A DNA stretch of 64,000 nt, taken from contig NZ_JAAABN010000005.1 in assembly GCF_011516765.1 (NCBI RefSeq), forward strand, positions 62,001 to 126,000, in the 5' to 3' direction. The stretch comes from Acetobacter sicerae. Lineage in GTDB: Bacteria; Pseudomonadota; Alphaproteobacteria; Acetobacterales; Acetobacteraceae. Position numbers and translations under genes: made by a program. Below are positions 1-64,000 of this stretch, piece after piece. Numbering within the stretch: the stretch's first letter is position 1; every line of letters starts with the position of its first letter. Below the pieces are notes generated by a model. It ran no database searches. It saw only the letters and a list, made by a program, of their open reading frames with translations, and was not told the DNA's origin.

Positions 1-132
1 GTTTGTGGATTTCGATCTGCTCTCCGTGCGTATCGTGACATGGACAGGCGAACCGGATTGTCAGCTCCGCTGACGGTCCTTGGGTAACCGGCTCATCCTC
101 CCTGAGTGGGTGGGCTAACACGGAGACGGGAA
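1..132 (+). promoter_or_regulatory. rplJ leader
   Basis: The untranslated stretch before rplJ contains a perfect 5-bp hairpin (GTCAG at 60-64, CTGAC at 70-74) followed by a purine-rich ribosome binding region just before the GTG at 133. In many bacteria the L10-L12 complex binds the rplJ leader and represses its own translation, so this is the expected place for that control. I did not resolve the full L10-binding fold. The upstream rplK and rplA genes usual in this cluster would lie outside the window. Confidence 0.45.
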
Positions 133-657
133 GTGAACCGTACGGAGAAGCGCGAATTTGTCGCCTCGCTCGCTGCCGTGTTCGCAGAGACGTCCATGGT
201 GGTTGTCACCCGTAATGACGGGCTGACAGTTGCCGATGTGACTGACCTGCGTCGCAAGGTGCGTGCTGCGGGAGCGACTTATAAGGTCGCGAAGAACCGG
301 CTGGCCACTCTCGCCCTGGATGGGACCCGATTCGATGGCATTGCGCCGCTGTTGAAGGGGCCGACCGCTTTGTCGTGGTCGGCTGATCCTGTCGCAGTGG
401 CGAAAGTGATCGTCGAGTTCGCCAAGACCAATGAGAAACTGGTGCTGCTTGGTGGCGCCCTTGGAACCCAGACGCTTGACGTCAACGGGCTCAAGGCGCT
501 GGCCGAGCTGCCGTCTCTGGACACGCTTCGTGCGCAGCTCGTGGGGCTCATCTCCACGCCGGCTACGCGTATCGCGGGTGTTCTCCAGGCGCCGGCAGGC
601 CAGCTGGCTCGGGTCTTTGGTGCCTATGCCAAGACGGGCGAGGCGGACGCAGCCTGA
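133..657 (+). CDS. rplJ: 50S ribosomal protein L10
   Basis: L10 anchors the L7/L12 stalk on the large ribosomal subunit. The 174-residue product starts with [13 protein letters not shown] and runs through the conserved [19 protein letters not shown] region, matching the usual length of about 172. I chose the GTG at 133, preceded by GGAGACGGGAA, over an in-frame GTG at 106 because the extra nine residues do not fit the family. rplL follows after a 95-bp gap with a hairpin, the classical L10-L12 arrangement. Confidence 0.95.
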
Positions 658-661
658 TGCG

Positions 662-679
662 TCTCCCCGTAAGGGGAGA
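662..679 (+). promoter_or_regulatory. Hairpin between rplJ and rplL
   Basis: TCTCCCC (662-668), loop GTAA, GGGGAGA (673-679) is a perfect 7-bp stem closed by a GNRA-type tetraloop, five bases after the rplJ stop. It has no T run, so it is more likely an RNA-stability or processing element than a terminator. L12 is needed at four or more copies per L10, and such a structure could protect the rplL message; that role is inference. Confidence 0.5.
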
Positions 680-752
680 GAGAAAATGCGCATGACCCGT
701 CTCTTTCGGGTTGTGCATCCGGAATCAGTATCTATATTAGGAAGACCATATC

Positions 753-1127
753 ATGGCCGATCTGAACAAGCTTGTTGACGAGCTTTCCGCTCTTACAGTT
801 CTCGAAGCTGCTGAGCTGTCAAAGCTTCTCGAAGAGAAGTGGGGCGTTTCCGCCGCCGCTCCGGTTGCTGTTGCAGCCGCTGCTCCGGGTGCTGCTGCAG
901 CTCCGGCTGAAGAGAAGACCGAATTTGACGTGATCCTTGCTGCTGCTGGCGACAAGAAGATCAACGTGATCAAGGAAATCCGCACGATCACCGGTCTGGG
1001 TCTGAAGGAAGCCAAGGACCTTGTCGAAGGCGCTCCGAAGACCATCAAGGAAGGCGCCAGCAAGGACGAAGCCGAGAAGATCAAGAAGACTCTCGAAGAG
1101 AACGGCGCTAAGGTTGAGATTAAATAA
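753..1127 (+). CDS. rplL: 50S ribosomal protein L7/L12
   Basis: This acidic stalk protein recruits translation factors to the ribosome. The 124-residue product has the N-terminal dimerisation segment ([20 protein letters not shown]), an alanine-rich hinge at roughly residues 34-52 and the conserved C-terminal factor-binding domain with [22 protein letters not shown] lies ten bases before the ATG. It follows rplJ and precedes rpoB, as in most bacteria. Confidence 0.97.
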
Positions 1128-1144
1128 TTATCTCGATCTTCTGG

Positions 1145-1210
1145 CGGCACCTCTGCGTGCCGTCACTGTTTTGAGTTGGTTCTGGGCGGAGGCTGTCTAC
1201 GGTCTCCGCC
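1145..1210 (+). promoter_or_regulatory. Two hairpins in the rplL-rpoB gap
   Basis: The 271-bp gap between rplL and rpoB holds CGGCAC (1145-1150) paired with GTGCCG (1157-1162), and GGCGGAG (1185-1191) paired with CTCCGCC (1204-1210). In enterobacteria this gap contains an attenuator and an RNase III site that lower rpoB expression relative to rplL. Neither hairpin is followed by a long T run, so partial termination or processing is more likely than full termination. The rest of the gap shows no gene. Confidence 0.45.
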
Positions 1211-1398
1211 TGTTCGTCTGTAGTGACTCCCTGTAAGGGTAAATTGCTACGACGGTTCACGGATCAGGCGGCTTGTGCTGGGTTTCGGCGCAAATCGTGT
1301 GAAGTGTGCATTACAGGCCGGACCGTCTGGCCGCCCTCCTTCCCTGTCGGGAACGGGGTGGCCGGATGGTCCGACGGCAGGGACGAGGCAGGATAGAC

Positions 1399-4300
1399 AT
1401 GAACGCAATCACCAAATCGTTCACGGGGCGTAAAAGGATCCGCAAGAGTTTCGGGCGGATTCCCGAAGTTGCGCCGATGCCTAACCTCATCGATGTTCAG
1501 CGCGCCTCCTATGAGGCCTTTCTTCAGGCGAACGTATCGCCTGATGCGCGGACACAGACGGGGCTTCAGGAAGTATTCCGTTCCGTTTTTCCGATCAACG
1601 ATTTCGCAGGACGTGGTCGTCTTGAGTTCGTTCAGTACGAATTCGAGGACCCGAAATATGACGTTGAGGAGTGCATCCAGCGCGGCCTGACATATGCGGC
1701 GCCGCTGAAGGTCATTCTCCGTCTGATCGTCTGGGACGTTGACGAGGACACGGGCTCCCGTTCGATCCGCGACATCAAGGAGCAGCCGGTTTACATGGGC
1801 GACATGCCCCTGATGACCGATAACGGCACCTTTATCGTCAATGGCACCGAGCGTGTGATCGTCAGTCAGATGCACCGTTCACCGGGCGTCTTCTTCGATC
1901 ATGACAAGGGCAAGACCCACTCTTCCGGCAAGTATCTCTTCTCGGCCCGCGTTATTCCGTATCGTGGCTCCTGGCTCGACTTCGAATTCGACGCCAAGGA
2001 CCTGATCTATGTCCGCATCGACCGCAAGCGCAAGCTGCCGGCGACGACGCTGCTTTATGCGCTCGAAGGCGCCAATTCCGAGGCTGCGCGCAAGAAGAAG
2101 GCGGAAGAGGGCGGTGACGTCGCCGCCATGGACATCGGCGGCATGGATTCCGACGAGATCCTTGACTACTTCTATGGCAAGGTCATCTTCCAGAAGACCG
2201 CCAAGGGCTGGGCGCGCGCCTTTGATCCGGAAGCCTTCAAGGGACAGAAGCTTCTGTCCGACCTGATCGACGCTGATAGCGGCGAAGTCGTTGCTGAAGC
2301 TGACACGAAGCTGACCGCCCGCGCCGTTCGCAAGATTGCGGAAACGACCAAGGAAGTGCTGGTCACTGAAGCTGACCTGCTCGGACGTTTCATCGCCCAT
2401 GATATCGTCAACCCGAACACGGGTGAGATTTATGGTGAAGGCGGCGAAGAGCTGACGGAAGCCCGTCTGCTGGCGCTGGAAGAAGCCGGAATCACCGAGC
2501 TGCCGACCCTTGCGGTTGATCAGGCCAATGGTCCCTGGATCCGCAACACCATGACGGTGGACAAGAACAACTCCCGTGATGAGGCGCTGATCGACATCTA
2601 TCGCGTCATGCGTCCGGGTGAGCCGCCGACGGCCGAAACGGCCGAGGCGATGTTCCGCAGCCTGTTCTTCGATCCCGACCGCTATGACCTGTCGTCTGTC
2701 GGTCGCGTGAAGATGAATATGCGTCTGGGTCTCGAGTGCCCTGACACGGTGCGCGTCCTTCGCAAGGAAGATATCCTGCGCGCCATGAAGGTCATGTGCG
2801 ACCTGAAGGATGGCCGCGGCCAGATCGACGACATCGATAACCTCGGTAACCGTCGTGTCCGCTCCGTTGGCGAACTGATGGAAAACCAGTATCGCATCGG
2901 CCTGCTCCGTATGGAGCGCGCCATTCGCGAGCGCATGGGTTCTGTCGATATCGACACGGTCATGCCGCATGATCTGATCAACGCGAAACCGGCTGCTGCT
3001 GCAGTGCGTGAGTTCTTCGGTTCCTCACAGCTTTCGCAGTTCATGGACCAGACCAATCCGCTTTCGGAAGTCACGCACAAGCGTCGCCTTTCGGCGCTTG
3101 GCCCGGGCGGTCTGACCCGTGAGCGCGCAGGCTTCGAAGTCCGTGACGTTCATCCGACCCATTATGGCCGTATCTGCCCGATTGAGACGCCGGAAGGCCC
3201 GAACATCGGTCTGATCAACTCACTGGCGACCTATGCCAAGGTGAACAAGTACGGCTTCATCGAAACACCTTATCGTCTCGTGAAGGACGGCAAGCTTCAG
3301 GATGGCTGGAAGTACCTCTCCGCCATGGAAGAGGAACGTCTGGTCGTTGCTCAGGCTGACGCCAAGCAGGACAAGGACGGCACCCTGACCGGTGATCTCG
3401 TTTCGGTTCGCCGAAACGGTGACTTCCGTCAGGTTCTTCCGACTGACGTGACGGCATGTGACGTTTCCCCGAAGCAGCTTGTTTCCGTCGCCGCGGCGCT
3501 GATTCCGTTCCTTGAGAACGATGACGCCAACCGTGCGCTCATGGGATCGAACATGCAGCGTCAGGCTGTTCCTCTGGTGCGCTCTGATGCGCCACTGGTT
3601 GGAACGGGCATGGAAGCCGCTGTCGCCCATGACTCCGGTGCAACCATCGTCGCCCGCCGCAGCGGTGTGGTCGATCAGATCGACGGCGCCCGCATTGTGG
3701 TCCGTGTAACGGACTCAACCGGTGCGACGCAGGGCGTTGATACTTACCGTCTGCGGAAATATTCCCGCTCCAATCAGTCCACCTGCATCAATCAGCGTCC
3801 GCTGGTCCGCGTGGGTGATCAGGTTGCGGCTGGTGACATCATTGCCGATGGTCCGTCCACGGAGCTGGGTGAACTGGCTCTGGGCCGTAACGTGCTCGTC
3901 GCGTTCATGCCCTGGAACGGCTACAACTTCGAAGATTCCATCCTGATCTCCGAGCGTATCGCTCGCGACGACGTCTTTACCTCGATCCATATCGAGGAAT
4001 TCGAAGTCATGGCGCGTGACACGAAGCTTGGTCAGGAAGAAATCACCCGCGACATTCCGAATGTCGGTGAAGAAGCCCTTCGCAACCTCGACGAGGCAGG
4101 TATCGTGTATGTCGGCGCCGAGGTGAACCCGGGCGACATTCTGATCGGTAAGGTCACGCCGAAGGGCGAAAGCCCGATGACGCCGGAAGAAAAGCTCCTC
4201 CGCGCCATCTTCGGTGAAAAGGCTTCGGACGTTCGTGACACGTCCCTGCGTCTGCCGCCTGGCACGACCGGCACGATCGTTGACGTCCGCGTCTTCTCCC

Positions 4301-5571
4301 GTCGCGGCGTCGACAAGGATGAGCGTGCGATGGCGATCGAACGCGCCGAGATCGAGCGTCTGGCGAAGGACCGTGATGACGAGCGCGCCATTCAGGAGCG
4401 TTCCTTCTACAACCGTCTGCGTGAGCGTCTGCTCGGTGAGACGGCTGGAACGGGCTTCAAGGGTCTGAAATCAGGCACGCCGATCACGGAAGAGGTTCTG
4501 GCCGAGATTCCGCGTGGCGCATGGCGCAACGTAAGCGTCGCGTCCGACTCTGTCACGGCTGAGCTGGAAACCCTGCGTCGTGAATTCGATGCGGCCATCC
4601 AGAAGATTCAGGCCCGTTTCGACAGCAAGGTCGAGAAGCTCCAGCGCGGTGATGAGCTGCCGCCGGGCGTGATGAAGATGGTCAAGGTCTTCGTCGCCGT
4701 GAAGCGTAAGCTTCAGCCGGGTGACAAGATGGCCGGTCGTCACGGAAACAAGGGTGTCGTCTCTCGCGTGGTGCCGGTTGAAGACATGCCGTTCCTTGAG
4801 GATGGCACTTCGGTCGATATCGTGCTGAACCCGCTCGGTGTGCCGTCACGAATGAACGTCGGGCAGATTCTCGAGACCCATCTGGGCTGGGCCTGCGCCA
4901 ACATCGGTCGCCGCATTGGCGGTATGGTCGACGAGTATCAGCGTGATGGCGAAAAGAAGCAGGTTCTGCTGGAAGAGCTGAAAGACGTTTATGGTGATGA
5001 GGTCTTCAGGGCCGATATCGCCGACATGTCTCACGACCAGCTCGTCGAGCTTGCCAATAACCTGCGCAAGGGCGTGCCGATTGCGACGCCGGTGTTCGAT
5101 GGTGCCTCGATCCCTGATATCGAGAACATGCTTGAGAAGGCAGGTGTCGATCGTTCCGGTCAGTCCCAGCTCATTGACGGTCGCACAGGCGAGCCGTTCG
5201 AGCGCAAGACGACGGTCGGTTACATCTACATGCTCAAGCTGCATCACCTTGTCGACGACAAGATCCATGCCCGTTCGATCGGTCCATACTCGCTTGTCAC
5301 GCAGCAGCCGCTGGGTGGTAAGGCGCAGTTCGGTGGCCAGCGCTTCGGTGAGATGGAAGTCTGGGCGCTTGAGGCGTATGGCGCAGCCTACACGCTGCAG
5401 GAAATGCTCACGGTCAAGTCCGATGACGTCTCCGGTCGTACCAAGGTTTACGAATCCATCGTTCGTGAGCAGGACGACTTCGAGGCCGGTATCCCTGAGA
5501 GCTTCAACGTTCTCATCAAGGAACTGAAATCGCTTGGTCTGAATGTGGATCTGGAAAACAGTGGTGACTGA
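1399..5571 (+). CDS. rpoB: RNA polymerase beta subunit
   Basis: The catalytic beta subunit has 1390 residues, typical for alphaproteobacteria. The rifampicin pocket reads [18 protein letters not shown] followed by [13 protein letters not shown], with the Asp, His and Ser at the classic resistance positions (E. coli 516, 526, 531) intact; the residue matching E. coli Asn518 is Thr. The C-terminal [18 protein letters not shown] region is present. I start at the ATG at 1399, preceded by GGATAG, rather than at upstream in-frame codons, because [19 protein letters not shown] is the usual N-terminus. rpoC follows after 135 bp. Confidence 0.97.
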
Positions 5572-5587
5572 TTTCCCATTTAATCTT

Positions 5588-5611
5588 GTCGAGGGGCTTC
5601 AGCCTCTCGAC
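5588..5611 (+). promoter_or_regulatory. Hairpin between rpoB and rpoC
   Basis: GTCGAGGGGC (5588-5597) and GCCTCTCGAC (5602-5611) form a 10-bp stem with one G-U pair and a TTCA tetraloop. It begins 17 bases after the rpoB stop and is not followed by a T tract. It could be an mRNA processing or stability element that tunes rpoC against rpoB; function is inferred. Confidence 0.45.
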
Positions 5612-5706
5612 GCCGACCTGTTTTCAATGAAACGGAGCGCGGGGCAGAACGCCCGGCGTGACGCGGAGCGCGGCCGCGTGACACCCGTCCTGGAGGTTTT
5701 CGGCGC

Positions 5707-9876
<4,170 letters not shown>

Positions 9877-9907
9877 TCAGCAACTCTCACATCCTGCGAT
9901 TAAGGAG

Positions 9908-9938
9908 AGGCCGGGCTTAGTCCCGGTCTTTCTTTTTT
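9908..9938 (+). terminator. rpoC terminator
   Basis: AGGCCGGG (9908-9915) can pair with CCCGGTCT (9922-9929) across CTTAGT, with one G-U pair, and is followed by a T-rich tract (TTCTTTTTT). It sits about 30 bases after the rpoC stop and is a plausible intrinsic terminator of the rplJL-rpoBC unit. Confidence 0.7.
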
Positions 9939-10145
9939 CTGAATACGCATCAGAAAACACCCAGTGCAGATAGCGCATGTCACGCTGGACTCTTTTCTAT
10001 GGCGTGATGCCCGTTTTCTCTGGTCAAACAGGCGATTCCGGGTTATTAGGCGCGCAATTCGTTGCGTAACGACGCCAAAAGGCCGGTTCCAACGGGATGT
10101 TATTGTCAGCAGGCCGGGAAACTGATCCGAATCGCGTGAGTTTTC

Positions 10146-10174
10146 TTGACTCACATGGTTCCGGGGCCTAGGTT
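10146..10174 (+). promoter_or_regulatory. Candidate sigma-70 promoter for rpsL
   Basis: The 515-bp gap between rpoC and rpsL holds no gene I can support. Within it TTGACT (10146-10151), a 17-base spacer and TAGGTT (10169-10174) form a good vegetative promoter. It lies about 220 bp before rpsL and downstream of the rpoC terminator, so it would restart transcription for the str genes and leave a long untranslated leader. No start site has been measured. Confidence 0.5.
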
Positions 10175-10391
10175 CCGCGACCTCAGCTTCATGCATTCCG
10201 GCTCACTGTCCGGGCAGGTTGTTGTCAAAGCAATTACAGCATGCGGTTCCATGTGCTCCCTGGCGAGTGCGTTAAGGCCGGATGTAAACATAGGCTTTCC
10301 GGATGCTGTATCCGGGGAGTGATTTTGGATGACAGTCGGCAACCGAAGTGAGGGTTCGCCGGCCGAACTGTGTAAGGATCGGGAAGGGCGC

Positions 10392-10763
10392 ATGCCGACC
10401 ATCAACCAGCTGATCGCCAAGGGGCGCGAGCCTGCGGCAAAGCGCAACAAGGTGCCGGCCCTGCAGGGCTGCCCGCAGAAGCGCGGCGTTTGCACTCGCG
10501 TTTATACAACCACTCCAAAGAAGCCGAACTCCGCGCTCCGTAAGGTCGCGAAAGTGCGTCTGACGAACGGTCATGAAGTGGTGAGCTATATTCCGGGTGA
10601 AGGTCATAACCTTCAGGAGCATAGCGTCGTCCTGATCCGTGGTGGTCGTGTGAAGGATCTTCCGGGTGTCCGTTACCACATCCTTCGCGGTGTGCTTGAT
10701 ACTCAGGGTATCGCAAAGCGCCGTCAGCGTCGTTCGCTCTATGGCGCTAAGCGTCCTAAGTAA
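10392..10763 (+). CDS. rpsL: 30S ribosomal protein S12
   Basis: S12 lies at the decoding centre and affects translational accuracy. The 123-residue protein starts [14 protein letters not shown] and has the usual length. The streptomycin-related lysines in [13 protein letters not shown] and in [10 protein letters not shown] are both present, the sensitive-type sequence. I use the ATG at 10392 (preceded by GGAAGGGCGC), not an in-frame upstream ATG that would add 21 unrelated residues. rpsG follows after 14 bp. Confidence 0.97.
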
Positions 10764-10777
10764 GGGAATATCGAGGC

Positions 10778-11254
10778 ATGAGTCGCCGTCACCGCGCTGT
10801 AAAGCGTGAGATCCTACCGGATCCGAAATTTGGAGACATCGTCATTACGCGCTTCATGAATGCGCTGATGTATGATGGCAAGAAGTCCACTGCAGAAGGC
10901 ATCGTTTACGGTGCTCTCGATGTTCTGCATCGTCGTGGTGGCGCTTCGGCTGATCCCGTCGCCATGTTCCATGCGGCGCTGGACAACGTAAAGCCGGCCG
11001 TTGAGGTTCGTTCCCGTCGTGTCGGCGGTGCAACGTATCAGGTGCCCGTCGAGGTTCGCACCGATCGCCGTCAGGCTCTGGCCATTCGCTGGCTGATCGA
11101 TGCGTCACGTAAGCGTGGTGAAAGCACGATGCAGGATCGTCTTTCCAATGAACTGATGGACGCCGTGAACAATCGTGGCGCCGCGGTCAAGAAGCGCGAA
11201 GATACGCACCGTATGGCGGAAGCCAACAAGGCTTTCAGCCACTACCGCTGGTAA
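10778..11254 (+). CDS. rpsG: 30S ribosomal protein S7
   Basis: S7 nucleates assembly of the 30S head and contacts the E-site tRNA. The product is 158 residues, starting [20 protein letters not shown], and ends with the typical [20 protein letters not shown]. It follows rpsL closely. In most bacteria fusA comes next, but here the next gene is tuf, 103 bp on. Confidence 0.97.
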
Positions 11255-11273
11255 CAGGCGCTTTTTTTGTGTG

Positions 11274-11305
11274 CGTTGCAGTATCCCGGGTTGGGGGCTG
11301 CAACG
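11274..11305 (+). promoter_or_regulatory. Hairpin in the rpsG-tuf gap
   Basis: CGTTGCAG (11274-11281) and CTGCAACG (11298-11305) form a perfect 8-bp stem around a 16-base loop. A T7 tract lies just upstream at 11262-11268, after the rpsG stop. The structure replaces the space where fusA would normally be and may be a processing or control site for tuf. Confidence 0.35.
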
Positions 11306-11357
11306 GAAATTGCTAACAACCGCATCCCACCTGTCTGGTGGGTAACGGAGAGAAACG

Positions 11358-12548
11358 ATGGCAAAGGCTAAATTCGAGCGTAATAAGCCGCATTGTAATA
11401 TCGGCACCATTGGTCACGTTGACCATGGTAAGACGTCGCTCACCGCTGCGATCACGAAGACCCTGGCCAAGGCCGGTGGTGCTGAGTTCAAGGCATACGA
11501 CATGATCGACGCTGCTCCTGAAGAGCGCGCTCGTGGCATCACCATCTCCACGGCTCACGTTGAGTACGAGACGGCGAAGCGTCACTATGCTCACGTCGAC
11601 TGCCCGGGTCACGCTGACTATGTGAAGAACATGATCACCGGTGCTGCGCAGATGGACGGCGCGATTCTCGTCGTGTCCGCTGCTGATGGCCCGATGCCGC
11701 AGACCCGTGAGCACATTCTGCTCGCCCGTCAGGTTGGCGTTCCGGCTCTGGTCGTGTTCCTGAACAAGGTTGATCAGGTTGATGATCCGGAGCTGCTTGA
11801 GCTGGTCGAGATGGAAGTGCGTGAGCTTCTTTCTTCCTACCAGTTCCCGGGCGACGAAATTCCGGTGATCAAGGGTTCCGCTCTTGTCACTCTGGAAGAT
11901 GGTGATCCGGAAGTTGGTGAAAACCGCGTCAAAGATCTGATGGACGCTGTTGATTCCTACATCCCGCAGCCGGAGCGTCCGGTTGACCGTCCGTTCCTGA
12001 TGCCGATCGAAGACGTGTTCTCGATCTCCGGTCGTGGTACGGTTGTCACCGGCCGTGTCGAGCGTGGCGTTGTCAATACTGGTGACGAAGTTGAGATCGT
12101 TGGCATCCGTCCGACGACCAAGACGACCGTCACCGGCGTTGAAATGTTCCGCAAGCTGCTTGATCGTGGTGAGGCTGGTGACAACATCGGCGCTCTGCTG
12201 CGTGGCACGAAGCGTGAGGACGTCGAGCGTGGTCAGGTTCTGGCCAAGCCGGGCTCCATCACGCCGCACAAGAAGTTCAAGGCTGAGGCTTACATCCTCA
12301 CCAAGGAAGAGGGTGGTCGTCACACGCCGTTCTTCACGAACTACCGTCCGCAGTTCTACTTCCGTACGACGGACGTCACTGGTGTGGTTCACCTGCCGGA
12401 AGGCACGGAAATGGTCATGCCGGGCGACAACATCGCTATGGATGTCGAGCTGATTGCTCCGATCGCCATGGATGAAGGTCTCCGTTTCGCTATCCGCGAA
12501 GGTGGCCGCACGGTTGGTGCAGGCGTGGTCGCTTCGATCACTGAGTAA
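11358..12548 (+). CDS. tuf: Elongation factor Tu
   Basis: EF-Tu is the GTPase that delivers aminoacyl-tRNA to the ribosome. The 396-residue product has the G1 loop [10 protein letters not shown], the EERARGITI effector region, DCPGHADY (G3) and NKVD (G4), followed by the two beta-barrel domains. The start has an ACGGAGAGAAACG ribosome binding site. It is the only elongation factor in this str-type cluster; fusA is not adjacent. Confidence 0.98.
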
Positions 12549-12600
12549 GACGGGGCAGGTGCCCCATAGCCCTGAATTGGGCGGGCCCTGAACTGAGTAC

Positions 12601-12626
12601 CCCCGGTCGGAGTGATCCGGCCGGGG
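12601..12626 (+). terminator. Terminator-like hairpin between tuf and rpsJ
   Basis: CCCCGGTCGG (12601-12610) pairs with CCGGCCGGGG (12617-12626) over a 6-base loop with a single G-U pair. The tract after it (TCTTACTT) is only weakly T-rich, so it may terminate partially or act as a leader structure of the S10 genes. Confidence 0.5.
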
Positions 12627-12694
12627 TCTTACTTGGCGGCGGGATATCCCGGGCAGACCCTGACCGGATTAGAAAGTTGGACTGAAACAAGACG

Positions 12695-13003
12695 ATGGAC
12701 AACCAGAACATCCGCATTCGCCTAAAGGCGTACGATCATCGCGTGCTCGACAACAGCACGAAAGAGATCGTCAACACGGCGAAGCGTACGGGTGCGCGGG
12801 TTCGGGGTCCTATCCCGCTGCCGACGCATATCGAACGGTTCACCGTGAACCGCTCACCCCACGTGGATAAGAAAAGCCGCGAACAGTTCGAAATTCGGAC
12901 TCACCGCAGGCTGCTCGACATTGTCGAGCCGACCCCGCAGACCGTGGACGCCCTCATGAAGCTCGACCTCGCCGCTGGCGTTGATGTCGAGATCAAACTC
13001 TAA
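12695..13003 (+). CDS. rpsJ: 30S ribosomal protein S10
   Basis: The 102-residue product ([20 protein letters not shown]) is S10, a 30S head protein that also pairs with NusB in antitermination. Length and the [20 protein letters not shown] loop are typical. It opens the S10 cluster, with rplC starting 10 bp after its stop. No strong Shine-Dalgarno sequence is visible before this ATG. Confidence 0.97.
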
Positions 13004-13013
13004 GGTCCAGACG

Positions 13014-13697
13014 ATGCGTACCGGATTGATCGCAAGAAAGCTGGGTATGACCCGGCTGTTTAAGGAAGATGGCACTCATGTGCCCGTCACTGTCCTGCAT
13101 CTCGATGATGTGCAGGTGGTTGATGCCCGTACCGAAGAACGCGACGGTTACACCGCCGTGCAGCTCGGTCTTGGCAAGGCCAAGGTGAAGAATGTCACGA
13201 AGCCGAACCGCGGCCATTATGCCCGCGTGAAGGTCGAGCCGAAGAAGGCCGTGCGCGAATTCCGCGTTGCTGCCGACGCCGTTCTCGAGCCAGGCACCCG
13301 TATCCTCGCCTCCCACTTCGTGGTTGGCCAGAAGGTGGATGTCACAGGCACGAGCAAGGGTAAGGGGTTTGCCGGTGCGATGAAGCGCTGGAACTTCGCC
13401 GGTCTCGAAGCTTCTCACGGTGTGTCCATCTCTCACCGTTCACATGGTTCTACTGGTAACCGTCAGGATCCCGGCAAGACCTTCAAGAACAAGAAGATGG
13501 CTGGTCACCTTGGTGATGAGCGCGTGACGACACTGAACCTGGAAGTGGCTGCGGTCGATCCGGAGAAGAATCTGGTCATGATTCGTGGTTCCATCCCGGG
13601 CGCGAAGAACGGACTGGTCATGGTCCGTGACGCGATCAAGAAGGCCCGTCATGCAGAGGCGCCATATCCGGCAGCCGTTGCGACGGCGGAGGGCTGA
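13014..13697 (+). CDS. rplC: 50S ribosomal protein L3
   Basis: L3 is an early-assembling 23S-binding protein near the peptidyl transferase centre. The 227-residue product starts [16 protein letters not shown] at 13014; an upstream in-frame start would overlap rpsJ and does not fit the family. The central [21 protein letters not shown] loop, which reaches toward the catalytic centre, is present. rplD follows after 5 bp. Confidence 0.96.
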
Positions 13698-13702
13698 GGA
13701 CG

Positions 13703-14317
13703 ATGGAACTCGATATCAAAACTCTCGATAACGGCAGCGCCGGCACCGCCACGCTTCCCGACGAGATTTTCGCTGTTGCACCGCGTGCCGACATCATGGC
13801 GCGTGTGGTTCACTGGCAGCTGGCCAAGCGCCGCGCCGGCACCCACAAGGTGAAGGGCATGGGCGAAGTCTCCGGTACGACGAAGAAGCCGTACCGCCAG
13901 AAGGGCACAGGCTCCGCTCGTCAGGGCTCGCTGCGTGCGCCGCAGTATCGTACCGGTGGTGCGGTTCATGGTCCGGTTGTCCGCGATCACGGCTATGACC
14001 TTCCCAAGAAGGTGCGTCGTCTCGGTCTGATCTCCGCTCTTTCCCAGAAGGCGAAAGACGGCAAGCTGATTGTTCTCGATGCGGCTGATGGCGTGACGAA
14101 GACCGCTGAGCTGGCTGTGAAGCTGAAGGCTCTGGGACTGACGTCGGCTCTGATCGTTGACGGCACAGTGAACGAAGGTTTCGTTCGCGCTGCTCGCAAC
14201 CTGCCGAAGATTGACGTCCTGCCGACCATCGGTGCGAACGTCTATGACATTCTCAACCATGACGTCCTTGCGATCACTCGCGCTGGCGTTGAAGGCCTCA
14301 AGGAGCGGCTGGCATGA
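13703..14317 (+). CDS. rplD: 50S ribosomal protein L4
   Basis: L4 binds 23S rRNA and lines the exit tunnel with its long basic loop, here [20 protein letters not shown]. In E. coli it also represses its own operon; whether it does here is unknown. The product is 204 residues. Its stop overlaps the rplW start as ATGA, suggesting translational coupling. Confidence 0.96.
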
Positions 14318-14649
14318 CAAACGTGCTTGCGATCCGCAAGAAGGCGGAAAAGATGTCGCGCGAAGCGCTCTTTGACATCGTGCGCGCGCCGCTGATCACC
14401 GAAAAGGCGACGGCGATGTCCGAGAAGAATCAGGTGGCCTTCAAGGTTGCCATCTCGGCCACGAAACCTGAGATCAAGGTTGCGGTCGAGACACTCTTCG
14501 GCGTCAAGGTTGTCAGCGTTTGCACGCTGGTTCAGAAGGGCAAGACGAAGCGTTTCAAGGGGCGTCCCGGACAGCGCTCCGATATCAAGAAGGCGTTCGT
14601 GCAGCTGGCGGAGGGTCAGTCCATTGACCTGACCGCCAAGCTGGCGTGA
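14314..14649 (+). CDS. rplW: 50S ribosomal protein L23
   Basis: L23 sits at the tunnel exit and docks trigger factor and SRP. The product is 111 residues with the start at the ATGA overlap with rplD; the conserved body begins at [20 protein letters not shown], so a start at 14353 (98 residues) is also possible. GGAGCGGCTGGC precedes the first ATG and favours it. rplB is 16 bp downstream. Confidence 0.94.
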
Positions 14650-14665
14650 CGCGGGGTATCTACAC

Positions 14666-15496
14666 ATGGCATTGAAGCACTTTAATCCCGTCACGCCGAG
14701 CCTTCGTGGCACGGTGCTGGTGGACCGGGCTGACCTGTGGAAGGGCAAGCCGGTCAAACAGCTGACCGAGGGCAAGAACAAGTCCGGCGGTCGTAACAAT
14801 CATGGTCGCACAACGTCGCGGTTTCGTGGCGGCGGGCACAAGCAGTCCTATCGCTATGTCGACTTCAAGCGTCGCAAGCTGGACGTGCTGGGTACCGTAG
14901 AGCGTCTGGAATATGATCCGAACCGTACGGCGTTCATCGCGCTGATCAAGTACGAAGACGGCGAGCTGGCCTACATTCTGGCTCCGCAGCGTCTGAAGGT
15001 TGGTGATCAGGTCATCGCGGGCACCCGCGTTGATATCAAGCCGGGCAACGCTATGCCGCTGGCTTCGATCCCCGTCGGAACGATCGTGCATAACATCGAG
15101 CTGAAGCAGGGCGCTGGCGGCAAGATGGCTCGTTCGGCTGGCACCTATGCTCAGCTGGTCGGCAAGGACTCTGGCTATGCCCAGATCCGCCTGCAGTCCG
15201 GTGAGCTTCGCGTTGTTCGCGGCGAATGCTTCGCAACGGTCGGTGCGGTGTCCAATCCGGACAACATGAACCAGCACATGGGCAAGGCTGGCCGTATGCG
15301 CTGGCTCGGCCGTCGTCCGCATAACCGTGGTGTTGTCATGAACCCGGTCGACCATCCGCATGGTGGTGGTGAAGGCCGGACCTCGGGCGGTCGTCATCCG
15401 GTTACGCCGTGGGGCAAGCCGACCAAGGGTTACAAGACACGGGTCAACAAGCGTACGGACAGTCTGATCATCCGTCGCCGGAAGACCGGCAAGTAA
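14666..15496 (+). CDS. rplB: 50S ribosomal protein L2
   Basis: L2 is needed for subunit association and peptidyl transfer. The 276-residue protein starts [17 protein letters not shown] and carries the conserved [20 protein letters not shown] segment whose histidine is implicated in activity. It lies in the canonical order between rplW and rpsS. Confidence 0.98.
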
Positions 15497-15509
15497 GGGG
15501 CAATAAGAG

Positions 15510-15788
15510 ATGGCACGTTCCGTCTGGAAAGGCCCGTTCGTAGACGGGTATCTGCTGAACAAGGCCGAGGCGTCCCGCGCGTCGGGTCGTAACGAGGTGA
15601 TCAAGATCTGGTCACGTCGTTCCACGATCCTTCCGCAGTTCGTTGGTCTGACGTTTGGTGTTTATAACGGTCACAAGTTCCTCCCGGTTCAGGTGACTGA
15701 GAACATGGTTGGCCACAAGTTTGGCGAATTCTCTCCGACCCGTACCTTCCATGGTCACGGTGCGGACAAGAAGTCGAAGCGAGGCTGA
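15510..15788 (+). CDS. rpsS: 30S ribosomal protein S19
   Basis: This 92-residue 30S head protein contacts the intersubunit bridge and A-site tRNA. It begins [16 protein letters not shown] and has the family core [20 protein letters not shown]. rplV starts one base after its stop, which suggests coupled translation. Confidence 0.97.
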
Positions 15789-15789
15789 G

Positions 15790-16197
15790 ATGAGCAAATC
15801 CAAGCATCCTCGCGTTCTGGCTGAGAACGAAGCACAGGCAATCACGCGGAATATCCGCGTGAGCCCCCGCAAGCTTGGTCTTGTTGCCGGTCTGATCCGC
15901 AACAAGCCGGCTGCTCAGGCAGTGGCGACTCTTACGTTCTCGAAGCGTCGTATCGCTCAGGACGTGAAGAAGACACTTGAGAGCGCGATTGCGAACGCCG
16001 AGAACAATCATCAGCTGGACGTTGACCAGCTGGTTGTGAAGACAGCCGATGTGGGCAAGTCGATCGTGATGCGTCGCTTCCATGCACGTGGTCGTGGTCG
16101 TTCCGCTCGCGTCGAGAAATTCTTCAGTCATCTGAAGATTGTCGTGGCCGAGCGTGCGCCCGAGCGTGAGGCAAAGACGGAAGAGAAGGCGGCCTGA
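15790..16197 (+). CDS. rplV: 50S ribosomal protein L22
   Basis: L22 lines the peptide exit tunnel. The 135-residue product starts [18 protein letters not shown] at 15790, one base after the rpsS stop; an earlier in-frame ATG inside rpsS is rejected. The [20 protein letters not shown] core is typical, and the C-terminus carries a short charged tail rich in Glu and Ala. Confidence 0.96.
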
Positions 16198-16199
16198 CG

Positions 16200-16877
16200 A
16201 TGGGACATAAAGTCAATCCGATCGGGCTTCGGCTCGGTATCAACCGCACCTGGGACAGCCGCTGGTATGCAGATGGCGACTATTCCCGGCTGTTGCATGC
16301 AGATCTGAAACTGCGCGCATTCCTGCGTCGCAAGCTGGCTGGTGCGGGTGTTTCCCGCGTGGTCATCGAGCGTCCGGCGAAGAAGCCGCGTGTGACGATC
16401 TATGCTGCGCGTCCGGGCGTTGTCATCGGCAAGAAGGGTCAGGACATCGACGCACTCCGCAAGGAGCTGACGAAGATGGCTGGCACGGAAGTCGCCCTGA
16501 ACATCGTTGAGATCCGCAAGCCGGAAATCGATGCGACACTGGTGGCTGAGAACATTGCCCAGCAGCTGGAGCGTCGTGTGGCATTCCGTCGCGCCATGAA
16601 GCGTGCAGTCCAGTCGGCCATGCGTCTCGGCGCCCAGGGTATCCGAATCAACTGCTCGGGTCGTCTTGGTGGTGCTGAAATCGCTCGTATCGAGTGGTAT
16701 CGTGAAGGTCGTGTGCCGCTGCATACGCTTCGTGCCGACATTGATTATGGAACTGCAACAGCGAAAACGACCTACGGCACCTGCGGTGTGAAGGTTTGGA
16801 TCTTCAAAGGTGAGATCCTTGCCCAGGACCCGATGGCCCAGGATCGTCGCGCCGCTGAGCAGGCGCCGCAGCGCTGA
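16200..16877 (+). CDS. rpsC: 30S ribosomal protein S3
   Basis: S3 is at the mRNA entry channel and has helicase-like activity with S4. The 225-residue product begins [20 protein letters not shown] and includes the KH-type motif [19 protein letters not shown]. Only two bases separate it from rplV. Confidence 0.97.
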
Positions 16878-16890
16878 GGGATAGAGAACA

Positions 16891-17307
16891 ATGCTTTCTC
16901 CAAAGCGGACTAAATTCCGCAAGGCCCACAAGGGCCGCATTCATGGCTTGGCCAAGAGCGGCACGCAGCTGAATTTCGGCGCGTTCGGTCTCAAGGCTCT
17001 TGAGCCGGAGCGTATTACGGCGCGCCAGATCGAGGCGTCCCGTCGTGCGATCACCCGTGCGATGAAGCGTGCTGGTCGCGTGTGGATTCGTATCTTTCCG
17101 GATCTTCCGGTCTCGACAAAACCTGCCGAAGTGCGTATGGGCTCCGGCAAGGGATCTCCGGAATACTGGGTGGCCCGTGTTAGACCGGGTCGTATCCTGT
17201 TCGAGATCGAGGGGGTTCCACCAGAAGTAGCGCGTGAGGCGCTCGCTCTTGGTGCTGCGAAACTTCCGATCAAGACGAAGTTCGTGACCCGAATCGGAGA
17301 GGCATAA
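16891..17307 (+). CDS. rplP: 50S ribosomal protein L16
   Basis: L16 sits near the A-site tRNA elbow on the 50S. The product is 138 residues, starting [19 protein letters not shown], the usual length. It precedes rpmC by a single base, so the two are likely coupled. Confidence 0.97.
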
Positions 17308-17308
17308 G

Positions 17309-17542
17309 ATGAGCAAGGCACTAAAGCCGGCTGATCTGCGTGTGAAATCCGTTGATGAGTTGCAGGCGCTTCTTCTTGATCTGAAGCGCGAGCAGTTCAA
17401 TCTTCGGTTCCAGCAGGCCACCGGTCAGAATGAAGGGGCAAGCCGCGTACGCGTTGTGCGCCGCGATATTGCCCGTATCAAGACGATCGTAGCTCAGGCT
17501 GCGAAGAAGACTGCCGCGGCTGGTGCTGCGGCCAATTCCTGA
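17309..17542 (+). CDS. rpmC: 50S ribosomal protein L29
   Basis: This small two-helix protein at the tunnel exit has 77 residues, with the family motif [16 protein letters not shown]. It is slightly longer than the common 60-70 because of an alanine-rich C-terminal tail ([16 protein letters not shown]). It lies between rplP and rpsQ. Confidence 0.95.
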
Positions 17543-17553
17543 GGGAGCGGCTA

Positions 17554-17826
17554 ATGCCTAAGCGCATTCTCAGCGGGCGTGTGACCAGCGACAAGATGGA
17601 CAAGACGATTACCGTTCTTGTCGATCGTCGTATCATGCACCCGCTTTATAAGAAGTTCATTCGTCGCTCTAAGAAGTATGCGGCGCATGATGAACTTAAC
17701 GTATGCAAGATTGGAGACGCGGTTCGCATCGAAGAATGCACGCCGATTTCCAAGCGCAAGACCTGGACGGTCATCTCACGCAACGGCGAAGTCGTTGGTG
17801 GTGCTGCGTCCGGGAACGCTGCGTAA
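17554..17826 (+). CDS. rpsQ: 30S ribosomal protein S17
   Basis: A 16S-binding primary assembly protein of 90 residues, starting [20 protein letters not shown]. The [21 protein letters not shown] core is typical, and a Gly/Ala-rich extension of about 10 residues ends the protein. It precedes rplN by 16 bp, the junction of the S10 and spc gene sets. Confidence 0.96.
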
Positions 17827-17842
17827 CAGGGGTATAAGGTAA

Positions 17843-18211
17843 ATGATCCATCCCGAGACCAACCTCGAGGTCGCCGATAATTCAGGCGCACGTCAGGTGC
17901 AGTGCATCAAGGTGCTGGGCGGTTCCAAGCGGAAGTCTGCCTCGGTCGGCGACGTGATCGTCGTTTCCGTCAAGGAAGCGATTCCCCGTGGCAAGGTGAA
18001 GAAGGGTGACGTCCATCAGGCCGTCATCGTTCGGACGTCCTACCCGGTGCGTCGTGCAGACGGCAGTGCGATTCGCTTCGACCGCAACGCGGCTGTGCTG
18101 ATCAACAAGCAGCAGGAGCCCATCGGTACGCGTATCTTTGGCCCGGTTGTCCGTGAGCTGCGTGCGCGCAAGTTCATGAAGATCATCTCGCTGGCGCCGG
18201 AGGTGCTGTAA
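17843..18211 (+). CDS. rplN: 50S ribosomal protein L14
   Basis: L14 forms intersubunit bridges and binds the silencing factor RsfS. The product has the standard 122 residues, starting [20 protein letters not shown]. Its TAA stop overlaps the rplX start as TAATG. It is the first gene of the spc set. Confidence 0.97.
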
Positions 18212-18531
18212 TGGCTGCTCGTATCAAAAAGGGTGACACGGTCGTTGTGACGACAGGGTCTTCCAAGGGCGTTCGCGGTGAAGTTCTCTCGGTTCTGCCG
18301 GTCGAGAACAAAGCTGTTGTCCGTGGCGTTGCTGTTGCAAAGCGCCACAAGCGCGCAACGCGCATGGGTGAGGAAGGTGGTATCATCGAGCGTGAAGCGC
18401 CGGTGAACCTCTCCAACCTTGCTCTGATCGATCCGAAGAGCGGTAAGCCGACCAAGGTTGGTTTCCGTGTTCTTGATGATGGTCGCAAGGTTCGTGTCGC
18501 CAAGGCGACCGGCGAAGTGATCGAAGGCTGA
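18211..18531 (+). CDS. rplX: 50S ribosomal protein L24
   Basis: L24 initiates 50S assembly. The 106-residue protein begins [20 protein letters not shown], a KOW-type motif. It overlaps rplN by one base and precedes rplE by 10 bp. Confidence 0.97.
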
Positions 18532-18541
18532 GGAGGGACTG

Positions 18542-19108
18542 ATGGCTACCGAAAATACGCACGTCGTCCCTCGCCTCAAGGCACGATATGAAGCTGAGCT
18601 GGCCGGCAAGCTGCGTGAGCAGTTCGGCTACAAGAATGTGATGCAGGTTCCCCGCCTTGAGAAGATCGTTCTCAACATGGGCGTGGGCGAGGCTGCTGGT
18701 GACCAGAAGAAGCTTGACGCTGCTCTGAATGAAATGATGCTGATCGCTGGTCAGCGTCCGGTCAAGACAGTGGCGAAAAAAGCAATCGCGGGTTTCAAGA
18801 TCCGTGAAGGTCTTCCCATCGGCTGCAAGGTAACCCTGCGTCGCGCACGGATGTATGAGTTTCTTGATCGTCTCGTGACGATTGCGATGCCTCGTATTCG
18901 TGACTTCCGCGGTCTGCCTGCGAACAAGGGCTTTGACGGACGTGGCAACTTTGCTCTGGGGCTGAAAGAACAGCTGATCTTCCCGGAGATCGAATACGAC
19001 AAGGTTGACCAGGTTCGTGGCATGGACATCATCTTCGTGACAACCGCGAAGACGGATGCCGAGGCAAAGGCGCTCTTGAAAGCTTTTGATCTTCCCTTTA
19101 TGGGGTGA
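18542..19108 (+). CDS. rplE: 50S ribosomal protein L5
   Basis: L5 binds 5S rRNA in the central protuberance. The 188-residue product has the conserved [20 protein letters not shown] and [17 protein letters not shown] segments. In contrast to its tightly spaced neighbours it is followed by a 144-bp gap with a terminator-like hairpin before rpsN. Confidence 0.97.
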
Positions 19109-19128
19109 GCCAACACGGCTTGATCGTT

Positions 19129-19160
19129 CCCTGCGTCCTTTGTGGGGCGCAGGGTGTTTT
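19129..19160 (+). terminator. Terminator-like hairpin between rplE and rpsN
   Basis: CCCTGCGTCC (19129-19138) pairs with GGGCGCAGGG (19145-19154) over a 6-base loop with one G-U pair, followed by TGTTTT. It lies 20 bases after the rplE stop, inside what is normally one transcript. It may attenuate expression of the genes after rplE, or read-through may rely on antitermination. Confidence 0.6.
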
Positions 19161-19252
19161 AGCCTGACGGGAACTCTGTTGCTGTCAGGTAGTATGTAAG
19201 GTTTTGGAAAACCGCTGGAATGGTCCGGCAGGTTCCGGAGGGTAAATCAGGC

Positions 19253-19558
19253 ATGGCCAAGATTTCCGCCGTCAATCGTAACGCTAAGCGCGCCTATATG
19301 GCTCAGCGCGATAAAGCGAAGCGGCTGGCGCTTAAAAATATCGTGATGGATCGCACCCTTCCCATGGAAGATCGCTTTGAGGCTTCCCTCAAGCTTTCCG
19401 AGCTTCCCCGGAATGGTTCCCGCGTTCGTGTGCGCCTGCGCTGCAAGCTGACAGGTCGTTCGCGCGGTAACTACCGTAAGTTTGAGCTGTGCCGTATTGC
19501 GCTGCGTGACCTGGCTTCGAATGGCCAGATCCCGGGCGTGGTCAAGGCTAGCTGGTAA
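19253..19558 (+). CDS. rpsN: 30S ribosomal protein S14
   Basis: S14 of the 101-residue, zinc-free type (no CxxC pairs visible) begins [20 protein letters not shown] at 19253. GGAGGGTAAATCAGGC before the ATG fixes this start over an in-frame start 33 bases upstream. The conserved [20 protein letters not shown] region is present. Confidence 0.96.
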
Positions 19559-19567
19559 GGGGCGGCA

Positions 19568-19966
19568 ATGTCACTTTCTGATCCCTTGGGTGATATGCTC
19601 ACCCGTATCCGTAACGCACAGCGCGCTCGTCATGCCGCGTGTGTTGCACCGGCATCACGGCTGCGCGCCAGTGTGCTTGAGGCTCTGAAGCGTGAAGGCT
19701 ACATTCGTGGCTTCGCGGTTGAGGAAATCCGTAAGGGTATTTCCCAGATCCGTATCGAGCTGAAATATTCGGAAGGCGAGCCGGTGATCAAAGAGATCCA
19801 CCGCGTGTCGCGTCCGGGACGTCGCGTTTATTCCAAGATCAAGGAATTGCCGCGGGTCTATGCTGGCCTTGGTGTGTCGATCCTGTCGACCCCCCGTGGT
19901 GTTCTCTCCGATGCAGAGGCTCGCGCCGCCAATGTTGGCGGCGAAGTTCTCTGCCGCGTATTCTGA
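19568..19966 (+). CDS. rpsH: 30S ribosomal protein S8
   Basis: A 16S platform protein; its E. coli counterpart represses the spc operon. The 132-residue product starts [20 protein letters not shown] and ends in the typical [22 protein letters not shown] region. It is nine bases after rpsN. Confidence 0.97.
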
Positions 19967-19976
19967 GGAGGGATAG

Positions 19977-20510
19977 ATGTCACGCGTAGGCAAATATCCC
20001 GTTGAGGTTCCTGCCGGAGTGACTGTCAGCATCAATGCTGGCATTCTGACGGCTAAGGGTAAACTCGGCGAGCTTAAGCTTCCATTGTCTCCCCTAGTTG
20101 AGACGACGGTCGACGAGGGTAAGGTTGCGGTCAAGCCTCTCGGTTCTCTGACCCAGGCCCGGATGATGTGGGGCACGACTCGTGCTCTCGTCGCTTCCAT
20201 GGTCAAGGGCGTTTCCGAAGGCTATTCGAAGACGCTGGAGATTACAGGAACGGGTTTCCGTGCTGCTGTGCAGGGATCCAATCTTGTTATGAACCTCGGC
20301 TATTCCCATGACGTCGTGTATCCGATTCCTCAGGGAATCAAGATCACGACACCGCGTCCGACAGCCGTGGTCGTCGAAGGAATTGACAAGCAGCGTGTCG
20401 GTCAGGTTGCGCTGGATATCCGCAACTTCCGTAAGCCGGAGCCCTACAAGGGCAAGGGCGTGCGTTATGAGACCGAGACCATTCGTCGCAAGGAAGGCAA
20501 GAAGAAGTAA
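19977..20510 (+). CDS. rplF: 50S ribosomal protein L6
   Basis: L6 binds near the sarcin-ricin loop. The product is 177 residues, starting [19 protein letters not shown], and ends [20 protein letters not shown] plus a short lysine tail. GGAGGG precedes the ATG, and its TAA overlaps the rplR start. Confidence 0.97.
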
Positions 20511-20872
20511 TGAGCACTCAGCAGGAATTGCGGGAACGGCGGCGCAAGCGCCTTCGGTTCCAGCTCCGCCGCAAGGCCGGCGGGCGTCCGCGCCTGTCGG
20601 TGTTCCGTTCAGGCAAGAACATCTATGCTCAGGTGATCGACGATGCCGCAGGCCTTACGGTCGCTGCAGCGTCCTCTCTGGACAAGGAGTTCCGTACGGG
20701 CGGTGCGACTGGAGCAAACCGGGATGCCGCATCGGCAATCGGCAAGCTTGTCGCGGAGCGTGCGGTTGCCGCCGGTGTGACGCAGGTTGTGTTCGATCGC
20801 GGCTCCTATATCTATCATGGGCGCATCAAGGCGCTCGCGGAGGCTGCCCGCGAGGGCGGTCTCTCGTTCTGA
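20510..20872 (+). CDS. rplR: 50S ribosomal protein L18
   Basis: L18 carries 5S rRNA into the large subunit. The 120-residue protein has a basic N-terminus ([20 protein letters not shown]) and the usual GGLSF end. It overlaps rplF by one base. Confidence 0.97.
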
Positions 20873-20885
20873 GGAGGGGCGCGTA

Positions 20886-21464
20886 ATGGCACGTGAACCG
20901 AGAGAAGGTGGTCGTGGTCGCGACCGCGATCAGCGTCAGGACCGTGAAGGCGATGATCTGATCGACAAGCTCGTGACGATCAATCGTGTTGCAAAAGTGG
21001 TTAAGGGCGGTCGTCGCTTTGCTTTTGCTGCGCTGGTTGTTGTGGGTGATCAGAAAGGTCGCGTCGGATATGGAGCGGGTAAGGCCCGTGAAGTTCCCGA
21101 AGCGATCCGTAAGGCTACTGAAAAGGCGAAGCGCGGCATGATCCGCGTTCCCATGAAGGAAGGCCGTACGCTGCATCATGACGTCGCAGGTCATTTCGGC
21201 GCTGGTAAGGTTGTTCTTCGTTCGGCGGAAGCTGGAACAGGAATCATCGCTGGTGGTCCGATGCGCGCCGTGTTCGAAAGCCTTGGCATCAACGACGTTG
21301 TCGCCAAGTCGCTTGGAACGCGTAACCCGCATAACATGGTGAAGGCGACGTTCGCGGCGCTGGAGCGTTGTGCGAGCCCGCGTGCAGTTGCTAACCGTCG
21401 TGGCAAGAAAGTCTCTGACATTCTTGGCAAGCGCGAGCAGGTAGCGGAGGGCGCAGATGTCTGA
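20886..21464 (+). CDS. rpsE: 30S ribosomal protein S5
   Basis: S5 acts in mRNA unwinding and decoding accuracy. The 192-residue product begins [18 protein letters not shown], a highly charged N-terminal extension, before the conserved core [21 protein letters not shown] use the ATG at 20886, which follows GGAGGGGCG, rather than one inside rplR. The end overlaps rpmD by eight bases. Confidence 0.96.
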
Positions 21465-21642
21465 AGCCAAAACTGTTCGTGTTACACAGATTGCGTCCGG
21501 TAACGGACGTAAGCCAGGTCAGCAGGCAACGCTCGTCGGTCTGGGTCTGAACAAGATCGGTCGTACGCGCGAGCTGCAGGATACACCGTCGATCCGGGGT
21601 ATGCTGAACAAGGTAGCCCACCTGGTGAAGGTGGAGGATTGA
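21457..21642 (+). CDS. rpmD: 50S ribosomal protein L30
   Basis: A 61-residue L30 ([20 protein letters not shown]) of usual length. It overlaps the end of rpsE by eight bases and is one base from rplO, so translation is probably coupled through all three genes. Confidence 0.96.
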
Positions 21643-21643
21643 A

Positions 21644-22135
21644 ATGAAACTTCATGAACTCCGCGATAATGAGGGTTCTCGTTATCGCAAGAAGCGCCTT
21701 GGACGTGGTATCGGCTCTGGTAAGGGCAAGACCTCGGGTAAGGGTGTAAAAGGTCAGAAGGCTCGTGAAGGCGTTTCCCTGAATGGCTTCGAGGGTGGTC
21801 AGCTTCCGCTGTATCGTCGTATGCCGAAGCGGGGATTCAAGAATATCTTCCGTAAGGTCTATGCTCCGGTGAACCTTGGTACACTTGAGAAGGCTATTGC
21901 TGATGGTAAGCTTGAAGCCGGATCAGTGATCAATGAGGAAGCTCTTCGTAAGGCTGGTCTGGTCGGTACGGGCAAATATGCCGGTATCCGTCTGCTTGCT
22001 GACGGTGAGATTTCCCGGGCGGTGACTGTTGAAGTTGCTGGTGCATCTGCATCGGCTATTGCAGCAGTCGAGAAAGCTGGCGGATCTGTAAAGACTCTCG
22101 TTGCAGCTCGGAAAGAAGCCAACGCGGCTTCCTGA
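21644..22135 (+). CDS. rplO: 50S ribosomal protein L15
   Basis: A late-assembly 23S-binding protein of 163 residues, starting [20 protein letters not shown] with the [18 protein letters not shown] basic region. It is the last ribosomal gene before secY and is followed by a strong terminator-like structure. Confidence 0.97.
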
Positions 22136-22210
22136 CATGACTGGGGAGGCGGATTCAGTCTGTCTTCCGGGTTATGTAAGTTTGATTTGCAGGCGTTGGT
22201 GTCTGCCACG

Positions 22211-22243
22211 ACAGCGCCCCGCTTTGCGGTGGCGCTGTTTTTT
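22211..22243 (+). terminator. Strong intrinsic terminator just before secY
   Basis: ACAGCGCC (22211-22218) pairs with GGCGCTGT (22231-22238), stacked on an inner stem CCGC (22219-22222) / GCGG (22226-22229) with a TTT loop and one bulged T, and the stem runs into six Ts (22238-22243). This is a complete rho-independent terminator form, yet it ends only 16 bases before the secY start. secY and adk must then depend on read-through, antitermination or a promoter I did not find. Confidence 0.75.
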
Positions 22244-22259
22244 GTGAAAGGACAGGCGT

Positions 22260-23621
22260 ATGGCCTCGGCGGCTGAGCAACTCGCGGCCAATTTCAATCT
22301 GGGCTCCTTCGCCAAGGCGACGGAACTCAAGAAGCGGATCTGGTTCACGCTGGGAGCCCTGATCGTCTATCGTCTGGGCACCTATATCCCTGTCCCGGGC
22401 ATTGACGCGAAGGTGATGGGGCAGCTTCTGGCCCAGCATCAGGGTGGTATTCTGGGCATGTTCGACATGTTCACGGGCGGCGCTCTCGGGCGTATGACCG
22501 TGTTCGCACTGAACATCATGCCCTACATTTCGGCTTCGATCATCATTCAGTTGATGTCGACCGCCATTCCCTCGATGGAGGCTCTCAAGAAAGAGGGCGA
22601 ACATGGACGGAAAAAGCTCAATCAGTATACCCGTTACCTGACGGTCGCGATCGCGTTCTTTCAGGCTTACGGCATTGCGGTTGGTCTTGAGCGAATGAGT
22701 TCGTCAGCCGGTTCCGCCGTGGTCAATCCTGGACTCTTTTTCCTCGTCTCCTGCGTTTTTACGCTGGTTGGCGGAACGATGTTCCTGATGTGGCTTGGCG
22801 AACAGATCACGTCCCGCGGTGTCGGCAACGGTATTTCACTGATTATCTTCGCCGGTATCGTTGCCAATCTGCCTCATGCCCTGGCGACGCTGTTTCAGCT
22901 TGGATACACAGGCGCGCTCTCACCGTTCTTCGTGCTGGTTTTTCTTGTGCTGGCGGCTCTCACGATCGTCTTCATCGTGTTCATGGAGCAGGCGCAGCGG
23001 CGTGTCGTGATCCAGTATCCCAAGCGTCAGATGGGTAATCGCGTTTTTGGCGGCGAATCGACGCATATGCCGTTGAAGGTCAATACGGCCGGGGTAATCC
23101 CACCGATTTTTGCTTCTTCCGTGCTTCTGATTCCCGTAACGATTGCGGGCTTCATGAACGGAAAAGGGATGCCGGGCTGGCTGTCCTTCCTGGGACAGTC
23201 TCTGGGGCAGGGGCAGCCGCTATACATGCTGTTCTATGCACTGATGATCGTCTTCTTCTCTTACTTTTATGCGGCGGTCACGTTTAATCCCGAAGAAACG
23301 GCTGACAACCTGCGCAAGCAGAGTGGATTTATTCCGGGGATTCGTCCGGGTGCATCGACGGCGGCTTATTTCGACGGAATTCTGACCCGTCTGACGACGA
23401 TCGGTGCGCTATATCTTGTTGCTGTCTGTCTGCTGCCGCAGATCCTGATCAGTCGCTATAATGTGCCTTTCTATTTTGGTGGTACAAGCCTGATCATCAT
23501 CGTGTCGGTGACAATCGATACGGTCACCCAGATCCAGTCTCATCTGGTGGCGCACCAGTATCAGGGGCTGATTCAACGCAGTAGAAAGAACGGTTCCAAT
23601 CGGAGGATCGTCCGCAAATGA
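22260..23621 (+). CDS. secY: Preprotein translocase subunit SecY
   Basis: SecY is the channel of the Sec translocon in the inner membrane. The 453-residue product has ten hydrophobic segments and family motifs such as RLGTYIPVPGID, FALNIMPYISASIIIQLM and the pore-side GVIPPIFASS. AAAGGACAGGCGT precedes the ATG. It overlaps adk by four bases (ATGA). Confidence 0.97.
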   Translation: MASAAEQLAANFNLGSFAKATELKKRIWFTLGALIVYRLGTYIPVPGIDAKVMGQLLAQHQGGILGMFDMFTGGALGRMTVFALNIMPYISASIIIQLMSTAIPSMEALKKEGEHGRKKLNQYTRYLTVAIAFFQAYGIAVGLERMSSSAGSAVVNPGLFFLVSCVFTLVGGTMFLMWLGEQITSRGVGNGISLIIFAGIVANLPHALATLFQLGYTGALSPFFVLVFLVLAALTIVFIVFMEQAQRRVVIQYPKRQMGNRVFGGESTHMPLKVNTAGVIPPIFASSVLLIPVTIAGFMNGKGMPGWLSFLGQSLGQGQPLYMLFYALMIVFFSYFYAAVTFNPEETADNLRKQSGFIPGIRPGASTAAYFDGILTRLTTIGALYLVAVCLLPQILISRYNVPFYFGGTSLIIIVSVTIDTVTQIQSHLVAHQYQGLIQRSRKNGSNRRIVRK

Positions 23622-24286
23622 ATATTATTTTTCTTGGCCCGCCGGGTGCGGGAAAAGGGACCCAGTCCAAGCGGCTTGAGGCGCGCTATGGTATCGCCCA
23701 GATTTCAACGGGTGATATGCTGCGCGCTGAAGTGAAGGCTGGTTCCGATATCGGGCGTGAAGCAAAGTCGCTGATGGATGCCGGGAAGCTTGTTCCCGAC
23801 ACGATCATCGTTAGCATGCTGGAATCCCGTATTCAGCAGCCTGACTGCGCCAAAGGCTTCATTCTTGATGGCTTCCCGCGGACGGTGGCACAGGCCGAGG
23901 CGCTGGACGTTGTCCTCGCACGCCTCTCCCGCAAGATTGACGTTGTCCTGATGCTGGAAGTGGATGAGGACGCTCTGGCCGATCGTATCGCCGGTCGTTT
24001 CTCCTGCGCCAAATGTGGCGCGAGCTACAATGACGTGTCCAAGCCGACACAGGTGGCCGAAACATGTGATCTCTGCGGTTCGCATGAGTTTACGCGTCGG
24101 GCGGATGACAACCGTCAGACGGTGACATCCCGTCTGACAGCCTACCGCAACGAGACACTTCCTCTCCTGCCTTATTATGAGGAAAAGGTGATGGTTGCGT
24201 TCATTGATGGTATGGCGCCGATCGATGAAGTGAGCGGACAGATCGATTCAACGATGACTGAAGTCGAGAAGCTCACGCAAAAGTGA
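23618..24286 (+). CDS. adk: Adenylate kinase
   Basis: It converts ATP and AMP to two ADP. The 222-residue product has the P-loop GPPGAGKGTQ, the AMP-binding region and a long LID domain with four cysteines in two CxxC pairs (CAKC and CDLC) that probably bind zinc. Start overlaps the secY stop as ATGA. secY-adk is the usual end of the spc set. Confidence 0.97.
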   Translation: MNIIFLGPPGAGKGTQSKRLEARYGIAQISTGDMLRAEVKAGSDIGREAKSLMDAGKLVPDTIIVSMLESRIQQPDCAKGFILDGFPRTVAQAEALDVVLARLSRKIDVVLMLEVDEDALADRIAGRFSCAKCGASYNDVSKPTQVAETCDLCGSHEFTRRADDNRQTVTSRLTAYRNETLPLLPYYEEKVMVAFIDGMAPIDEVSGQIDSTMTEVEKLTQK

Positions 24287-24296
24287 TCTATCTGGA

Positions 24297-24326
24297 TTGA
24301 CTCTTCATGCCTGCCCGGTCTATTGC
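24297..24326 (+). promoter_or_regulatory. Candidate promoter of the alpha genes
   Basis: In the 139-bp gap between adk and rpsM, TTGACT (24297-24302) is followed by TATTGC (24321-24326) at 18 bases or TCTATT (24319-24324) at 16 bases. The same -35 hexamer occurs in the candidate rpsL promoter. A separate promoter for rpsM-rpsK-rpoA-rplQ is plausible; no start site is known. Confidence 0.4.
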
Positions 24327-24425
24327 GCGCGCTCTGGACCGCATGGTCGCCTGGCGATCAAAAGGGCGGCAAATTAATTCGAATCAACGCCGGACGCGCA
24401 GTCGGGCGGACTAGGAGTGTGTGGC

Positions 24426-24803
24426 GTGGCGCGTATTGCCGGCGTTAATATCCCAACGAACAAACGTGTTGTGATCGGACTGCAGTATATTTACGGCATC
24501 GGTCAGACAAAAGCTCAGCAGATCTGCAAGAACCTTGGTTTGCCTGACGCGAAGCGCGTCAACGAACTGAGCGACGACGAGATCATGAAGATCCGCGAGA
24601 CCATTGATAACGACTACCGCGTCGAGGGTGACCTCCGTCGTGAAGTTGCGATGAACATCAAGCGTCTCATGGATCTCGGTTGCTACCGTGGCCTTCGCCA
24701 CCGTCGCGGCCTGCCTGTGCATGGACAGCGGACGCATACCAATGCGCGCACCCGTAAGGGTAAGGCTGTTGCCATCGCCGGTAAGAAGAAAGTAGCGCGT
24801 TAA
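24426..24803 (+). CDS. rpsM: 30S ribosomal protein S13
   Basis: A 30S head protein contacting the P-site tRNA. Starting at the GTG at 24426 gives 125 residues beginning [20 protein letters not shown], the family N-terminus. GGAG lies eight bases upstream (24414-24417), which rejects the in-frame GTG at 24417. The basic [18 protein letters not shown] tail is present. Confidence 0.96.
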
Positions 24804-24806
24804 TCA

Positions 24807-24886
24807 ATACGCCTGCGGGCGTATCAGACAAATTCAGGTATCTGCCGGTTTTGTGCCGGCAGTTGCCGGGCGGGCTCAATCCGCCC
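24807..24886 (+). promoter_or_regulatory. Three consecutive hairpins between rpsM and rpsK
   Basis: The 110-bp gap consists almost wholly of three perfect stems: ATACGCC/GGCGTAT (24807-24824), CTGCCGG/CCGGCAG (24842-24862) and GGGCGG/CCGCCC (24868-24886). None has a T run. They could be mRNA processing sites or a binding site for ribosomal feedback control; S4, the E. coli alpha-operon repressor, is not encoded in this cluster. Confidence 0.5.
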
Positions 24887-24913
24887 TTACAGTGAAAAGG
24901 CAAGGCGACAGAC

Positions 24914-25306
24914 ATGGCGAAGGCCGCTGCACCGCGTATCCGCAAGAAAGAACGCAAGAACATTATCTCGGGCGTGGCGCATGTGCTCTCCACGTTCAAC
25001 AACACGATGATCACGATTTCCGACGCGCAGGGGAATGCCATCGCATGGTCTTCCGCTGGCGCGCAGGGTTTCAAGGGTTCGCGTAAGTCCACACCGTATG
25101 CGGCACAGGTTGCTGCTGAAGACGCAGGCCGCAAGGCTCGCGAGCACGGTATGGAAACGCTGGACATCGAAGTGTCGGGTCCGGGTTCGGGACGTGAGAG
25201 CGCTCTGCGTGCTCTTCAGGCTGTTGGCTTCCAGATCGCCTCGATTCGCGATCTGACGCCTGTGCCGCACAACGGCTGCCGTCCGCGCAAGCGTCGTCGC
25301 GTCTGA
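24914..25306 (+). CDS. rpsK: 30S ribosomal protein S11
   Basis: A platform protein near the E-site. The 130-residue product has the [20 protein letters not shown] and [16 protein letters not shown] signatures and ends [15 protein letters not shown]. It lies between rpsM and rpoA without rpsD, the usual alphaproteobacterial order. Confidence 0.97.
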
Positions 25307-25320
25307 TTGAGGTTCCTGTT

Positions 25321-25387
25321 CCGGAAAGTGGTCCGCCACTTTCCGGGGTAGGGTCTTTATTGAAGTTGCCCCGGCTTTCGGTCGGGG
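25321..25387 (+). promoter_or_regulatory. Two hairpins between rpsK and rpoA
   Basis: CCGGAAAGTGG (25321-25331) and CCACTTTCCGG (25336-25346) form a perfect 11-bp stem with a 4-base loop, and CCCCGGC (25369-25375) pairs with GTCGGGG (25381-25387), followed by TTT. The second resembles a weak terminator. These structures separate rpoA from the upstream ribosomal genes. Confidence 0.5.
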
Positions 25388-25431
25388 TTTCCGCCGTCTT
25401 GTTGCGGCCCCCTTATTGAAAGGCCGAGACC

Positions 25432-26451
25432 TTGGTGCTCCAGAAAAACTGGCAATCACTGATCAAGCCGGAGAAGCTGGAAGTCGAACCCGGCTCCGTC
25501 CCGTCTCGCGTGGCGACGATCGTTGCCGAGCCGCTGGAACGTGGCTTTGGTATGACGCTCGGGAATGCTCTGCGTCGCGTTCTTCTTTCTTCTCTTCAGG
25601 GCGCGGCGATCACCGCGATCCAGATCGACGGCGTTCTGCATGAATTCTCGGCTGTGCCGGGTGTGCGTGAAGACGTTACGGACATCGTCCTGAACATCAA
25701 GCAGCTCGCTCTCAGCATGCACGGCGAGGGCCCGAAGCGCATGGTGCTGACGGCGACCGGACCGGGCGAAGTCAAGGCCGGTCAGATCCAGACGGGCCAT
25801 GGCATCGAGATCATGAATCCGGATCTGGTCATCTGCACCCTCGATGAGGGTGAGAAGCTGGGTATGGAATTCACCGTGAACATCGGCAAAGGCTATGTTC
25901 CGGCTGCGGCAAACCGTCCGGAAGACGCACCGATCGGGCTTATCCCCATCGACGCGATCTATTCGCCGGTGAAGCGCGTGTCATACAAGGTCGAGCCGAC
26001 CCGTGTGGGTCAGGTGACCGACTATGATCGTCTGCTGCTGACGGTTGAGACGAATGGCGCCGTGACGCCTGAGGATGCTGTCGCTCTGGCGGCGCGTATT
26101 CTTCAGGATCAGCTGCAGCTGTTCATCAACTTCGACGAACCGCGTCCTGTCGTCACGACGGAGCCGCAGGATGACCTGCCGTTCAACCGTAACCTGCTGC
26201 GTAAGGTTGACGAGCTTGAGCTGTCGGTGCGTTCGGCGAACTGCCTGAAGAACGACAACATCATCTATATTGGTGATCTGGTTCAGAAGACCGAGCAGGA
26301 AATGCTCCGTACGCCGAACTTCGGTCGTAAATCACTGAACGAGATCAAGGAAGTCCTCACCACCATGGGACTTTCACTTGGCATGAATGTTCCGGCGTGG
26401 CCGCCGGAGAATATTGAGGATCTGGCGAAGCGGCTCGACGAGCCCTTCTGA
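25432..26451 (+). CDS. rpoA: RNA polymerase alpha subunit
   Basis: Alpha dimerises to start polymerase assembly and contacts activators through its C-terminal domain. The product is 339 residues. The start is TTG at 25432 or GTG at 25435; either gives the family N-terminus [15 protein letters not shown]. The N-terminal domain includes [20 protein letters not shown], and the C-terminal domain has [17 protein letters not shown]. It is followed by rplQ, as usual. Confidence 0.95.
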
Positions 26452-26475
26452 TCCGCGACAACAGGAGACTTAACA

Positions 26476-26901
26476 ATGCGTCATGGTGTTGCCGGTCGGA
26501 AGCTCGGCGTTACCTCCACCCATCGTGCAGCGATGTTCCGCAACATGGCGGTCGCTCTTATCAAGCACGAACAGATCACGACGACTCTGCCGAAGGCGAA
26601 AGAACTTCGTCCGGTTGTCGAGAAGCTGATCACGCTCGGTAAGCGCGGTGATCTGCATGCTCGTCGTCAGGCTTATGCCCAGCTGCGTGATGACACGATT
26701 GTCAGCAAGCTGTTCTCGGCTGTCGCTGACCGCTACAAGGCTCGCACCGGTGGTTACACCCGCGTCCTGAAAGCTGGCGTTCGTTATGGCGATGCGGCTG
26801 ACATGGCTGTGATCGAGCTGGTCGATCGTGACGTGAATGCGAAGGGTCAGGACAGCGGTCCGCGTCCTGTCGCTCACGAAGAGGCTGATCTGGCTGCCTA
26901 A
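26476..26901 (+). CDS. rplQ: 50S ribosomal protein L17
   Basis: L17 lies near the tunnel exit. The 141-residue product starts [20 protein letters not shown] and has a short C-terminal extension. AGGAGA precedes the ATG. It closes the ribosomal cluster, with a clear terminator 16 bases on. Confidence 0.97.
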
Positions 26902-26916
26902 GCCATTTCAGTTTAG

Positions 26917-26947
26917 AAAAACCGGTCCTTTGGGCCGGTTTTTTTTT
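26917..26947 (+). terminator. Terminator of the ribosomal cluster
   Basis: AAAACCGGTCC and GGGCCGGTTTTT form a GC-rich stem over a short T loop (TTT), running into nine or more Ts. It directly follows rplQ and is a textbook intrinsic terminator. Confidence 0.9.
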
Positions 26948-27183
26948 GCGTAAATGCGAGGAAGATGGTCGTTTAGGGGGTGCCTCGAACCCTATGCAGA
27001 GCGCGGCCAGCTTTGGTCCTGATTCCCTTTGCTGCGATTTCTGAAAATCGACTCAATAAACACAAAATAGAATAGTGGTAATCAAAAACAACGATCATTT
27101 TTTGTTTGTATTGTTGTTGCGCGCTCCTCGGAGTGATAGAGCTGCTAAATCTTCAGTGATGCACTCGCGAACAGGGGTCGTTT
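26948..27183 (+). other. AT-rich region upstream of the ABC importer
   Basis: About 236 bases with no gene. The part from 27045 to 27115 is markedly AT-rich and would carry the promoter and control site of the importer operon. I could not identify a specific operator. Confidence 0.3.
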
Positions 27184-28230
27184 ATGACGTTCCGGAATAA
27201 ATTCAAAAAGCTGGTGACGGGCGTGGTCGCCGTTGCCGGCATGACACTTGCCGTTGCGCAGGCAGCGACCGCAGCCCCGGTTCGCGTTGGCTATATTCCG
27301 GTTCTCGGATCGTCCGCATTGTTTGTTGTGGACGGAGAAGGATGGGCGAAAGCGGCAGGACTGGATCTGGAACTGGTCAGGTTCACCTCCGGTCCGCAGG
27401 CCATTCAGGCGCTCGTCGCCGGGCGTATTGACGCTTATGTCGCCGGTGTCCTGCCGTTGCTGCAGGTGAGATCGCGCGGTGTAGACGTGAAGGTCGTCGC
27501 CAGCGGGGCTATTGAGGAGCTGTCAGTGATCTCACGCGGCAAGCTCGCCGAAGGGCTGGATGCCGCGAAGCCTGGTGGGCTGACAAAGGAACAGCTGACC
27601 GCCCGCATCGGGGATTTCACGAAAGCTGCCGGACGTAAGCCCAAGATTGCGGCGCAGCCGACAGGTTCCGTGCCGGATACGGTTCTGCGTTACTGGCTGA
27701 AAGCGCAGGAAGGTCAGGATCTTTCCACCGTCGATATTGTGGGCATTGATATTGATGCAGCACAGCAGGCGTTTCTGGCGCAGGCGGTTGACGCCGCCAT
27801 CCTGCGTGAGCCAGCCCTGACCATTATTCAGGCGCGGGTTCCGGAAGCCCGCATTCTGGCGACAGGGCACGATCTGCTGCCGGGACAGCCGGGATCGGTT
27901 CTCGCGGTGGTCAGCCCGAATTCAGCTGAACATGCGGTCTGGTCAGGAAAACTGACATCGCTGTTCGTCAAGGGAACAGATCTTATTGCAGCGCATCCGG
28001 AAGAGGCCGCTCCTTTTGTGGCGAAAGCCCTTGGAGGTGGACTGATGAAGCCCGCAGTGATCGAACAGGCTCTGAAGAACTCAGCGGCGCAGTTCGTTTC
28101 TGATCCTGAGAAAATCATTCCAGGTGTGAAGGCGCTTCAGGATTTTGAGGTGCAGCAGGGTGTTCTGCGTTCGGCATTACCGGTAGAGGATCTGTTTGAT
28201 CTGAAGATGTGGCGTCAGCCTGCGCCCTAA
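27184..28230 (+). CDS. ABC importer substrate-binding protein, sulfonate/nitrate type
   Basis: A periplasmic binding protein of 348 residues in the SsuA/TauA/NMT1 fold family. A signal peptide with a lysine-rich start (NKFKKLVTGVVAVAGMTLAV) is probably cleaved after ATAA. The mature part begins VRVGYIPVLGSSALFVVDG, typical for this group. It heads a three-gene operon with a permease and an ATPase. The substrate could be a sulfonate, taurine, nitrate or a thiamine-like compound; no sulfonate monooxygenase is nearby to decide. Confidence 0.85.
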   Translation: MTFRNKFKKLVTGVVAVAGMTLAVAQAATAAPVRVGYIPVLGSSALFVVDGEGWAKAAGLDLELVRFTSGPQAIQALVAGRIDAYVAGVLPLLQVRSRGVDVKVVASGAIEELSVISRGKLAEGLDAAKPGGLTKEQLTARIGDFTKAAGRKPKIAAQPTGSVPDTVLRYWLKAQEGQDLSTVDIVGIDIDAAQQAFLAQAVDAAILREPALTIIQARVPEARILATGHDLLPGQPGSVLAVVSPNSAEHAVWSGKLTSLFVKGTDLIAAHPEEAAPFVAKALGGGLMKPAVIEQALKNSAAQFVSDPEKIIPGVKALQDFEVQQGVLRSALPVEDLFDLKMWRQPAP

Positions 28231-28252
28231 GCGCAGGATTAGAGGATTCGGG

Positions 28253-29020
28253 ATGAATGGTTTGCGTATAGGCGCTGGAGGCCGGGCAGGTCTTGGCGCC
28301 GTCGGTCTGCTGTTGCTGTTGGCAATCTGGCAGGCGTCAGTGCAGTTTCATCTCGTGCCTCCCGGTCTGCTCCCCGCGCCAACCGAACTCTGGGCGGCTT
28401 TTGTCTCGGAAGTATCAGGTGGCTTCTGGGTGCAGGCCATCAAGGACAGTCTTGTTCACTATGTCGCCGGGTTGCTGATCGGTTCTGTTCTGGGAGCCGG
28501 TGCAGGACTTGTCTGTGCCTCTGTTCCTCTGGTGGACGCCCTGACAGGGGGTATCGTGCGCCTGCTGCGACCGATACCCGGACTGGCCTGGGTGCCATTC
28601 GCCATTCTCTGGTTCGGCCTGAACAATGTGGGCGCAACTTTCGTCATCGCCATCTCGGTCTTCTGGATCAATTTCTACGCCGCCTACGGGGCCGTGAAAT
28701 CGGTGGATCAGGAACTGTATGAAGTGGCGGCTGCTTTCGGGCATCGTGGATTTCTGGCGCGTCTGCACTATGTGACACTGCCCGCCGCGATGCCGGGTCT
28801 GCTGGCGGGCCTGCGGACCGGTCTGGGCCAGGGCTGGATGTCGGTTGTGGCGGCGGAACTGTTCGGCGTGCCGGGAGTGGGAGCGCGCATGATGCAGGCG
28901 TCCAGTCTTCTCGCGACGGATATTGTGGTAGTCTACATGATTACGATGGCAGGTCTCTACGCCCTGACGGACTTTCTCTTCGGTCTGGTGCGTGACCGTC
29001 TTCTGAGGTGGCAGGGATGA
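28253..29020 (+). CDS. ABC importer permease, SsuC/TauC type
   Basis: The inner-membrane subunit of 255 residues has about six hydrophobic segments and the EAA loop (YEVAAAFGHRGFLARLHYVTLP) that couples to the ATPase. The N-terminal sequence contains the family-type PPGLLPAPTELWAAF. It starts 22 bp after the binding-protein gene and overlaps the ATPase gene as ATGA. Confidence 0.88.
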   Translation: MNGLRIGAGGRAGLGAVGLLLLLAIWQASVQFHLVPPGLLPAPTELWAAFVSEVSGGFWVQAIKDSLVHYVAGLLIGSVLGAGAGLVCASVPLVDALTGGIVRLLRPIPGLAWVPFAILWFGLNNVGATFVIAISVFWINFYAAYGAVKSVDQELYEVAAAFGHRGFLARLHYVTLPAAMPGLLAGLRTGLGQGWMSVVAAELFGVPGVGARMMQASSLLATDIVVVYMITMAGLYALTDFLFGLVRDRLLRWQG

Positions 29021-29808
29021 GTGACATGACATCTCTGGTGCGTGTACAGGATGCGGGCCTTTCTCATGATGGCGGAAAAAATTTCATTTTCCGTCATGTC
29101 GATCTGGACATCGAGGAAGGCCAGTTCGTCGCGGTTCTTGGTCCGTCCGGCGTGGGGAAATCGACTCTTCTGCGTGTGATCATGGGGCTGATCGCACCGA
29201 CCGAAGGGACGACGACACTGTCGACCGCTCGTGAGCAGACCGGAAGCCGACGGTCCGCGCTGGTGTTTCAGGATGCACGGCTGATGCCCTGGCGGACGGT
29301 GCGGGGAAATGTGGAGCTTGGTCTGGAAGGGCTTGGGCTTAGCCGGAGTGAGCGGCGTCAGCGGGCTGAGGAAGCTCTGGAGCTTGTGAAGCTTTCCGCC
29401 GAAGCCACCCGCTGGCCGCGTCAGCTTTCCGGCGGTCAGCGACAGCGCGTGGGCGTTGCGCGGGCGCTGACGGTGAATCCCGATCTGCTGCTCATGGATG
29501 AACCTTTCGGTGCGCTGGACGCGATCACGCGAAAGAGTCTTCAGACCGAACTGCTGGCGATCTGGCAGAAGACGAAAAAAACCGTGCTGTTTGTGACCCA
29601 TGACATTGACGAGGCGTTACTGCTGGCGGACCGTATTATCGTGCTGGCAGGAAAACCGGCATCCGTACGAGGCGATCTCAGGGTGGGGCAACGGCCCCGT
29701 GATCCGTCCTCTCCGGGGCTGCGGGCGCTGGCCGGTCGTCTGAGAAGCCTGATCGCGGGTGAGGAAGATCCGGGGAATACGCCTTACTGGCAGGCGGCGG
29801 AGATATAA
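29017..29808 (+). CDS. ABC importer ATPase, SsuB/TauB type
   Basis: The 263-residue ATPase has Walker A (GPSGVGKS), the signature [15 protein letters not shown], Walker B (LLLMDEPFGALD) and the switch histidine in VTHDIDEALLLADR. I choose the ATG at 29017, which overlaps the permease stop, over an in-frame GTG at 29008. It completes the importer. Confidence 0.9.
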   Translation: MSDMTSLVRVQDAGLSHDGGKNFIFRHVDLDIEEGQFVAVLGPSGVGKSTLLRVIMGLIAPTEGTTTLSTAREQTGSRRSALVFQDARLMPWRTVRGNVELGLEGLGLSRSERRQRAEEALELVKLSAEATRWPRQLSGGQRQRVGVARALTVNPDLLLMDEPFGALDAITRKSLQTELLAIWQKTKKTVLFVTHDIDEALLLADRIIVLAGKPASVRGDLRVGQRPRDPSSPGLRALAGRLRSLIAGEEDPGNTPYWQAAEI

Positions 29809-29877
29809 ACCCGGGCGTTATCGGGATATGAAGCTGAAGTAGAGCACGGCTCCTGAAGCCTGAAAGAGGAGAAGGTA

Positions 29878-30105
29878 ATGGCTAACAGTCACCCCGATGA
29901 GGACAACTACACTCTGGAAAGTGGTATTGAGTCTCTCCAGGACACCATTTCTGGTGGCGCACAGGCTACAGGTTCACGCCTGAGCGATATCCTTGAAGAT
30001 GGCTGTGACGTGTTGCGGGATGTCACCGTGGATACGCCCCGTTTGACTGTTGGTATTGCCTTGCTTGTGGGAAGCGTCTTTGGAGCGTGGCTGGCGCGTC
30101 GGTAA
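29878..30105 (+). CDS. Small DUF883/ElaB-like membrane-anchored protein
   Basis: A 75-residue protein with an acidic, soluble N-terminal two-thirds and one C-terminal membrane segment (TVGIALLVGSVFGAWLARR) ending in two arginines. This layout is that of ElaB/YqjD (DUF883) proteins, some of which associate with ribosomes or the inner membrane in stationary phase. GAGGAGAAGGTA precedes the ATG. Family assignment rests on layout and tail, so it is moderate. Confidence 0.6.
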   Translation: MANSHPDEDNYTLESGIESLQDTISGGAQATGSRLSDILEDGCDVLRDVTVDTPRLTVGIALLVGSVFGAWLARR

Positions 30106-30228
30106 AACTAGCTCTTGATGAGCGAAATTTTCTGAAAGAATTTCCTATTAGATTCAGTTTTTTATGCAACCCGCTCGCACAGTAGCTGTTTATGGCTAGT
30201 AATACATTCTCACCATAGGAGAAGAGAC

Positions 30229-30405
30229 GTGCTCAGGCTGGCTCTGTTTTTTCTGATTGTTTCGATCGTCGCAGGCCTGTTCGGGTTTGGGGGCATCTCC
30301 AGTGCTGCTGCAGGCATGGCGAAAATTCTGTTCTTTATCGCTGTGATCATCTGCGTGGTGCTGTTCGCGCTGGTAATCATAGGTGTGGGGGCCGCTTCCA
30401 GATAG
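30229..30405 (+). CDS. DUF1328 (YtjA/UPF0391) small membrane protein
   Basis: A 58-residue protein from a GTG start with AGGAGAAGAGAC just before it. It has two hydrophobic segments (LALFFLIVSIVAGLFGFGG and AKILFFIAVIICVVLFALVI) joined by a short SSAAAGM turn, the exact pattern of the DUF1328 family. The function of that family is unknown; members are often stress-induced. A strong terminator follows 27 bases on. Confidence 0.85.
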   Translation: MLRLALFFLIVSIVAGLFGFGGISSAAAGMAKILFFIAVIICVVLFALVIIGVGAASR

Positions 30406-30432
30406 GGCGGGGAGCCGTCACACGGGAGAAAG

Positions 30433-30467
30433 AAAACGGAAGCATCGGAAGGTGTTTCCGTTTTTTT
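30433..30467 (+). terminator. Terminator after the DUF1328 gene
   Basis: AAAACGGAAGCA (30433-30444) pairs with TGTTTCCGTTTT (30453-30464), one G-U pair, followed by further Ts to 30467. The remaining bases up to pyrD (30468-30699) show no gene. Confidence 0.88.
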
Positions 30468-30699
30468 ATGGCGTTTGGATCGTTTGCAAAGACAGGTCCA
30501 TGACGTGTCTGGGTTTTCTCCTGAACCCACAATTTTAATCCCGGCTTGTTGAAATACATGGAGGAAGGGCAGAGCTCTGCTTTCGCATGATCTCCGCAGG
30601 GAGTGCGCTCCTGAAGAATAAGGATCAGGGTCAGGCATGGAGCCAGTCTCCGTCATGCTCCCCTTTTCAGATGGTCGCTGATCAGGCAGCATCCGCGTC

Positions 30700-31773
30700 A
30701 TGAAAGACCTGACTGATATTCTGATTTCTCCCATGCTTCCCCTCGTCAGGAAGCTCGATCCTGAGCAGGCACATAAGCTTGCCATCGACGCTCTGTCACT
30801 GGGCGTCGGTGTCCCGGCCAAACGCCAGAAAGATGACCCGGCTCTTGCTGTGCGGACGCTGGGCATGCGCTTTCCCAATCCTATCGGCATGGCGGCGGGT
30901 TTCGACAAGAACGGCCGTGTCATCCGCCCTCTGGCGCGGATCGGCTTCGGTTTTGTCGAAGCGGGAACGGTGACGCCACGCCCGCAGGTCGGCAACCCGA
31001 AACCCCGCCTGTTCCGGCTGGATGAAGACCGTGCGGTCATCAATCGCATGGGGTTCAACAATGACGGGATCGACCGGTTCGCCGTGCGTCTGGCAAAGCT
31101 TCAGCGTGGCAAGGGGTATCATCCCGGTGTGCCGGTCGGCGCCAATCTCGGTATCAACAAGGTCGGCGCTGATCCTGAAAAGGACTATCCGGACCTGATC
31201 CGACGCGTGAAGCATTACGCCGATTACGTCGTGCTGAACCTGTCCTCTCCCAACACGCCGGGACTGCGCTCGCTTCAGGGAGCGGAACGTCTGGCCGGAC
31301 TTCTCTCCGCCATTTCAGCGGTGCATGAGGAACGGCCGCCTTTGCTGGTCAAGCTTGCTCCTGATCTTGCGGATGAAGAAATCGCGCCGATCGTGGAAGC
31401 TGCCGTCGCGGGCGGTGCGGATGGTCTGATCATCAGCAATACGACACTGGCTCGCCCCGCAACGCTCCGCAGTCGTTTTGCCGGTGAAGCTGGTGGCCTC
31501 TCGGGTCGTCCCTTGCGGGGGCGGGCGCTGACCATGCTGCGGGAAGTCGCCCGGCTCGTGAACGGGCGTCTGGCGCTGATCGGATGCGGTGGGATCGAAA
31601 CCGGCGCGGACGTGGTGGACCGGATCCGCGCCGGCGCGGATCTGGTGCAGGTGTATTCCGCCTTTGCGTATGAAGGACCGGCTCTCATTGGACGTCTCAA
31701 ACGCGAAGTGCAGGGCATCATGCGTGAGCAGGGCGTCGAATCGATCGGTGATCTGAAAGGAGCGGATCTGTGA
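30700..31773 (+). CDS. pyrD: Dihydroorotate dehydrogenase (quinone), class 2
   Basis: It oxidises dihydroorotate to orotate in pyrimidine synthesis, passing electrons to the quinone pool at the inner membrane. The 357-residue product has the class 2 N-terminal helix region and the FMN-site motifs PIGMAAGFDKNG, NLSSPNTPGLRSLQ (serine base) and GCGGIETGADVVDR. No clear ribosome binding site is visible. The stop overlaps the next gene as GTGA. Confidence 0.94.
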   Translation: MKDLTDILISPMLPLVRKLDPEQAHKLAIDALSLGVGVPAKRQKDDPALAVRTLGMRFPNPIGMAAGFDKNGRVIRPLARIGFGFVEAGTVTPRPQVGNPKPRLFRLDEDRAVINRMGFNNDGIDRFAVRLAKLQRGKGYHPGVPVGANLGINKVGADPEKDYPDLIRRVKHYADYVVLNLSSPNTPGLRSLQGAERLAGLLSAISAVHEERPPLLVKLAPDLADEEIAPIVEAAVAGGADGLIISNTTLARPATLRSRFAGEAGGLSGRPLRGRALTMLREVARLVNGRLALIGCGGIETGADVVDRIRAGADLVQVYSAFAYEGPALIGRLKREVQGIMREQGVESIGDLKGADL

Positions 31774-32660
31774 GTCAGAGGAAGATTGAGGCGCTTCAGG
31801 GCATTGCCCCGCTGGTGGATCGCTATGACGGCTTCATCGTCGATCTCTGGGGGACCGTGCATAACGGGGTCCGGCCTTTTCCGGGCGTGCTCGACTGCCT
31901 TCGTGCTCTGAAAGAACGGGGTAAGCGCATTGTCCTGCTGTCCAATGCTCCGCGTCCGGCGGCGATCATCCGTGATCAGCTGGCGACGATGGGTGTGGAT
32001 GGTTCGCTTTACGATGGAATCATCACCAGCGGTGAAGTCACCTGGCGCGTCCTTGCCGGATGCACGGACCCGTCGGTGGCGCGAGCATGGCCGTGGGTGA
32101 AAACGCTCGGCAAGCGGGTGTTTCATATCGGCGGCCAGCACGACCTCTCGATGTTCGAGGGGTTGGGCGTGGAGCTTGTCAGCAATCCTGCCGATGCGAC
32201 GTTCGTGCTGAACACGGGGCCGGACGAACGACGGGGGCAGACGGAACTGGAGCCGTATCTGGAGATTCTCTCGGCCTGCGCCGTGCGTGATCTGCCGATG
32301 ATCTGCGCCAATCCGGACATGGAAGTGATGCGCGATGGTGTCCGCCTGATCTGCGCCGGACTTCTGGCCCGGGCTTATGAGCAGAAAGGCGGCGTGGTGC
32401 AGTGGATCGGCAAGCCCTTTCCGCCCGTCTATGAGCCTGTGTTCGAACTGCTGGGGGATATCCCGAAAAACCGTATTCTGGCGGCAGGCGATGCGCTGGC
32501 TACCGATATTCGGGGGGCTGCGAACGTCGGCGTGGATGCGCTGTGGGTGCTGGCGGGTATTCACGGAGAAGGGCTGGCGGATGATCCGGCGCTGGCGCAG
32601 GAAGAAGCAGACGGGGCCGGGCTGGCGCCTGTTGCGAGTGTCCCGGCATTTGTTCTGTAA
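31770..32660 (+). CDS. HAD-superfamily phosphatase (TIGR01459/NagD-like)
   Basis: A 296-residue protein with the HAD motif I variant FIVDLWGTVHNG near residue 20 and the NagD-type cap. VLLSNAPRP is motif II, and ILAAGDALATDIRGAANVG carries motif IV. The GTG start overlaps the pyrD stop, so the two are translated together. Substrate is unknown; family members dephosphorylate nucleotides or sugar phosphates. Confidence 0.85.
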   Translation: MSQRKIEALQGIAPLVDRYDGFIVDLWGTVHNGVRPFPGVLDCLRALKERGKRIVLLSNAPRPAAIIRDQLATMGVDGSLYDGIITSGEVTWRVLAGCTDPSVARAWPWVKTLGKRVFHIGGQHDLSMFEGLGVELVSNPADATFVLNTGPDERRGQTELEPYLEILSACAVRDLPMICANPDMEVMRDGVRLICAGLLARAYEQKGGVVQWIGKPFPPVYEPVFELLGDIPKNRILAAGDALATDIRGAANVGVDALWVLAGIHGEGLADDPALAQEEADGAGLAPVASVPAFVL

Positions 32661-32730
32661 GGTGCTGACATAGAGGGTTCTGACTCAAGGGTGCTGTGAG
32701 GTCTTCCTTTTGAACAGTTCCATGCAGAGG

Positions 32731-32759
32731 CACGGCTCGTTCTGAGCCGTGCTTTTTTT
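32731..32759 (+). terminator. Terminator of the pyrD operon
   Basis: CACGGCTC (32731-32738) and GAGCCGTG (32744-32751) form a perfect stem with a 5-base loop followed by seven Ts. Confidence 0.9.
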
Positions 32760-32885
32760 ATGAACACGTCGCACAGCCTTCCGGAGAGGAGGGGATGGCA
32801 GGTGTTCGAATAAAATTGCGAATGAATATTACTTTCATATATAGCGCGGAATGAATGTCCTTTTTCTGCAGTGAAAGTTGCTCTG

Positions 32886-33569
32886 ATGCTCGTGCATATT
32901 CCCCGGATCCTGACGCCGGACGAAGTGGCTCATTGTCGTCGATCCCTTGAAGGATCGAAATGGGTCGACGGCAAGGTGACTGCGGGTGAACAATCGGCAA
33001 AAGCCAAATATAATCTTCAGATTCCGCAGGATTCCGAAGTGTCTCTCGCGCTGGGTGATCTTATTCTCAGGGCGCTGGGACGGAGTGCGCTGTTCACGAC
33101 AGCTGCCCTGCCGCTGCGTGTTTTTCCACCACTCTTCAATCGCTATGACGAAGGCATGCAGTTCCGCGCGCATGTCGATAACGCGATCCGTCCTTTACCC
33201 GGCACAGGTTTTCGGATCCGGACAGATGTATCTTCCACATTGTTCCTCAGTGAGCCGGAAGAATATGACGGCGGGGAGCTTGTGATCGAAGATACATACG
33301 GCAGTCATAAGGTGAAATTTCCTGCGGGAGATCTGGTGCTGTATCCGGCCACCAGCCTGCATTCCGTGGCACCCGTCACACGTGGCAGTCGCTGGGCCTC
33401 ATTTTTCTGGACGCAGTCGATGGTGAAAGATGATGGAAAACGAACGCTTCTTTATAATTTCGATCAGTCCATCATTGAAGTGCGAAGAGATCTGTCGGAC
33501 GAGCATCCGGCTGTTCTTGGCCTGACTGCAACCTATCATAACCTCGTTCGCGAGTGGGCTGAGTTGTGA
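32886..33569 (+). CDS. piuC: PKHD-type Fe(II)/2-oxoglutarate hydroxylase, PiuC/YbiX family
   Basis: A 227-residue non-haem iron dioxygenase. With the ATG at 32886 the iron ligands fall at His96, Asp98 and His159 and the 2-oxoglutarate arginine at Arg169, the family positions, which supports this start over a GTG at 32871. YbiX and PiuC genes stand beside catecholate-siderophore receptor genes and are iron-regulated. Here a TonB receptor gene follows 374 bp on. The hydroxylated substrate is unknown. Confidence 0.92.
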
Positions 33570-33844
33570 GGCGGGAATCAAGGGTAGCGTGGGAGGGAAT
33601 ATGTCAAAAGATTTCTAGGTATGTAACGAATGATCTGCCATTTTCCGGCTCATAGAGGGTGAGGCATTTTTGTCACAGATGGAAAATAGGTCATGCCATG
33701 CTTTTTACAGGGAATTTTTTTGAGCATTTACAAATGCGATTAAAAACAAAGCCTTATAAAAAATAGAACAATTATGAAGTCTGTGGGAAATCGTTTGCAA
33801 CAGAAAGATTACGTTCGGATATGGAAATGGTAACTTTAGATATT

Positions 33845-33857
33845 GCGAATCATTCGC
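33845..33857 (+). promoter_or_regulatory. Fur-box-like palindrome before the siderophore receptor
   Basis: The 374-bp gap 33570-33943 is AT-rich and holds no gene I can support. GCGAAT-C-ATTCGC at 33845-33857 is a perfect 13-base inverted repeat about 87 bp before the receptor start. Its GAAT...ATTC core resembles the iron regulator Fur's binding site, as expected before a siderophore receptor. Binding is untested. Confidence 0.5.
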
Positions 33858-33943
33858 GATTGCAGGTAACTGGGCTCGCAATATCAAGTGACATTTACTG
33901 AAGACGCCGAGAGCCGGTTGCGGCCAGCGTCAGGAGCACGGAA

Positions 33944-36226
33944 ATGAATCAGTCTGCGCGGGTGGCCGGGCGAACGCCCAAAGTCGGTCTGGCTGTGGCG
34001 GTCGGTATGTCGGCCGGGTTTGGTGTGGGAGAAGCAAAGGCGCAGACGGCCCGGACGACGGACACAACAGAGTCCGAACCCTCCATTGCGCTGCCGACCC
34101 TCAAGGTCAAAGGCCAGCAGGATGAAGGCGTGGCGGCAGGCAATACGAACAGCACGGTTCTGGGGATCGCCCGGATGCCGGCTTCCGTGCGGGATACGCC
34201 CCAGAGCATCACCGTCATTCCTCAGGAAATCATCAAGGAGCAGCGCGCCTACACGCTGGATCAGGCGCTGGCGAACGTGCCGGGCATCACGCTCTCCACA
34301 GGTGAGGGCAATGGTGGTCTGAACGGCGACCAGTTCCGTATCCGCGGCCTGCAGGCGCGTGGCGACATGTATACGGATGGCCTGAAGGATTTCGGCACCT
34401 ACACGCGCGATATGTTCAACATCGATAGCGTTCAGGTCATCAAGGGACCGTCCGGCGAATATTTCGGCGCGGGCAATGTCGGCGGTATCATCAACCAGTC
34501 GCTGAAACACGCTCATGCCGGAGATTCGTATAGCTACGATCAGGCTTTCGGAAGCGCATCACTCTATCGCGGCAATGCCGACGTCAATTACCAGATCAAT
34601 GACGACATCGCTTTGCGCGTCAACGGCCTGTATAACCGCGCTGGTGTGCCCGGTCGCGAACTGGTTGAAAACAACCGTTACGGAACAGCTGTCGATCTGG
34701 GTGTCGGTCTGCGTAGCAAAACGTCATGGCATCTGAACTGGCAGTGGATGCACAGCGATAACGTGCCTGACTACGGTGTGCCGATGCTGAAGATGGCGGA
34801 TGGTATTTCCCGTCCGATCACCAGTCATGGTCTGAGCCGGGATACGAGTTACGTCCGTTCCTTTGACCGCGACAACTCGGATATTCACAACCTGACGTCG
34901 CAGGTAAAATCCGAAATCACACGGTGGTTCACGCTGACAAACGATACGCGTCTGACCAAGTATGAGCGTGAATACACCGCGACGACACCGAATGCGTGTT
35001 CCACGGCGGCCTGCGTTTCGCAGTTCATGGCGGGTGGCAATCCGGCGCTCAGTTACGGTGCGGGCGGAGGCGCGGCGTACAACCAGAAGGGTTGGGGCGC
35101 GCAGAACGTCCTGATGGGGAACTTCCACTTCCATACAGGCAGCGTAAAACACGAGATCAAGGCTGGTGTTGACGTCAATTACGAAGATGACGATCGTTAT
35201 TACGGCACATGGTATAACCGCGTCGCCAACCAGACCATTCGCAATCCGACGCATTCCAGTGGCGGCGGTTATGTGACTTTCCCCAAGTCCGGCTACAGAA
35301 ACGCCGATGCGACAGACGTTGGACTGTTCTTCTCGGATCGTATCCAGTTGACCAAGCAGCTCAGCCTGTTCGGCACGGCGCGCTGGGATCATTTCAACAG
35401 CACGTATGTCGGTGGCGATGGTCAGCAGCGTCAGTCGCAGTCTGCCGACCGCTGGAGCCCGTCGGGAAGTATCGTTTACTCACCAGTGAAAATGGCGTCG
35501 TTCTATTTCACCTTCTCGCGCTCTTACAAGCCGACGGGAACGGACGTGTCCTCAATGGTCACGCTGTCAGGCAATACGGGTGAAACGGTATCCAATTCCA
35601 AGGATTTCAAACCTCAGCGCAGTGATCTGTTCGAATTCGGCAGCAAGGCGGATTTCTTCCATAATCGACTGGGCGCAACGCTTGCGTTCTTCCAGATCAA
35701 TGAAAACAATTCGTTCTACTATGACGCAAATGGCGACATGGTCAGCGGATTTGCCGATCAGGGAAGCGGACGGCGCGTGCGTGGTGTCGAAGTCAGCCTG
35801 ACGGGCAAGATCACGAAAAACTGGAATATCTACGGCACCTATTCCTACATGGATGGCAAGGTCACCAACAGCGCCACCGCCAAAGGGAATGAAGCGCCTC
35901 AGGTTTCACACAACAATTTCTCGGTGTGGAGTTCCTTCGATCTTCAGGATTACGTGCTGAACAAGGGCTGGGGCCAGCTGAAAGTTGCCGGAGGCGCGCA
36001 GTATGCTTCCGGATACTGGGCGGGGCCGGATGTCACCAATACGGCCCGTATTCCATATACCTTCTCACTGAATGGAATGGTTTCCTGGGAGGTCAAGCAC
36101 TATCGGGTTTCCTTCAATGCGAACAACCTGACCGATCATCTGAACTATGCTTCGGCATTCTCGTCCAGCCGTGTCGTTCCCGCGCCCGGACGGAGTTTCA
36201 TAGGCAATGTCGGTCTCACATTCTGA
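33944..36226 (+). CDS. TonB-dependent siderophore receptor (Fiu/CirA-like)
   Basis: An outer-membrane gated channel of 760 residues. The signal peptide (GLAVAVGMSAGFGVGEAKAQ) is followed by a TonB-box-like stretch (ALPTLKVKGQ), a plug domain (DTPQSITVIPQEIIKEQRA; FRIRGLQARGDMYTDGLKD; VQVIKGPSGEYFGAGNVGG) and a barrel ending in the terminal Phe of NVGLTF. No N-terminal STN signalling domain is visible. AGGAG precedes the ATG. With PiuC upstream and ExbBD-TonB downstream, a catecholate-type ferric siderophore is the likely cargo. Confidence 0.93.
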   Translation: MNQSARVAGRTPKVGLAVAVGMSAGFGVGEAKAQTARTTDTTESEPSIALPTLKVKGQQDEGVAAGNTNSTVLGIARMPASVRDTPQSITVIPQEIIKEQRAYTLDQALANVPGITLSTGEGNGGLNGDQFRIRGLQARGDMYTDGLKDFGTYTRDMFNIDSVQVIKGPSGEYFGAGNVGGIINQSLKHAHAGDSYSYDQAFGSASLYRGNADVNYQINDDIALRVNGLYNRAGVPGRELVENNRYGTAVDLGVGLRSKTSWHLNWQWMHSDNVPDYGVPMLKMADGISRPITSHGLSRDTSYVRSFDRDNSDIHNLTSQVKSEITRWFTLTNDTRLTKYEREYTATTPNACSTAACVSQFMAGGNPALSYGAGGGAAYNQKGWGAQNVLMGNFHFHTGSVKHEIKAGVDVNYEDDDRYYGTWYNRVANQTIRNPTHSSGGGYVTFPKSGYRNADATDVGLFFSDRIQLTKQLSLFGTARWDHFNSTYVGGDGQQRQSQSADRWSPSGSIVYSPVKMASFYFTFSRSYKPTGTDVSSMVTLSGNTGETVSNSKDFKPQRSDLFEFGSKADFFHNRLGATLAFFQINENNSFYYDANGDMVSGFADQGSGRRVRGVEVSLTGKITKNWNIYGTYSYMDGKVTNSATAKGNEAPQVSHNNFSVWSSFDLQDYVLNKGWGQLKVAGGAQYASGYWAGPDVTNTARIPYTFSLNGMVSWEVKHYRVSFNANNLTDHLNYASAFSSSRVVPAPGRSFIGNVGLTF

Positions 36227-36239
36227 AGAAAAGTCCAGC

Positions 36240-36959
36240 ATGGACAATGAACGATCCAACTCAGCGCTTCTGGCGCTGGGGCAGATCTGTCTGAATCATG
36301 GCGATGGCGAAAGAGCATTCGGCCTGTTCGAAGCGGCCGCCCGCAGTGGTTCGGCGGATGCGCTGAACATGCTGGGACGGGCGTATGAACGTGGCTGGGG
36401 CGTTCGTCGTAACCCTGCTGTGGCGGCAACGTATTTTCAGGCTGCCGCTGAAAAGGGAAACGGCTGGGCGCTGTTCAATCTTGCCGATCTCTGTCTCTCA
36501 GGGGAGGGGGGTGAGAAAAACCCGGTCATGGCCTATTGGCTTTACACAGAAGCCGCCCGGAAAGGCGTCGCCAAGGCGCTGAATATGCTGGGTCTTCTGC
36601 ATGAGGATGGACTGTCGGGGCAACTGGCCCCGGAAGAAGCGGCAACTTTCTTTCATGCCGCTGCGATGGCGGGTGACTGCTGGGGGTTCGTCAATACAGG
36701 CCGCCTTCATCTTGTAAGAAACGAGATAAAGGAAGCTGCTTTCGCTTTCAGGAAAGCGCTTTCTCTTGGTTTCTGTGACGTCTTTCTGGCGGTGAAGGGG
36801 CTTCTTGAGAGCGTCCCTCTTCACCCGGACCTTCGTCCTGTCCTGTTGGAATCTGAAAGACTTCTTCACGCCTCTTCCTGTCAGGCACAGCCTGTTTCCG
36901 GGAATGGAAGATCAGACGCAGGGGCAAGTTCCACTGCCCCATCTGATATCAGATTTTGA
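36240..36959 (+). CDS. Sel1-repeat protein
   Basis: A 239-residue protein of tandem Sel1 (TPR-like) helical pairs, for example [39 protein letters not shown] and [13 protein letters not shown]. No signal peptide is evident, so it is probably cytoplasmic. I start at the ATG at 36240, after the receptor stop; an ATG at 36207 overlaps the receptor. Sel1-type genes often sit next to Fiu/PiuA receptors and PiuC, but their role there is not established. Confidence 0.85.
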
Positions 36960-36993
36960 AAATGTGTCACCATTTATTCACAGGAGGTTTTTC

Positions 36994-37716
36994 ATGACTG
37001 CTCTCTCCTTTTCCCCATGGGACATGTTCCTTAATGCCGGACCCGTGGTCCAGAGCGTCATGATGCTTCTGGCGTTGGGATGCGTGCTGACCTGGACAGT
37101 CGCTTTGGCCAAAACAATCGAATTCACGCACGTTCAGCGCCGCCTTGTGGTTGCAAAACGCGCCCTGCGGCAGGCAAATACACTGGACCAGTGTGATGAG
37201 GCAGCTTGTCCGGGCGTGGCGCTTGCCATGATCGGCGCAGCGCGGGAAGAGGAGCTGGCATCTTCGGATATTGCAGATGATGCTGACGGTATCAAGGAAC
37301 GTGTCGTTCTCGCGCTTGAGCGTCTCGAAGCCGAAGAGGCCCGGCGGTTGATGAAAGGGACCGGTCTTCTCGCCACCATTGGCGCGATCTCGCCCTTTGT
37401 CGGTCTGTTCGGCACCGTATGGGGGATCATGACGTCATTTACCGGCATTGCCGCGACAAAGGCGACCAGTCTTGCCGTGGTTGCTCCGGGCATCGCCGAA
37501 GCGCTGCTGGCGACGGCCATCGGTCTGGTTACCGCCATTCCCGCTGTGGTGATTTACAATGCGCTTTCCCGGCGGACAGTGACGTGCCGCGCTCAGGTGG
37601 CTGATGTGGCCTCGCTCGTCCTGCGTCTGGTGTCGCGTGATCTGGCGCGTATGCGGGGACTGCTTGGCACGGGGCAGGTTGTGCGTCTGAGCGCCCGCAA
37701 CGCTGTCGCGGAGTAA
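36994..37716 (+). CDS. exbB: ExbB, proton channel of the TonB energiser
   Basis: ExbB with ExbD uses the proton gradient to drive TonB. The 240-residue product has three membrane segments and the MotA/TolQ/ExbB core [26 protein letters not shown] at 36982-36987 fixes the ATG at 36994; a longer upstream frame would overlap the Sel1 gene. exbD follows after six bases. Confidence 0.95.
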
Positions 37717-37722
37717 GGGGCC

Positions 37723-38190
37723 ATGATCCGCATCCGCCATGCCGACGAAACGCCGCATGAGGCCAGTGAGATCAACGTCACGCCGTTTATCGACGTGATG
37801 CTGGTGCTGCTGGTGATCTTCATGGTGACAGCGCCGCTGACGACGGTGAATGTGCCGGTTGATCTGCCTTCCTCCACGGAAAAACCTGCGCCTCGACCGG
37901 ACAATCCGGTGTTTCTCACAGTAAAGGCCGATCACGGTCTGGCTCTGGGGGAGGATGACATCTCGCCTGAAGGACTGGCCGCAGCGCTGGAAGCCGCGAC
38001 CAAGGGCGACAAGGAACAGCGGATTTTCCTGAGAGCGGACAAGACCGTTGATTATGGCACCTTGATGGGCGTCATGGATAAGCTACGGTCTTCCGGATAT
38101 CTCAAGGTGGCTCTTGTGAATCTTCAGGGGCAGGAGGAGGGCGCAGAGTCCACGCAGACGCCCGCAGCGATGGCGCCGGAAACGCCATGA
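37723..38190 (+). CDS. exbD: ExbD, TonB energiser subunit
   Basis: A 155-residue inner-membrane protein with one N-terminal membrane segment containing the conserved Asp in INVTPFIDVMLVLLVIFMVT, then a periplasmic domain. Its end overlaps the tonB start by four bases (ATGA). Confidence 0.95.
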   Translation: MIRIRHADETPHEASEINVTPFIDVMLVLLVIFMVTAPLTTVNVPVDLPSSTEKPAPRPDNPVFLTVKADHGLALGEDDISPEGLAAALEAATKGDKEQRIFLRADKTVDYGTLMGVMDKLRSSGYLKVALVNLQGQEEGAESTQTPAAMAPETP

Positions 38191-39038
38191 GCGCATTCAT
38201 CATCACACGCCATGACGGTCCCGGTGGGCGGCTTTCCTTTACCGAACAGGAAGATATCAGACAGCGTCTTGAGCGACGCCGTGAGAATGTACGCTGGGGC
38301 GTGTCGTTACTGGTTGTGATGGGTGTTTCGTTGGGCGTGCTCTGGGCCGTCACCCATATGCCGCGTGTGGAAATACCCGTGGACGCGCCTCCACCCGCCG
38401 CCATCGCAATTGACCTCGCACCACTGCCTGCTGCTACGCCCACACCGCAGACAGATGCGCCTCCCGGACCTCAGCAGACGCAGGCGCAGCCTGTTCCTGA
38501 ACCAGAGCCTTTGCCAGAATTGACCGCGCCGCTCTCTCCTGCGCCCAACCCTCCGGTTCCCTTGCCGAAAATGGAAAAGCCGCATCCTATCAAGAAGAAG
38601 ATCAAGGCGCCGACTGTTCCGCAGAAGCTGCAACCGGTCAAACTGCCGCCTGCGCTGGAAAATACGGCTCCTCCCTCCTCGGCAGCACCGCCGTCAGAAG
38701 CCGCGGCTGCGCCGACTTCCGCCGCGTCCTCATCCCGTGCATCCCATGAAAAAGTGACCTGGCAGGGCCAGGTGCTCGCTCAACTTGAGCGCTTCAAGCG
38801 CTATCCACCCGAGGCGCAGTCCAGACGGCAGGAAGGAACGCCGCTTCTGTTTTTCTCCATGGATCGCAAAGGTCATGTCCTGTCAGCACGTATCAGGAAA
38901 AGCTCTGGCTATGAACTGCTTGATCAGGAAACGCTTGCTTTGGTTCGACGTGCGGAACCTCTGCCGCCGCCGCCGGACAGTGTGCCGGGTGAACCGCTCA
39001 TGCTGACGGTACCGGTGGATTTTTATGTTCATGAGTAA
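38187..39038 (+). CDS. tonB: TonB energy transducer
   Basis: A 283-residue protein: a cytoplasmic arginine-rich start, one membrane helix (GVSLLVVMGVSLGVLWAVTH, about residues 37-56), a long proline-rich periplasmic spacer and a C-terminal TonB domain (RYPPEAQSRRQEGTPLLFF to TVPVDFYVHE). It completes the receptor-energiser unit and presumably drives the receptor encoded four genes upstream. Confidence 0.93.
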   Translation: MSAFIITRHDGPGGRLSFTEQEDIRQRLERRRENVRWGVSLLVVMGVSLGVLWAVTHMPRVEIPVDAPPPAAIAIDLAPLPAATPTPQTDAPPGPQQTQAQPVPEPEPLPELTAPLSPAPNPPVPLPKMEKPHPIKKKIKAPTVPQKLQPVKLPPALENTAPPSSAAPPSEAAAAPTSAASSSRASHEKVTWQGQVLAQLERFKRYPPEAQSRRQEGTPLLFFSMDRKGHVLSARIRKSSGYELLDQETLALVRRAEPLPPPPDSVPGEPLMLTVPVDFYVHE

Positions 39039-39051
39039 GCTGAAGTGGAGT

Positions 39052-39075
39052 GAGCTTTCTGCCTGCTGAAAGCTC
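39052..39075. terminator. Hairpin between convergent tonB and eamA genes
   Basis: GAGCTTTC (39052-39059) and GAAAGCTC (39068-39075) form a perfect 8-bp stem with an 8-base loop, between two convergent genes. No long T run follows on either strand, so termination strength is uncertain. Confidence 0.4.
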
Positions 39076-39082
39076 GGCTCAG

Positions 39083-39955
39083 TTAAATGGCTTTTCGCCG
39101 GCTCATGAGTGTCGTGCCAAGCGAGGCTGTCACGATGGCGGCGATGCCAAGCCAGTCTGGAAGCGGAAGATGCTCACCGAGCAGGAGCATGCCCATGATG
39201 GCGCCAACTGCCGGTTCGCCACTGGTCAGCACGCTGAAGGTCTTTGTCGGGAGACGACGCAGCGCATACATTTCCAGTGAGTAGGGGAAGGCGCTTGAGA
39301 GAGCAGCCAGCGCCACAGCATCCCAAATGACGTGAAGGTGAAGTAACTGGCTTCCGAACCGGGTGATGCCGAAAGGCAGAATTGTCAGGGTGCCTGTAAT
39401 CATTCCCAGAGTGGGCGCATACGTCCCGAAAGCAGCGCCTGCTTTTTTGCCTGCCAGAATATAGATCGCCCAGCAGACCCCTGCGCCGAGCGCAAAAAGC
39501 ATGCCTGTCGGATCGACGGGATGCGGGTCATGCCGTAACGGCAGCAAAAGAAACAGACCGATGACAGCCAGTCCGGTCCACAGAAAATCGCTTTTGTTGC
39601 GGGAGAATGAAACGGCGAGCGTCAGCGGTCCCATAAATTCCACAGCAAGGGCGACGCCGAGCGGGATGCGTGAAATTGCCATATAAAACAGCAGATTCAT
39701 GATCCCTAGGGACATTCCGTAAGGGAGAATGGCCGGCAGGGTGCGGAGGGGTATTCTGATCCGCCAGATCCGCATGATGATGGATAGAATGATTGAGGCG
39801 AGGCCAAGCCGCAGGACCGTCGTTGCGGAAGATCCAATCAGCGGAAACAGGGTTCTGGCAAAGGATACGCCTGTGGTGATGGAGATCATGGCGAGCACGA
39901 CCGCGCCGGGAGGCAGAAGTTCGGTCTGTGTCTGACGGGAGAGCGGGGAGCGCAT
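39083..39955 (-). CDS. EamA/RhtA-type exporter
   Basis: A 290-residue inner-membrane protein with about ten hydrophobic segments in two EamA halves. The second half ends with the family-type LPTKTFSVLTSGEPAVGAIMGM. RhtA relatives export threonine and homoserine; the substrate here is not known. It stands alone on the minus strand. Confidence 0.82.
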   Translation of the reverse strand: MRSPLSRQTQTELLPPGAVVLAMISITTGVSFARTLFPLIGSSATTVLRLGLASIILSIIMRIWRIRIPLRTLPAILPYGMSLGIMNLLFYMAISRIPLGVALAVEFMGPLTLAVSFSRNKSDFLWTGLAVIGLFLLLPLRHDPHPVDPTGMLFALGAGVCWAIYILAGKKAGAAFGTYAPTLGMITGTLTILPFGITRFGSQLLHLHVIWDAVALAALSSAFPYSLEMYALRRLPTKTFSVLTSGEPAVGAIMGMLLLGEHLPLPDWLGIAAIVTASLGTTLMSRRKAI

Positions 39956-40275
39956 GATCAGTATCTTGCCGTGGTGATGAACGGCGAAGCTATGGCAATA
40001 ATGGAAGGAAGCGAAAAGGTCATAACGGCGATAAATTGTGTCGTGTATTCACATGCCGGATATGCGGAACGACTGGTTCGGTCTCCGTATTCCTGAAGAG
40101 TGATCGAAGAACGTGCCTGTTGGCTGTATCAGGGAAACGATGCGGATCGTTATTCTGAAGATATGACTGCTGATAAATCCGCCTTAGGATTGTGAGGGTG
40201 GCGTGGCACGTCAGCCAGAAAGCGCCGGGAATCTGTTTACAAGATGTATTGAAAACAGAATAAAAATTTTGAGGT

Positions 40276-40299
40276 GCCGCCTTTTTCTGGAAAGGCGGC
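40276..40299 (-). terminator. Terminator of the demethylase-permease operon, also a repeat copy
   Basis: GCCGCCTTT (40276-40284) and AAAGGCGGC (40291-40299) form a 9-bp stem, with a T-rich tract on the minus strand after it (AAAATTTTTATT, read in that direction). It is 45 bases past the permease stop. A near-identical hairpin with similar flanks occurs at 63115-63136. The rest of the gap up to 39956 shows no gene. Confidence 0.7.
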
Positions 40300-40344
40300 G
40301 TTTCTGAAGCGTGTTGAAAGAGATTGAAGAAACAATCTCTCAGA

Positions 40345-41832
40345 CTACCTGCCCTTGCGGGGCGAAATCAGCCACGCATCAGCATAACCCGTTGTGCCGC
40401 GGAGATGTGGACGGCCGACGGCAAGATAAAGCAACGCCGAGACAACGACGACGACAAGCCCGATAAGCATTGAATAGTTGATGTACCACGCGGCGTCCGG
40501 CGTGCGGGGCCAGAGAATGTTGATGATCGCCAGAACACCGTAAATGAGAGCAGCAATATTGATGGCTGTTCCCCAGCGTCCGAGGGTGAAGTCACCACTT
40601 GGTTTCCAGCCACGAAAACGCGCATAGAGCGCTCCGGCCACGACCATCTGAAAAGCCACGTAGATGCCGACCACGGCGAAGCTGACGATGGTGGTCAGGG
40701 CGTCGGCGGCAAAGAATCCCAGCACGGCGATGGCGCTCGGCACGAGACCTGCCACGAATAGGGCTGTTGTCGGCACGTGACTGTGGGGAGAGATGCGGGA
40801 CAGCGCCTTTGCTCCGGGGATCATGCGGTCACGGGAGAAGGAGTAGATCAGACGGCTCACGGCGGCCTGCAGACTGAGTACGCAGGACATGAACGAGACC
40901 ATGACAATGGCCGCCACGCCTTTTGTGCCGGTGGAGCCAAAGGCGTTCAGCAGGACATCGCTCAGGGCGTTGGGTGTTTCGCCGGAAATGACGGCAGGGA
41001 TATTGGGCACAGCCAGCAGCAGGGCGGCGCAGGCAAAGATGGAGGCGCCGACACCGATATAGATCGTCATGCGCATGGCTTTGGGAATCTGTTTTCCAGG
41101 GTTGGGAATTTCTTCAGCGACATCACCGCAGGCTTCGAACCCGTAGCAGGAAAACAGTCCGAGCAGGGACGCAGCGAGAAAAGCCGGAAGATAGCTGCCA
41201 TTCACAGGAGCCGCATTCATCGGGTCAAGCAGTGATCCAAGCGAATTGACGCGATGGAACACCAGCAGATACCCTCCGACGAACAGGGCTCCCACCAGTT
41301 CGCATACAAATCCAAACATGGCGACCCTGGCGAGAAGTTTTGTACCTGCGAGGTTGCATGCCGTTGAAAAGATGATGAGCGCGAGGGCGATGGCTGTCGT
41401 GATGAAAGGCGTGCTGGGCGCGCCGGTCAGCAGGGCGAGGAAGGGCGCGGCGCCTGTTGCGACAGCCGCGATGGTGGTGAAAAGTGCCCAGACGTACACC
41501 CATGCGGTCACCCATGACCATTTGCGGCCGACCAGACGCCGTGCCCACGGGTAGATTCCACCGGATATCGGAAACTGTGAGACAACCTCACCAAAGATGA
41601 GAGCCACCAGAAACTGTCCTAGTCCGGCGATGACATACGACCAGATCATCGGGCTTCCGCCCGTCTGCAGGCTGCTGTCGAACAGCGTGTAAACACCGAC
41701 GACAGGCGAAAGATAGGTAAAGCCGAGAGCGAAATTCTCAAGCATGGACATGGAACGGTCGAAATCGGATTTTACGCCGAGCGCCTCAAGTCGGGCGTCG
41801 TCTTCCGGTGAACTGATATGGGAATGATCCAT
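40345..41832 (-). CDS. APC-family permease, GABA/choline (ACT) type
   Basis: A 495-residue transporter with about 12 hydrophobic segments. Its start (DDARLEALGVKSDFDRSMSM) and the FGEVVSQFPISGGIYPWARR segment are typical of the amino acid/choline (ACT) branch that includes yeast Uga4. AAGGAA precedes the ATG at 41832. It is the last gene of the minus-strand demethylase operon, 31 bp after the haem subunit, so it likely imports the substrate or product, plausibly GABA or a methylated relative. Confidence 0.82.
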   Translation of the reverse strand: MDHSHISSPEDDARLEALGVKSDFDRSMSMLENFALGFTYLSPVVGVYTLFDSSLQTGGSPMIWSYVIAGLGQFLVALIFGEVVSQFPISGGIYPWARRLVGRKWSWVTAWVYVWALFTTIAAVATGAAPFLALLTGAPSTPFITTAIALALIIFSTACNLAGTKLLARVAMFGFVCELVGALFVGGYLLVFHRVNSLGSLLDPMNAAPVNGSYLPAFLAASLLGLFSCYGFEACGDVAEEIPNPGKQIPKAMRMTIYIGVGASIFACAALLLAVPNIPAVISGETPNALSDVLLNAFGSTGTKGVAAIVMVSFMSCVLSLQAAVSRLIYSFSRDRMIPGAKALSRISPHSHVPTTALFVAGLVPSAIAVLGFFAADALTTIVSFAVVGIYVAFQMVVAGALYARFRGWKPSGDFTLGRWGTAINIAALIYGVLAIINILWPRTPDAAWYINYSMLIGLVVVVVSALLYLAVGRPHLRGTTGYADAWLISPRKGR

Positions 41833-41863
41833 TAAAGATTCCTTGCTGCGTGGGGTCGTGGCG

Positions 41864-42940
41864 TCAGGCTGGGCAGCCGACTGGACGGAGTGACTGGATA
41901 TCCGGCGCGATACCCGGTGAAGTTGGGGAGCCGTCATCGAAAGCGGCGAGGTAAGCCACTGCTGTCGGCAGGAAACGGACCAGACCTTTGTAGGCTGCCA
42001 GTTCCGGAGGGAGATCACGGAGCACGCGATGAAGGCGCCGTCCCCATTTCGGTACCCGGCACAGTTCACCGAAGCTGGCGAAATAGGTGCGGATATTGAA
42101 CAGAATGGCGTTGGAGCCGGGCAGGCGGTAAAGACTCTGCAATTCCACCCTCAGAAACAGGGAGTTGCCGATGTTATCCGGTGTGATCGTCGTGCGATCC
42201 GGGCCCCAGACAGGATAATTCTCCGCGGATGTGTCGAAACGGGGATTGACGGTCAGTGTCCAGTTGAGACGTCGCACGGGACGCCCGACCTGCAATTTCA
42301 GAAGATATTGCAACGCCCGATCGAAAATACCCATTTCCGTAGCGACGGTGGCCGGTCCATGCCATTCGTCAAAGGACATTCCCAGGTCAAAGGCGGGGGA
42401 ATAATCGGCGGCTCCTGTAACAGTGACGCCGTCGAGGAACAGGTTGCCGTCACGCTGGTCCTGTAATGTGAAATCCCCCTGAGCCTGTCGGGTGATATAC
42501 TCAAAGGGTCCACAGGGCAGGGTGGAAGCGTTCCCGAAGGTAAATGTGTCCTGCAGGCCAAGGGGGCGATTATGCCAGGTCCATTGATCTCCATCACGCG
42601 TCAAGGTGAACAGGTCCGGATAATCTTTGACCATGTCTGACATGATGAGTTCCAGCGCATCCCATTCCGCATCATGCATGTGCGGGAGGACAGTGCAACG
42701 CGATGGTTCTGCGGCAAGGAGTTCCGCACGATCCTGACATTCGGCGATGTAATGCTCGTCCACGTCAAACTGTGCGCTGAACGCTTCGGTTGGACCACCC
42801 CGAGTGTGCGGTTCGATGTTGACGGAATAGGTGTAGCTGTCCTCTGGAAAAGGAAATGGAAAACGCAGGAGAGCTGCATCACTGTTGCTGAAGTGGAACG
42901 GAACGCGGAATTTCTCGTCCCTATGAAAGCAGATTGACAT
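41864..42940 (-). CDS. Haem-dependent oxidative N-demethylase, alpha (DUF3445) subunit
   Basis: A 358-residue DUF3445 protein. The alpha subunit of the characterised Pseudomonas mendocina enzyme of this family uses a PAS-like fold to bind haem and demethylate dimethylamine-type substrates with O2 and reducing power. The family signature is seen at LFLRVELQSLYRLPGSNAI followed by LFNIRTYF (residues 261-287). GAGGTG precedes the ATG at 42940; an in-frame GTG nine bases upstream is possible but less well placed. The reductase gene ends 33 bp upstream. Substrate here is not known. Confidence 0.85.
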   Translation of the reverse strand: MSICFHRDEKFRVPFHFSNSDAALLRFPFPFPEDSYTYSVNIEPHTRGGPTEAFSAQFDVDEHYIAECQDRAELLAAEPSRCTVLPHMHDAEWDALELIMSDMVKDYPDLFTLTRDGDQWTWHNRPLGLQDTFTFGNASTLPCGPFEYITRQAQGDFTLQDQRDGNLFLDGVTVTGAADYSPAFDLGMSFDEWHGPATVATEMGIFDRALQYLLKLQVGRPVRRLNWTLTVNPRFDTSAENYPVWGPDRTTITPDNIGNSLFLRVELQSLYRLPGSNAILFNIRTYFASFGELCRVPKWGRRLHRVLRDLPPELAAYKGLVRFLPTAVAYLAAFDDGSPTSPGIAPDIQSLRPVGCPA

Positions 42941-42973
42941 GATTGTCACCTCGTCTGGTCAGGAAAGGGAGAG

Positions 42974-43915
42974 TCAGAGATCCAGGGTGAGACACGCACC
43001 GTGTGCACGAGAGACACAGGGCATGATCCAGCGTCCTGACGCCTTTTCATCGGCGGAGAGAAAATGGTCGCGGTGCTCCGGTGTGCCTGCCAGAACGGGT
43101 GTCCGGCACATCCCGCATGCGCCGCCACGGCAGAGGCTGGTGATGGGAACGTCGGCGGATTCCAGCGCGTCAAGAAGTGTCTGGTCTTCCGCGACCGGGA
43201 TGGTTCCGCCAGTACGGGCGAGTGTCACGGTAAAGGGATTGCCCCCGCCGGCCCCGAAACTCTCCTGATGGATGCGTCGTTCCGGCCAGCCCATGGCGGT
43301 TGCTTCCGTAAGGACACGCTCCATCATCGCATTGGGGCCGCATGTGTAAATATAGGTTCCCAGCGGCTGACGCCGGAACAGCGTCTGAAAATCGAGGGCG
43401 TTCCGTCCTGCGTGCACACAGGCAACGCCTTGACCAAAGGGGGCCAGAAGAGATTCGAAAACCGGCTTTTCCTCAGGCGTGCAGAACTGATGAAACTCCA
43501 GAGTTTCGCCCCGTTCCATGCGTGCTCGGGCCAGCGCCAGAAGTGGCGTGACGCCGACACCGCCGCCAATCAGGAGTATCTTTTTTGCCGTGCTTTCCAG
43601 TGCGAGAAAGTTGGAGGGGCAGGATGCGTTCAGAATGCTGTCGACCGTCAGTTCTTTATGAACGAATGCCGAGCCGCCGCGTGACGTTGGTGAGTGGCGG
43701 ACGATGATTTCGTAAAATGTCCCCCCTTTCCCTGCCTGTGTGATGGAATAGGCGTTGCGACGTGCGCCATCTTTTACTGGAAGATCCAGCACCAGATGAG
43801 ATCCGGGTGTAACGGATGGGAGTTTGTTCGCATTGGCGCTTGTCAATCGGAGACGAAGGAGGGTCGGGGAAAGCAGATCTCTTTCCGCAACGCGGAGAGC
43901 AAGTGTATCCATCAT
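42974..43915 (-). CDS. Oxidoreductase with FMN and 2Fe-2S domains (demethylase beta)
   Basis: A 313-residue electron-transfer protein of the phthalate-dioxygenase-reductase type: flavin-binding RNAYSI (53-58), nucleotide-binding IGGGVGVTPLL and CGPNAMM, and a C-terminal plant-type 2Fe-2S domain with Cys262, Cys267, Cys270 and Cys300. It would pass electrons from NAD(P)H to the haem subunit. The ATG at 43915 overlaps the stop of the upstream gene as ATGA; an upstream frame is ignored. Confidence 0.87.
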   Translation of the reverse strand: MMDTLALRVAERDLLSPTLLRLRLTSANANKLPSVTPGSHLVLDLPVKDGARRNAYSITQAGKGGTFYEIIVRHSPTSRGGSAFVHKELTVDSILNASCPSNFLALESTAKKILLIGGGVGVTPLLALARARMERGETLEFHQFCTPEEKPVFESLLAPFGQGVACVHAGRNALDFQTLFRRQPLGTYIYTCGPNAMMERVLTEATAMGWPERRIHQESFGAGGGNPFTVTLARTGGTIPVAEDQTLLDALESADVPITSLCRGGACGMCRTPVLAGTPEHRDHFLSADEKASGRWIMPCVSRAHGACLTLDL

Positions 43916-44487
43916 GTCAGGGCCTCCACGGTGGGAAGGATGCCGGGGGTTTCCGCATCGGCCTGAACGCCGAGATAGGCGCCGTGCAAGCGGGAGAAAT
44001 GATCTCGTACTTCTAATGTGGCGCCACATCCGTCACAGGTGATCAGTGTCATGCTGATGTTTCGGGTCAGCGTATGGCAATGGGCGCACATGACGGTGCG
44101 TGTCAGGGGACCGAGTTTGAAAAGGCTGTATTCATCACGGGAGAGACCAGCCTGTTCGGCGATACGGGCTGTTTTCCAGATGAAATCTTCACTTCCGGCA
44201 GCGTAGAGCCGTAACCCCATCTGTTCGTGAGCAAGACGTCCCGCAAGTGTTTCGGTCAATTGTGAAACAGACCGGAAGGAACGCAGGCCATTATGTTGTT
44301 GCGGAAGAATCGTACTGCCGCCGTGTACAACCCACACTTCATCGAATGTGTCGGGATCTGTTTCTGATCGCAGGCAGGAAGGATCGAGCGTGGGTTTGTC
44401 CGTCAATATCAATGAAAACTGCACATTCGGACTGATCCCGAACGGTAAGTAAACCGGCCGACTTTTTACTGGGGACGACGGGATCAT
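43912..44487 (-). CDS. DmmA-like dimethylamine monooxygenase subunit
   Basis: A 191-residue protein resembling the DmmA-type subunit found beside DUF3445 haem enzymes. Its C-terminal part has four cysteines as CAHC (134-137) and CDGC (151-154), a zinc-ribbon or rubredoxin-like site. The middle WVVHGGSTILPQQ and FIWKTARIAEQAGL segments match that family as I remember it. The ATG at 44487 is used; a TTG six bases earlier is possible. It is first in the minus operon, overlapping the reductase by four bases. Confidence 0.75.
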   Translation of the reverse strand: MIPSSPVKSRPVYLPFGISPNVQFSLILTDKPTLDPSCLRSETDPDTFDEVWVVHGGSTILPQQHNGLRSFRSVSQLTETLAGRLAHEQMGLRLYAAGSEDFIWKTARIAEQAGLSRDEYSLFKLGPLTRTVMCAHCHTLTRNISMTLITCDGCGATLEVRDHFSRLHGAYLGVQADAETPGILPTVEALT

Positions 44488-44596
44488 CTGCAAGCATCTC
44501 CCAATGTTCGTGTGTGGTGAAAACGTTTCAGCAGATGCACGGGTGGGTGAATCTGCGATCGTGGTATTGCCGCGTTCAGCTTAGACAATTGTTTTG

Positions 44597-44629
44597 ATAT
44601 CGCACCAGTCTCTAATGCCAATATCGCAC
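44597..44629. promoter_or_regulatory. Direct repeat in the divergent control region
   Basis: ATATCGCAC occurs at 44597-44605 and again at 44621-44629, 24 bases apart, upstream of the demethylase operon. The 439-bp divergent region 44488-44926 has no gene and becomes very AT-rich near 44750-44860. The repeats are candidate regulator or activator sites; the partner is unknown. Confidence 0.35.
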
Positions 44630-44813
44630 TATCGTCATAGTCGATGGCTCAGAGGAGAATCCTGAAAAAAGAGCCCATCAGTACGTGCTGAAATCGACAT
44701 ACCTCTGTGAATGGAGAGTCTGAATGGCAGATTCATCGGAAAAACATAAAATTACCGAGACTCAAAAGGAAAAGTAATAAAATAATTATTATATATCAAT
44801 TTCTTATAAATGT

Positions 44814-44828
44814 ATCGGAATATCCGAT
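44814..44828. promoter_or_regulatory. LysR-type (T-N11-A) dyad before the aldehyde dehydrogenase
   Basis: ATCGG-AATAT-CCGAT (44814-44828) is a perfect dyad. Within it T815 and A827 are 11 bases apart, the classic LysR-type site form. It lies about 100 bp before the dehydrogenase start. The LysR gene at 50366 is the natural candidate regulator, though it is not adjacent. Confidence 0.45.
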
Positions 44829-44926
44829 GTTTCTTATTGGCATTATATATTGGTTTGGTATCGTAACGTATGCCACGGTTCAGGAAACAGGCGGTCCGCA
44901 ACGGTTCGCTGGCTTGAGGGGCGTGT

Positions 44927-46357
44927 ATGGTACTGACCAGAATGCTGATTGGTTCCGACTTTGTTGAAGGCGCGGGAGAGAAGGAGACACTCTTTGCGCC
45001 GATGACGGGTGACGTCATCATGGAACTGGCAAGCGCATCGACGGAACAGGTTGATGCGGCTGTGCTGGCGGCTTCTGAGGCCTTTCCGGCCTGGTCGATG
45101 ACGACACCGGCCGAACGCTCCATGTGTCTGCTGAAAGTGGCCGACGCCATTGAACGGGACGCAGAAACATTTGCCGAACTGGAAGCTAGGAATACAGGCA
45201 AGCCCCGTCACCTGATACTGAGTGATGAAATTCCGGCTCTCGTTGACTGTTTCCGTTTTTTCGCGTCAGCAGCAAGAAATCTGAGTGGGCCGATCGCCGG
45301 AGAGTATCTGGCGGGGTACACGTCCATGCTGCGACGTGCGCCAGTGGGCGTGGTGGCATGCATTGCGCCGTGGAATTATCCGTTGCTGATGGCGACGTGG
45401 AAACTGGCCCCGGCTCTGGCCGCGGGCAACAGTTGTGTCATCAAGCCTTCTGAAAACACGCCCTTTACAATTCTGCATCTTGGAAAGATTTTTGCAGAAA
45501 TAATGCCAGCCGGTGTGGTCAATGTCGTTCTGGGAAGAGGCAATTCTGTCGGGCAGCAGCTTCTGGATCATCCGGACGTCGCCATGGTGTCGCTCACGGG
45601 GGATATTGCGACAGGAAGAAAGGTCATTGCCGCCGCCGCCCGCTCCGTGAAGCGGACACATCTGGAGTTGGGAGGAAAGGCCCCTGTCATCGTCTATGAT
45701 GATGCCGATCTGGAGGCGGTTGTGCAGGGTGTGCGGACTTTTGGATATTACAACGCCGGACAGGACTGCACGGCTGCATGTCGGGTCTATGCCGACGAGA
45801 AGGTATATGACCGTCTGGTTGCCGATCTGACGGCTTCAGTCAAAAAAATCTCTTTTGGACACAGGAATGATGCAAGGAATGAGATCCCGCCTCTGATTTC
45901 CGCGCGTCAGCGTTCCCGTGTCGCCGCTTTTGTCGAGCGTGCGGCGGAACTTCCTCATGTCGAAATCACAACCGGTGGAGATATGGCTGAAGGCAGAGGG
46001 TATTTTTACAAACCCACAGTGATCGCTGGCGCGCTTCCCGGAGATGAAATTGTGGAGCGGGAAGTTTTCGGTCCGGTTGTATCCGTGACACGCTGCCGGG
46101 ATATGGATGCAGTCATCCGGAATGTGAACAACTCGCCTTATGGACTGGCTTCTTCCGTCTGGACCGGAAACATCAGTCGCGGCATGGAGGCTGCGTCACG
46201 CCTTCGGTACGGGTGCACGTGGGTCAATACACATTTCATGCTGGTCAATGAAATGCCGCATGGTGGATTCCGGAATTCCGGTTACGGTAAGGACATGAGT
46301 CTCGGATCGATCGAAGACTACACGGTGTCCCGGCATGTCATGGTAAAATGGAACTGA
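44927..46357 (+). CDS. patD: Gamma-aminobutyraldehyde dehydrogenase
   Basis: It would oxidise 4-aminobutanal (from putrescine) to GABA with NAD. The 476-residue product has catalytic Cys281 in YYNAGQDCTAACR, the general base Glu247 in THLELGGKAPVI, and a C-terminus (YGCTWVNTHFMLVNEMPHGG to GYGKDMSLGSIEDYTV) close to E. coli PatD/YdcW. GAGGGG precedes the ATG. An ABC importer follows as in the E. coli ydcSTUVW region. Betaine-aldehyde or a methylated aldehyde is an alternative substrate. Confidence 0.85.
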   Translation: MVLTRMLIGSDFVEGAGEKETLFAPMTGDVIMELASASTEQVDAAVLAASEAFPAWSMTTPAERSMCLLKVADAIERDAETFAELEARNTGKPRHLILSDEIPALVDCFRFFASAARNLSGPIAGEYLAGYTSMLRRAPVGVVACIAPWNYPLLMATWKLAPALAAGNSCVIKPSENTPFTILHLGKIFAEIMPAGVVNVVLGRGNSVGQQLLDHPDVAMVSLTGDIATGRKVIAAAARSVKRTHLELGGKAPVIVYDDADLEAVVQGVRTFGYYNAGQDCTAACRVYADEKVYDRLVADLTASVKKISFGHRNDARNEIPPLISARQRSRVAAFVERAAELPHVEITTGGDMAEGRGYFYKPTVIAGALPGDEIVEREVFGPVVSVTRCRDMDAVIRNVNNSPYGLASSVWTGNISRGMEAASRLRYGCTWVNTHFMLVNEMPHGGFRNSGYGKDMSLGSIEDYTVSRHVMVKWN

Positions 46358-46362
46358 CAATA

Positions 46363-47379
46363 ATGACGGATGAGTCTTCCCTGCATGCGCCTGCGGTCAG
46401 CCTGACCGCCCTGACCAAATCCTACGGTCACGGCAAGCCGGTTCTGAAAGGCATTGATCTGACCATTCAGCGCGGCGAGTTCTTTACCATGCTGGGTCCG
46501 TCCGGCTCCGGAAAGACCACCACCCTGCGTCTGATCGGTGGATTTGAGTTGCCGGATTCCGGAGAGGTTTTTCTCAACGGCGTCAAGGTTACAAGACTTC
46601 CTCCATACAGGCGTGATGTCAACACGATGTTTCAGGACTATGCGTTGTTTCCGCATATGAGTCTTCAGGACAATGTCGCCTACGGCATGAAGATCAGAGG
46701 CGTGGATAAAGCCGAGCGGACCGAGCGCGCCACGAAAGCGCTCGCCATGGTGCATCTGGAAGCTGTGGGAGATCGTCGTCCTTCCCAGCTTTCAGGTGGC
46801 CAGAGGCAGCGTGTGGCGCTGGCGCGCGCTCTGGTGAATGAACCTTCCCTGATTCTGCTTGATGAACCATTGGGCGCTCTGGATCTGAAACTGCGTCGGG
46901 AGATGCAGGTGGAACTGAAGAAGATCCAGAAACAGACCGGAATAACCTTTGTTTATGTCACGCATGATCAGGAAGAGGCGCTGAGCATGAGTGATCGCAT
47001 TGCCGTGTTTTCGGAGGGTGTGATTGAACAGATCGGGACGCCGGAAGAGCTGTACGAGCGGCCTGCGAGCGGTTTTGTCGCCCGTTTTATCGGATCATCC
47101 AATATCCTGAATGAAAGTGGAGGTGAGATTCTGCTGCGGCCGGAAGATATCCGGCTGGAAACGCAGGATTATGCGCTGACATCGGATGAGGCCGGTTTGT
47201 CGGGTCTTGTTCAGGAGATTTCCTACCTCGGCCCGGTCACACGTTGCCGTGTGGCTACGACCGACGGTGACAGGAGTGTCACCGCCATGGTGCCGTCGCG
47301 TCAGGCGCGTGGGTTGGACGAGAATATGGCCGTTCGGGCTGTATGGTCGAAAGAGTCTGCCTATCCTCTTTCATCGTAA
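46363..47379 (+). CDS. ydcT: Polyamine-type ABC importer ATPase (YdcT/PotA-like)
   Basis: A 338-residue ATPase with Walker [12 protein letters not shown], signature [15 protein letters not shown], Walker [13 protein letters not shown] and a C-terminal TOBE-type regulatory domain. The ATG at 46363 follows the dehydrogenase stop; an ATG at 46348 overlaps it. Downstream is the binding protein. The gene order dehydrogenase, ATPase, binding protein, two permeases is a permuted version of ydcSTUVW. Confidence 0.88.
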
Positions 47380-47418
47380 AGGGATTTTCGGAATGTCTTG
47401 TGTTTTCAGGAAGAAAGG

Positions 47419-48558
47419 ATGACGACCATGAAGGGTTTCAGTGCACTGCTTCTGGCTACCTGTTGCACCGCGATGATGGCGCAGGCGTATGCGGCGGATC
47501 TTCCGACCTCTGTCGGTAAAGGCGAAGGCGACCTGAACGTCGTTGCCTGGGAGGGTTACGCCGACGACGCCTGGGTCAAACCGTTTGAAGAACAGACCGG
47601 ATGCAAGGTCCATCGCAAGTATGTCGGTTCGTCCGACGAGATGGTGGCGCTGACCCGTATGGGTGGCGGCAAGGGGTTTGATGTTGTTTCGGCGTCCGGC
47701 GACGCAGCGCTTCGGTTGATCTTCGGCAAGAACGTGCAGCCTGTGAACATAAGCCTGATTCCGGCCTATGCCGATCTCATGCCGGAACTCAAGGAGCCGT
47801 CCTTCAACACGGTGAAGGGCGTTCATTACGGCATTTCCTATGAGTGGGGACCAAATGTCCTCATGTGGAACACGAAAACGATCACGACAGCTCCGACAAG
47901 CTGGTCTGTCATTTACGATAAGGCGCATACGGGCGTTATCACGGTTCCGGACAACCCGATCCAGATTGCGGATGCGGCGCTGTATCTGTCGCACACAAAG
48001 CCTGAACTTGGCATCACAGACCCTTATGAGCTGACGCAGACGCAGATGGATGCGGTGGTGGCGTTGCTGAAAGAGCAGCGGCCGCTCGTCAAGAAATACT
48101 GGGCGCTGGCGTCAGACGAAGTTGACCTCTTCAAGAGTGGAGATGCGCAGGTCGGTGCGGCGTGGCCGTATCAGGCCAACACGCTGCGGGCGGCGAACGT
48201 GCCTGTGCAGGACACCATTCCAACTGAAGGGGCCACGGGTTGGGCGGATACGTGGATGATCAGCACCCACGCGGAACATCCGAACTGTGCCTATCTGTGG
48301 ATCAATCATGTGATGACGCCGAAAGTTCAGGCGCAGCAGGCGCTGTCTTTTGGTGAGACGCCTGCGAATACCAAGGCCTGTGCGGAGATGGACGCGACCC
48401 AGCCGGGTTCGTGCAAACAGTATCATGCTGATGCATCGGCGGCCTATTTCTCGACGATCAAGTTCTGGAAAACACCTGTCAAACAGTGTGGAAATGGTCA
48501 GAGTAACTGTCTTGATTATGCCGCCTGGCAGCGTGCATGGCAGCAGGTCAAACAGTAA
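47419..48558 (+). CDS. ydcS: Periplasmic binding protein (YdcS-like)
   Basis: A 379-residue binding protein with a signal peptide (MKGFSALLLATCCTAMMAQA, cut after YAA). The mature part has VVAWEGYADDAWVKPFEEQTG, SASGDAALRLIFGKNVQPVN, YEWGPNVLMWNTKT and TGWADTWMISTHAEHPNCAY, strongly like E. coli YdcS. Starts at 47419 (AGGAAG) or 47428 (AAAGGA) both fit. It is presumed to capture putrescine, spermidine or a methylated amine. Confidence 0.85.
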   Translation: MTTMKGFSALLLATCCTAMMAQAYAADLPTSVGKGEGDLNVVAWEGYADDAWVKPFEEQTGCKVHRKYVGSSDEMVALTRMGGGKGFDVVSASGDAALRLIFGKNVQPVNISLIPAYADLMPELKEPSFNTVKGVHYGISYEWGPNVLMWNTKTITTAPTSWSVIYDKAHTGVITVPDNPIQIADAALYLSHTKPELGITDPYELTQTQMDAVVALLKEQRPLVKKYWALASDEVDLFKSGDAQVGAAWPYQANTLRAANVPVQDTIPTEGATGWADTWMISTHAEHPNCAYLWINHVMTPKVQAQQALSFGETPANTKACAEMDATQPGSCKQYHADASAAYFSTIKFWKTPVKQCGNGQSNCLDYAAWQRAWQQVKQ

Positions 48559-49409
48559 TGACAGACCGCCGGAAGCTTCTGGGGCATCTGGCCCTGCTGC
48601 TACCCCCGTTCGGGTGGCTGACGGTCTTCTATCTTGGCAGTCTGTTTGCCCTGCTGCTTTCGGCTTTCTGGCAGGTCGATTCAATGTCCGGCGAGATACT
48701 CCACGAGTGGACGCTGGACAATTTCCGTATCCTCGCCACGGATAGTACCTACCGTGTTATTGCGGAGAGGACGATCGGTATTGCGGTGCTGGTCACGATT
48801 ACGGATATCATCCTTGCGTGGCCGCTGGCCTATGTCATCGCCCGCAAGGTTGGGCCGCGTATGAAGCTGGTTCTGCTCGTGCTGGTGGCGCTTCCACTCT
48901 GGTCGAGCATGCTGGCGCGGATTTATTCCTGGCGGCTGATTCTGGGCCATGACGGCGTGCTGAACTGGTTTCTGCGAACGGCAGGATTGCCGGAGCAGTC
49001 ATTCGCTTTCACGAATGTCGCTTTATGGATCGTGTTCACCTATCTGTGGCTGCCTTTCATGCTGATGCCTCTTGTTTCAGCTCTGGAACGGATTCCGGCC
49101 TCTCTTCCTGACGCGGCTGGGGATATGGGCGCTACACCGTTCCAGACATTCCGGACCGTGATCTTTCCACTCGCCATTCCGGGCATGGCGGCGGGGTCGG
49201 TTTTTACCTTTGCCGTCACACTGGGCGAGTATGTCACGCCGATGCTGGTGGGGGGCGCGGGGTCCGAGTTTATCGGCAACGTGGTCTATTCGAATGTAGG
49301 CGTGTCCGGAAATATTCCGTTTGCAGCCGCCTATTCCATGATCCTTCTCGTGGTGGTCGGCGCCTACATGTTGCTTGCCCGGCGGTTCGGAGCGTTTGAC
49401 GGAGCATGA
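48558..49409 (+). CDS. ydcU: ABC importer permease (YdcU-like)
   Basis: A 283-residue inner-membrane protein with six hydrophobic segments and an EAA-type loop (DAAGDMGATPFQTFRTVIFP). The ATG at 48558 overlaps the binding-protein stop as TAATG. It pairs with the next permease. Confidence 0.87.
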   Translation: MTDRRKLLGHLALLLPPFGWLTVFYLGSLFALLLSAFWQVDSMSGEILHEWTLDNFRILATDSTYRVIAERTIGIAVLVTITDIILAWPLAYVIARKVGPRMKLVLLVLVALPLWSSMLARIYSWRLILGHDGVLNWFLRTAGLPEQSFAFTNVALWIVFTYLWLPFMLMPLVSALERIPASLPDAAGDMGATPFQTFRTVIFPLAIPGMAAGSVFTFAVTLGEYVTPMLVGGAGSEFIGNVVYSNVGVSGNIPFAAAYSMILLVVVGAYMLLARRFGAFDGA

Positions 49410-50194
49410 GTGGTTCGATGCGTAATCTTGCTCTCTGGGGCGCAGCATCAGCGGTGCTTGCGTTTCTACTGCTGCCGCTGTTGATCGTGCTGGTGTTCGC
49501 GTTCGATGCGTCATCCGTGCAGGTCTGGCCAATCCATTCCTTTTCTCTGAAATGGTTTTACGCCACCTGGGCGGATGAGGAAGTGAGGAGTGCGCTGCTT
49601 GTCTCTCTGGAGGTGGCCGGTTTGGCGACACTGCTTGCATCCGTGCTCGGGACACTGGCGGCAGTGGGGATGAATGGTCTTTCTTCCCGTGCGGTTCAGG
49701 TGGGATCATTCTTTCTCACGCTTCCCATTGCGTTGCCAGGTGTGCTGACCGGCATTGCGATGAACAGTTTTTTCACCGCGCTGGAGATTCCCTTCACGAT
49801 GGTGACGCTGGTGATTGCGCACACAACGTTCTGCACTGTGGTGATTTACAGCAATGTCATGGCGCGGCTACGGCGGCTTCCCCGCTCGCTGCTTGAAGCG
49901 GCGCAGGATATGGGTGCGACGCCTTTTCGGGGTTTTGCCAGTATCACTCTGCCTCTTTTGAGCGGATCGATTGTATCGGGAATGCTTCTGGCGTTTGCAC
50001 TGTCTTTCGATGAAGTGATCGTGTCCACCTTCACATCCGGTTCCGAAACAACCTTGCCGTTGTGGATCTTCGGCGCCATTCGTCTGGGGCAGCACATGCC
50101 GGAGGTGAATGTTGTGGTATTTGCTGTTGTGGCGGTGACATTGCTGCCGATCATCCTTGGTCAGAAGCTGGCCGCGTCCGCATCCAGAGAGTAG
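49406..50194 (+). CDS. ydcV: ABC importer permease (YdcV/PotC-like)
   Basis: A 262-residue inner-membrane partner permease with the EAA loop EAAQDMGATPFRGFASITLP and the SFDEVIVSTFTSG segment typical of PotC/YdcV. Its start overlaps the previous gene as ATGA. A 171-bp gap without a credible gene separates it from the LysR gene. Confidence 0.87.
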   Translation: MSGSMRNLALWGAASAVLAFLLLPLLIVLVFAFDASSVQVWPIHSFSLKWFYATWADEEVRSALLVSLEVAGLATLLASVLGTLAAVGMNGLSSRAVQVGSFFLTLPIALPGVLTGIAMNSFFTALEIPFTMVTLVIAHTTFCTVVIYSNVMARLRRLPRSLLEAAQDMGATPFRGFASITLPLLSGSIVSGMLLAFALSFDEVIVSTFTSGSETTLPLWIFGAIRLGQHMPEVNVVVFAVVAVTLLPIILGQKLAASASRE

Positions 50195-50365
50195 GTCGTA
50201 TGAAGGAATGTATGCTGGCGCCGGAGTTGACAGGGTCCTGTTATGAAACTCGCGATGTTCTGCTGAATGCGTCGGGTGACAAGTGAGACTCTCCGGAAAA
50301 CATCGGGAGCAGTGGTGTGAGTCCTCGTCGGTCTCGCTCTGCATCCGTGAGGAAAACTGTCCGTT

Positions 50366-51277
50366 ATGGCGCTGACATTACGCCAGCTTCGATATTTTGC
50401 GTCTGTTGCGGAGGTCGGCTCGATCTCCGGTGCTGCAATGGTTCTGTTGGTTTCCCAGTCAACGGTGACGGAAGCCCTGCGTGATCTTGAAGCCGAGATG
50501 GGGTTCCGGCTTCTTGACCGTCATGCGCGCGGTGTTGTTCTGACCCGTCGTGGACAGCAGTTTTTCCAACGTGTGCAGCGTATTCTTGATGGCGTCGCCG
50601 ATGCGCAGAGCATGAAGGACGAGGATGAAGAGGCGCTTGTCGGCACGCTTACTCTCGGCGTGACGCAGGTTGTGGCGGGGTATGTCCTGCCCGATCTTCT
50701 GACACGATTCCGGCGCGCTTTTCCAAAGGTGGATGTAATACTGATAGAGGAGCAGTCCGATTATCTCGATCACATGCTGGTAAGCGGGGAACTTGATCTT
50801 GCCGTGATGCTGCGTCTCGGCAGTTCGGTTCCCAGCGCCTGTGGTGCGCATGTGATGGGGGTTTCTCCTCATCATGTCTGGTTGTCTCATGGACATCCTC
50901 TTGCGCAGGAAAAGCAGGTGAGCCTGAAGCAGTTGGATCAGGAGCCTTTCATAACGCTTGCTGCCGATATTCTTGAAAGCAGAATGACGGCGGTCTGTGA
51001 GAAGTTTGCTTTTCAGCCCGTGTCCTATTTCCGGTCGACATCCATTGAAGCCATACGAAGTCTGGTGGCTGCCGGGCATGGTATCGCCCTGTTGCCGCAA
51101 CTGATCTATCGGCCATGGTCGCTTGAAGGTGAAAAGATAGAATCCCGGCCGGTGCAGGAGGAACTTCCGACTGCGGATCTGCTGGTGATGTGGCGACGTG
51201 GTCTGCCACTGGCCGCTCCGGCGCAGTATTTCATGGACATGGCGTTGCAGCGGACGGATCGTGTTGCAGGCTGGTAA
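50366..51277 (+). CDS. LysR-type transcriptional regulator
   Basis: A 303-residue regulator: an N-terminal winged helix (LRQLRYFASVAEVGSISGAA to ALRDLEAEMGFRLLDR) and a periplasmic-binding-like effector domain. It lies between the importer genes and gabT and is a likely activator of this catabolic locus; the T-N11-A dyad at 44814 is one possible target. Effector is unknown. Confidence 0.9.
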   Translation: MALTLRQLRYFASVAEVGSISGAAMVLLVSQSTVTEALRDLEAEMGFRLLDRHARGVVLTRRGQQFFQRVQRILDGVADAQSMKDEDEEALVGTLTLGVTQVVAGYVLPDLLTRFRRAFPKVDVILIEEQSDYLDHMLVSGELDLAVMLRLGSSVPSACGAHVMGVSPHHVWLSHGHPLAQEKQVSLKQLDQEPFITLAADILESRMTAVCEKFAFQPVSYFRSTSIEAIRSLVAAGHGIALLPQLIYRPWSLEGEKIESRPVQEELPTADLLVMWRRGLPLAAPAQYFMDMALQRTDRVAGW

Positions 51278-51295
51278 ATGGGAGGTATGCAGTGA

Positions 51296-51329
51296 AATAC
51301 TTTTCTTCTTTGACGGGTAGAAGAGTATT
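51296..51329 (+). promoter_or_regulatory. Hairpin between the LysR and gabT genes
   Basis: AATACT...CTTCT (51296-51309) pairs with AGAAG-AGTATT (51319-51329), leaving three bulged Ts. No T run follows. The 179-bp gap otherwise shows no gene and probably contains the gabT promoter. Confidence 0.35.
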
Positions 51330-51456
51330 GGAAGTGGGATTATGTGGAGTGCGGCGTGTGCAGTGCGCTCCGGTTGTGTCACAGCACTTGTCCGGATGCT
51401 TTGGATTTTGATGTCAGGCCGAGCCAGCCGGGCAGTTTTTGGATAGGGAAAGAAAC

Positions 51457-52737
51457 GTGAGTACAGGCAAGAGCAATAAGGATCTGTCGGCTCGTCGTGC
51501 AGCCGCCGTTCCTGTTGGTGTGGGATCGGCCACCGCTATTTACGCGGATCGCGCTCAGGGGGCTGAACTGTGGGATGTCGAAGGACGTCGCTACGTTGAC
51601 TTTGCAGCAGGTATCGCTGTGGTCAATGTTGGTCATCGTCATCCGGCTGTCATTCAGGCTGTGCAGGAACAGCTCGAACATTTCAGCCATACGGGCTTCC
51701 AGGTTGCTCCGTATGAAAACTATATTGCCCTTGCAGAACGTCTGAACGCTGCCGCACCATTCGATGGACCGGCGAAAAGCATTTTCTTCACGACCGGCGC
51801 AGAAGCGACCGAGAATGCCGTGAAGATCGCGCGTGCTGCGACAGGCCGGTCAGGTGTTATTGCGTTTACCGGTGGTTTCCATGGCCGCACACTGCTTGCG
51901 TCTGCCATGACCGGCAAGGTGAATCCTTACAAGACACAGTTCGGCACCATGCCGGGTGATGTCTTCCATGCGCCGTTCCCGGCTCGTGGTGTATCGGTTG
52001 CAGACAGCCTTAACGCGCTGGATCTGATGTTTGCCGCGGACATTGATCCATCCCGCGTGGCTGCGATCATCATCGAGCCGGTGCAGGGTGAAGGCGGCTT
52101 CCGGGTGAGCCCGAAGGAACTGCTGGAAGGCCTGCGCGAGCGTTGCACGAAGCACGGCATTCTGCTGATTGCAGACGAGGTTCAGACCGGTTTTGCCCGC
52201 ACAGGCAAGCTGTTCGGCATCCAGCATTCGGGCGTCAAGCCTGACCTGATCTCGGTCGCCAAGGCTCTTGGTGGCGGATTCCCGTTGTCCGGCGTCGTGG
52301 GTCGTGCAGAAATCATGGATGCTGTCCGTCCCGGCGGTCTTGGTGGCACGTATGGTGGTTCTCCGCTCGCCTGTGCCGCAGGTCTCGCGGTTCTGGATGT
52401 TATCGAAAAGGAAAAACTCTGTGCCCGTGCAGAGCATATCGGCGCGACGATCAGCAAGCGTATTGCGGGCTGGGCTGAGCGAAGTGACCTGACGCCTGTC
52501 GGCAAGGCTCATGGTCTTGGCGCGATGGTCGGTTTCGATGTGCTTGACGCACACGGTTCTGACGAGGTGAAAGCCGGTGGAGCGGGCCAGATCTGTGCGC
52601 GTGCGACAGAAGCTGGTCTGATCGTGCTGTCCTGTGGCGTTCTGGGTGAGACGGTTCGTCTCCTGCCGCCTCTGACCATCAGTGACGAACTGCTGAACGA
52701 GGGGCTGGATCTTCTTGAGAAGGTTCTCGCGGTCTGA
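51457..52737 (+). CDS. gabT: 4-aminobutyrate aminotransferase
   Basis: A PLP enzyme moving the amino group of GABA to 2-oxoglutarate, giving succinate semialdehyde. The 426-residue product (same length as E. coli GabT) has the PLP lysine at Lys269 in SVAKALGGGFPLSG and the IADEVQTGFARTG region with the PLP-ring Asp. The GTG at 51457, after AGGGAAAGAAAC, is preferred to a TTG at 51439. No succinate-semialdehyde dehydrogenase gene is in the window. Confidence 0.92.
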   Translation: MSTGKSNKDLSARRAAAVPVGVGSATAIYADRAQGAELWDVEGRRYVDFAAGIAVVNVGHRHPAVIQAVQEQLEHFSHTGFQVAPYENYIALAERLNAAAPFDGPAKSIFFTTGAEATENAVKIARAATGRSGVIAFTGGFHGRTLLASAMTGKVNPYKTQFGTMPGDVFHAPFPARGVSVADSLNALDLMFAADIDPSRVAAIIIEPVQGEGGFRVSPKELLEGLRERCTKHGILLIADEVQTGFARTGKLFGIQHSGVKPDLISVAKALGGGFPLSGVVGRAEIMDAVRPGGLGGTYGGSPLACAAGLAVLDVIEKEKLCARAEHIGATISKRIAGWAERSDLTPVGKAHGLGAMVGFDVLDAHGSDEVKAGGAGQICARATEAGLIVLSCGVLGETVRLLPPLTISDELLNEGLDLLEKVLAV

Positions 52738-52765
52738 AATCAGCGTTCAGTTTTCTGAAGTAAAG

Positions 52766-52800
52766 AAAAAGGTGTTCCATGTGAGTGGAGCACCTTTTTT
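52766..52800. terminator. Bidirectional terminator after gabT
   Basis: AAAAAGGTGTTCCA (52766-52779) and TGGAGCACCTTTTTT (52786-52800) form a 14-bp stem with one G-T pair. A-rich and T-rich edges allow termination on both strands, suiting the convergent gabT and the gene ending at 52877. Confidence 0.88.
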
Positions 52801-52876
52801 ATGATGGTCGGTTTGTATGGAAACAGAACGACATTCTCTGTTGTCTGTTTCTGAAAATCAGAGAAAATTCCGTTAC

Positions 52877-54958
52877 TCAATAGTAAGTGTATGTTCTTTC
52901 ATTGTGTGTTGTCATGCTGCCGAGAATGGCGCTTGAGACAACAGAGGCAAAAATAGCCTGTCCGGTTTCAAGGAGTTGGCTGCCATCAGTCGTCGTGTAC
53001 CAGTTCCGGTTGGATTCCAGAAGAACGGCAAGATCGGTTCCTGGATCCACAACAACCAGCTTGTCGTCGTCCGGGTTTGAAAGTCTGTAATTGGTGATGG
53101 CATTTGTAAAAAGTTGTGGCCATGTCGCGCTGTAAGTCGAGGCATAGCGGAAGCCAAACGGCATGATGGCGAACAGCCATGCGTCAGGTGCTGCAGTTCG
53201 GTGAGCGATGAGACACTGTGTCATTGCGGCCTGCGCATCAGACTGGTTGGCGTAAGCCAGAGCATCACGGGACAGGAGATTGAAGGCAATCCATGTCGGC
53301 GGTGTTCCAATATCACCGTAGGAGCTGAGAAGGCCGTCGCTATCAAGGGCGGAAATGCCGGAATCAACGAGATTCCAACGACTTTTTGTGTCGCTATATC
53401 CACCTCCGAGTCCATTGCTTGATCCCGTTACCGAGTAAAACGCCGGAACGTCTTTCGTGCTGTCGCCAGCAGTGATGTAGCCTGAGCCGGTGCAGGCCGA
53501 TATGCAGGTCCGATAGCCTGCTGCTTCCATGCCGCGTAACAGGAAATATGCATAGGATGAAAGCACATTATCGCTACCGGCATCAGCCGATGTGCCCTCC
53601 GTCGTATCATCTCCCACCAGCTTGCCCCATGGTCGCGTTGCGACGATATATGCGCCCGAGGAGGCCGGATCTATTGTCATGCCGCTGATGGTGAGACAGT
53701 TGCTGCCTTTGTTCCAGCGGTCTGCATTTGGTGTTCGTGTCAGAAAGGCTTCCAGCCTGTTGACCTGTCCCGGCAGAATATTGGAAAGCGTGAGATCGGT
53801 TTTTGCGGCAATATCTCTGGTGGCGACACCATTAAGAAAATACGTGATATATGCACTGGTATTTGCGGGTCCAAGATGTATGGTGGCTGTAGGAGTTGCC
53901 GAAGCCAGCCATGAAACCTGAAACCATGCTCCCGGATTCCAGGTGCTGCGCCAGAGGGTGCCGTCACGTCCTTCATCGCCGGTCCAGTTTCCGGGAGAGA
54001 AGAGAAACGCTGAAGAGTCGACTGTGAGCGTATAGGCGGCGCTGAACGCCATGGCGGTGACGGTGAACGCGGCCGGGTTACTCAGTGCTGCTGAGTTGGT
54101 AACGGTAAAATTGCCAGTTCCCGCAACGAAAGGAGTGAATGTGAAAGTTAAAGGCGCTGTCGATCCTGCGGGAATAGTGCTGGTCTGCGGCGAGAATGTT
54201 CCTGCCAGTGTGCAACTGGGGACGACAGTAACTGCTTTTGTGTTGGCTGTGCCGCTTCCCGGAGTGATTGTGTAGGTGGCGGCTGAACCTACGGTCAGCG
54301 CTTGTGGTCCTGCCAGAGAGTATTGGGTAAAAGGTGCCTGTGTGGAAGCAACTGTTATAAACAGGTCACCCGGATCAGTCAGAGCGCCATTGCTGTTCGT
54401 GCTGAGCGTCCCCACACCGCTTGCCGTCGGGGTGAAGGTAAATGTGACCGCGCTGGTGGAGCCTGCTGGCAGAGAGATGACTGCAGGTGAAAAAGTGCCT
54501 GCCAGTGTGCAGAGCGGTGTGATTGTAATGGTCTGTGTCGAGGCGGATCCGGCGCCGGGTGTGATGGTGTAGGTGGACGCAACGCCAGCGGTCAGGCTGG
54601 AAGCGCCTGTCAGCGTGTAGGTTGTGAAGGTATTGGAGAGAGCGATCGAGAAGACGGAAAGAGCGATGGGATCAGTCAGGCCAGCAGAGTTTGTCGTGCT
54701 CAGGGTTCCCGAGCCTGCTTCGGTCGGTGTGAACGTGAACGTCACAGTGCTGGTGGAACCGACAGGCAGGGTAACGGTTGCGGGAGTAAAGATGCCGGAC
54801 AGTGTGCATGTCGGGGTGACGACCAGGGGTGCCGACAATGTCGTGCCTGCTGTCGGCGTCACGCTGAATATGGCTTTTGAACCCACGGACAGGGATGCTG
54901 GTCCTGTTAACGTATAGGCGGGCGTGATCAGGGGAATGACCGTGGAGGTATCGCTCAT
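52877..54958 (-). CDS. Ig-like repeat protein with catalytically altered SGNH-type domain
   Basis: A 693-residue protein. Residues 15-303 are three tandem repeats of about 95 residues (each with YTLTGP...TITPG and CTLAGTFSP...FTFTPT). A linker beta domain follows, then an SGNH-hydrolase-like C-terminus (about 430-680). Block I reads VGDDTTEG (448-455), where a Ser is expected at Asp451. The GTND-like position reads NLLSRDA (560-566), and the Asp-x-x-His block reads DGSQ (658-661), so Ser, Asn and His are all changed. No signal peptide is visible. It may bind sugars or acyl groups without catalysis. Confidence 0.65.
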   Translation of the reverse strand: MSDTSTVIPLITPAYTLTGPASLSVGSKAIFSVTPTAGTTLSAPLVVTPTCTLSGIFTPATVTLPVGSTSTVTFTFTPTEAGSGTLSTTNSAGLTDPIALSVFSIALSNTFTTYTLTGASSLTAGVASTYTITPGAGSASTQTITITPLCTLAGTFSPAVISLPAGSTSAVTFTFTPTASGVGTLSTNSNGALTDPGDLFITVASTQAPFTQYSLAGPQALTVGSAATYTITPGSGTANTKAVTVVPSCTLAGTFSPQTSTIPAGSTAPLTFTFTPFVAGTGNFTVTNSAALSNPAAFTVTAMAFSAAYTLTVDSSAFLFSPGNWTGDEGRDGTLWRSTWNPGAWFQVSWLASATPTATIHLGPANTSAYITYFLNGVATRDIAAKTDLTLSNILPGQVNRLEAFLTRTPNADRWNKGSNCLTISGMTIDPASSGAYIVATRPWGKLVGDDTTEGTSADAGSDNVLSSYAYFLLRGMEAAGYRTCISACTGSGYITAGDSTKDVPAFYSVTGSSNGLGGGYSDTKSRWNLVDSGISALDSDGLLSSYGDIGTPPTWIAFNLLSRDALAYANQSDAQAAMTQCLIAHRTAAPDAWLFAIMPFGFRYASTYSATWPQLFTNAITNYRLSNPDDDKLVVVDPGTDLAVLLESNRNWYTTTDGSQLLETGQAIFASVVSSAILGSMTTHNERTYTYY
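54050..54916 (-). repeat. Three in-frame protein-coding repeats
   Basis: These bases encode the three Ig-like repeats of about 95 residues (15-104, 114-204, 213-303). Each repeat has the aligned core TITPG or VTPTAG, then CTL(A/S)G(T/I)F(S/T)P and LPAGST. The second and third repeats are the most alike, which points to duplication within the gene. Confidence 0.75.
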
Positions 54959-55424
54959 ATATCAGTGCTCTTTATTGTCGTCTTGATTGCAATTCATGCG
55001 CTTGCAGAAAGGTTTTTTAAAAATATATTTCTGAGAAAATGATTTTGAGGAGCCGGAGAATGACACTCTGATGCTCTTTGGTTTTTTGTATAAAACTACA
55101 GACTGAATTGATCAGGATGCTTACGTTTGAGCGCGACCGGGGTAACATGTCGTCTCAGTGCATAGGGCATGATCGCCCGGTCAGAATGTTCCAGATTCAT
55201 GAAGCAATATCCCTCGATCACGCATGCCTTTATCGCTGCTTAACCGTCCCCGGAGGCGGGTGCATCATTCCCATGTAAGAAAATATGGAAGAATACAGGT
55301 TTTTATCCTGAGAGAATTGTCTTGAAGTCCTGTAAGCCGGACAGCCCAAATCAAAAGAGATGCAGGGCGGTGGCTTGTCTGTCCCGCTCTGCAAAACACA
55401 AAGTTATTTCAACCGATAATGATA
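54959..55424 (-). other. Non-coding gap upstream of the Ig-repeat gene
   Basis: About 466 bases with no supported gene. It contains AT-rich stretches (55000-55030) likely to hold the promoter of the minus-strand Ig-repeat gene. Short open frames on the + strand here lack ribosome binding sites and family features. Confidence 0.4.
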
Positions 55425-56537
55425 TCAGAATCCGTAAGCGACTCCGGAATGAAGAGTCACGCCATTGGTCCAGCTGCTGGGTTCGAACGCATAGAAACCA
55501 TTATGCTGATTGATGAGCTGACTGCGGCCAAAAGAGTAATACGTGTATTGCACGCCTCCGATCACGTGAAGCGACCGGGCAATGCGATAGTCGAAATCGA
55601 GAGCCGCCGTCCATTCCGGACGGGGACGAAGATGGAAGGTGCCCCTTGCGTTTGCTGCGTCCATGCGTGAGCCTAGCAGCTCCGTCCATGCGAGCCGCCC
55701 CCTGAGGACGAACGCATCGGTAATGGCGTAATCGAGACGTACCTGGATGCCGGCGAGAAAACCGCCATAGGCTTCCGAGCTTTTCGGGACACCGCCGGAT
55801 GACTGGATGTCCCGGTTCCATGACCAGTACCCACCGACGATCGTGGGGGTGATCATGAAGCGATCATTGACCATCAGGCCCTTGCCGATTTCAATCCGGC
55901 TGTCGGTAGTCATGCGGTGTGAGGTGCTGTTGAGCGGCCAGACATCGCCGAGACGATTATAGGCTGATCCCTTGTAGGACACATCGCCGTCACCAAGCGC
56001 GAAGTGGGCGGCGACGAAAACATGGTCGATCTCGTACGTATCGAACATGTCGGCCACATCAAGCTGGAAACCCGGAACCCAGCCGGTCTCCCGGTCATAT
56101 CCGGTACTGGCGCCCTGCCAGGGGAGCTTCTCCTTGTAGTTGCTCCATGCGCCTGTCACGGAAAGCCCGATTTCCCGATTGACCTGCACGACAGCCGGAA
56201 TATGTGAAGCCACCCCGAAAAAGTTACCGGAATGATAGGATTGCTGTTCGTCGGGTACGGAGCGCTGACGGGGAGGATGCTGCTGGCCCTCTTCCGGCTC
56301 AAAACGATGTGTCGGCATGCGGTACTGCGTCAGAGGCGACGTATCGACCACACCCTCGTCACCGGGGTCCATGTTCATGGTCATCAGCATCCGGGAGAGC
56401 GTCTGGTGGCGCAGTTCGGAATCCCGTCGTGAATCCAGATAGGACGCGCTGTGCTCGGGAGCGAACTGGGCATGAGCCTGCCGGGTTGAAGACAGAGCCG
56501 CCATGGAAAGGCCCAGACACAGGAGAATCTTGCGCAA
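55425..56537 (-). CDS. Outer membrane beta-barrel protein
   Basis: A 370-residue secreted protein. The signal peptide (RKILLCLGLSMAALSSTRQA, cut after AHA) is followed by a polar stretch and then alternating aromatic strands (GNFFGVASHIPAVVQVNREIG, WNRDIQSSGG, YTYYSFG) ending in a terminal Phe (VAYGF), the form of an outer-membrane barrel. The function is unknown; I do not recognise a named family. It stands next to the Ig-repeat gene. Confidence 0.7.
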   Translation of the reverse strand: MRKILLCLGLSMAALSSTRQAHAQFAPEHSASYLDSRRDSELRHQTLSRMLMTMNMDPGDEGVVDTSPLTQYRMPTHRFEPEEGQQHPPRQRSVPDEQQSYHSGNFFGVASHIPAVVQVNREIGLSVTGAWSNYKEKLPWQGASTGYDRETGWVPGFQLDVADMFDTYEIDHVFVAAHFALGDGDVSYKGSAYNRLGDVWPLNSTSHRMTTDSRIEIGKGLMVNDRFMITPTIVGGYWSWNRDIQSSGGVPKSSEAYGGFLAGIQVRLDYAITDAFVLRGRLAWTELLGSRMDAANARGTFHLRPRPEWTAALDFDYRIARSLHVIGGVQYTYYSFGRSQLINQHNGFYAFEPSSWTNGVTLHSGVAYGF

Positions 56538-56554
56538 AGGCGCCTCGCTCGGAT

Positions 56555-56578
56555 GAGAAACAGTACCTGCTGTTTCTC
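56555..56578 (-). promoter_or_regulatory. Hairpin between folC and the barrel gene
   Basis: GAGAAACAG (56555-56563) and CTGTTTCTC (56570-56578) make a perfect 9-bp stem with a 6-base loop. It follows folC on the minus strand, so it may be a terminator, or a leader structure of the barrel gene 18 bases on. No T run follows on the minus strand. Confidence 0.45.
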
Positions 56579-56616
56579 CTAAGGCGAGACGGTTAACTAC
56601 TCCTTACGAACGTCTT

Positions 56617-57948
56617 CTATTCAGCGCTCCATCCGTCTTTTTTCAATACAACTCCGGCCAGATACAGACTGCCACAGATCAGGACGCGAGCAGCCTTTCC
56701 CTCTCTGTCAGACAGATTCGCCAGAGCTGTGGCAATGTCAGGGCCGGACTGCGCTCTTCCATGAGAGGCCTCCACGATGGCTTCTACAGGCAGCGCCAGA
56801 TGCTGGTCCGGTTCCGCAACGGCGTGGACGGAGGTTGCGTGATCGAGAAGAGGTCCAAGAAAGCCTGAAGCATCCTTGGTCTGCTTCATGCCAACCAGAA
56901 TATGCAGCGGGCGGTCAGACCATTGCTCCAGCACAGGCACCAGCGCTTCGCCCGCGCCGGGATTGTGACCACCATCCAGCCACAGTTCCCACCCGGCCGG
57001 GAGCTGGGCCGCGAGCGTGCCTTCGAGTTTCTGAAGCCGGGCGGGCCAGCGCGTGTGAGCGATTCCCGCCCAGGCCGAATCGGGCACGACAAGCCCGCTG
57101 GCGCGAAGGGCGGCGACGGCGAGCCCGGCATTGTCGTCCTGATGGGCGCCAGTCAGGGCAGGGAGCGGCAGTGTCAGAGTCCCGGCTGCGTCCCTGTAAA
57201 GCAGGGATGTCCCATCCGCGCTCCGGGTGAGTTCCCAGTCATGGTCGCGGAGCCGAAGAGGCGCGTCTTTGGCGTCAGCTTCCACTTCCAGAACGTCCCG
57301 CACCGCCTGAGGCTGACGCCCGGTGACAACTGGCACGCCCGGCTTGATGATGCCGGCTTTTTCATTCGCGATGGCTGCAAGAGTGCTGCCAAGGAAGGCC
57401 TCATGGTCCATCGAGATGGCCGTGATGGCGCAGGCGGCGGGGCGTGGCAGAACATTTGTCGCGTCAAAGCGGCCACCCAGCCCGACCTCGATGATGGCCA
57501 GCTCGGCAGGATGGCGTGAGAACAGCAGGAATCCGGCGGCTGTCAGCACTTCAAACACGGTGATCGGTTCGCCGCCGTTCACGCGCTCGATTTCTTCCAG
57601 TGTGGCGACCAGCTCCTCTTCACTGACCAGTCGGCCCGCGACACGGAAGCGTTCCGTCACGTCCACCAGATGCGGTGAGCTCATGACATGCACACGCCAG
57701 CCCGCCGCCTCGCCGATGGCGCGGAGATTGGCGCAGGTGCTGCCCTTGCCGTTGGTTCCGGCGACATGGATGATGGGAGGAAGATGCTGTTCGGGATGAC
57801 CGAGCTTGGCCAGCAGGACTTCAAGACGCCCCAGAGACAGGTCGATCAGAGCCGGATAGAGGCGATTCAGCCGTTCGAGAACGGTCCCGGTCCGGCCCGT
57901 GAATTCCGCTCCGAGAGCTGGTTTGCGGGGGGAAGACGTGTCAGTCAT
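56617..57948 (-). CDS. folC: Folylpolyglutamate synthase (possibly also dihydrofolate synthase)
   Basis: It adds glutamates to folates in the cytoplasm. The 443-residue product has the P-loop HVAGTNGKGSTCANLR, HLVDVTERFRV, VGLGGRFDATNV and the ISMDHEAFLGSTLAAIANEK region, all Mur-ligase-type motifs. It lies 105 bp after accD on the same strand, the common alphaproteobacterial accD-folC pair. Confidence 0.93.
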   Translation of the reverse strand: MTDTSSPRKPALGAEFTGRTGTVLERLNRLYPALIDLSLGRLEVLLAKLGHPEQHLPPIIHVAGTNGKGSTCANLRAIGEAAGWRVHVMSSPHLVDVTERFRVAGRLVSEEELVATLEEIERVNGGEPITVFEVLTAAGFLLFSRHPAELAIIEVGLGGRFDATNVLPRPAACAITAISMDHEAFLGSTLAAIANEKAGIIKPGVPVVTGRQPQAVRDVLEVEADAKDAPLRLRDHDWELTRSADGTSLLYRDAAGTLTLPLPALTGAHQDDNAGLAVAALRASGLVVPDSAWAGIAHTRWPARLQKLEGTLAAQLPAGWELWLDGGHNPGAGEALVPVLEQWSDRPLHILVGMKQTKDASGFLGPLLDHATSVHAVAEPDQHLALPVEAIVEASHGRAQSGPDIATALANLSDREGKAARVLICGSLYLAGVVLKKDGWSAE

Positions 57949-58053
57949 GCTGTTTCACTCCGGGGCATGCGCCGGGAGGGGCGAGGGCCGCCATGTCAGA
58001 GCAGATCAGGGTGAGTCACATGCGCCTCACCCCGTGAAGAGGCCGGTTTCCGC

Positions 58054-58977
58054 TTAGCTGACGGGAAGCGGATTGTCTTCGGAGCCCGGCTCTTCCGGAT
58101 CAGGCAGGGTTTCCGTGAACACGTCTCCCGGAGGGGCTGCGGTCAGCAGACCGATCACGCGGCCAAGGGTCTCACGCAGATTCTTGCGCTCGACGACCAT
58201 GTCCAGCATGCCGTGCTCAAGCAGATACTCGGAACGCTGGAAGCCTTCCGGCAGCTTCTCGCGGACCGTGTCCTCGATCACGCGCGGTCCGGCGAAGCCG
58301 ATCAGGGCCTTCGGCTCGGCAATCTGCACGTCGCCCAGCATGGCGAAGGACGCGGAGACGCCGCCCGTGGTCGGGTTGGTCAGCACAACAATGTAGGGCA
58401 GCCCCGCATCCTTGAGCATCTGCACGGCGACCGTCGTGCGCGGCATCTGCATCAGGCTGATCAGGCCTTCCTGCATGCGCGCGCCTCCGGAGGCGGTGAA
58501 GATGACCAGAGGGGACCGCTGGAGAATGGCCAGACGGGCGGCGGCGACAAACGCCTCACCCAGAGCCGAACCCATCGTGCCCGCCATGAATTCGTACGCC
58601 ATGACCGCCACGACCGCCGGATAGCCGGTGATCTTGCCGTGTGCGACCGCCAGCGACTCATCAAGGCCGGTCTTGGCGCGGGCGTCTTTCAGGCGGTCCG
58701 TGTAACGCTTCTGGTCACGGAAGCCGAGCGGATCGACAGCGACCTTGGGCAGTTCGATGCGCGTATAGCTGCCAGCGTCGAACGTCCATTCAAGGCGCTC
58801 GGCAACCGGAACCTTCATGTGAAAACCGCAGTGCGGGCAGACATTCAGGGTGCGCTGCAGCTCCTTCACCAGAACCATCTGGTGGCAGGACGTGCAGTTG
58901 GTCCAGAGATTGTCCGGAACGTCGCGCTTGAGCAGTCCCCGAATCTTGGGGCGGACATATTTGGTCAGCCAGCTCAT
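58054..58977 (-). CDS. accD: Acetyl-CoA carboxylase carboxyltransferase beta subunit
   Basis: With AccA it transfers CO2 from biotin to acetyl-CoA in fatty acid synthesis. The 307-residue product has an N-terminal four-cysteine zinc ribbon (CTSCHQMV and CPHCGFHM) and the carboxyltransferase core SGGARMQEGLISLMQM. It precedes folC. Confidence 0.96.
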   Translation of the reverse strand: MSWLTKYVRPKIRGLLKRDVPDNLWTNCTSCHQMVLVKELQRTLNVCPHCGFHMKVPVAERLEWTFDAGSYTRIELPKVAVDPLGFRDQKRYTDRLKDARAKTGLDESLAVAHGKITGYPAVVAVMAYEFMAGTMGSALGEAFVAAARLAILQRSPLVIFTASGGARMQEGLISLMQMPRTTVAVQMLKDAGLPYIVVLTNPTTGGVSASFAMLGDVQIAEPKALIGFAGPRVIEDTVREKLPEGFQRSEYLLEHGMLDMVVERKNLRETLGRVIGLLTAAPPGDVFTETLPDPEEPGSEDNPLPVS

Positions 58978-59288
58978 GCCTCAACTCCGCACAGAAAAAA
59001 CAAAACGGTCAGCCGCCATCCCATGACCTCAGGGGCGGTTGCAAAGGGGGACTGAATAGCTTTCCTGCGGCGCTCTGCCAAGTATGGGAACGTTTTCTCT
59101 GAACAGGAGCCCCTGGGGCGGTCTTGCTGGCCGGACACTTTGAAGACAGGCTTTCATGGATCAGGCCCTGTGGGTCAGGAGTGACCGGTGAGACTGCGCC
59201 TGCTCACACAAGAAGCTGTTTGGCCTGTGTCGGTTGCTCCGACTATAGAATGGTCTTCTGATACATTCCGGATTGCGTGAGGGCACCC
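58978..59288. other. Divergent gap between accD and nadE
   Basis: About 311 bases between divergent genes, expected to hold both promoters. I saw no gene, no clear operator and no strong promoter consensus. Confidence 0.35.
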
Positions 59289-61334
59289 ATGCGGGACTTC
59301 CACTCCCTTTATCGGCACGGCTTCGCCCGTGTTGCGGCCTGCACCCTGCCGGTGGGGCTTGCCGATCCACGCCTGAACGCCGCCCGCATCGTTGAATGTG
59401 TGTCGGCCTGCTCCGAACAGGGAGCGGTGCTGACCGTGTTCCCCGAACTGGGCCTTTCCGGTTACGCCATTGACGATCTCCGGCAGCAGGATGTGCTGCT
59501 GGACGCCGTTGAGGAAGCGGTGGGAGAGATCGCCCGCGCTACCGCTACGTTTCTTCCCCTTATTCTGATCGGTGCGCCGCTGCGGCATCATGGCGCGCTC
59601 TATAACTGCGCCATTGCCATTCATCATGGCGAGATTCTGGGTGTCGTGCCCAAGTCCTACCTTCCGAATTATCGCGAGTTCTATGAAGCCCGGCAGTTCA
59701 CACCGGGCGCAGGCGTTGTGGGAGACATGATTCACATAACGGGAGGAGAGGCGCCGTTCGGCACGGACCTTCTGTTCGAGGCGCGTGACATTCCCGGTTT
59801 CTGCGTCGGTGTGGAAATCTGCGAGGATCTGTGGGTGCCGCTGCCGCCCAGCACCCGTGCGGCGCTGGCCGGGGCCAGCGTGATCGCCAATCTTTCGGCC
59901 AGCGACATCACGGTCGGCAAGGCGGAGGTGCGGGATATGCTCTGCCGCTCCCAGTCCGATCGCTGCCATGCCGCCTATCTCTATGCCGCTGCGGGGGAAG
60001 GGGAATCCACCACCGACGTGGCATGGGATGGTCAGGTCTCCATCTTCGAGAATGGCCACCTGCTGAAAGCCAGTGACCGCTTCCCGAATGGCGCGCGGCA
60101 TGTGCTGGCTGACATCGACCTCGATCTGCTGCGTCAGGAACGGATGCGGATGACCTCTTTCGCGACGAATGCGTCGGTTGAGGATGGTGGCGGGGTATGG
60201 CGGCGGATCGTCAGGAGATTTGGCCCTCCGGCGTCTGATCTGGGGCTGATCCGTGATGTGCCGCGCTTTCCGTTCGTTCCGGCGGATCCGGCGCGACTGG
60301 CGCAGGACTGCTACGAAGCCTGCACCATTCAGGTGTCCGCCCTGCGGACACGCCTCGCGGCCATGGGGGCGCGGAAGATGGTGATCGGTGTCTCGGGTGG
60401 GCTCGATTCGACGCAGGCCCTGCTGATCGCCGTTCGTGCCGCGGATGAACTGGGACTGAAAAGGAATGCGGTTCTCGCCTTCACCATGCCCGGTTTCGGC
60501 ACCAGTGATGCGACGAAGCGCAACGCCCATGCCCTGATGCTGGCGCTGGGTGTGACTGCTGATGAAATCGACATCCGTCCCGCAGCGGAACTGATGCTCA
60601 AGCAGATTGACCATCCTTACGGGCGGGGCGAGCCGGTCTATGACATCACGTTCGAGAACGTGCAGGCGGGGTTGCGGACCGATTTCCTGTTCCGTCTGGC
60701 CAACCAGCGTGGTGGCATCGTGCTGGGCACAGGCGACCTTTCGGAGCTGGCGCTGGGCTGGTGCACCTATGGCGTGGGTGACCAGATGGCGCATTACAAC
60801 GTCAATGCGGGGCTGCCCAAAACACTGATCCAGCACCTGATCCGGTGGTTCATGTCATCCGGCCAGTTCAGTCCGGATACCGTGGAAATCCTGAAGTCCA
60901 TCCTTGCGACGGAGATCTCACCGGAACTGGTGCCGCCTGACGTGGACGGGGCGGTGCAGAGCACGGAGGCCACCATCGGTCCCTATGCGCTACATGATTT
61001 CTCGCTGTTTCACGTCCTGCGCTACGGTTTCCGACCGTCCAAGATCGCGTTCCTTGCGTGGCATGCGTGGAACGAAGTGGATAGCGGAGCGTGGCCGCCC
61101 GGCTTCCCCGAGGATGAGCGCGTGGCTTATGACCTGCCGACCATCAGGCACTGGCTCGCTGTGTTTCTGAGGCGCTTCTTTACGAGCAGTCAGTTCAAGC
61201 GTTCTGCCATGCCGAATGGTCCCAAGGTGGTGGCGGGCGGCTCTCTGTCTCCCCGTGGCGACTGGCGTGCGCCCTCTGACGGGAACGCGCGGGTCTGGCT
61301 GGAAGAGCTGGAGAAGAACGTGCCGCAGGCGTAG
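59289..61334 (+). CDS. nadE: Glutamine-dependent NAD synthetase
   Basis: It amidates nicotinate adenine dinucleotide to NAD using ammonia from glutamine. The 681-residue product has an N-terminal nitrilase-type glutaminase with Glu in FPELGLSGYA, Lys in VVPKSYLPN and Cys in VGVEICEDLW, and a C-terminal synthetase with the P-loop GVSGGLDSTQAL. I start at the ATG at 59289, preceded by GAGGG, rather than at a GTG 12 bases earlier. Confidence 0.95.
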   Translation: MRDFHSLYRHGFARVAACTLPVGLADPRLNAARIVECVSACSEQGAVLTVFPELGLSGYAIDDLRQQDVLLDAVEEAVGEIARATATFLPLILIGAPLRHHGALYNCAIAIHHGEILGVVPKSYLPNYREFYEARQFTPGAGVVGDMIHITGGEAPFGTDLLFEARDIPGFCVGVEICEDLWVPLPPSTRAALAGASVIANLSASDITVGKAEVRDMLCRSQSDRCHAAYLYAAAGEGESTTDVAWDGQVSIFENGHLLKASDRFPNGARHVLADIDLDLLRQERMRMTSFATNASVEDGGGVWRRIVRRFGPPASDLGLIRDVPRFPFVPADPARLAQDCYEACTIQVSALRTRLAAMGARKMVIGVSGGLDSTQALLIAVRAADELGLKRNAVLAFTMPGFGTSDATKRNAHALMLALGVTADEIDIRPAAELMLKQIDHPYGRGEPVYDITFENVQAGLRTDFLFRLANQRGGIVLGTGDLSELALGWCTYGVGDQMAHYNVNAGLPKTLIQHLIRWFMSSGQFSPDTVEILKSILATEISPELVPPDVDGAVQSTEATIGPYALHDFSLFHVLRYGFRPSKIAFLAWHAWNEVDSGAWPPGFPEDERVAYDLPTIRHWLAVFLRRFFTSSQFKRSAMPNGPKVVAGGSLSPRGDWRAPSDGNARVWLEELEKNVPQA

Positions 61335-61345
61335 CCCCAGCATCC

Positions 61346-61395
61346 CGATAACTGGTTTCCAAAGATGGCCCTTTGGATGGGATGAGGGGCAAGGC
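61346..61395 (+). repeat. Degenerate copy of a palindromic intergenic repeat
   Basis: Between nadE and moeA, TCCAAAG (61358-61364) pairs with CTTTGGA (61371-61377), followed by a GGGGCAAGGCCCC motif. The layout (AAAG...CCCTTTG, then GGGG...AA.GCCCC) matches the reverse complement of the element at 63030-63072. It may serve as a terminator for one or both convergent genes. Confidence 0.5.
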
Positions 61396-61411
61396 CCCTG
61401 AATTGCCCCCT

Positions 61412-62617
61412 TCAGTCCACCAGCCCGTGGAGGCGCACAATCCGGCAGGCGTCTCCCTGTTTCGCTTCCGGCGCGAAGCGTTCCCGCATCAGCAGCGCGT
61501 CGCAGTCGGCCAGCGGGGCCATCATGGAGGAGTCCTGCCGCGAAAAGGGTTTCGCCCAGAGAACGCCGTTTTCGTCCCGGCTCAGCGTAGCGCGGAGATA
61601 ATCGAAACGCTGGTCGTTAGCGGGCAGATCAGTGGTCAGACGGGCGGGCTCGGTGCCGTCGTTTTTCGTGATCTCGCCGGACATGGCTCGGAGGGCAGGA
61701 AGCACGAACACGAAGCTGCACACGAAGGCCGCGACCGGATTGCCGGGCAGCCCGATGACGGGTGTTCCGTTCATCTGACCGAACATCAGCGGCTTGCCGG
61801 GGCGCATGGCGATCTTCCAGAAATCCGTGACCAGTCCCGTCTCGCCGAGGGCTTTCTTGACGAGGTCATAGTCTCCGACACTGGCGCCACCGATGGTCAG
61901 CAACAGATCGACCGTCTCCAGATGCCGGGTGCTGCCTGTCAGCGAATCGACCGTGTCCCGGGCGACGGGCAGGATGATCGGCTCGGCTCCAGCCTTGCGC
62001 AGCAGGGCAGCGAGCATGAAGGCGGCTGAGCCGACGATGGAGCCGGGCGGTACGGCGTCACCGGGCAGAACGATCTCGTCGCCTGTGCTGAGAATGGCGA
62101 CCCGGGGACGCCGGCGGACCGTAACCCAGGGACAGTTGGCCGACGCCGCGACGCCGATGTCGCGGGCCGACAGTCTCTTGCCCGCAGGAACAATGGTCTG
62201 GCCTTCCGAGAAATCCAGTCCTTTGCGGCGGATGAAACGTCCGCCGGTGACTGGCTCCGTCACCGTGATGTGATCGCCTTCGCGGGTGGTGTTTTCCTGA
62301 ATCAGGATCGCGTCCGCGCCTGCGGGGACCAGACTGCCCGTGAAAATTCGCAGACAGGTGCCGGGTGTGATCGTTCTGTCGCTCGGATGACCGGCGGGAA
62401 TATCCCCGATGACATGAAGCTTCGCGCCTTCCGCCGTGTCGGCCGCCCTGACGGCGTATCCATCCATGGAAGAGACATCCGCCGGTGGGTTGAACAGGCG
62501 CGCCGTGACCGGCGCGGCGCTGACGCGACCGCAGGCCTCGGTCAGCGACACGGTCTCTGTACCGAGCAGCGGTAGGGCGGCAAGGATGCGGTGAAGGGCT
62601 TCTGAGACCTCGATCAT
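61412..62617 (-). CDS. moeA: Molybdopterin molybdenumtransferase
   Basis: It inserts molybdenum into adenylylated molybdopterin in molybdenum cofactor synthesis. The 401-residue product has PPADVSSMDGYAVRA, the active-site region GGASVGDYDLVKKAL and GLPGNPVAAFVCSFVF, all typical MoeA motifs. It stands alone here; other mob/moa genes are not in the window. Molybdo-enzymes common in acetic acid bacteria would need it. Confidence 0.94.
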   Translation of the reverse strand: MIEVSEALHRILAALPLLGTETVSLTEACGRVSAAPVTARLFNPPADVSSMDGYAVRAADTAEGAKLHVIGDIPAGHPSDRTITPGTCLRIFTGSLVPAGADAILIQENTTREGDHITVTEPVTGGRFIRRKGLDFSEGQTIVPAGKRLSARDIGVAASANCPWVTVRRRPRVAILSTGDEIVLPGDAVPPGSIVGSAAFMLAALLRKAGAEPIILPVARDTVDSLTGSTRHLETVDLLLTIGGASVGDYDLVKKALGETGLVTDFWKIAMRPGKPLMFGQMNGTPVIGLPGNPVAAFVCSFVFVLPALRAMSGEITKNDGTEPARLTTDLPANDQRFDYLRATLSRDENGVLWAKPFSRQDSSMMAPLADCDALLMRERFAPEAKQGDACRIVRLHGLVD

Positions 62618-62774
62618 GGGCTTTTTCCAAACTTTTTGAGGCTTCCGGGGCGTCTGGGGCGCATGAATGCTTGACCTGAGGCCCTCGGATGCGCAATTTG
62701 CGCCGAACTTGAACCACGGCCGCGATCAGGGGTGCAAATCCGGACCTGCGGTCAGGCACGATTCCGAGGATCTT

Positions 62775-62942
62775 ATGGCAAAGTCCAACGTCATCCAGAT
62801 CCGGCTCGTCTCCTCCGCAGACACCGGATATTTCTACGTCACCAAGAAGAACGCGCGCGCCCAGACCGGCAAGCTCGAGCTGAAGAAGTACGACCCTGTC
62901 GCTCGCAAGCACGTCGTCTTCCGTGAAGCGAAAATCAAATAA
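62775..62942 (+). CDS. rpmG: 50S ribosomal protein L33
   Basis: The 55-residue L33 starts [20 protein letters not shown] and lacks the CxxC pairs of zinc-type L33, so it is the zinc-independent form. It is divergent from moeA and stands alone, as often in alphaproteobacteria. A terminator follows 30 bases on. Confidence 0.96.
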
Positions 62943-62971
62943 GGTCTGCGCCTTAAAACGCAGTCCATATG

Positions 62972-63005
62972 AAAAGCGCCATTCCTCCGGGAACGGCGCT
63001 TTTTC
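62972..63005 (+). terminator. rpmG terminator
   Basis: AAAAGCGCC (62972-62980) and GGCGCTTTT (62995-63003) form a 9-bp outer stem, extended inside by TTCC and GGGAA pairs, and end in Ts. Confidence 0.88.
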
Positions 63006-63029
63006 TTTGGAGTGTCGGGATGGATTGAT

Positions 63030-63136
63030 GGGGCTTTGTCTCGAACCCCACAAAGGGACGCAGTCCCTTTGATCCAGTTTGGTTTTTGATAACTTATTGA
63101 AATAAAAGTTTTATGCCGCCTTTTCAAAAAGGCGGC
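63030..63136. repeat. Composite palindromic intergenic repeat, fullest copy
   Basis: Three parts in order: GGGG...CCCC (63030-63049), a perfect stem AAAGGGAC/GTCCCTTT (63052-63059, 63063-63070), and GCCGCCTTTT/AAAAGGCGGC (63115-63124, 63127-63136) after an AT-rich spacer. The last part and its flanks recur at 40276; the first two recur in reverse at 61346. It lies 17 bases past the FtsB-like stop and can act as its terminator on the minus strand. No coding content. Confidence 0.65.
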
Positions 63137-63152
63137 GTTCCCGGAATTATTT

Positions 63153-63482
63153 TTAGAACAGCTGCGCGTGCTTGTCGTAAGGCACGACGATATCGTTGGG
63201 GTTGGCCAGATTGAGCATCGCACGGGCGCGCTCATCCAGAATATCTGCGTTCAATGCGCCTTCGCTCAGACCCGCTACACGACGCCGCCAGGCCGCCTGC
63301 TCCGTGACGGCGTTGGCCTGGGACTCGTGGGCCTCATCAAGCAGGTGAAGCTGCTCGTGATAGGATTTCAGGCCATGCGCGCCTTGCGTGGCCTGCCAGC
63401 AGAAATAACCGGTGAGAGCGAGAAAGACGGAGGGAGGGAGGACCGCGTTTACGGCGCGACGAATTATCCGGCCTAGCTGCAT
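63153..63482 (-). CDS. FtsB/DivIC-like septum formation initiator
   Basis: A 109-residue protein with one membrane helix (VLPPSVFLALTGYFCWQATQ) after a short basic start, a periplasmic coiled-coil-like region (LKSYHEQLHLLDEAHESQA) and a conserved-type end (ILDERARAMLNLANPNDIVV). FtsB family proteins bridge FtsL and FtsQ in the divisome. It is downstream of eno on the same strand, the common eno-ftsB pair. Confidence 0.88.
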   Translation of the reverse strand: MQLGRIIRRAVNAVLPPSVFLALTGYFCWQATQGAHGLKSYHEQLHLLDEAHESQANAVTEQAAWRRRVAGLSEGALNADILDERARAMLNLANPNDIVVPYDKHAQLF

Positions 63483-63625
63483 ACGAATCGGGACCTCCGG
63501 GAGAATCGAACCAAGGGTTTCAAGCCTGTCCCATACCGTATTGCAAGATGTGGCTTAAAAAAGGCGAAATGGCTGAATAATTACATTTCGGGAAGTTTGA
63601 GCGGCTTTCACGTCGCAACAAACCT

Positions 63626-63651
63626 GTCCCCGGCCGCAAAAGACCGGGGAC
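63626..63651 (-). terminator. Terminator-like hairpin after eno
   Basis: GTCCCCGG (63626-63633) and CCGGGGAC (63644-63651) form a perfect 8-bp stem with a 10-base loop, 15 bases past the eno stop on the minus strand. Only a short T stretch follows, so it may be partial and let some transcript reach the FtsB-like gene. Confidence 0.55.
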
Positions 63652-63666
63652 TGAGGAGTGTGGATC

Positions 63667-64000
<334 letters not shown>

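Follow-up and report, generated by a model that had tools for sequence, protein, structure and literature searches.

The locus under study, part of a 64-kb window (the whole stretch of DNA analysed), consists of two divergent operons, with a LysR-type gene and gabT beyond the right one (Table 1). Gene identities were assigned by Pfam and NCBIfam profile searches, comparing each score with the family cut-off. These searches confirmed the presence of all the genes named in the original prediction, namely those for DmmA, a reductase, a DUF3445 subunit and a permease, the patD-like and ydcTSUV-like genes, LysR and gabT. The open reading frames listed for the left operon were over-long at the 5' end and their starts were re-set from the sequence.

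Table 1. Genes and predicted promoter elements of the locus (positions refer to the 64-kb window).
Feature	Position	Strand	Basis and details
APC permease (AA_permease_2), 495 aa	40345..41832	-	Pfam; start ATG 41832
dmmC, DUF3445 haem alpha subunit, HODM-like	41864..42940	-	PF11927, 5LTE match; start ATG 42940
dmmB, flavin + 2Fe-2S reductase subunit	42974..43915	-	start ~43915; Fer2, FAD_binding_6; CX4CX2C...C in sequence
dmmA, DmmA-like subunit, CXXC...CXXC	43912..44487	-	start ~44487; PF22289, PF22290, NF041259
dmm-side promoter element	44594..44645	-	ATCG-N7-CGAT 44631-44645; TTGGCA 44616-44621; N16; TATCAA 44594-44599
patD-side promoter element	44814..44864	+	ATCG-N7-CGAT 44814-44828; TTGGCA 44837-44842; N16; TATCGT 44859-44864
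patD-like aminobutyraldehyde dehydrogenase	44927..46357	+	NF010000 above cut-off
ydcT/potA-like ABC ATPase	46348..47379	+	TIGR01187 above cut-off
ydcS-like substrate-binding protein	47398..48558	+	NF041888 best match, below cut-off
ydcU-like ABC permease	48537..49409	+	BPD_transp_1
ydcV-like ABC permease	49406..50194	+	BPD_transp_1
LysR-type regulator, putatively binding both promoter elements	50366..51277	+	Pfam
gabT, 4-aminobutyrate transaminase	51439..52737	+	TIGR00700 above cut-off

The left operon comprises dmmA-dmmB-dmmC, which code for an intact enzyme of the dimethylamine monooxygenase type with three subunits, and the gene for an amine/amino-acid permease. DmmA scores 104 bits with NF041259 (cut-off 60) and DmmC 218 bits with PF11927 (cut-off 25); in DmmB, FAD_binding_6 is barely above its cut-off. 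DmmC is 56% identical to the crystallised HODM 5LTE (E 1.2e-130), 61% to DmmC of Paracoccus aminophilus and 65% to that of Methylocella silvestris. The cysteine motifs and the invariant His87 and His194 are kept, and all four genes of the operon are intact. The same subunits, in the order A-B-C and with a DUF3445 haem subunit, make up DmmABC(D) of Methylocella, Paracoccus and Ruegeria and the HODM of Pseudomonas mendocina, and in the literature found these enzymes serve methylamine breakdown. The original prediction overlooked that dimethylamine monooxygenases made up of DmmABC have already been described. Unlike in those systems, however, dmmD, gmaS, mgs, tmm and tdm are absent from the window (blast of all ORFs of at least 120 aa against a reference set), the permease does not match that of Paracoccus and the promoter is common with patD. 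Such neighbours are not essential to the enzyme, since dmmD, which is co-located in Roseobacters, is not so in M. silvestris (PMC5520151).

The permease falls short of every NCBIfam cut-off, its best score being 203 against a required 740. Being an AA_permease_2 protein that scores 41 bits with the GABA permease model TIGR01773 (cut-off 678), it was too loosely described as being of the GABA/choline type. Nor does it correspond to the APC permease found in the dmm cluster of Paracoccus, as blastp gave no match between them at 1e-10; to judge from a figure legend naming tmoP as the TMAO permease gene (PMC4543880), the Paracoccus protein would be TmoP.

On the right side, PatD exceeds the cut-off of the NF010000 subfamily (752 against 615 bits) and misses the stricter equivalog TIGR03374 (ABALDH; 710 against 909 bits). 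The PotA-type ATPase scores 363 with TIGR01187 (cut-off 356) and GabT 542.5 bits with TIGR00700 (cut-off 506.65); the substrate-binding protein reaches 349 of the 725 bits of the YdcS equivalog NF041888 and is YdcS-like only. A known counterpart, to use the E. coli names, is the putrescine/aminobutyraldehyde cluster ydcSTUV-patD with gabT. The window likewise groups PatD, a YdcTSUV-like importer and GabT, but adds the LysR gene and the divergent permease, with or without dmmABC. The cluster holds no enzyme converting putrescine to 4-aminobutyraldehyde.

One promoter element, composed of a LysR-type palindrome and TTGGCA, precedes patD, dmmA and the permease. The pattern ATCG-N7-CGAT-N(4-12)-TTGGCA matches twice in the window, once before each operon; two or more matches occurred in 0 of 100 shuffles. 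A fixed-spacing pattern gave no match. The patD-side element is present before patD in all nine other congeneric loci showing this gene (eight plus L180). On a matrix built from nine patD-side sites (that of the window itself and those of eight relatives, with a gap range that was picked after the sites had been seen and kept the same for the background), the dmm/permease-side sites of 6/6 Acetobacter loci score between 17.5 and 25.9, with 25.1 for the window, as against a best background score of 15.2 in 214 loci (1.97 Mb) and of 4.3 in the rest of the window. Methylamine stretches of the same genome (L202 and L203) score 1.0 and 3.1. A possible vestige in G193, scoring -11.5, was left uncounted. 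Plain local alignment of the two window promoters gives a score of 26, equalled by 5 of 2000 shuffles. The permease keeps the element even in two relatives in which it is not adjacent to patD, and the original idea does not fall on a lack of co-regulation between the two halves. With a promoter of the patD-ydcTSUV type, the left operon is probably part of a LysR regulon, whose regulator, for both predicted elements, would be the product of the LysR gene at the locus. Because the element is common with patD, dmmABC would come under a polyamine/aminobutyrate signal.

The co-occurrence of the two halves, which had been proposed as a check, was not found in relatives. None of 58 other dmmC loci has patD, ydcS or gabT within 10 kb, and in 12 further congeneric genomes that have this ydcS, the ydc cluster lacks an intact dmmABC (one contig ends inside ydcT). 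In these 12 clusters, patD adjoins ydcT in nine and gabT is included in seven. Two sister species (G412 and G186) have kept patD-gabT and lost dmmABC through a deletion with nearly the same ends in both (about 42163-44395 of the window); in G186 the permease is broken. The window-type dmmC is confined to this genome among 44 congeneric ones that, to judge by their numbering, the searches covered, and where the other dmmC genes are 56-59% or 42% forms.

Relatives of the permease, 83-97% identical, occur in four others of 49 congeneric genomes. One permease relative lies beside an aminobutyraldehyde dehydrogenase gene in Shinella (L230), and another closes the order LysR-patD-ydcSTUV-patD-permease in a Pseudomonas-like genome (L247). 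Overall, an aldehyde dehydrogenase is close to the permease in only six of 12 other contexts read, four of the six coming from one genus; both dmmC and patD-ydc are absent beside five other Acetobacteraceae permeases (L239-L243).

A dmmA-dmmB-dmmC-permease arrangement recurs in a Pseudomonas-like genus (g455), the permease directly following dmmC in 19/19 genomes with dmmC (25 searched). As in the window, methylamine genes are nearby in none of the five g455 loci read. These loci differ from it by the absence of patD, ydcS and gabT nearby (0/5) and by a sigma-54-like promoter, with a sigma-54 activator gene in L205. Transfer of dmmABC and the permease as one cassette from this genus was rejected, as neither tree (one of them a quick tree) joins them. 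Methylamine genes lie near dmmC at 50 of the 58 loci, that is, at 50 of 53 without the permease against none of five with it, the latter from a single genus.

Elsewhere, the same genome carries gmaS-mgsABC and a canonical tdm-tmm-dmmDABC set, this second dmm set being also overlooked originally; the window dmmABC is therefore a paralogue. DmmC of the window clade differs at 5 of 94 near-invariant columns (172, 180, 182, 197 and 198), in the haem-PAS region, and keeps 89 (88 for the window protein alone). In a row-by-row control the median was 0 and the largest value 4 (two reference rows), near the 5 of the window clade. This control hides changes shared by a clade; hence a second one was added, in which 23 clades, hand-drawn from the tree and two of them overlapping, differ at 0-3 columns. 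The changes may lie outside the substrate pocket and may be neutral. W180Y, common to both permease-linked clades, was not taken as proof, because chance alone would let the two share some 0.6 columns (5 x 11 / 94).

We give nearly even chances to the reading that the enzyme encoded in the window is an N-demethylase controlled by a putrescine/GABA-type regulon and that its substrate is probably some N-methylated amine, but not dimethylamine. The common promoter, the second dmm set, the permease contexts, the retention of the permease in G412 and G362, the methylamine-gene contrast and the DmmC residues support it. It is weakened by the 56-65% identity of DmmC to described dimethylamine enzymes, by the lack of patD, ydcS and gabT at the 58 dmmC loci, by the deletion in two sister species and by the lack of a putrescine-converting enzyme in the cluster, as well as by a permease-linked comparison limited to one genus, an aldehyde dehydrogenase at only half of the permease contexts and the shuffles that equal the promoter alignment. 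The original notion of a locus for N-methylated C4 amines is partly supported: it fails on the co-occurrence of the halves in relatives and gains from the promoter tie between them.

The intact HODM-type N-demethylase genes dmmABC lie between the permease and the promoter of the latter. In the proposed scheme, a putrescine- or aminobutyrate-like amine would induce the regulon, and the permease and the ABC importer would then take up amines. Using NAD(P)H and O2, DmmABC would release an N-methyl group as formaldehyde, and PatD and GabT, receiving the demethylated product, would carry the C4 compound on to succinate semialdehyde. The substrate would be an N-methylated C4 amine rather than dimethylamine; N-methylputrescine and N-methyl-GABA are possible candidates. 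More tentatively, the DmmABC enzymes linked to a permease, both those of Acetobacter and, as a separate case, those of the Pseudomonas-like genus, could in general be haem N-demethylases for amines other than dimethylamine. Here, N-methylputrescine or 4-(methylamino)butyrate would be demethylated, or N-dealkylation on the C4 side would yield 4-aminobutyraldehyde and methylamine; either way the product would feed PatD and GabT, with a single LysR regulon in control. A literature search found no pathway linking the N-demethylase and putrescine/GABA halves, and the sharing of the promoter suggests that methylated putrescine- or GABA-like compounds may follow a route not yet described. If true, polyamine/aminobutyrate control of one of these enzymes would widen the range of amines handled by a PAS-derived haem oxygenase. 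The use of methylated polyamines by such bacteria could then be approached genetically through the single promoter element, the single LysR gene and the natural deletions of sister species. Since dmm loci with the permease contrast with the others, the choice of substrate is directly testable.

The main rival, which we find rather doubtful but take seriously, is that the window holds a second dimethylamine monooxygenase, converting dimethylamine to methylamine and formaldehyde and leaving methylamine to GmaS/MgsABC encoded elsewhere. Its placement in the patD regulon would reflect an insertion accident, or the use of dimethylamine as a nitrogen source alongside polyamines. DmmC identity to the described enzymes agrees with this, as does the finding that in E. 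coli dmmABC alone is enough to turn dimethylamine into methylamine (PMC5520151). Also in its favour, near kin with readable context sit in methylamine clusters, such as that of Methylobacterium sp. DM1 beside mgsABC-gmaS, and the genome has its own gmaS and mgsABC. Yet this genome is already equipped with dmmDABC, tmm and tdm, and the common promoter element indicates a polyamine/aminobutyrate signal. Further against a dimethylamine isozyme are the window's lack of dmmD and gmaS, the changed near-invariant DmmC residues and the retention of the permease in two genomes (G412 and G362) with no GmaS and, apparently, no dmmC match. It is improbable, finally, that dmmABC is an accessory, decaying set, acquired together with the permease or next to it, of little current use and now disappearing from the genus: the shared deletion, the broken permease of G186 and the rarity of the window-type dmmC fit such decay, but the four genes and the enzyme's conserved motifs are intact, and full-length relatives at 98% and 84% identity are present in the protein database.

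The genes named in the original prediction are present where it placed them (order in the table), but the reading frames of the left operon are shorter than listed. As read from the sequence, DmmA keeps a CXXC...CXXC motif and DmmB a CX4CX2C...C motif, while DmmC retains His87 and His194, the sole columns that are all-His across 77 of 77 aligned rows. DmmC matches the crystallised haem subunit (5LTE) of Pseudomonas mendocina HODM (E 1.2e-130, 56% identity); it shares 65% with a protein of Methylocella silvestris annotated as dimethylamine monooxygenase subunit alpha, 61% with Paracoccus aminophilus DmmC and 59% with a second copy in its own genome. According to two reports, dmmABC alone converts dimethylamine to methylamine in E. 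coli, dmmD of Ruegeria being essential for TMA and TMAO and dispensable for growth on dimethylamine (PMC5520151), and Paracoccus dmm mutants do not grow on dimethylamine (PMC4543880). The three-subunit set therefore belongs to a described enzyme type.

Gene order at the locus and residue changes of the window DmmC clade
Feature	Order or changes	Strand or numbering
Left operon	dmmA, dmmB, dmmC, permease	minus strand
Right side	patD, ydcT, ydcS, ydcU, ydcV, LysR, gabT	plus strand
Window-clade DmmC changes	G172V, W180Y, L182P, V197A, P198T	5LTE numbering

The second copy lies on contig C8, where ABC-transporter genes, labelled tmoX/W in this analysis, precede tdm, tmm, dmmD, dmmA, dmmB and dmmC. 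About 30 kb away are gmaS (70% to the protein of Methylobacterium sp. DM1), mgsABC, purU and folD. The gmaS and mgsABC labels rest on DM1 proteins annotated as glutamate-ammonia ligase and glutamate-synthase-like, to which we presume these names apply. We labelled tdm, tmm and dmmD by their homology with genes of the Paracoccus pAMI6 cluster, which are named in PMC4543880. The window dmmABC is a paralogue of this C8 set, which sits in an otherwise complete predicted methylamine pathway.

Co-occurrence had been proposed as a test of the link between the demethylase and the patD/ydc/gabT half, and it gave no support: the link was found at 0 of 58 other dmmC loci and in 0 of 12 congeneric clusters. 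Within 10 kb of dmmC, patD (at least 45% identity), ydcS (at least 38%) and gabT (at least 45%) were absent from all 58 neighbourhoods; dmmD, gmaS, mgsC, tmm or tdm occurred in 50. These 58 are a subset of the dmmC loci identified; eight span at most 16.2 kb, L134 and L038 are one locus counted twice, and five come from the 19 permease-linked loci of a Pseudomonas-like genus. Where the permease is absent, methylamine genes accompany dmmC in 50 of 53 loci; where it is present, they do so in 0 of 5, all from one genus and hence not independent. Three loci (L040, L041 and L139, the last on a 5.9-kb contig) have neither permease nor methylamine genes nearby. In L034, which a protein match assigns to Acidisphaera rubrifaciens, dmmABC has putative hydantoinase A/B genes in its vicinity; relatives of these are found near permease-patD-LysR in L230 (Shinella).

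Window-type YdcS was found in 13 of 49 congeneric genomes. With the window's own genome set aside, nine of the remaining 12 have patD next to ydcT and seven have gabT inside the cluster; intact dmmABC was seen at the ydc cluster in none, the G1165 contig stopping inside ydcT. Two congeners, G412 and G186, show a deletion at the dmm spot (about window 42163-44395 is absent) whose ends agree within nine bases; G412 retains the permease (97-98%) and that of G186 is broken. Neither dmmABC nor permease is present at the cluster in G166 and G193, and in G362 the permease is directly divergent from patD, without dmmABC. Searches for dmmC, covering 44 of the 49 genomes, found the window type only in the window's own genome, a C8-type DmmC (56-59%) in six congeners and a 42% form in one. 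G412 and G362 retain permease and patD cluster; the searches for dmmC and for a gmaS-type match were empty in both. The G1165 permease is almost identical to a protein from Acetobacter papayae, so the genus is probably Acetobacter.

The dmm and patD operons are separated by 433 bp containing two copies of one element, each oriented towards its own operon: a palindrome, ATCG-N7-CGAT, which we take to be a T-N11-A LysR-type box, then TTGGCA, 16 bases and a TATC hexamer. A loose pattern of the element has two matches in 64 kb, both between these operons, a result equalled by 0 of 100 shuffles. Of the other congeneric loci showing patD, 9 of 9 (eight plus L180) carry the patD-side element. With a matrix built from nine patD-side sites (L180 not used), scores on the dmm/permease side were 25.1 in the window, 17.5 in L170, 19.8 in L176, 25.9 upstream of the permease in L171, 24.0 in L172 and 20.5 in L174. 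Background reached 15.2 (214 loci, 1.97 Mb), the remainder of the window 4.3, and the two methylamine stretches of the window's own genome, L202 and L203, 1.0 and 3.1. In L172 (genome G217) and L174 (G1165), permease and ydcS lie on separate contigs, and the permease has other upstream neighbours but is still preceded by the element. Because the permease has the element, above background, even apart from ydcS, it seems to be part of the patD-ydc regulon; the cluster's LysR probably binds the element. dmmABC sits between the patD-type promoter and the permease.

The permease (AA_permease_2) is 59-72% identical to Sphingobium, Sphingopyxis and Pseudomonas proteins, and two of its best 120 matches are named 'Putrescine importer PuuP'. 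Twelve contexts were read, none of them from Acetobacter or within a dmm operon. An aldehyde dehydrogenase is encoded nearby in six: L230 and the Pseudomonas-like L247 (order LysR-patD-ydcSTUV-patD-permease), both with an aminobutyraldehyde dehydrogenase above the NF010000 cut-off, L207-L209 (one genus; PuuC-like in L207) and L232 (Streptomyces). None was found near the other six: the Acidocella-like L239-L241, which carry two glutamine-synthetase-like genes apiece (P450 and sigma-54 activator confirmed on checking in L239), L242, L243 and L231 (Rhodococcus). In L231 (Rhodococcus sp. DN22 plasmid p5, 7388-12908), the permease relative (52%) adjoins an FAD-dependent oxidoreductase and a cytochrome P450, presumably xplB/xplA of RDX degradation.

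In the Pseudomonas-like genus (g455; 25 genomes), the permease directly follows dmmC in 19 of 19 dmmC-bearing genomes. Four of these have a second dmmC without permease; both of the two read adjoin dmmD and tmm. Since neither dmmC nor permease of this operon is sister to that of the window in trees, the pairing may have arisen twice. By eye, 5 of 5 loci (L204, L205, L206, L245, L246) show a sigma-54-like TTGGCACAGYCTGTGC ahead of dmmA; in L205 a PAS/sigma-54 activator is encoded close by, 44% to one near permease locus L239.

These data support an intact HODM-type enzyme, paralogous to the canonical set, behind a patD/ydc-type promoter with a permease of that regulon. The original prediction had the locus degrade N-methylated C4 amines by uptake, demethylation, aldehyde oxidation and transamination. 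We infer that the substrate of DmmABC is not dimethylamine but another N-methylated amine, and that the demethylated product is passed to PatD/GabT. Since the gene content of the cluster includes no enzyme converting putrescine to 4-aminobutyraldehyde, two reactions fit best: N-methyl-GABA would be demethylated and its product pass straight to GabT, or N-methylputrescine would be dealkylated on the C4 side and its product pass straight to PatD. The chief alternative reading is that of an isozyme for dimethylamine, brought under a patD-type promoter by insertion. A literature search, made mostly at abstract level and covering few subscription papers, found no description of a pathway joining a DmmABC-type demethylase to putrescine or GABA.

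Residue changes in DmmC may bear on its pocket. Twenty-five clades drawn by hand were each compared with the remaining rows of a reference, at columns where conservation in those rows was 98% or more; neither permease-linked clade nor the distant L117-L119 ever formed part of the reference. Of 94 such columns, 5 are changed in the window clade (three rows) and 11 in the permease-linked clade of the Pseudomonas-like genus; the 23 control clades, two of which overlap, show 0-3 changes. A row-by-row control (62 rows) gave a maximum of 4 and a median of 0. A sixth change, R275G, occurs in window DmmC alone, and W180Y, common to both permease-linked clades, is within chance. All five changes fall within the N-terminal third of the haem-PAS region (residues 155-290 of 5LTE, by a table in PMC8694187), which includes His194, probably a haem ligand; V197 and P198 lie 3-4 residues past it. 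These changes fit an altered pocket but may also reflect relaxed constraint.

L117, L118 and L119 represent a distant DUF3445 clade (41-43% to window DmmC) from the same bacterial family, L119 being from the same genus. L117 and L118 encode a reductase and L119 a DmmA-like protein, with no methylamine gene matched in any; 25 of the 94 columns differ in one or more of these three rows. Beyond gabT, window 52877-54958 (minus strand) encodes a protein of 693 aa whose N-terminal part, by eye, contains about three repeats, each some 95 residues long, and gabT is adjoined by 693-696-aa ORFs in seven relatives, alike in position and size.
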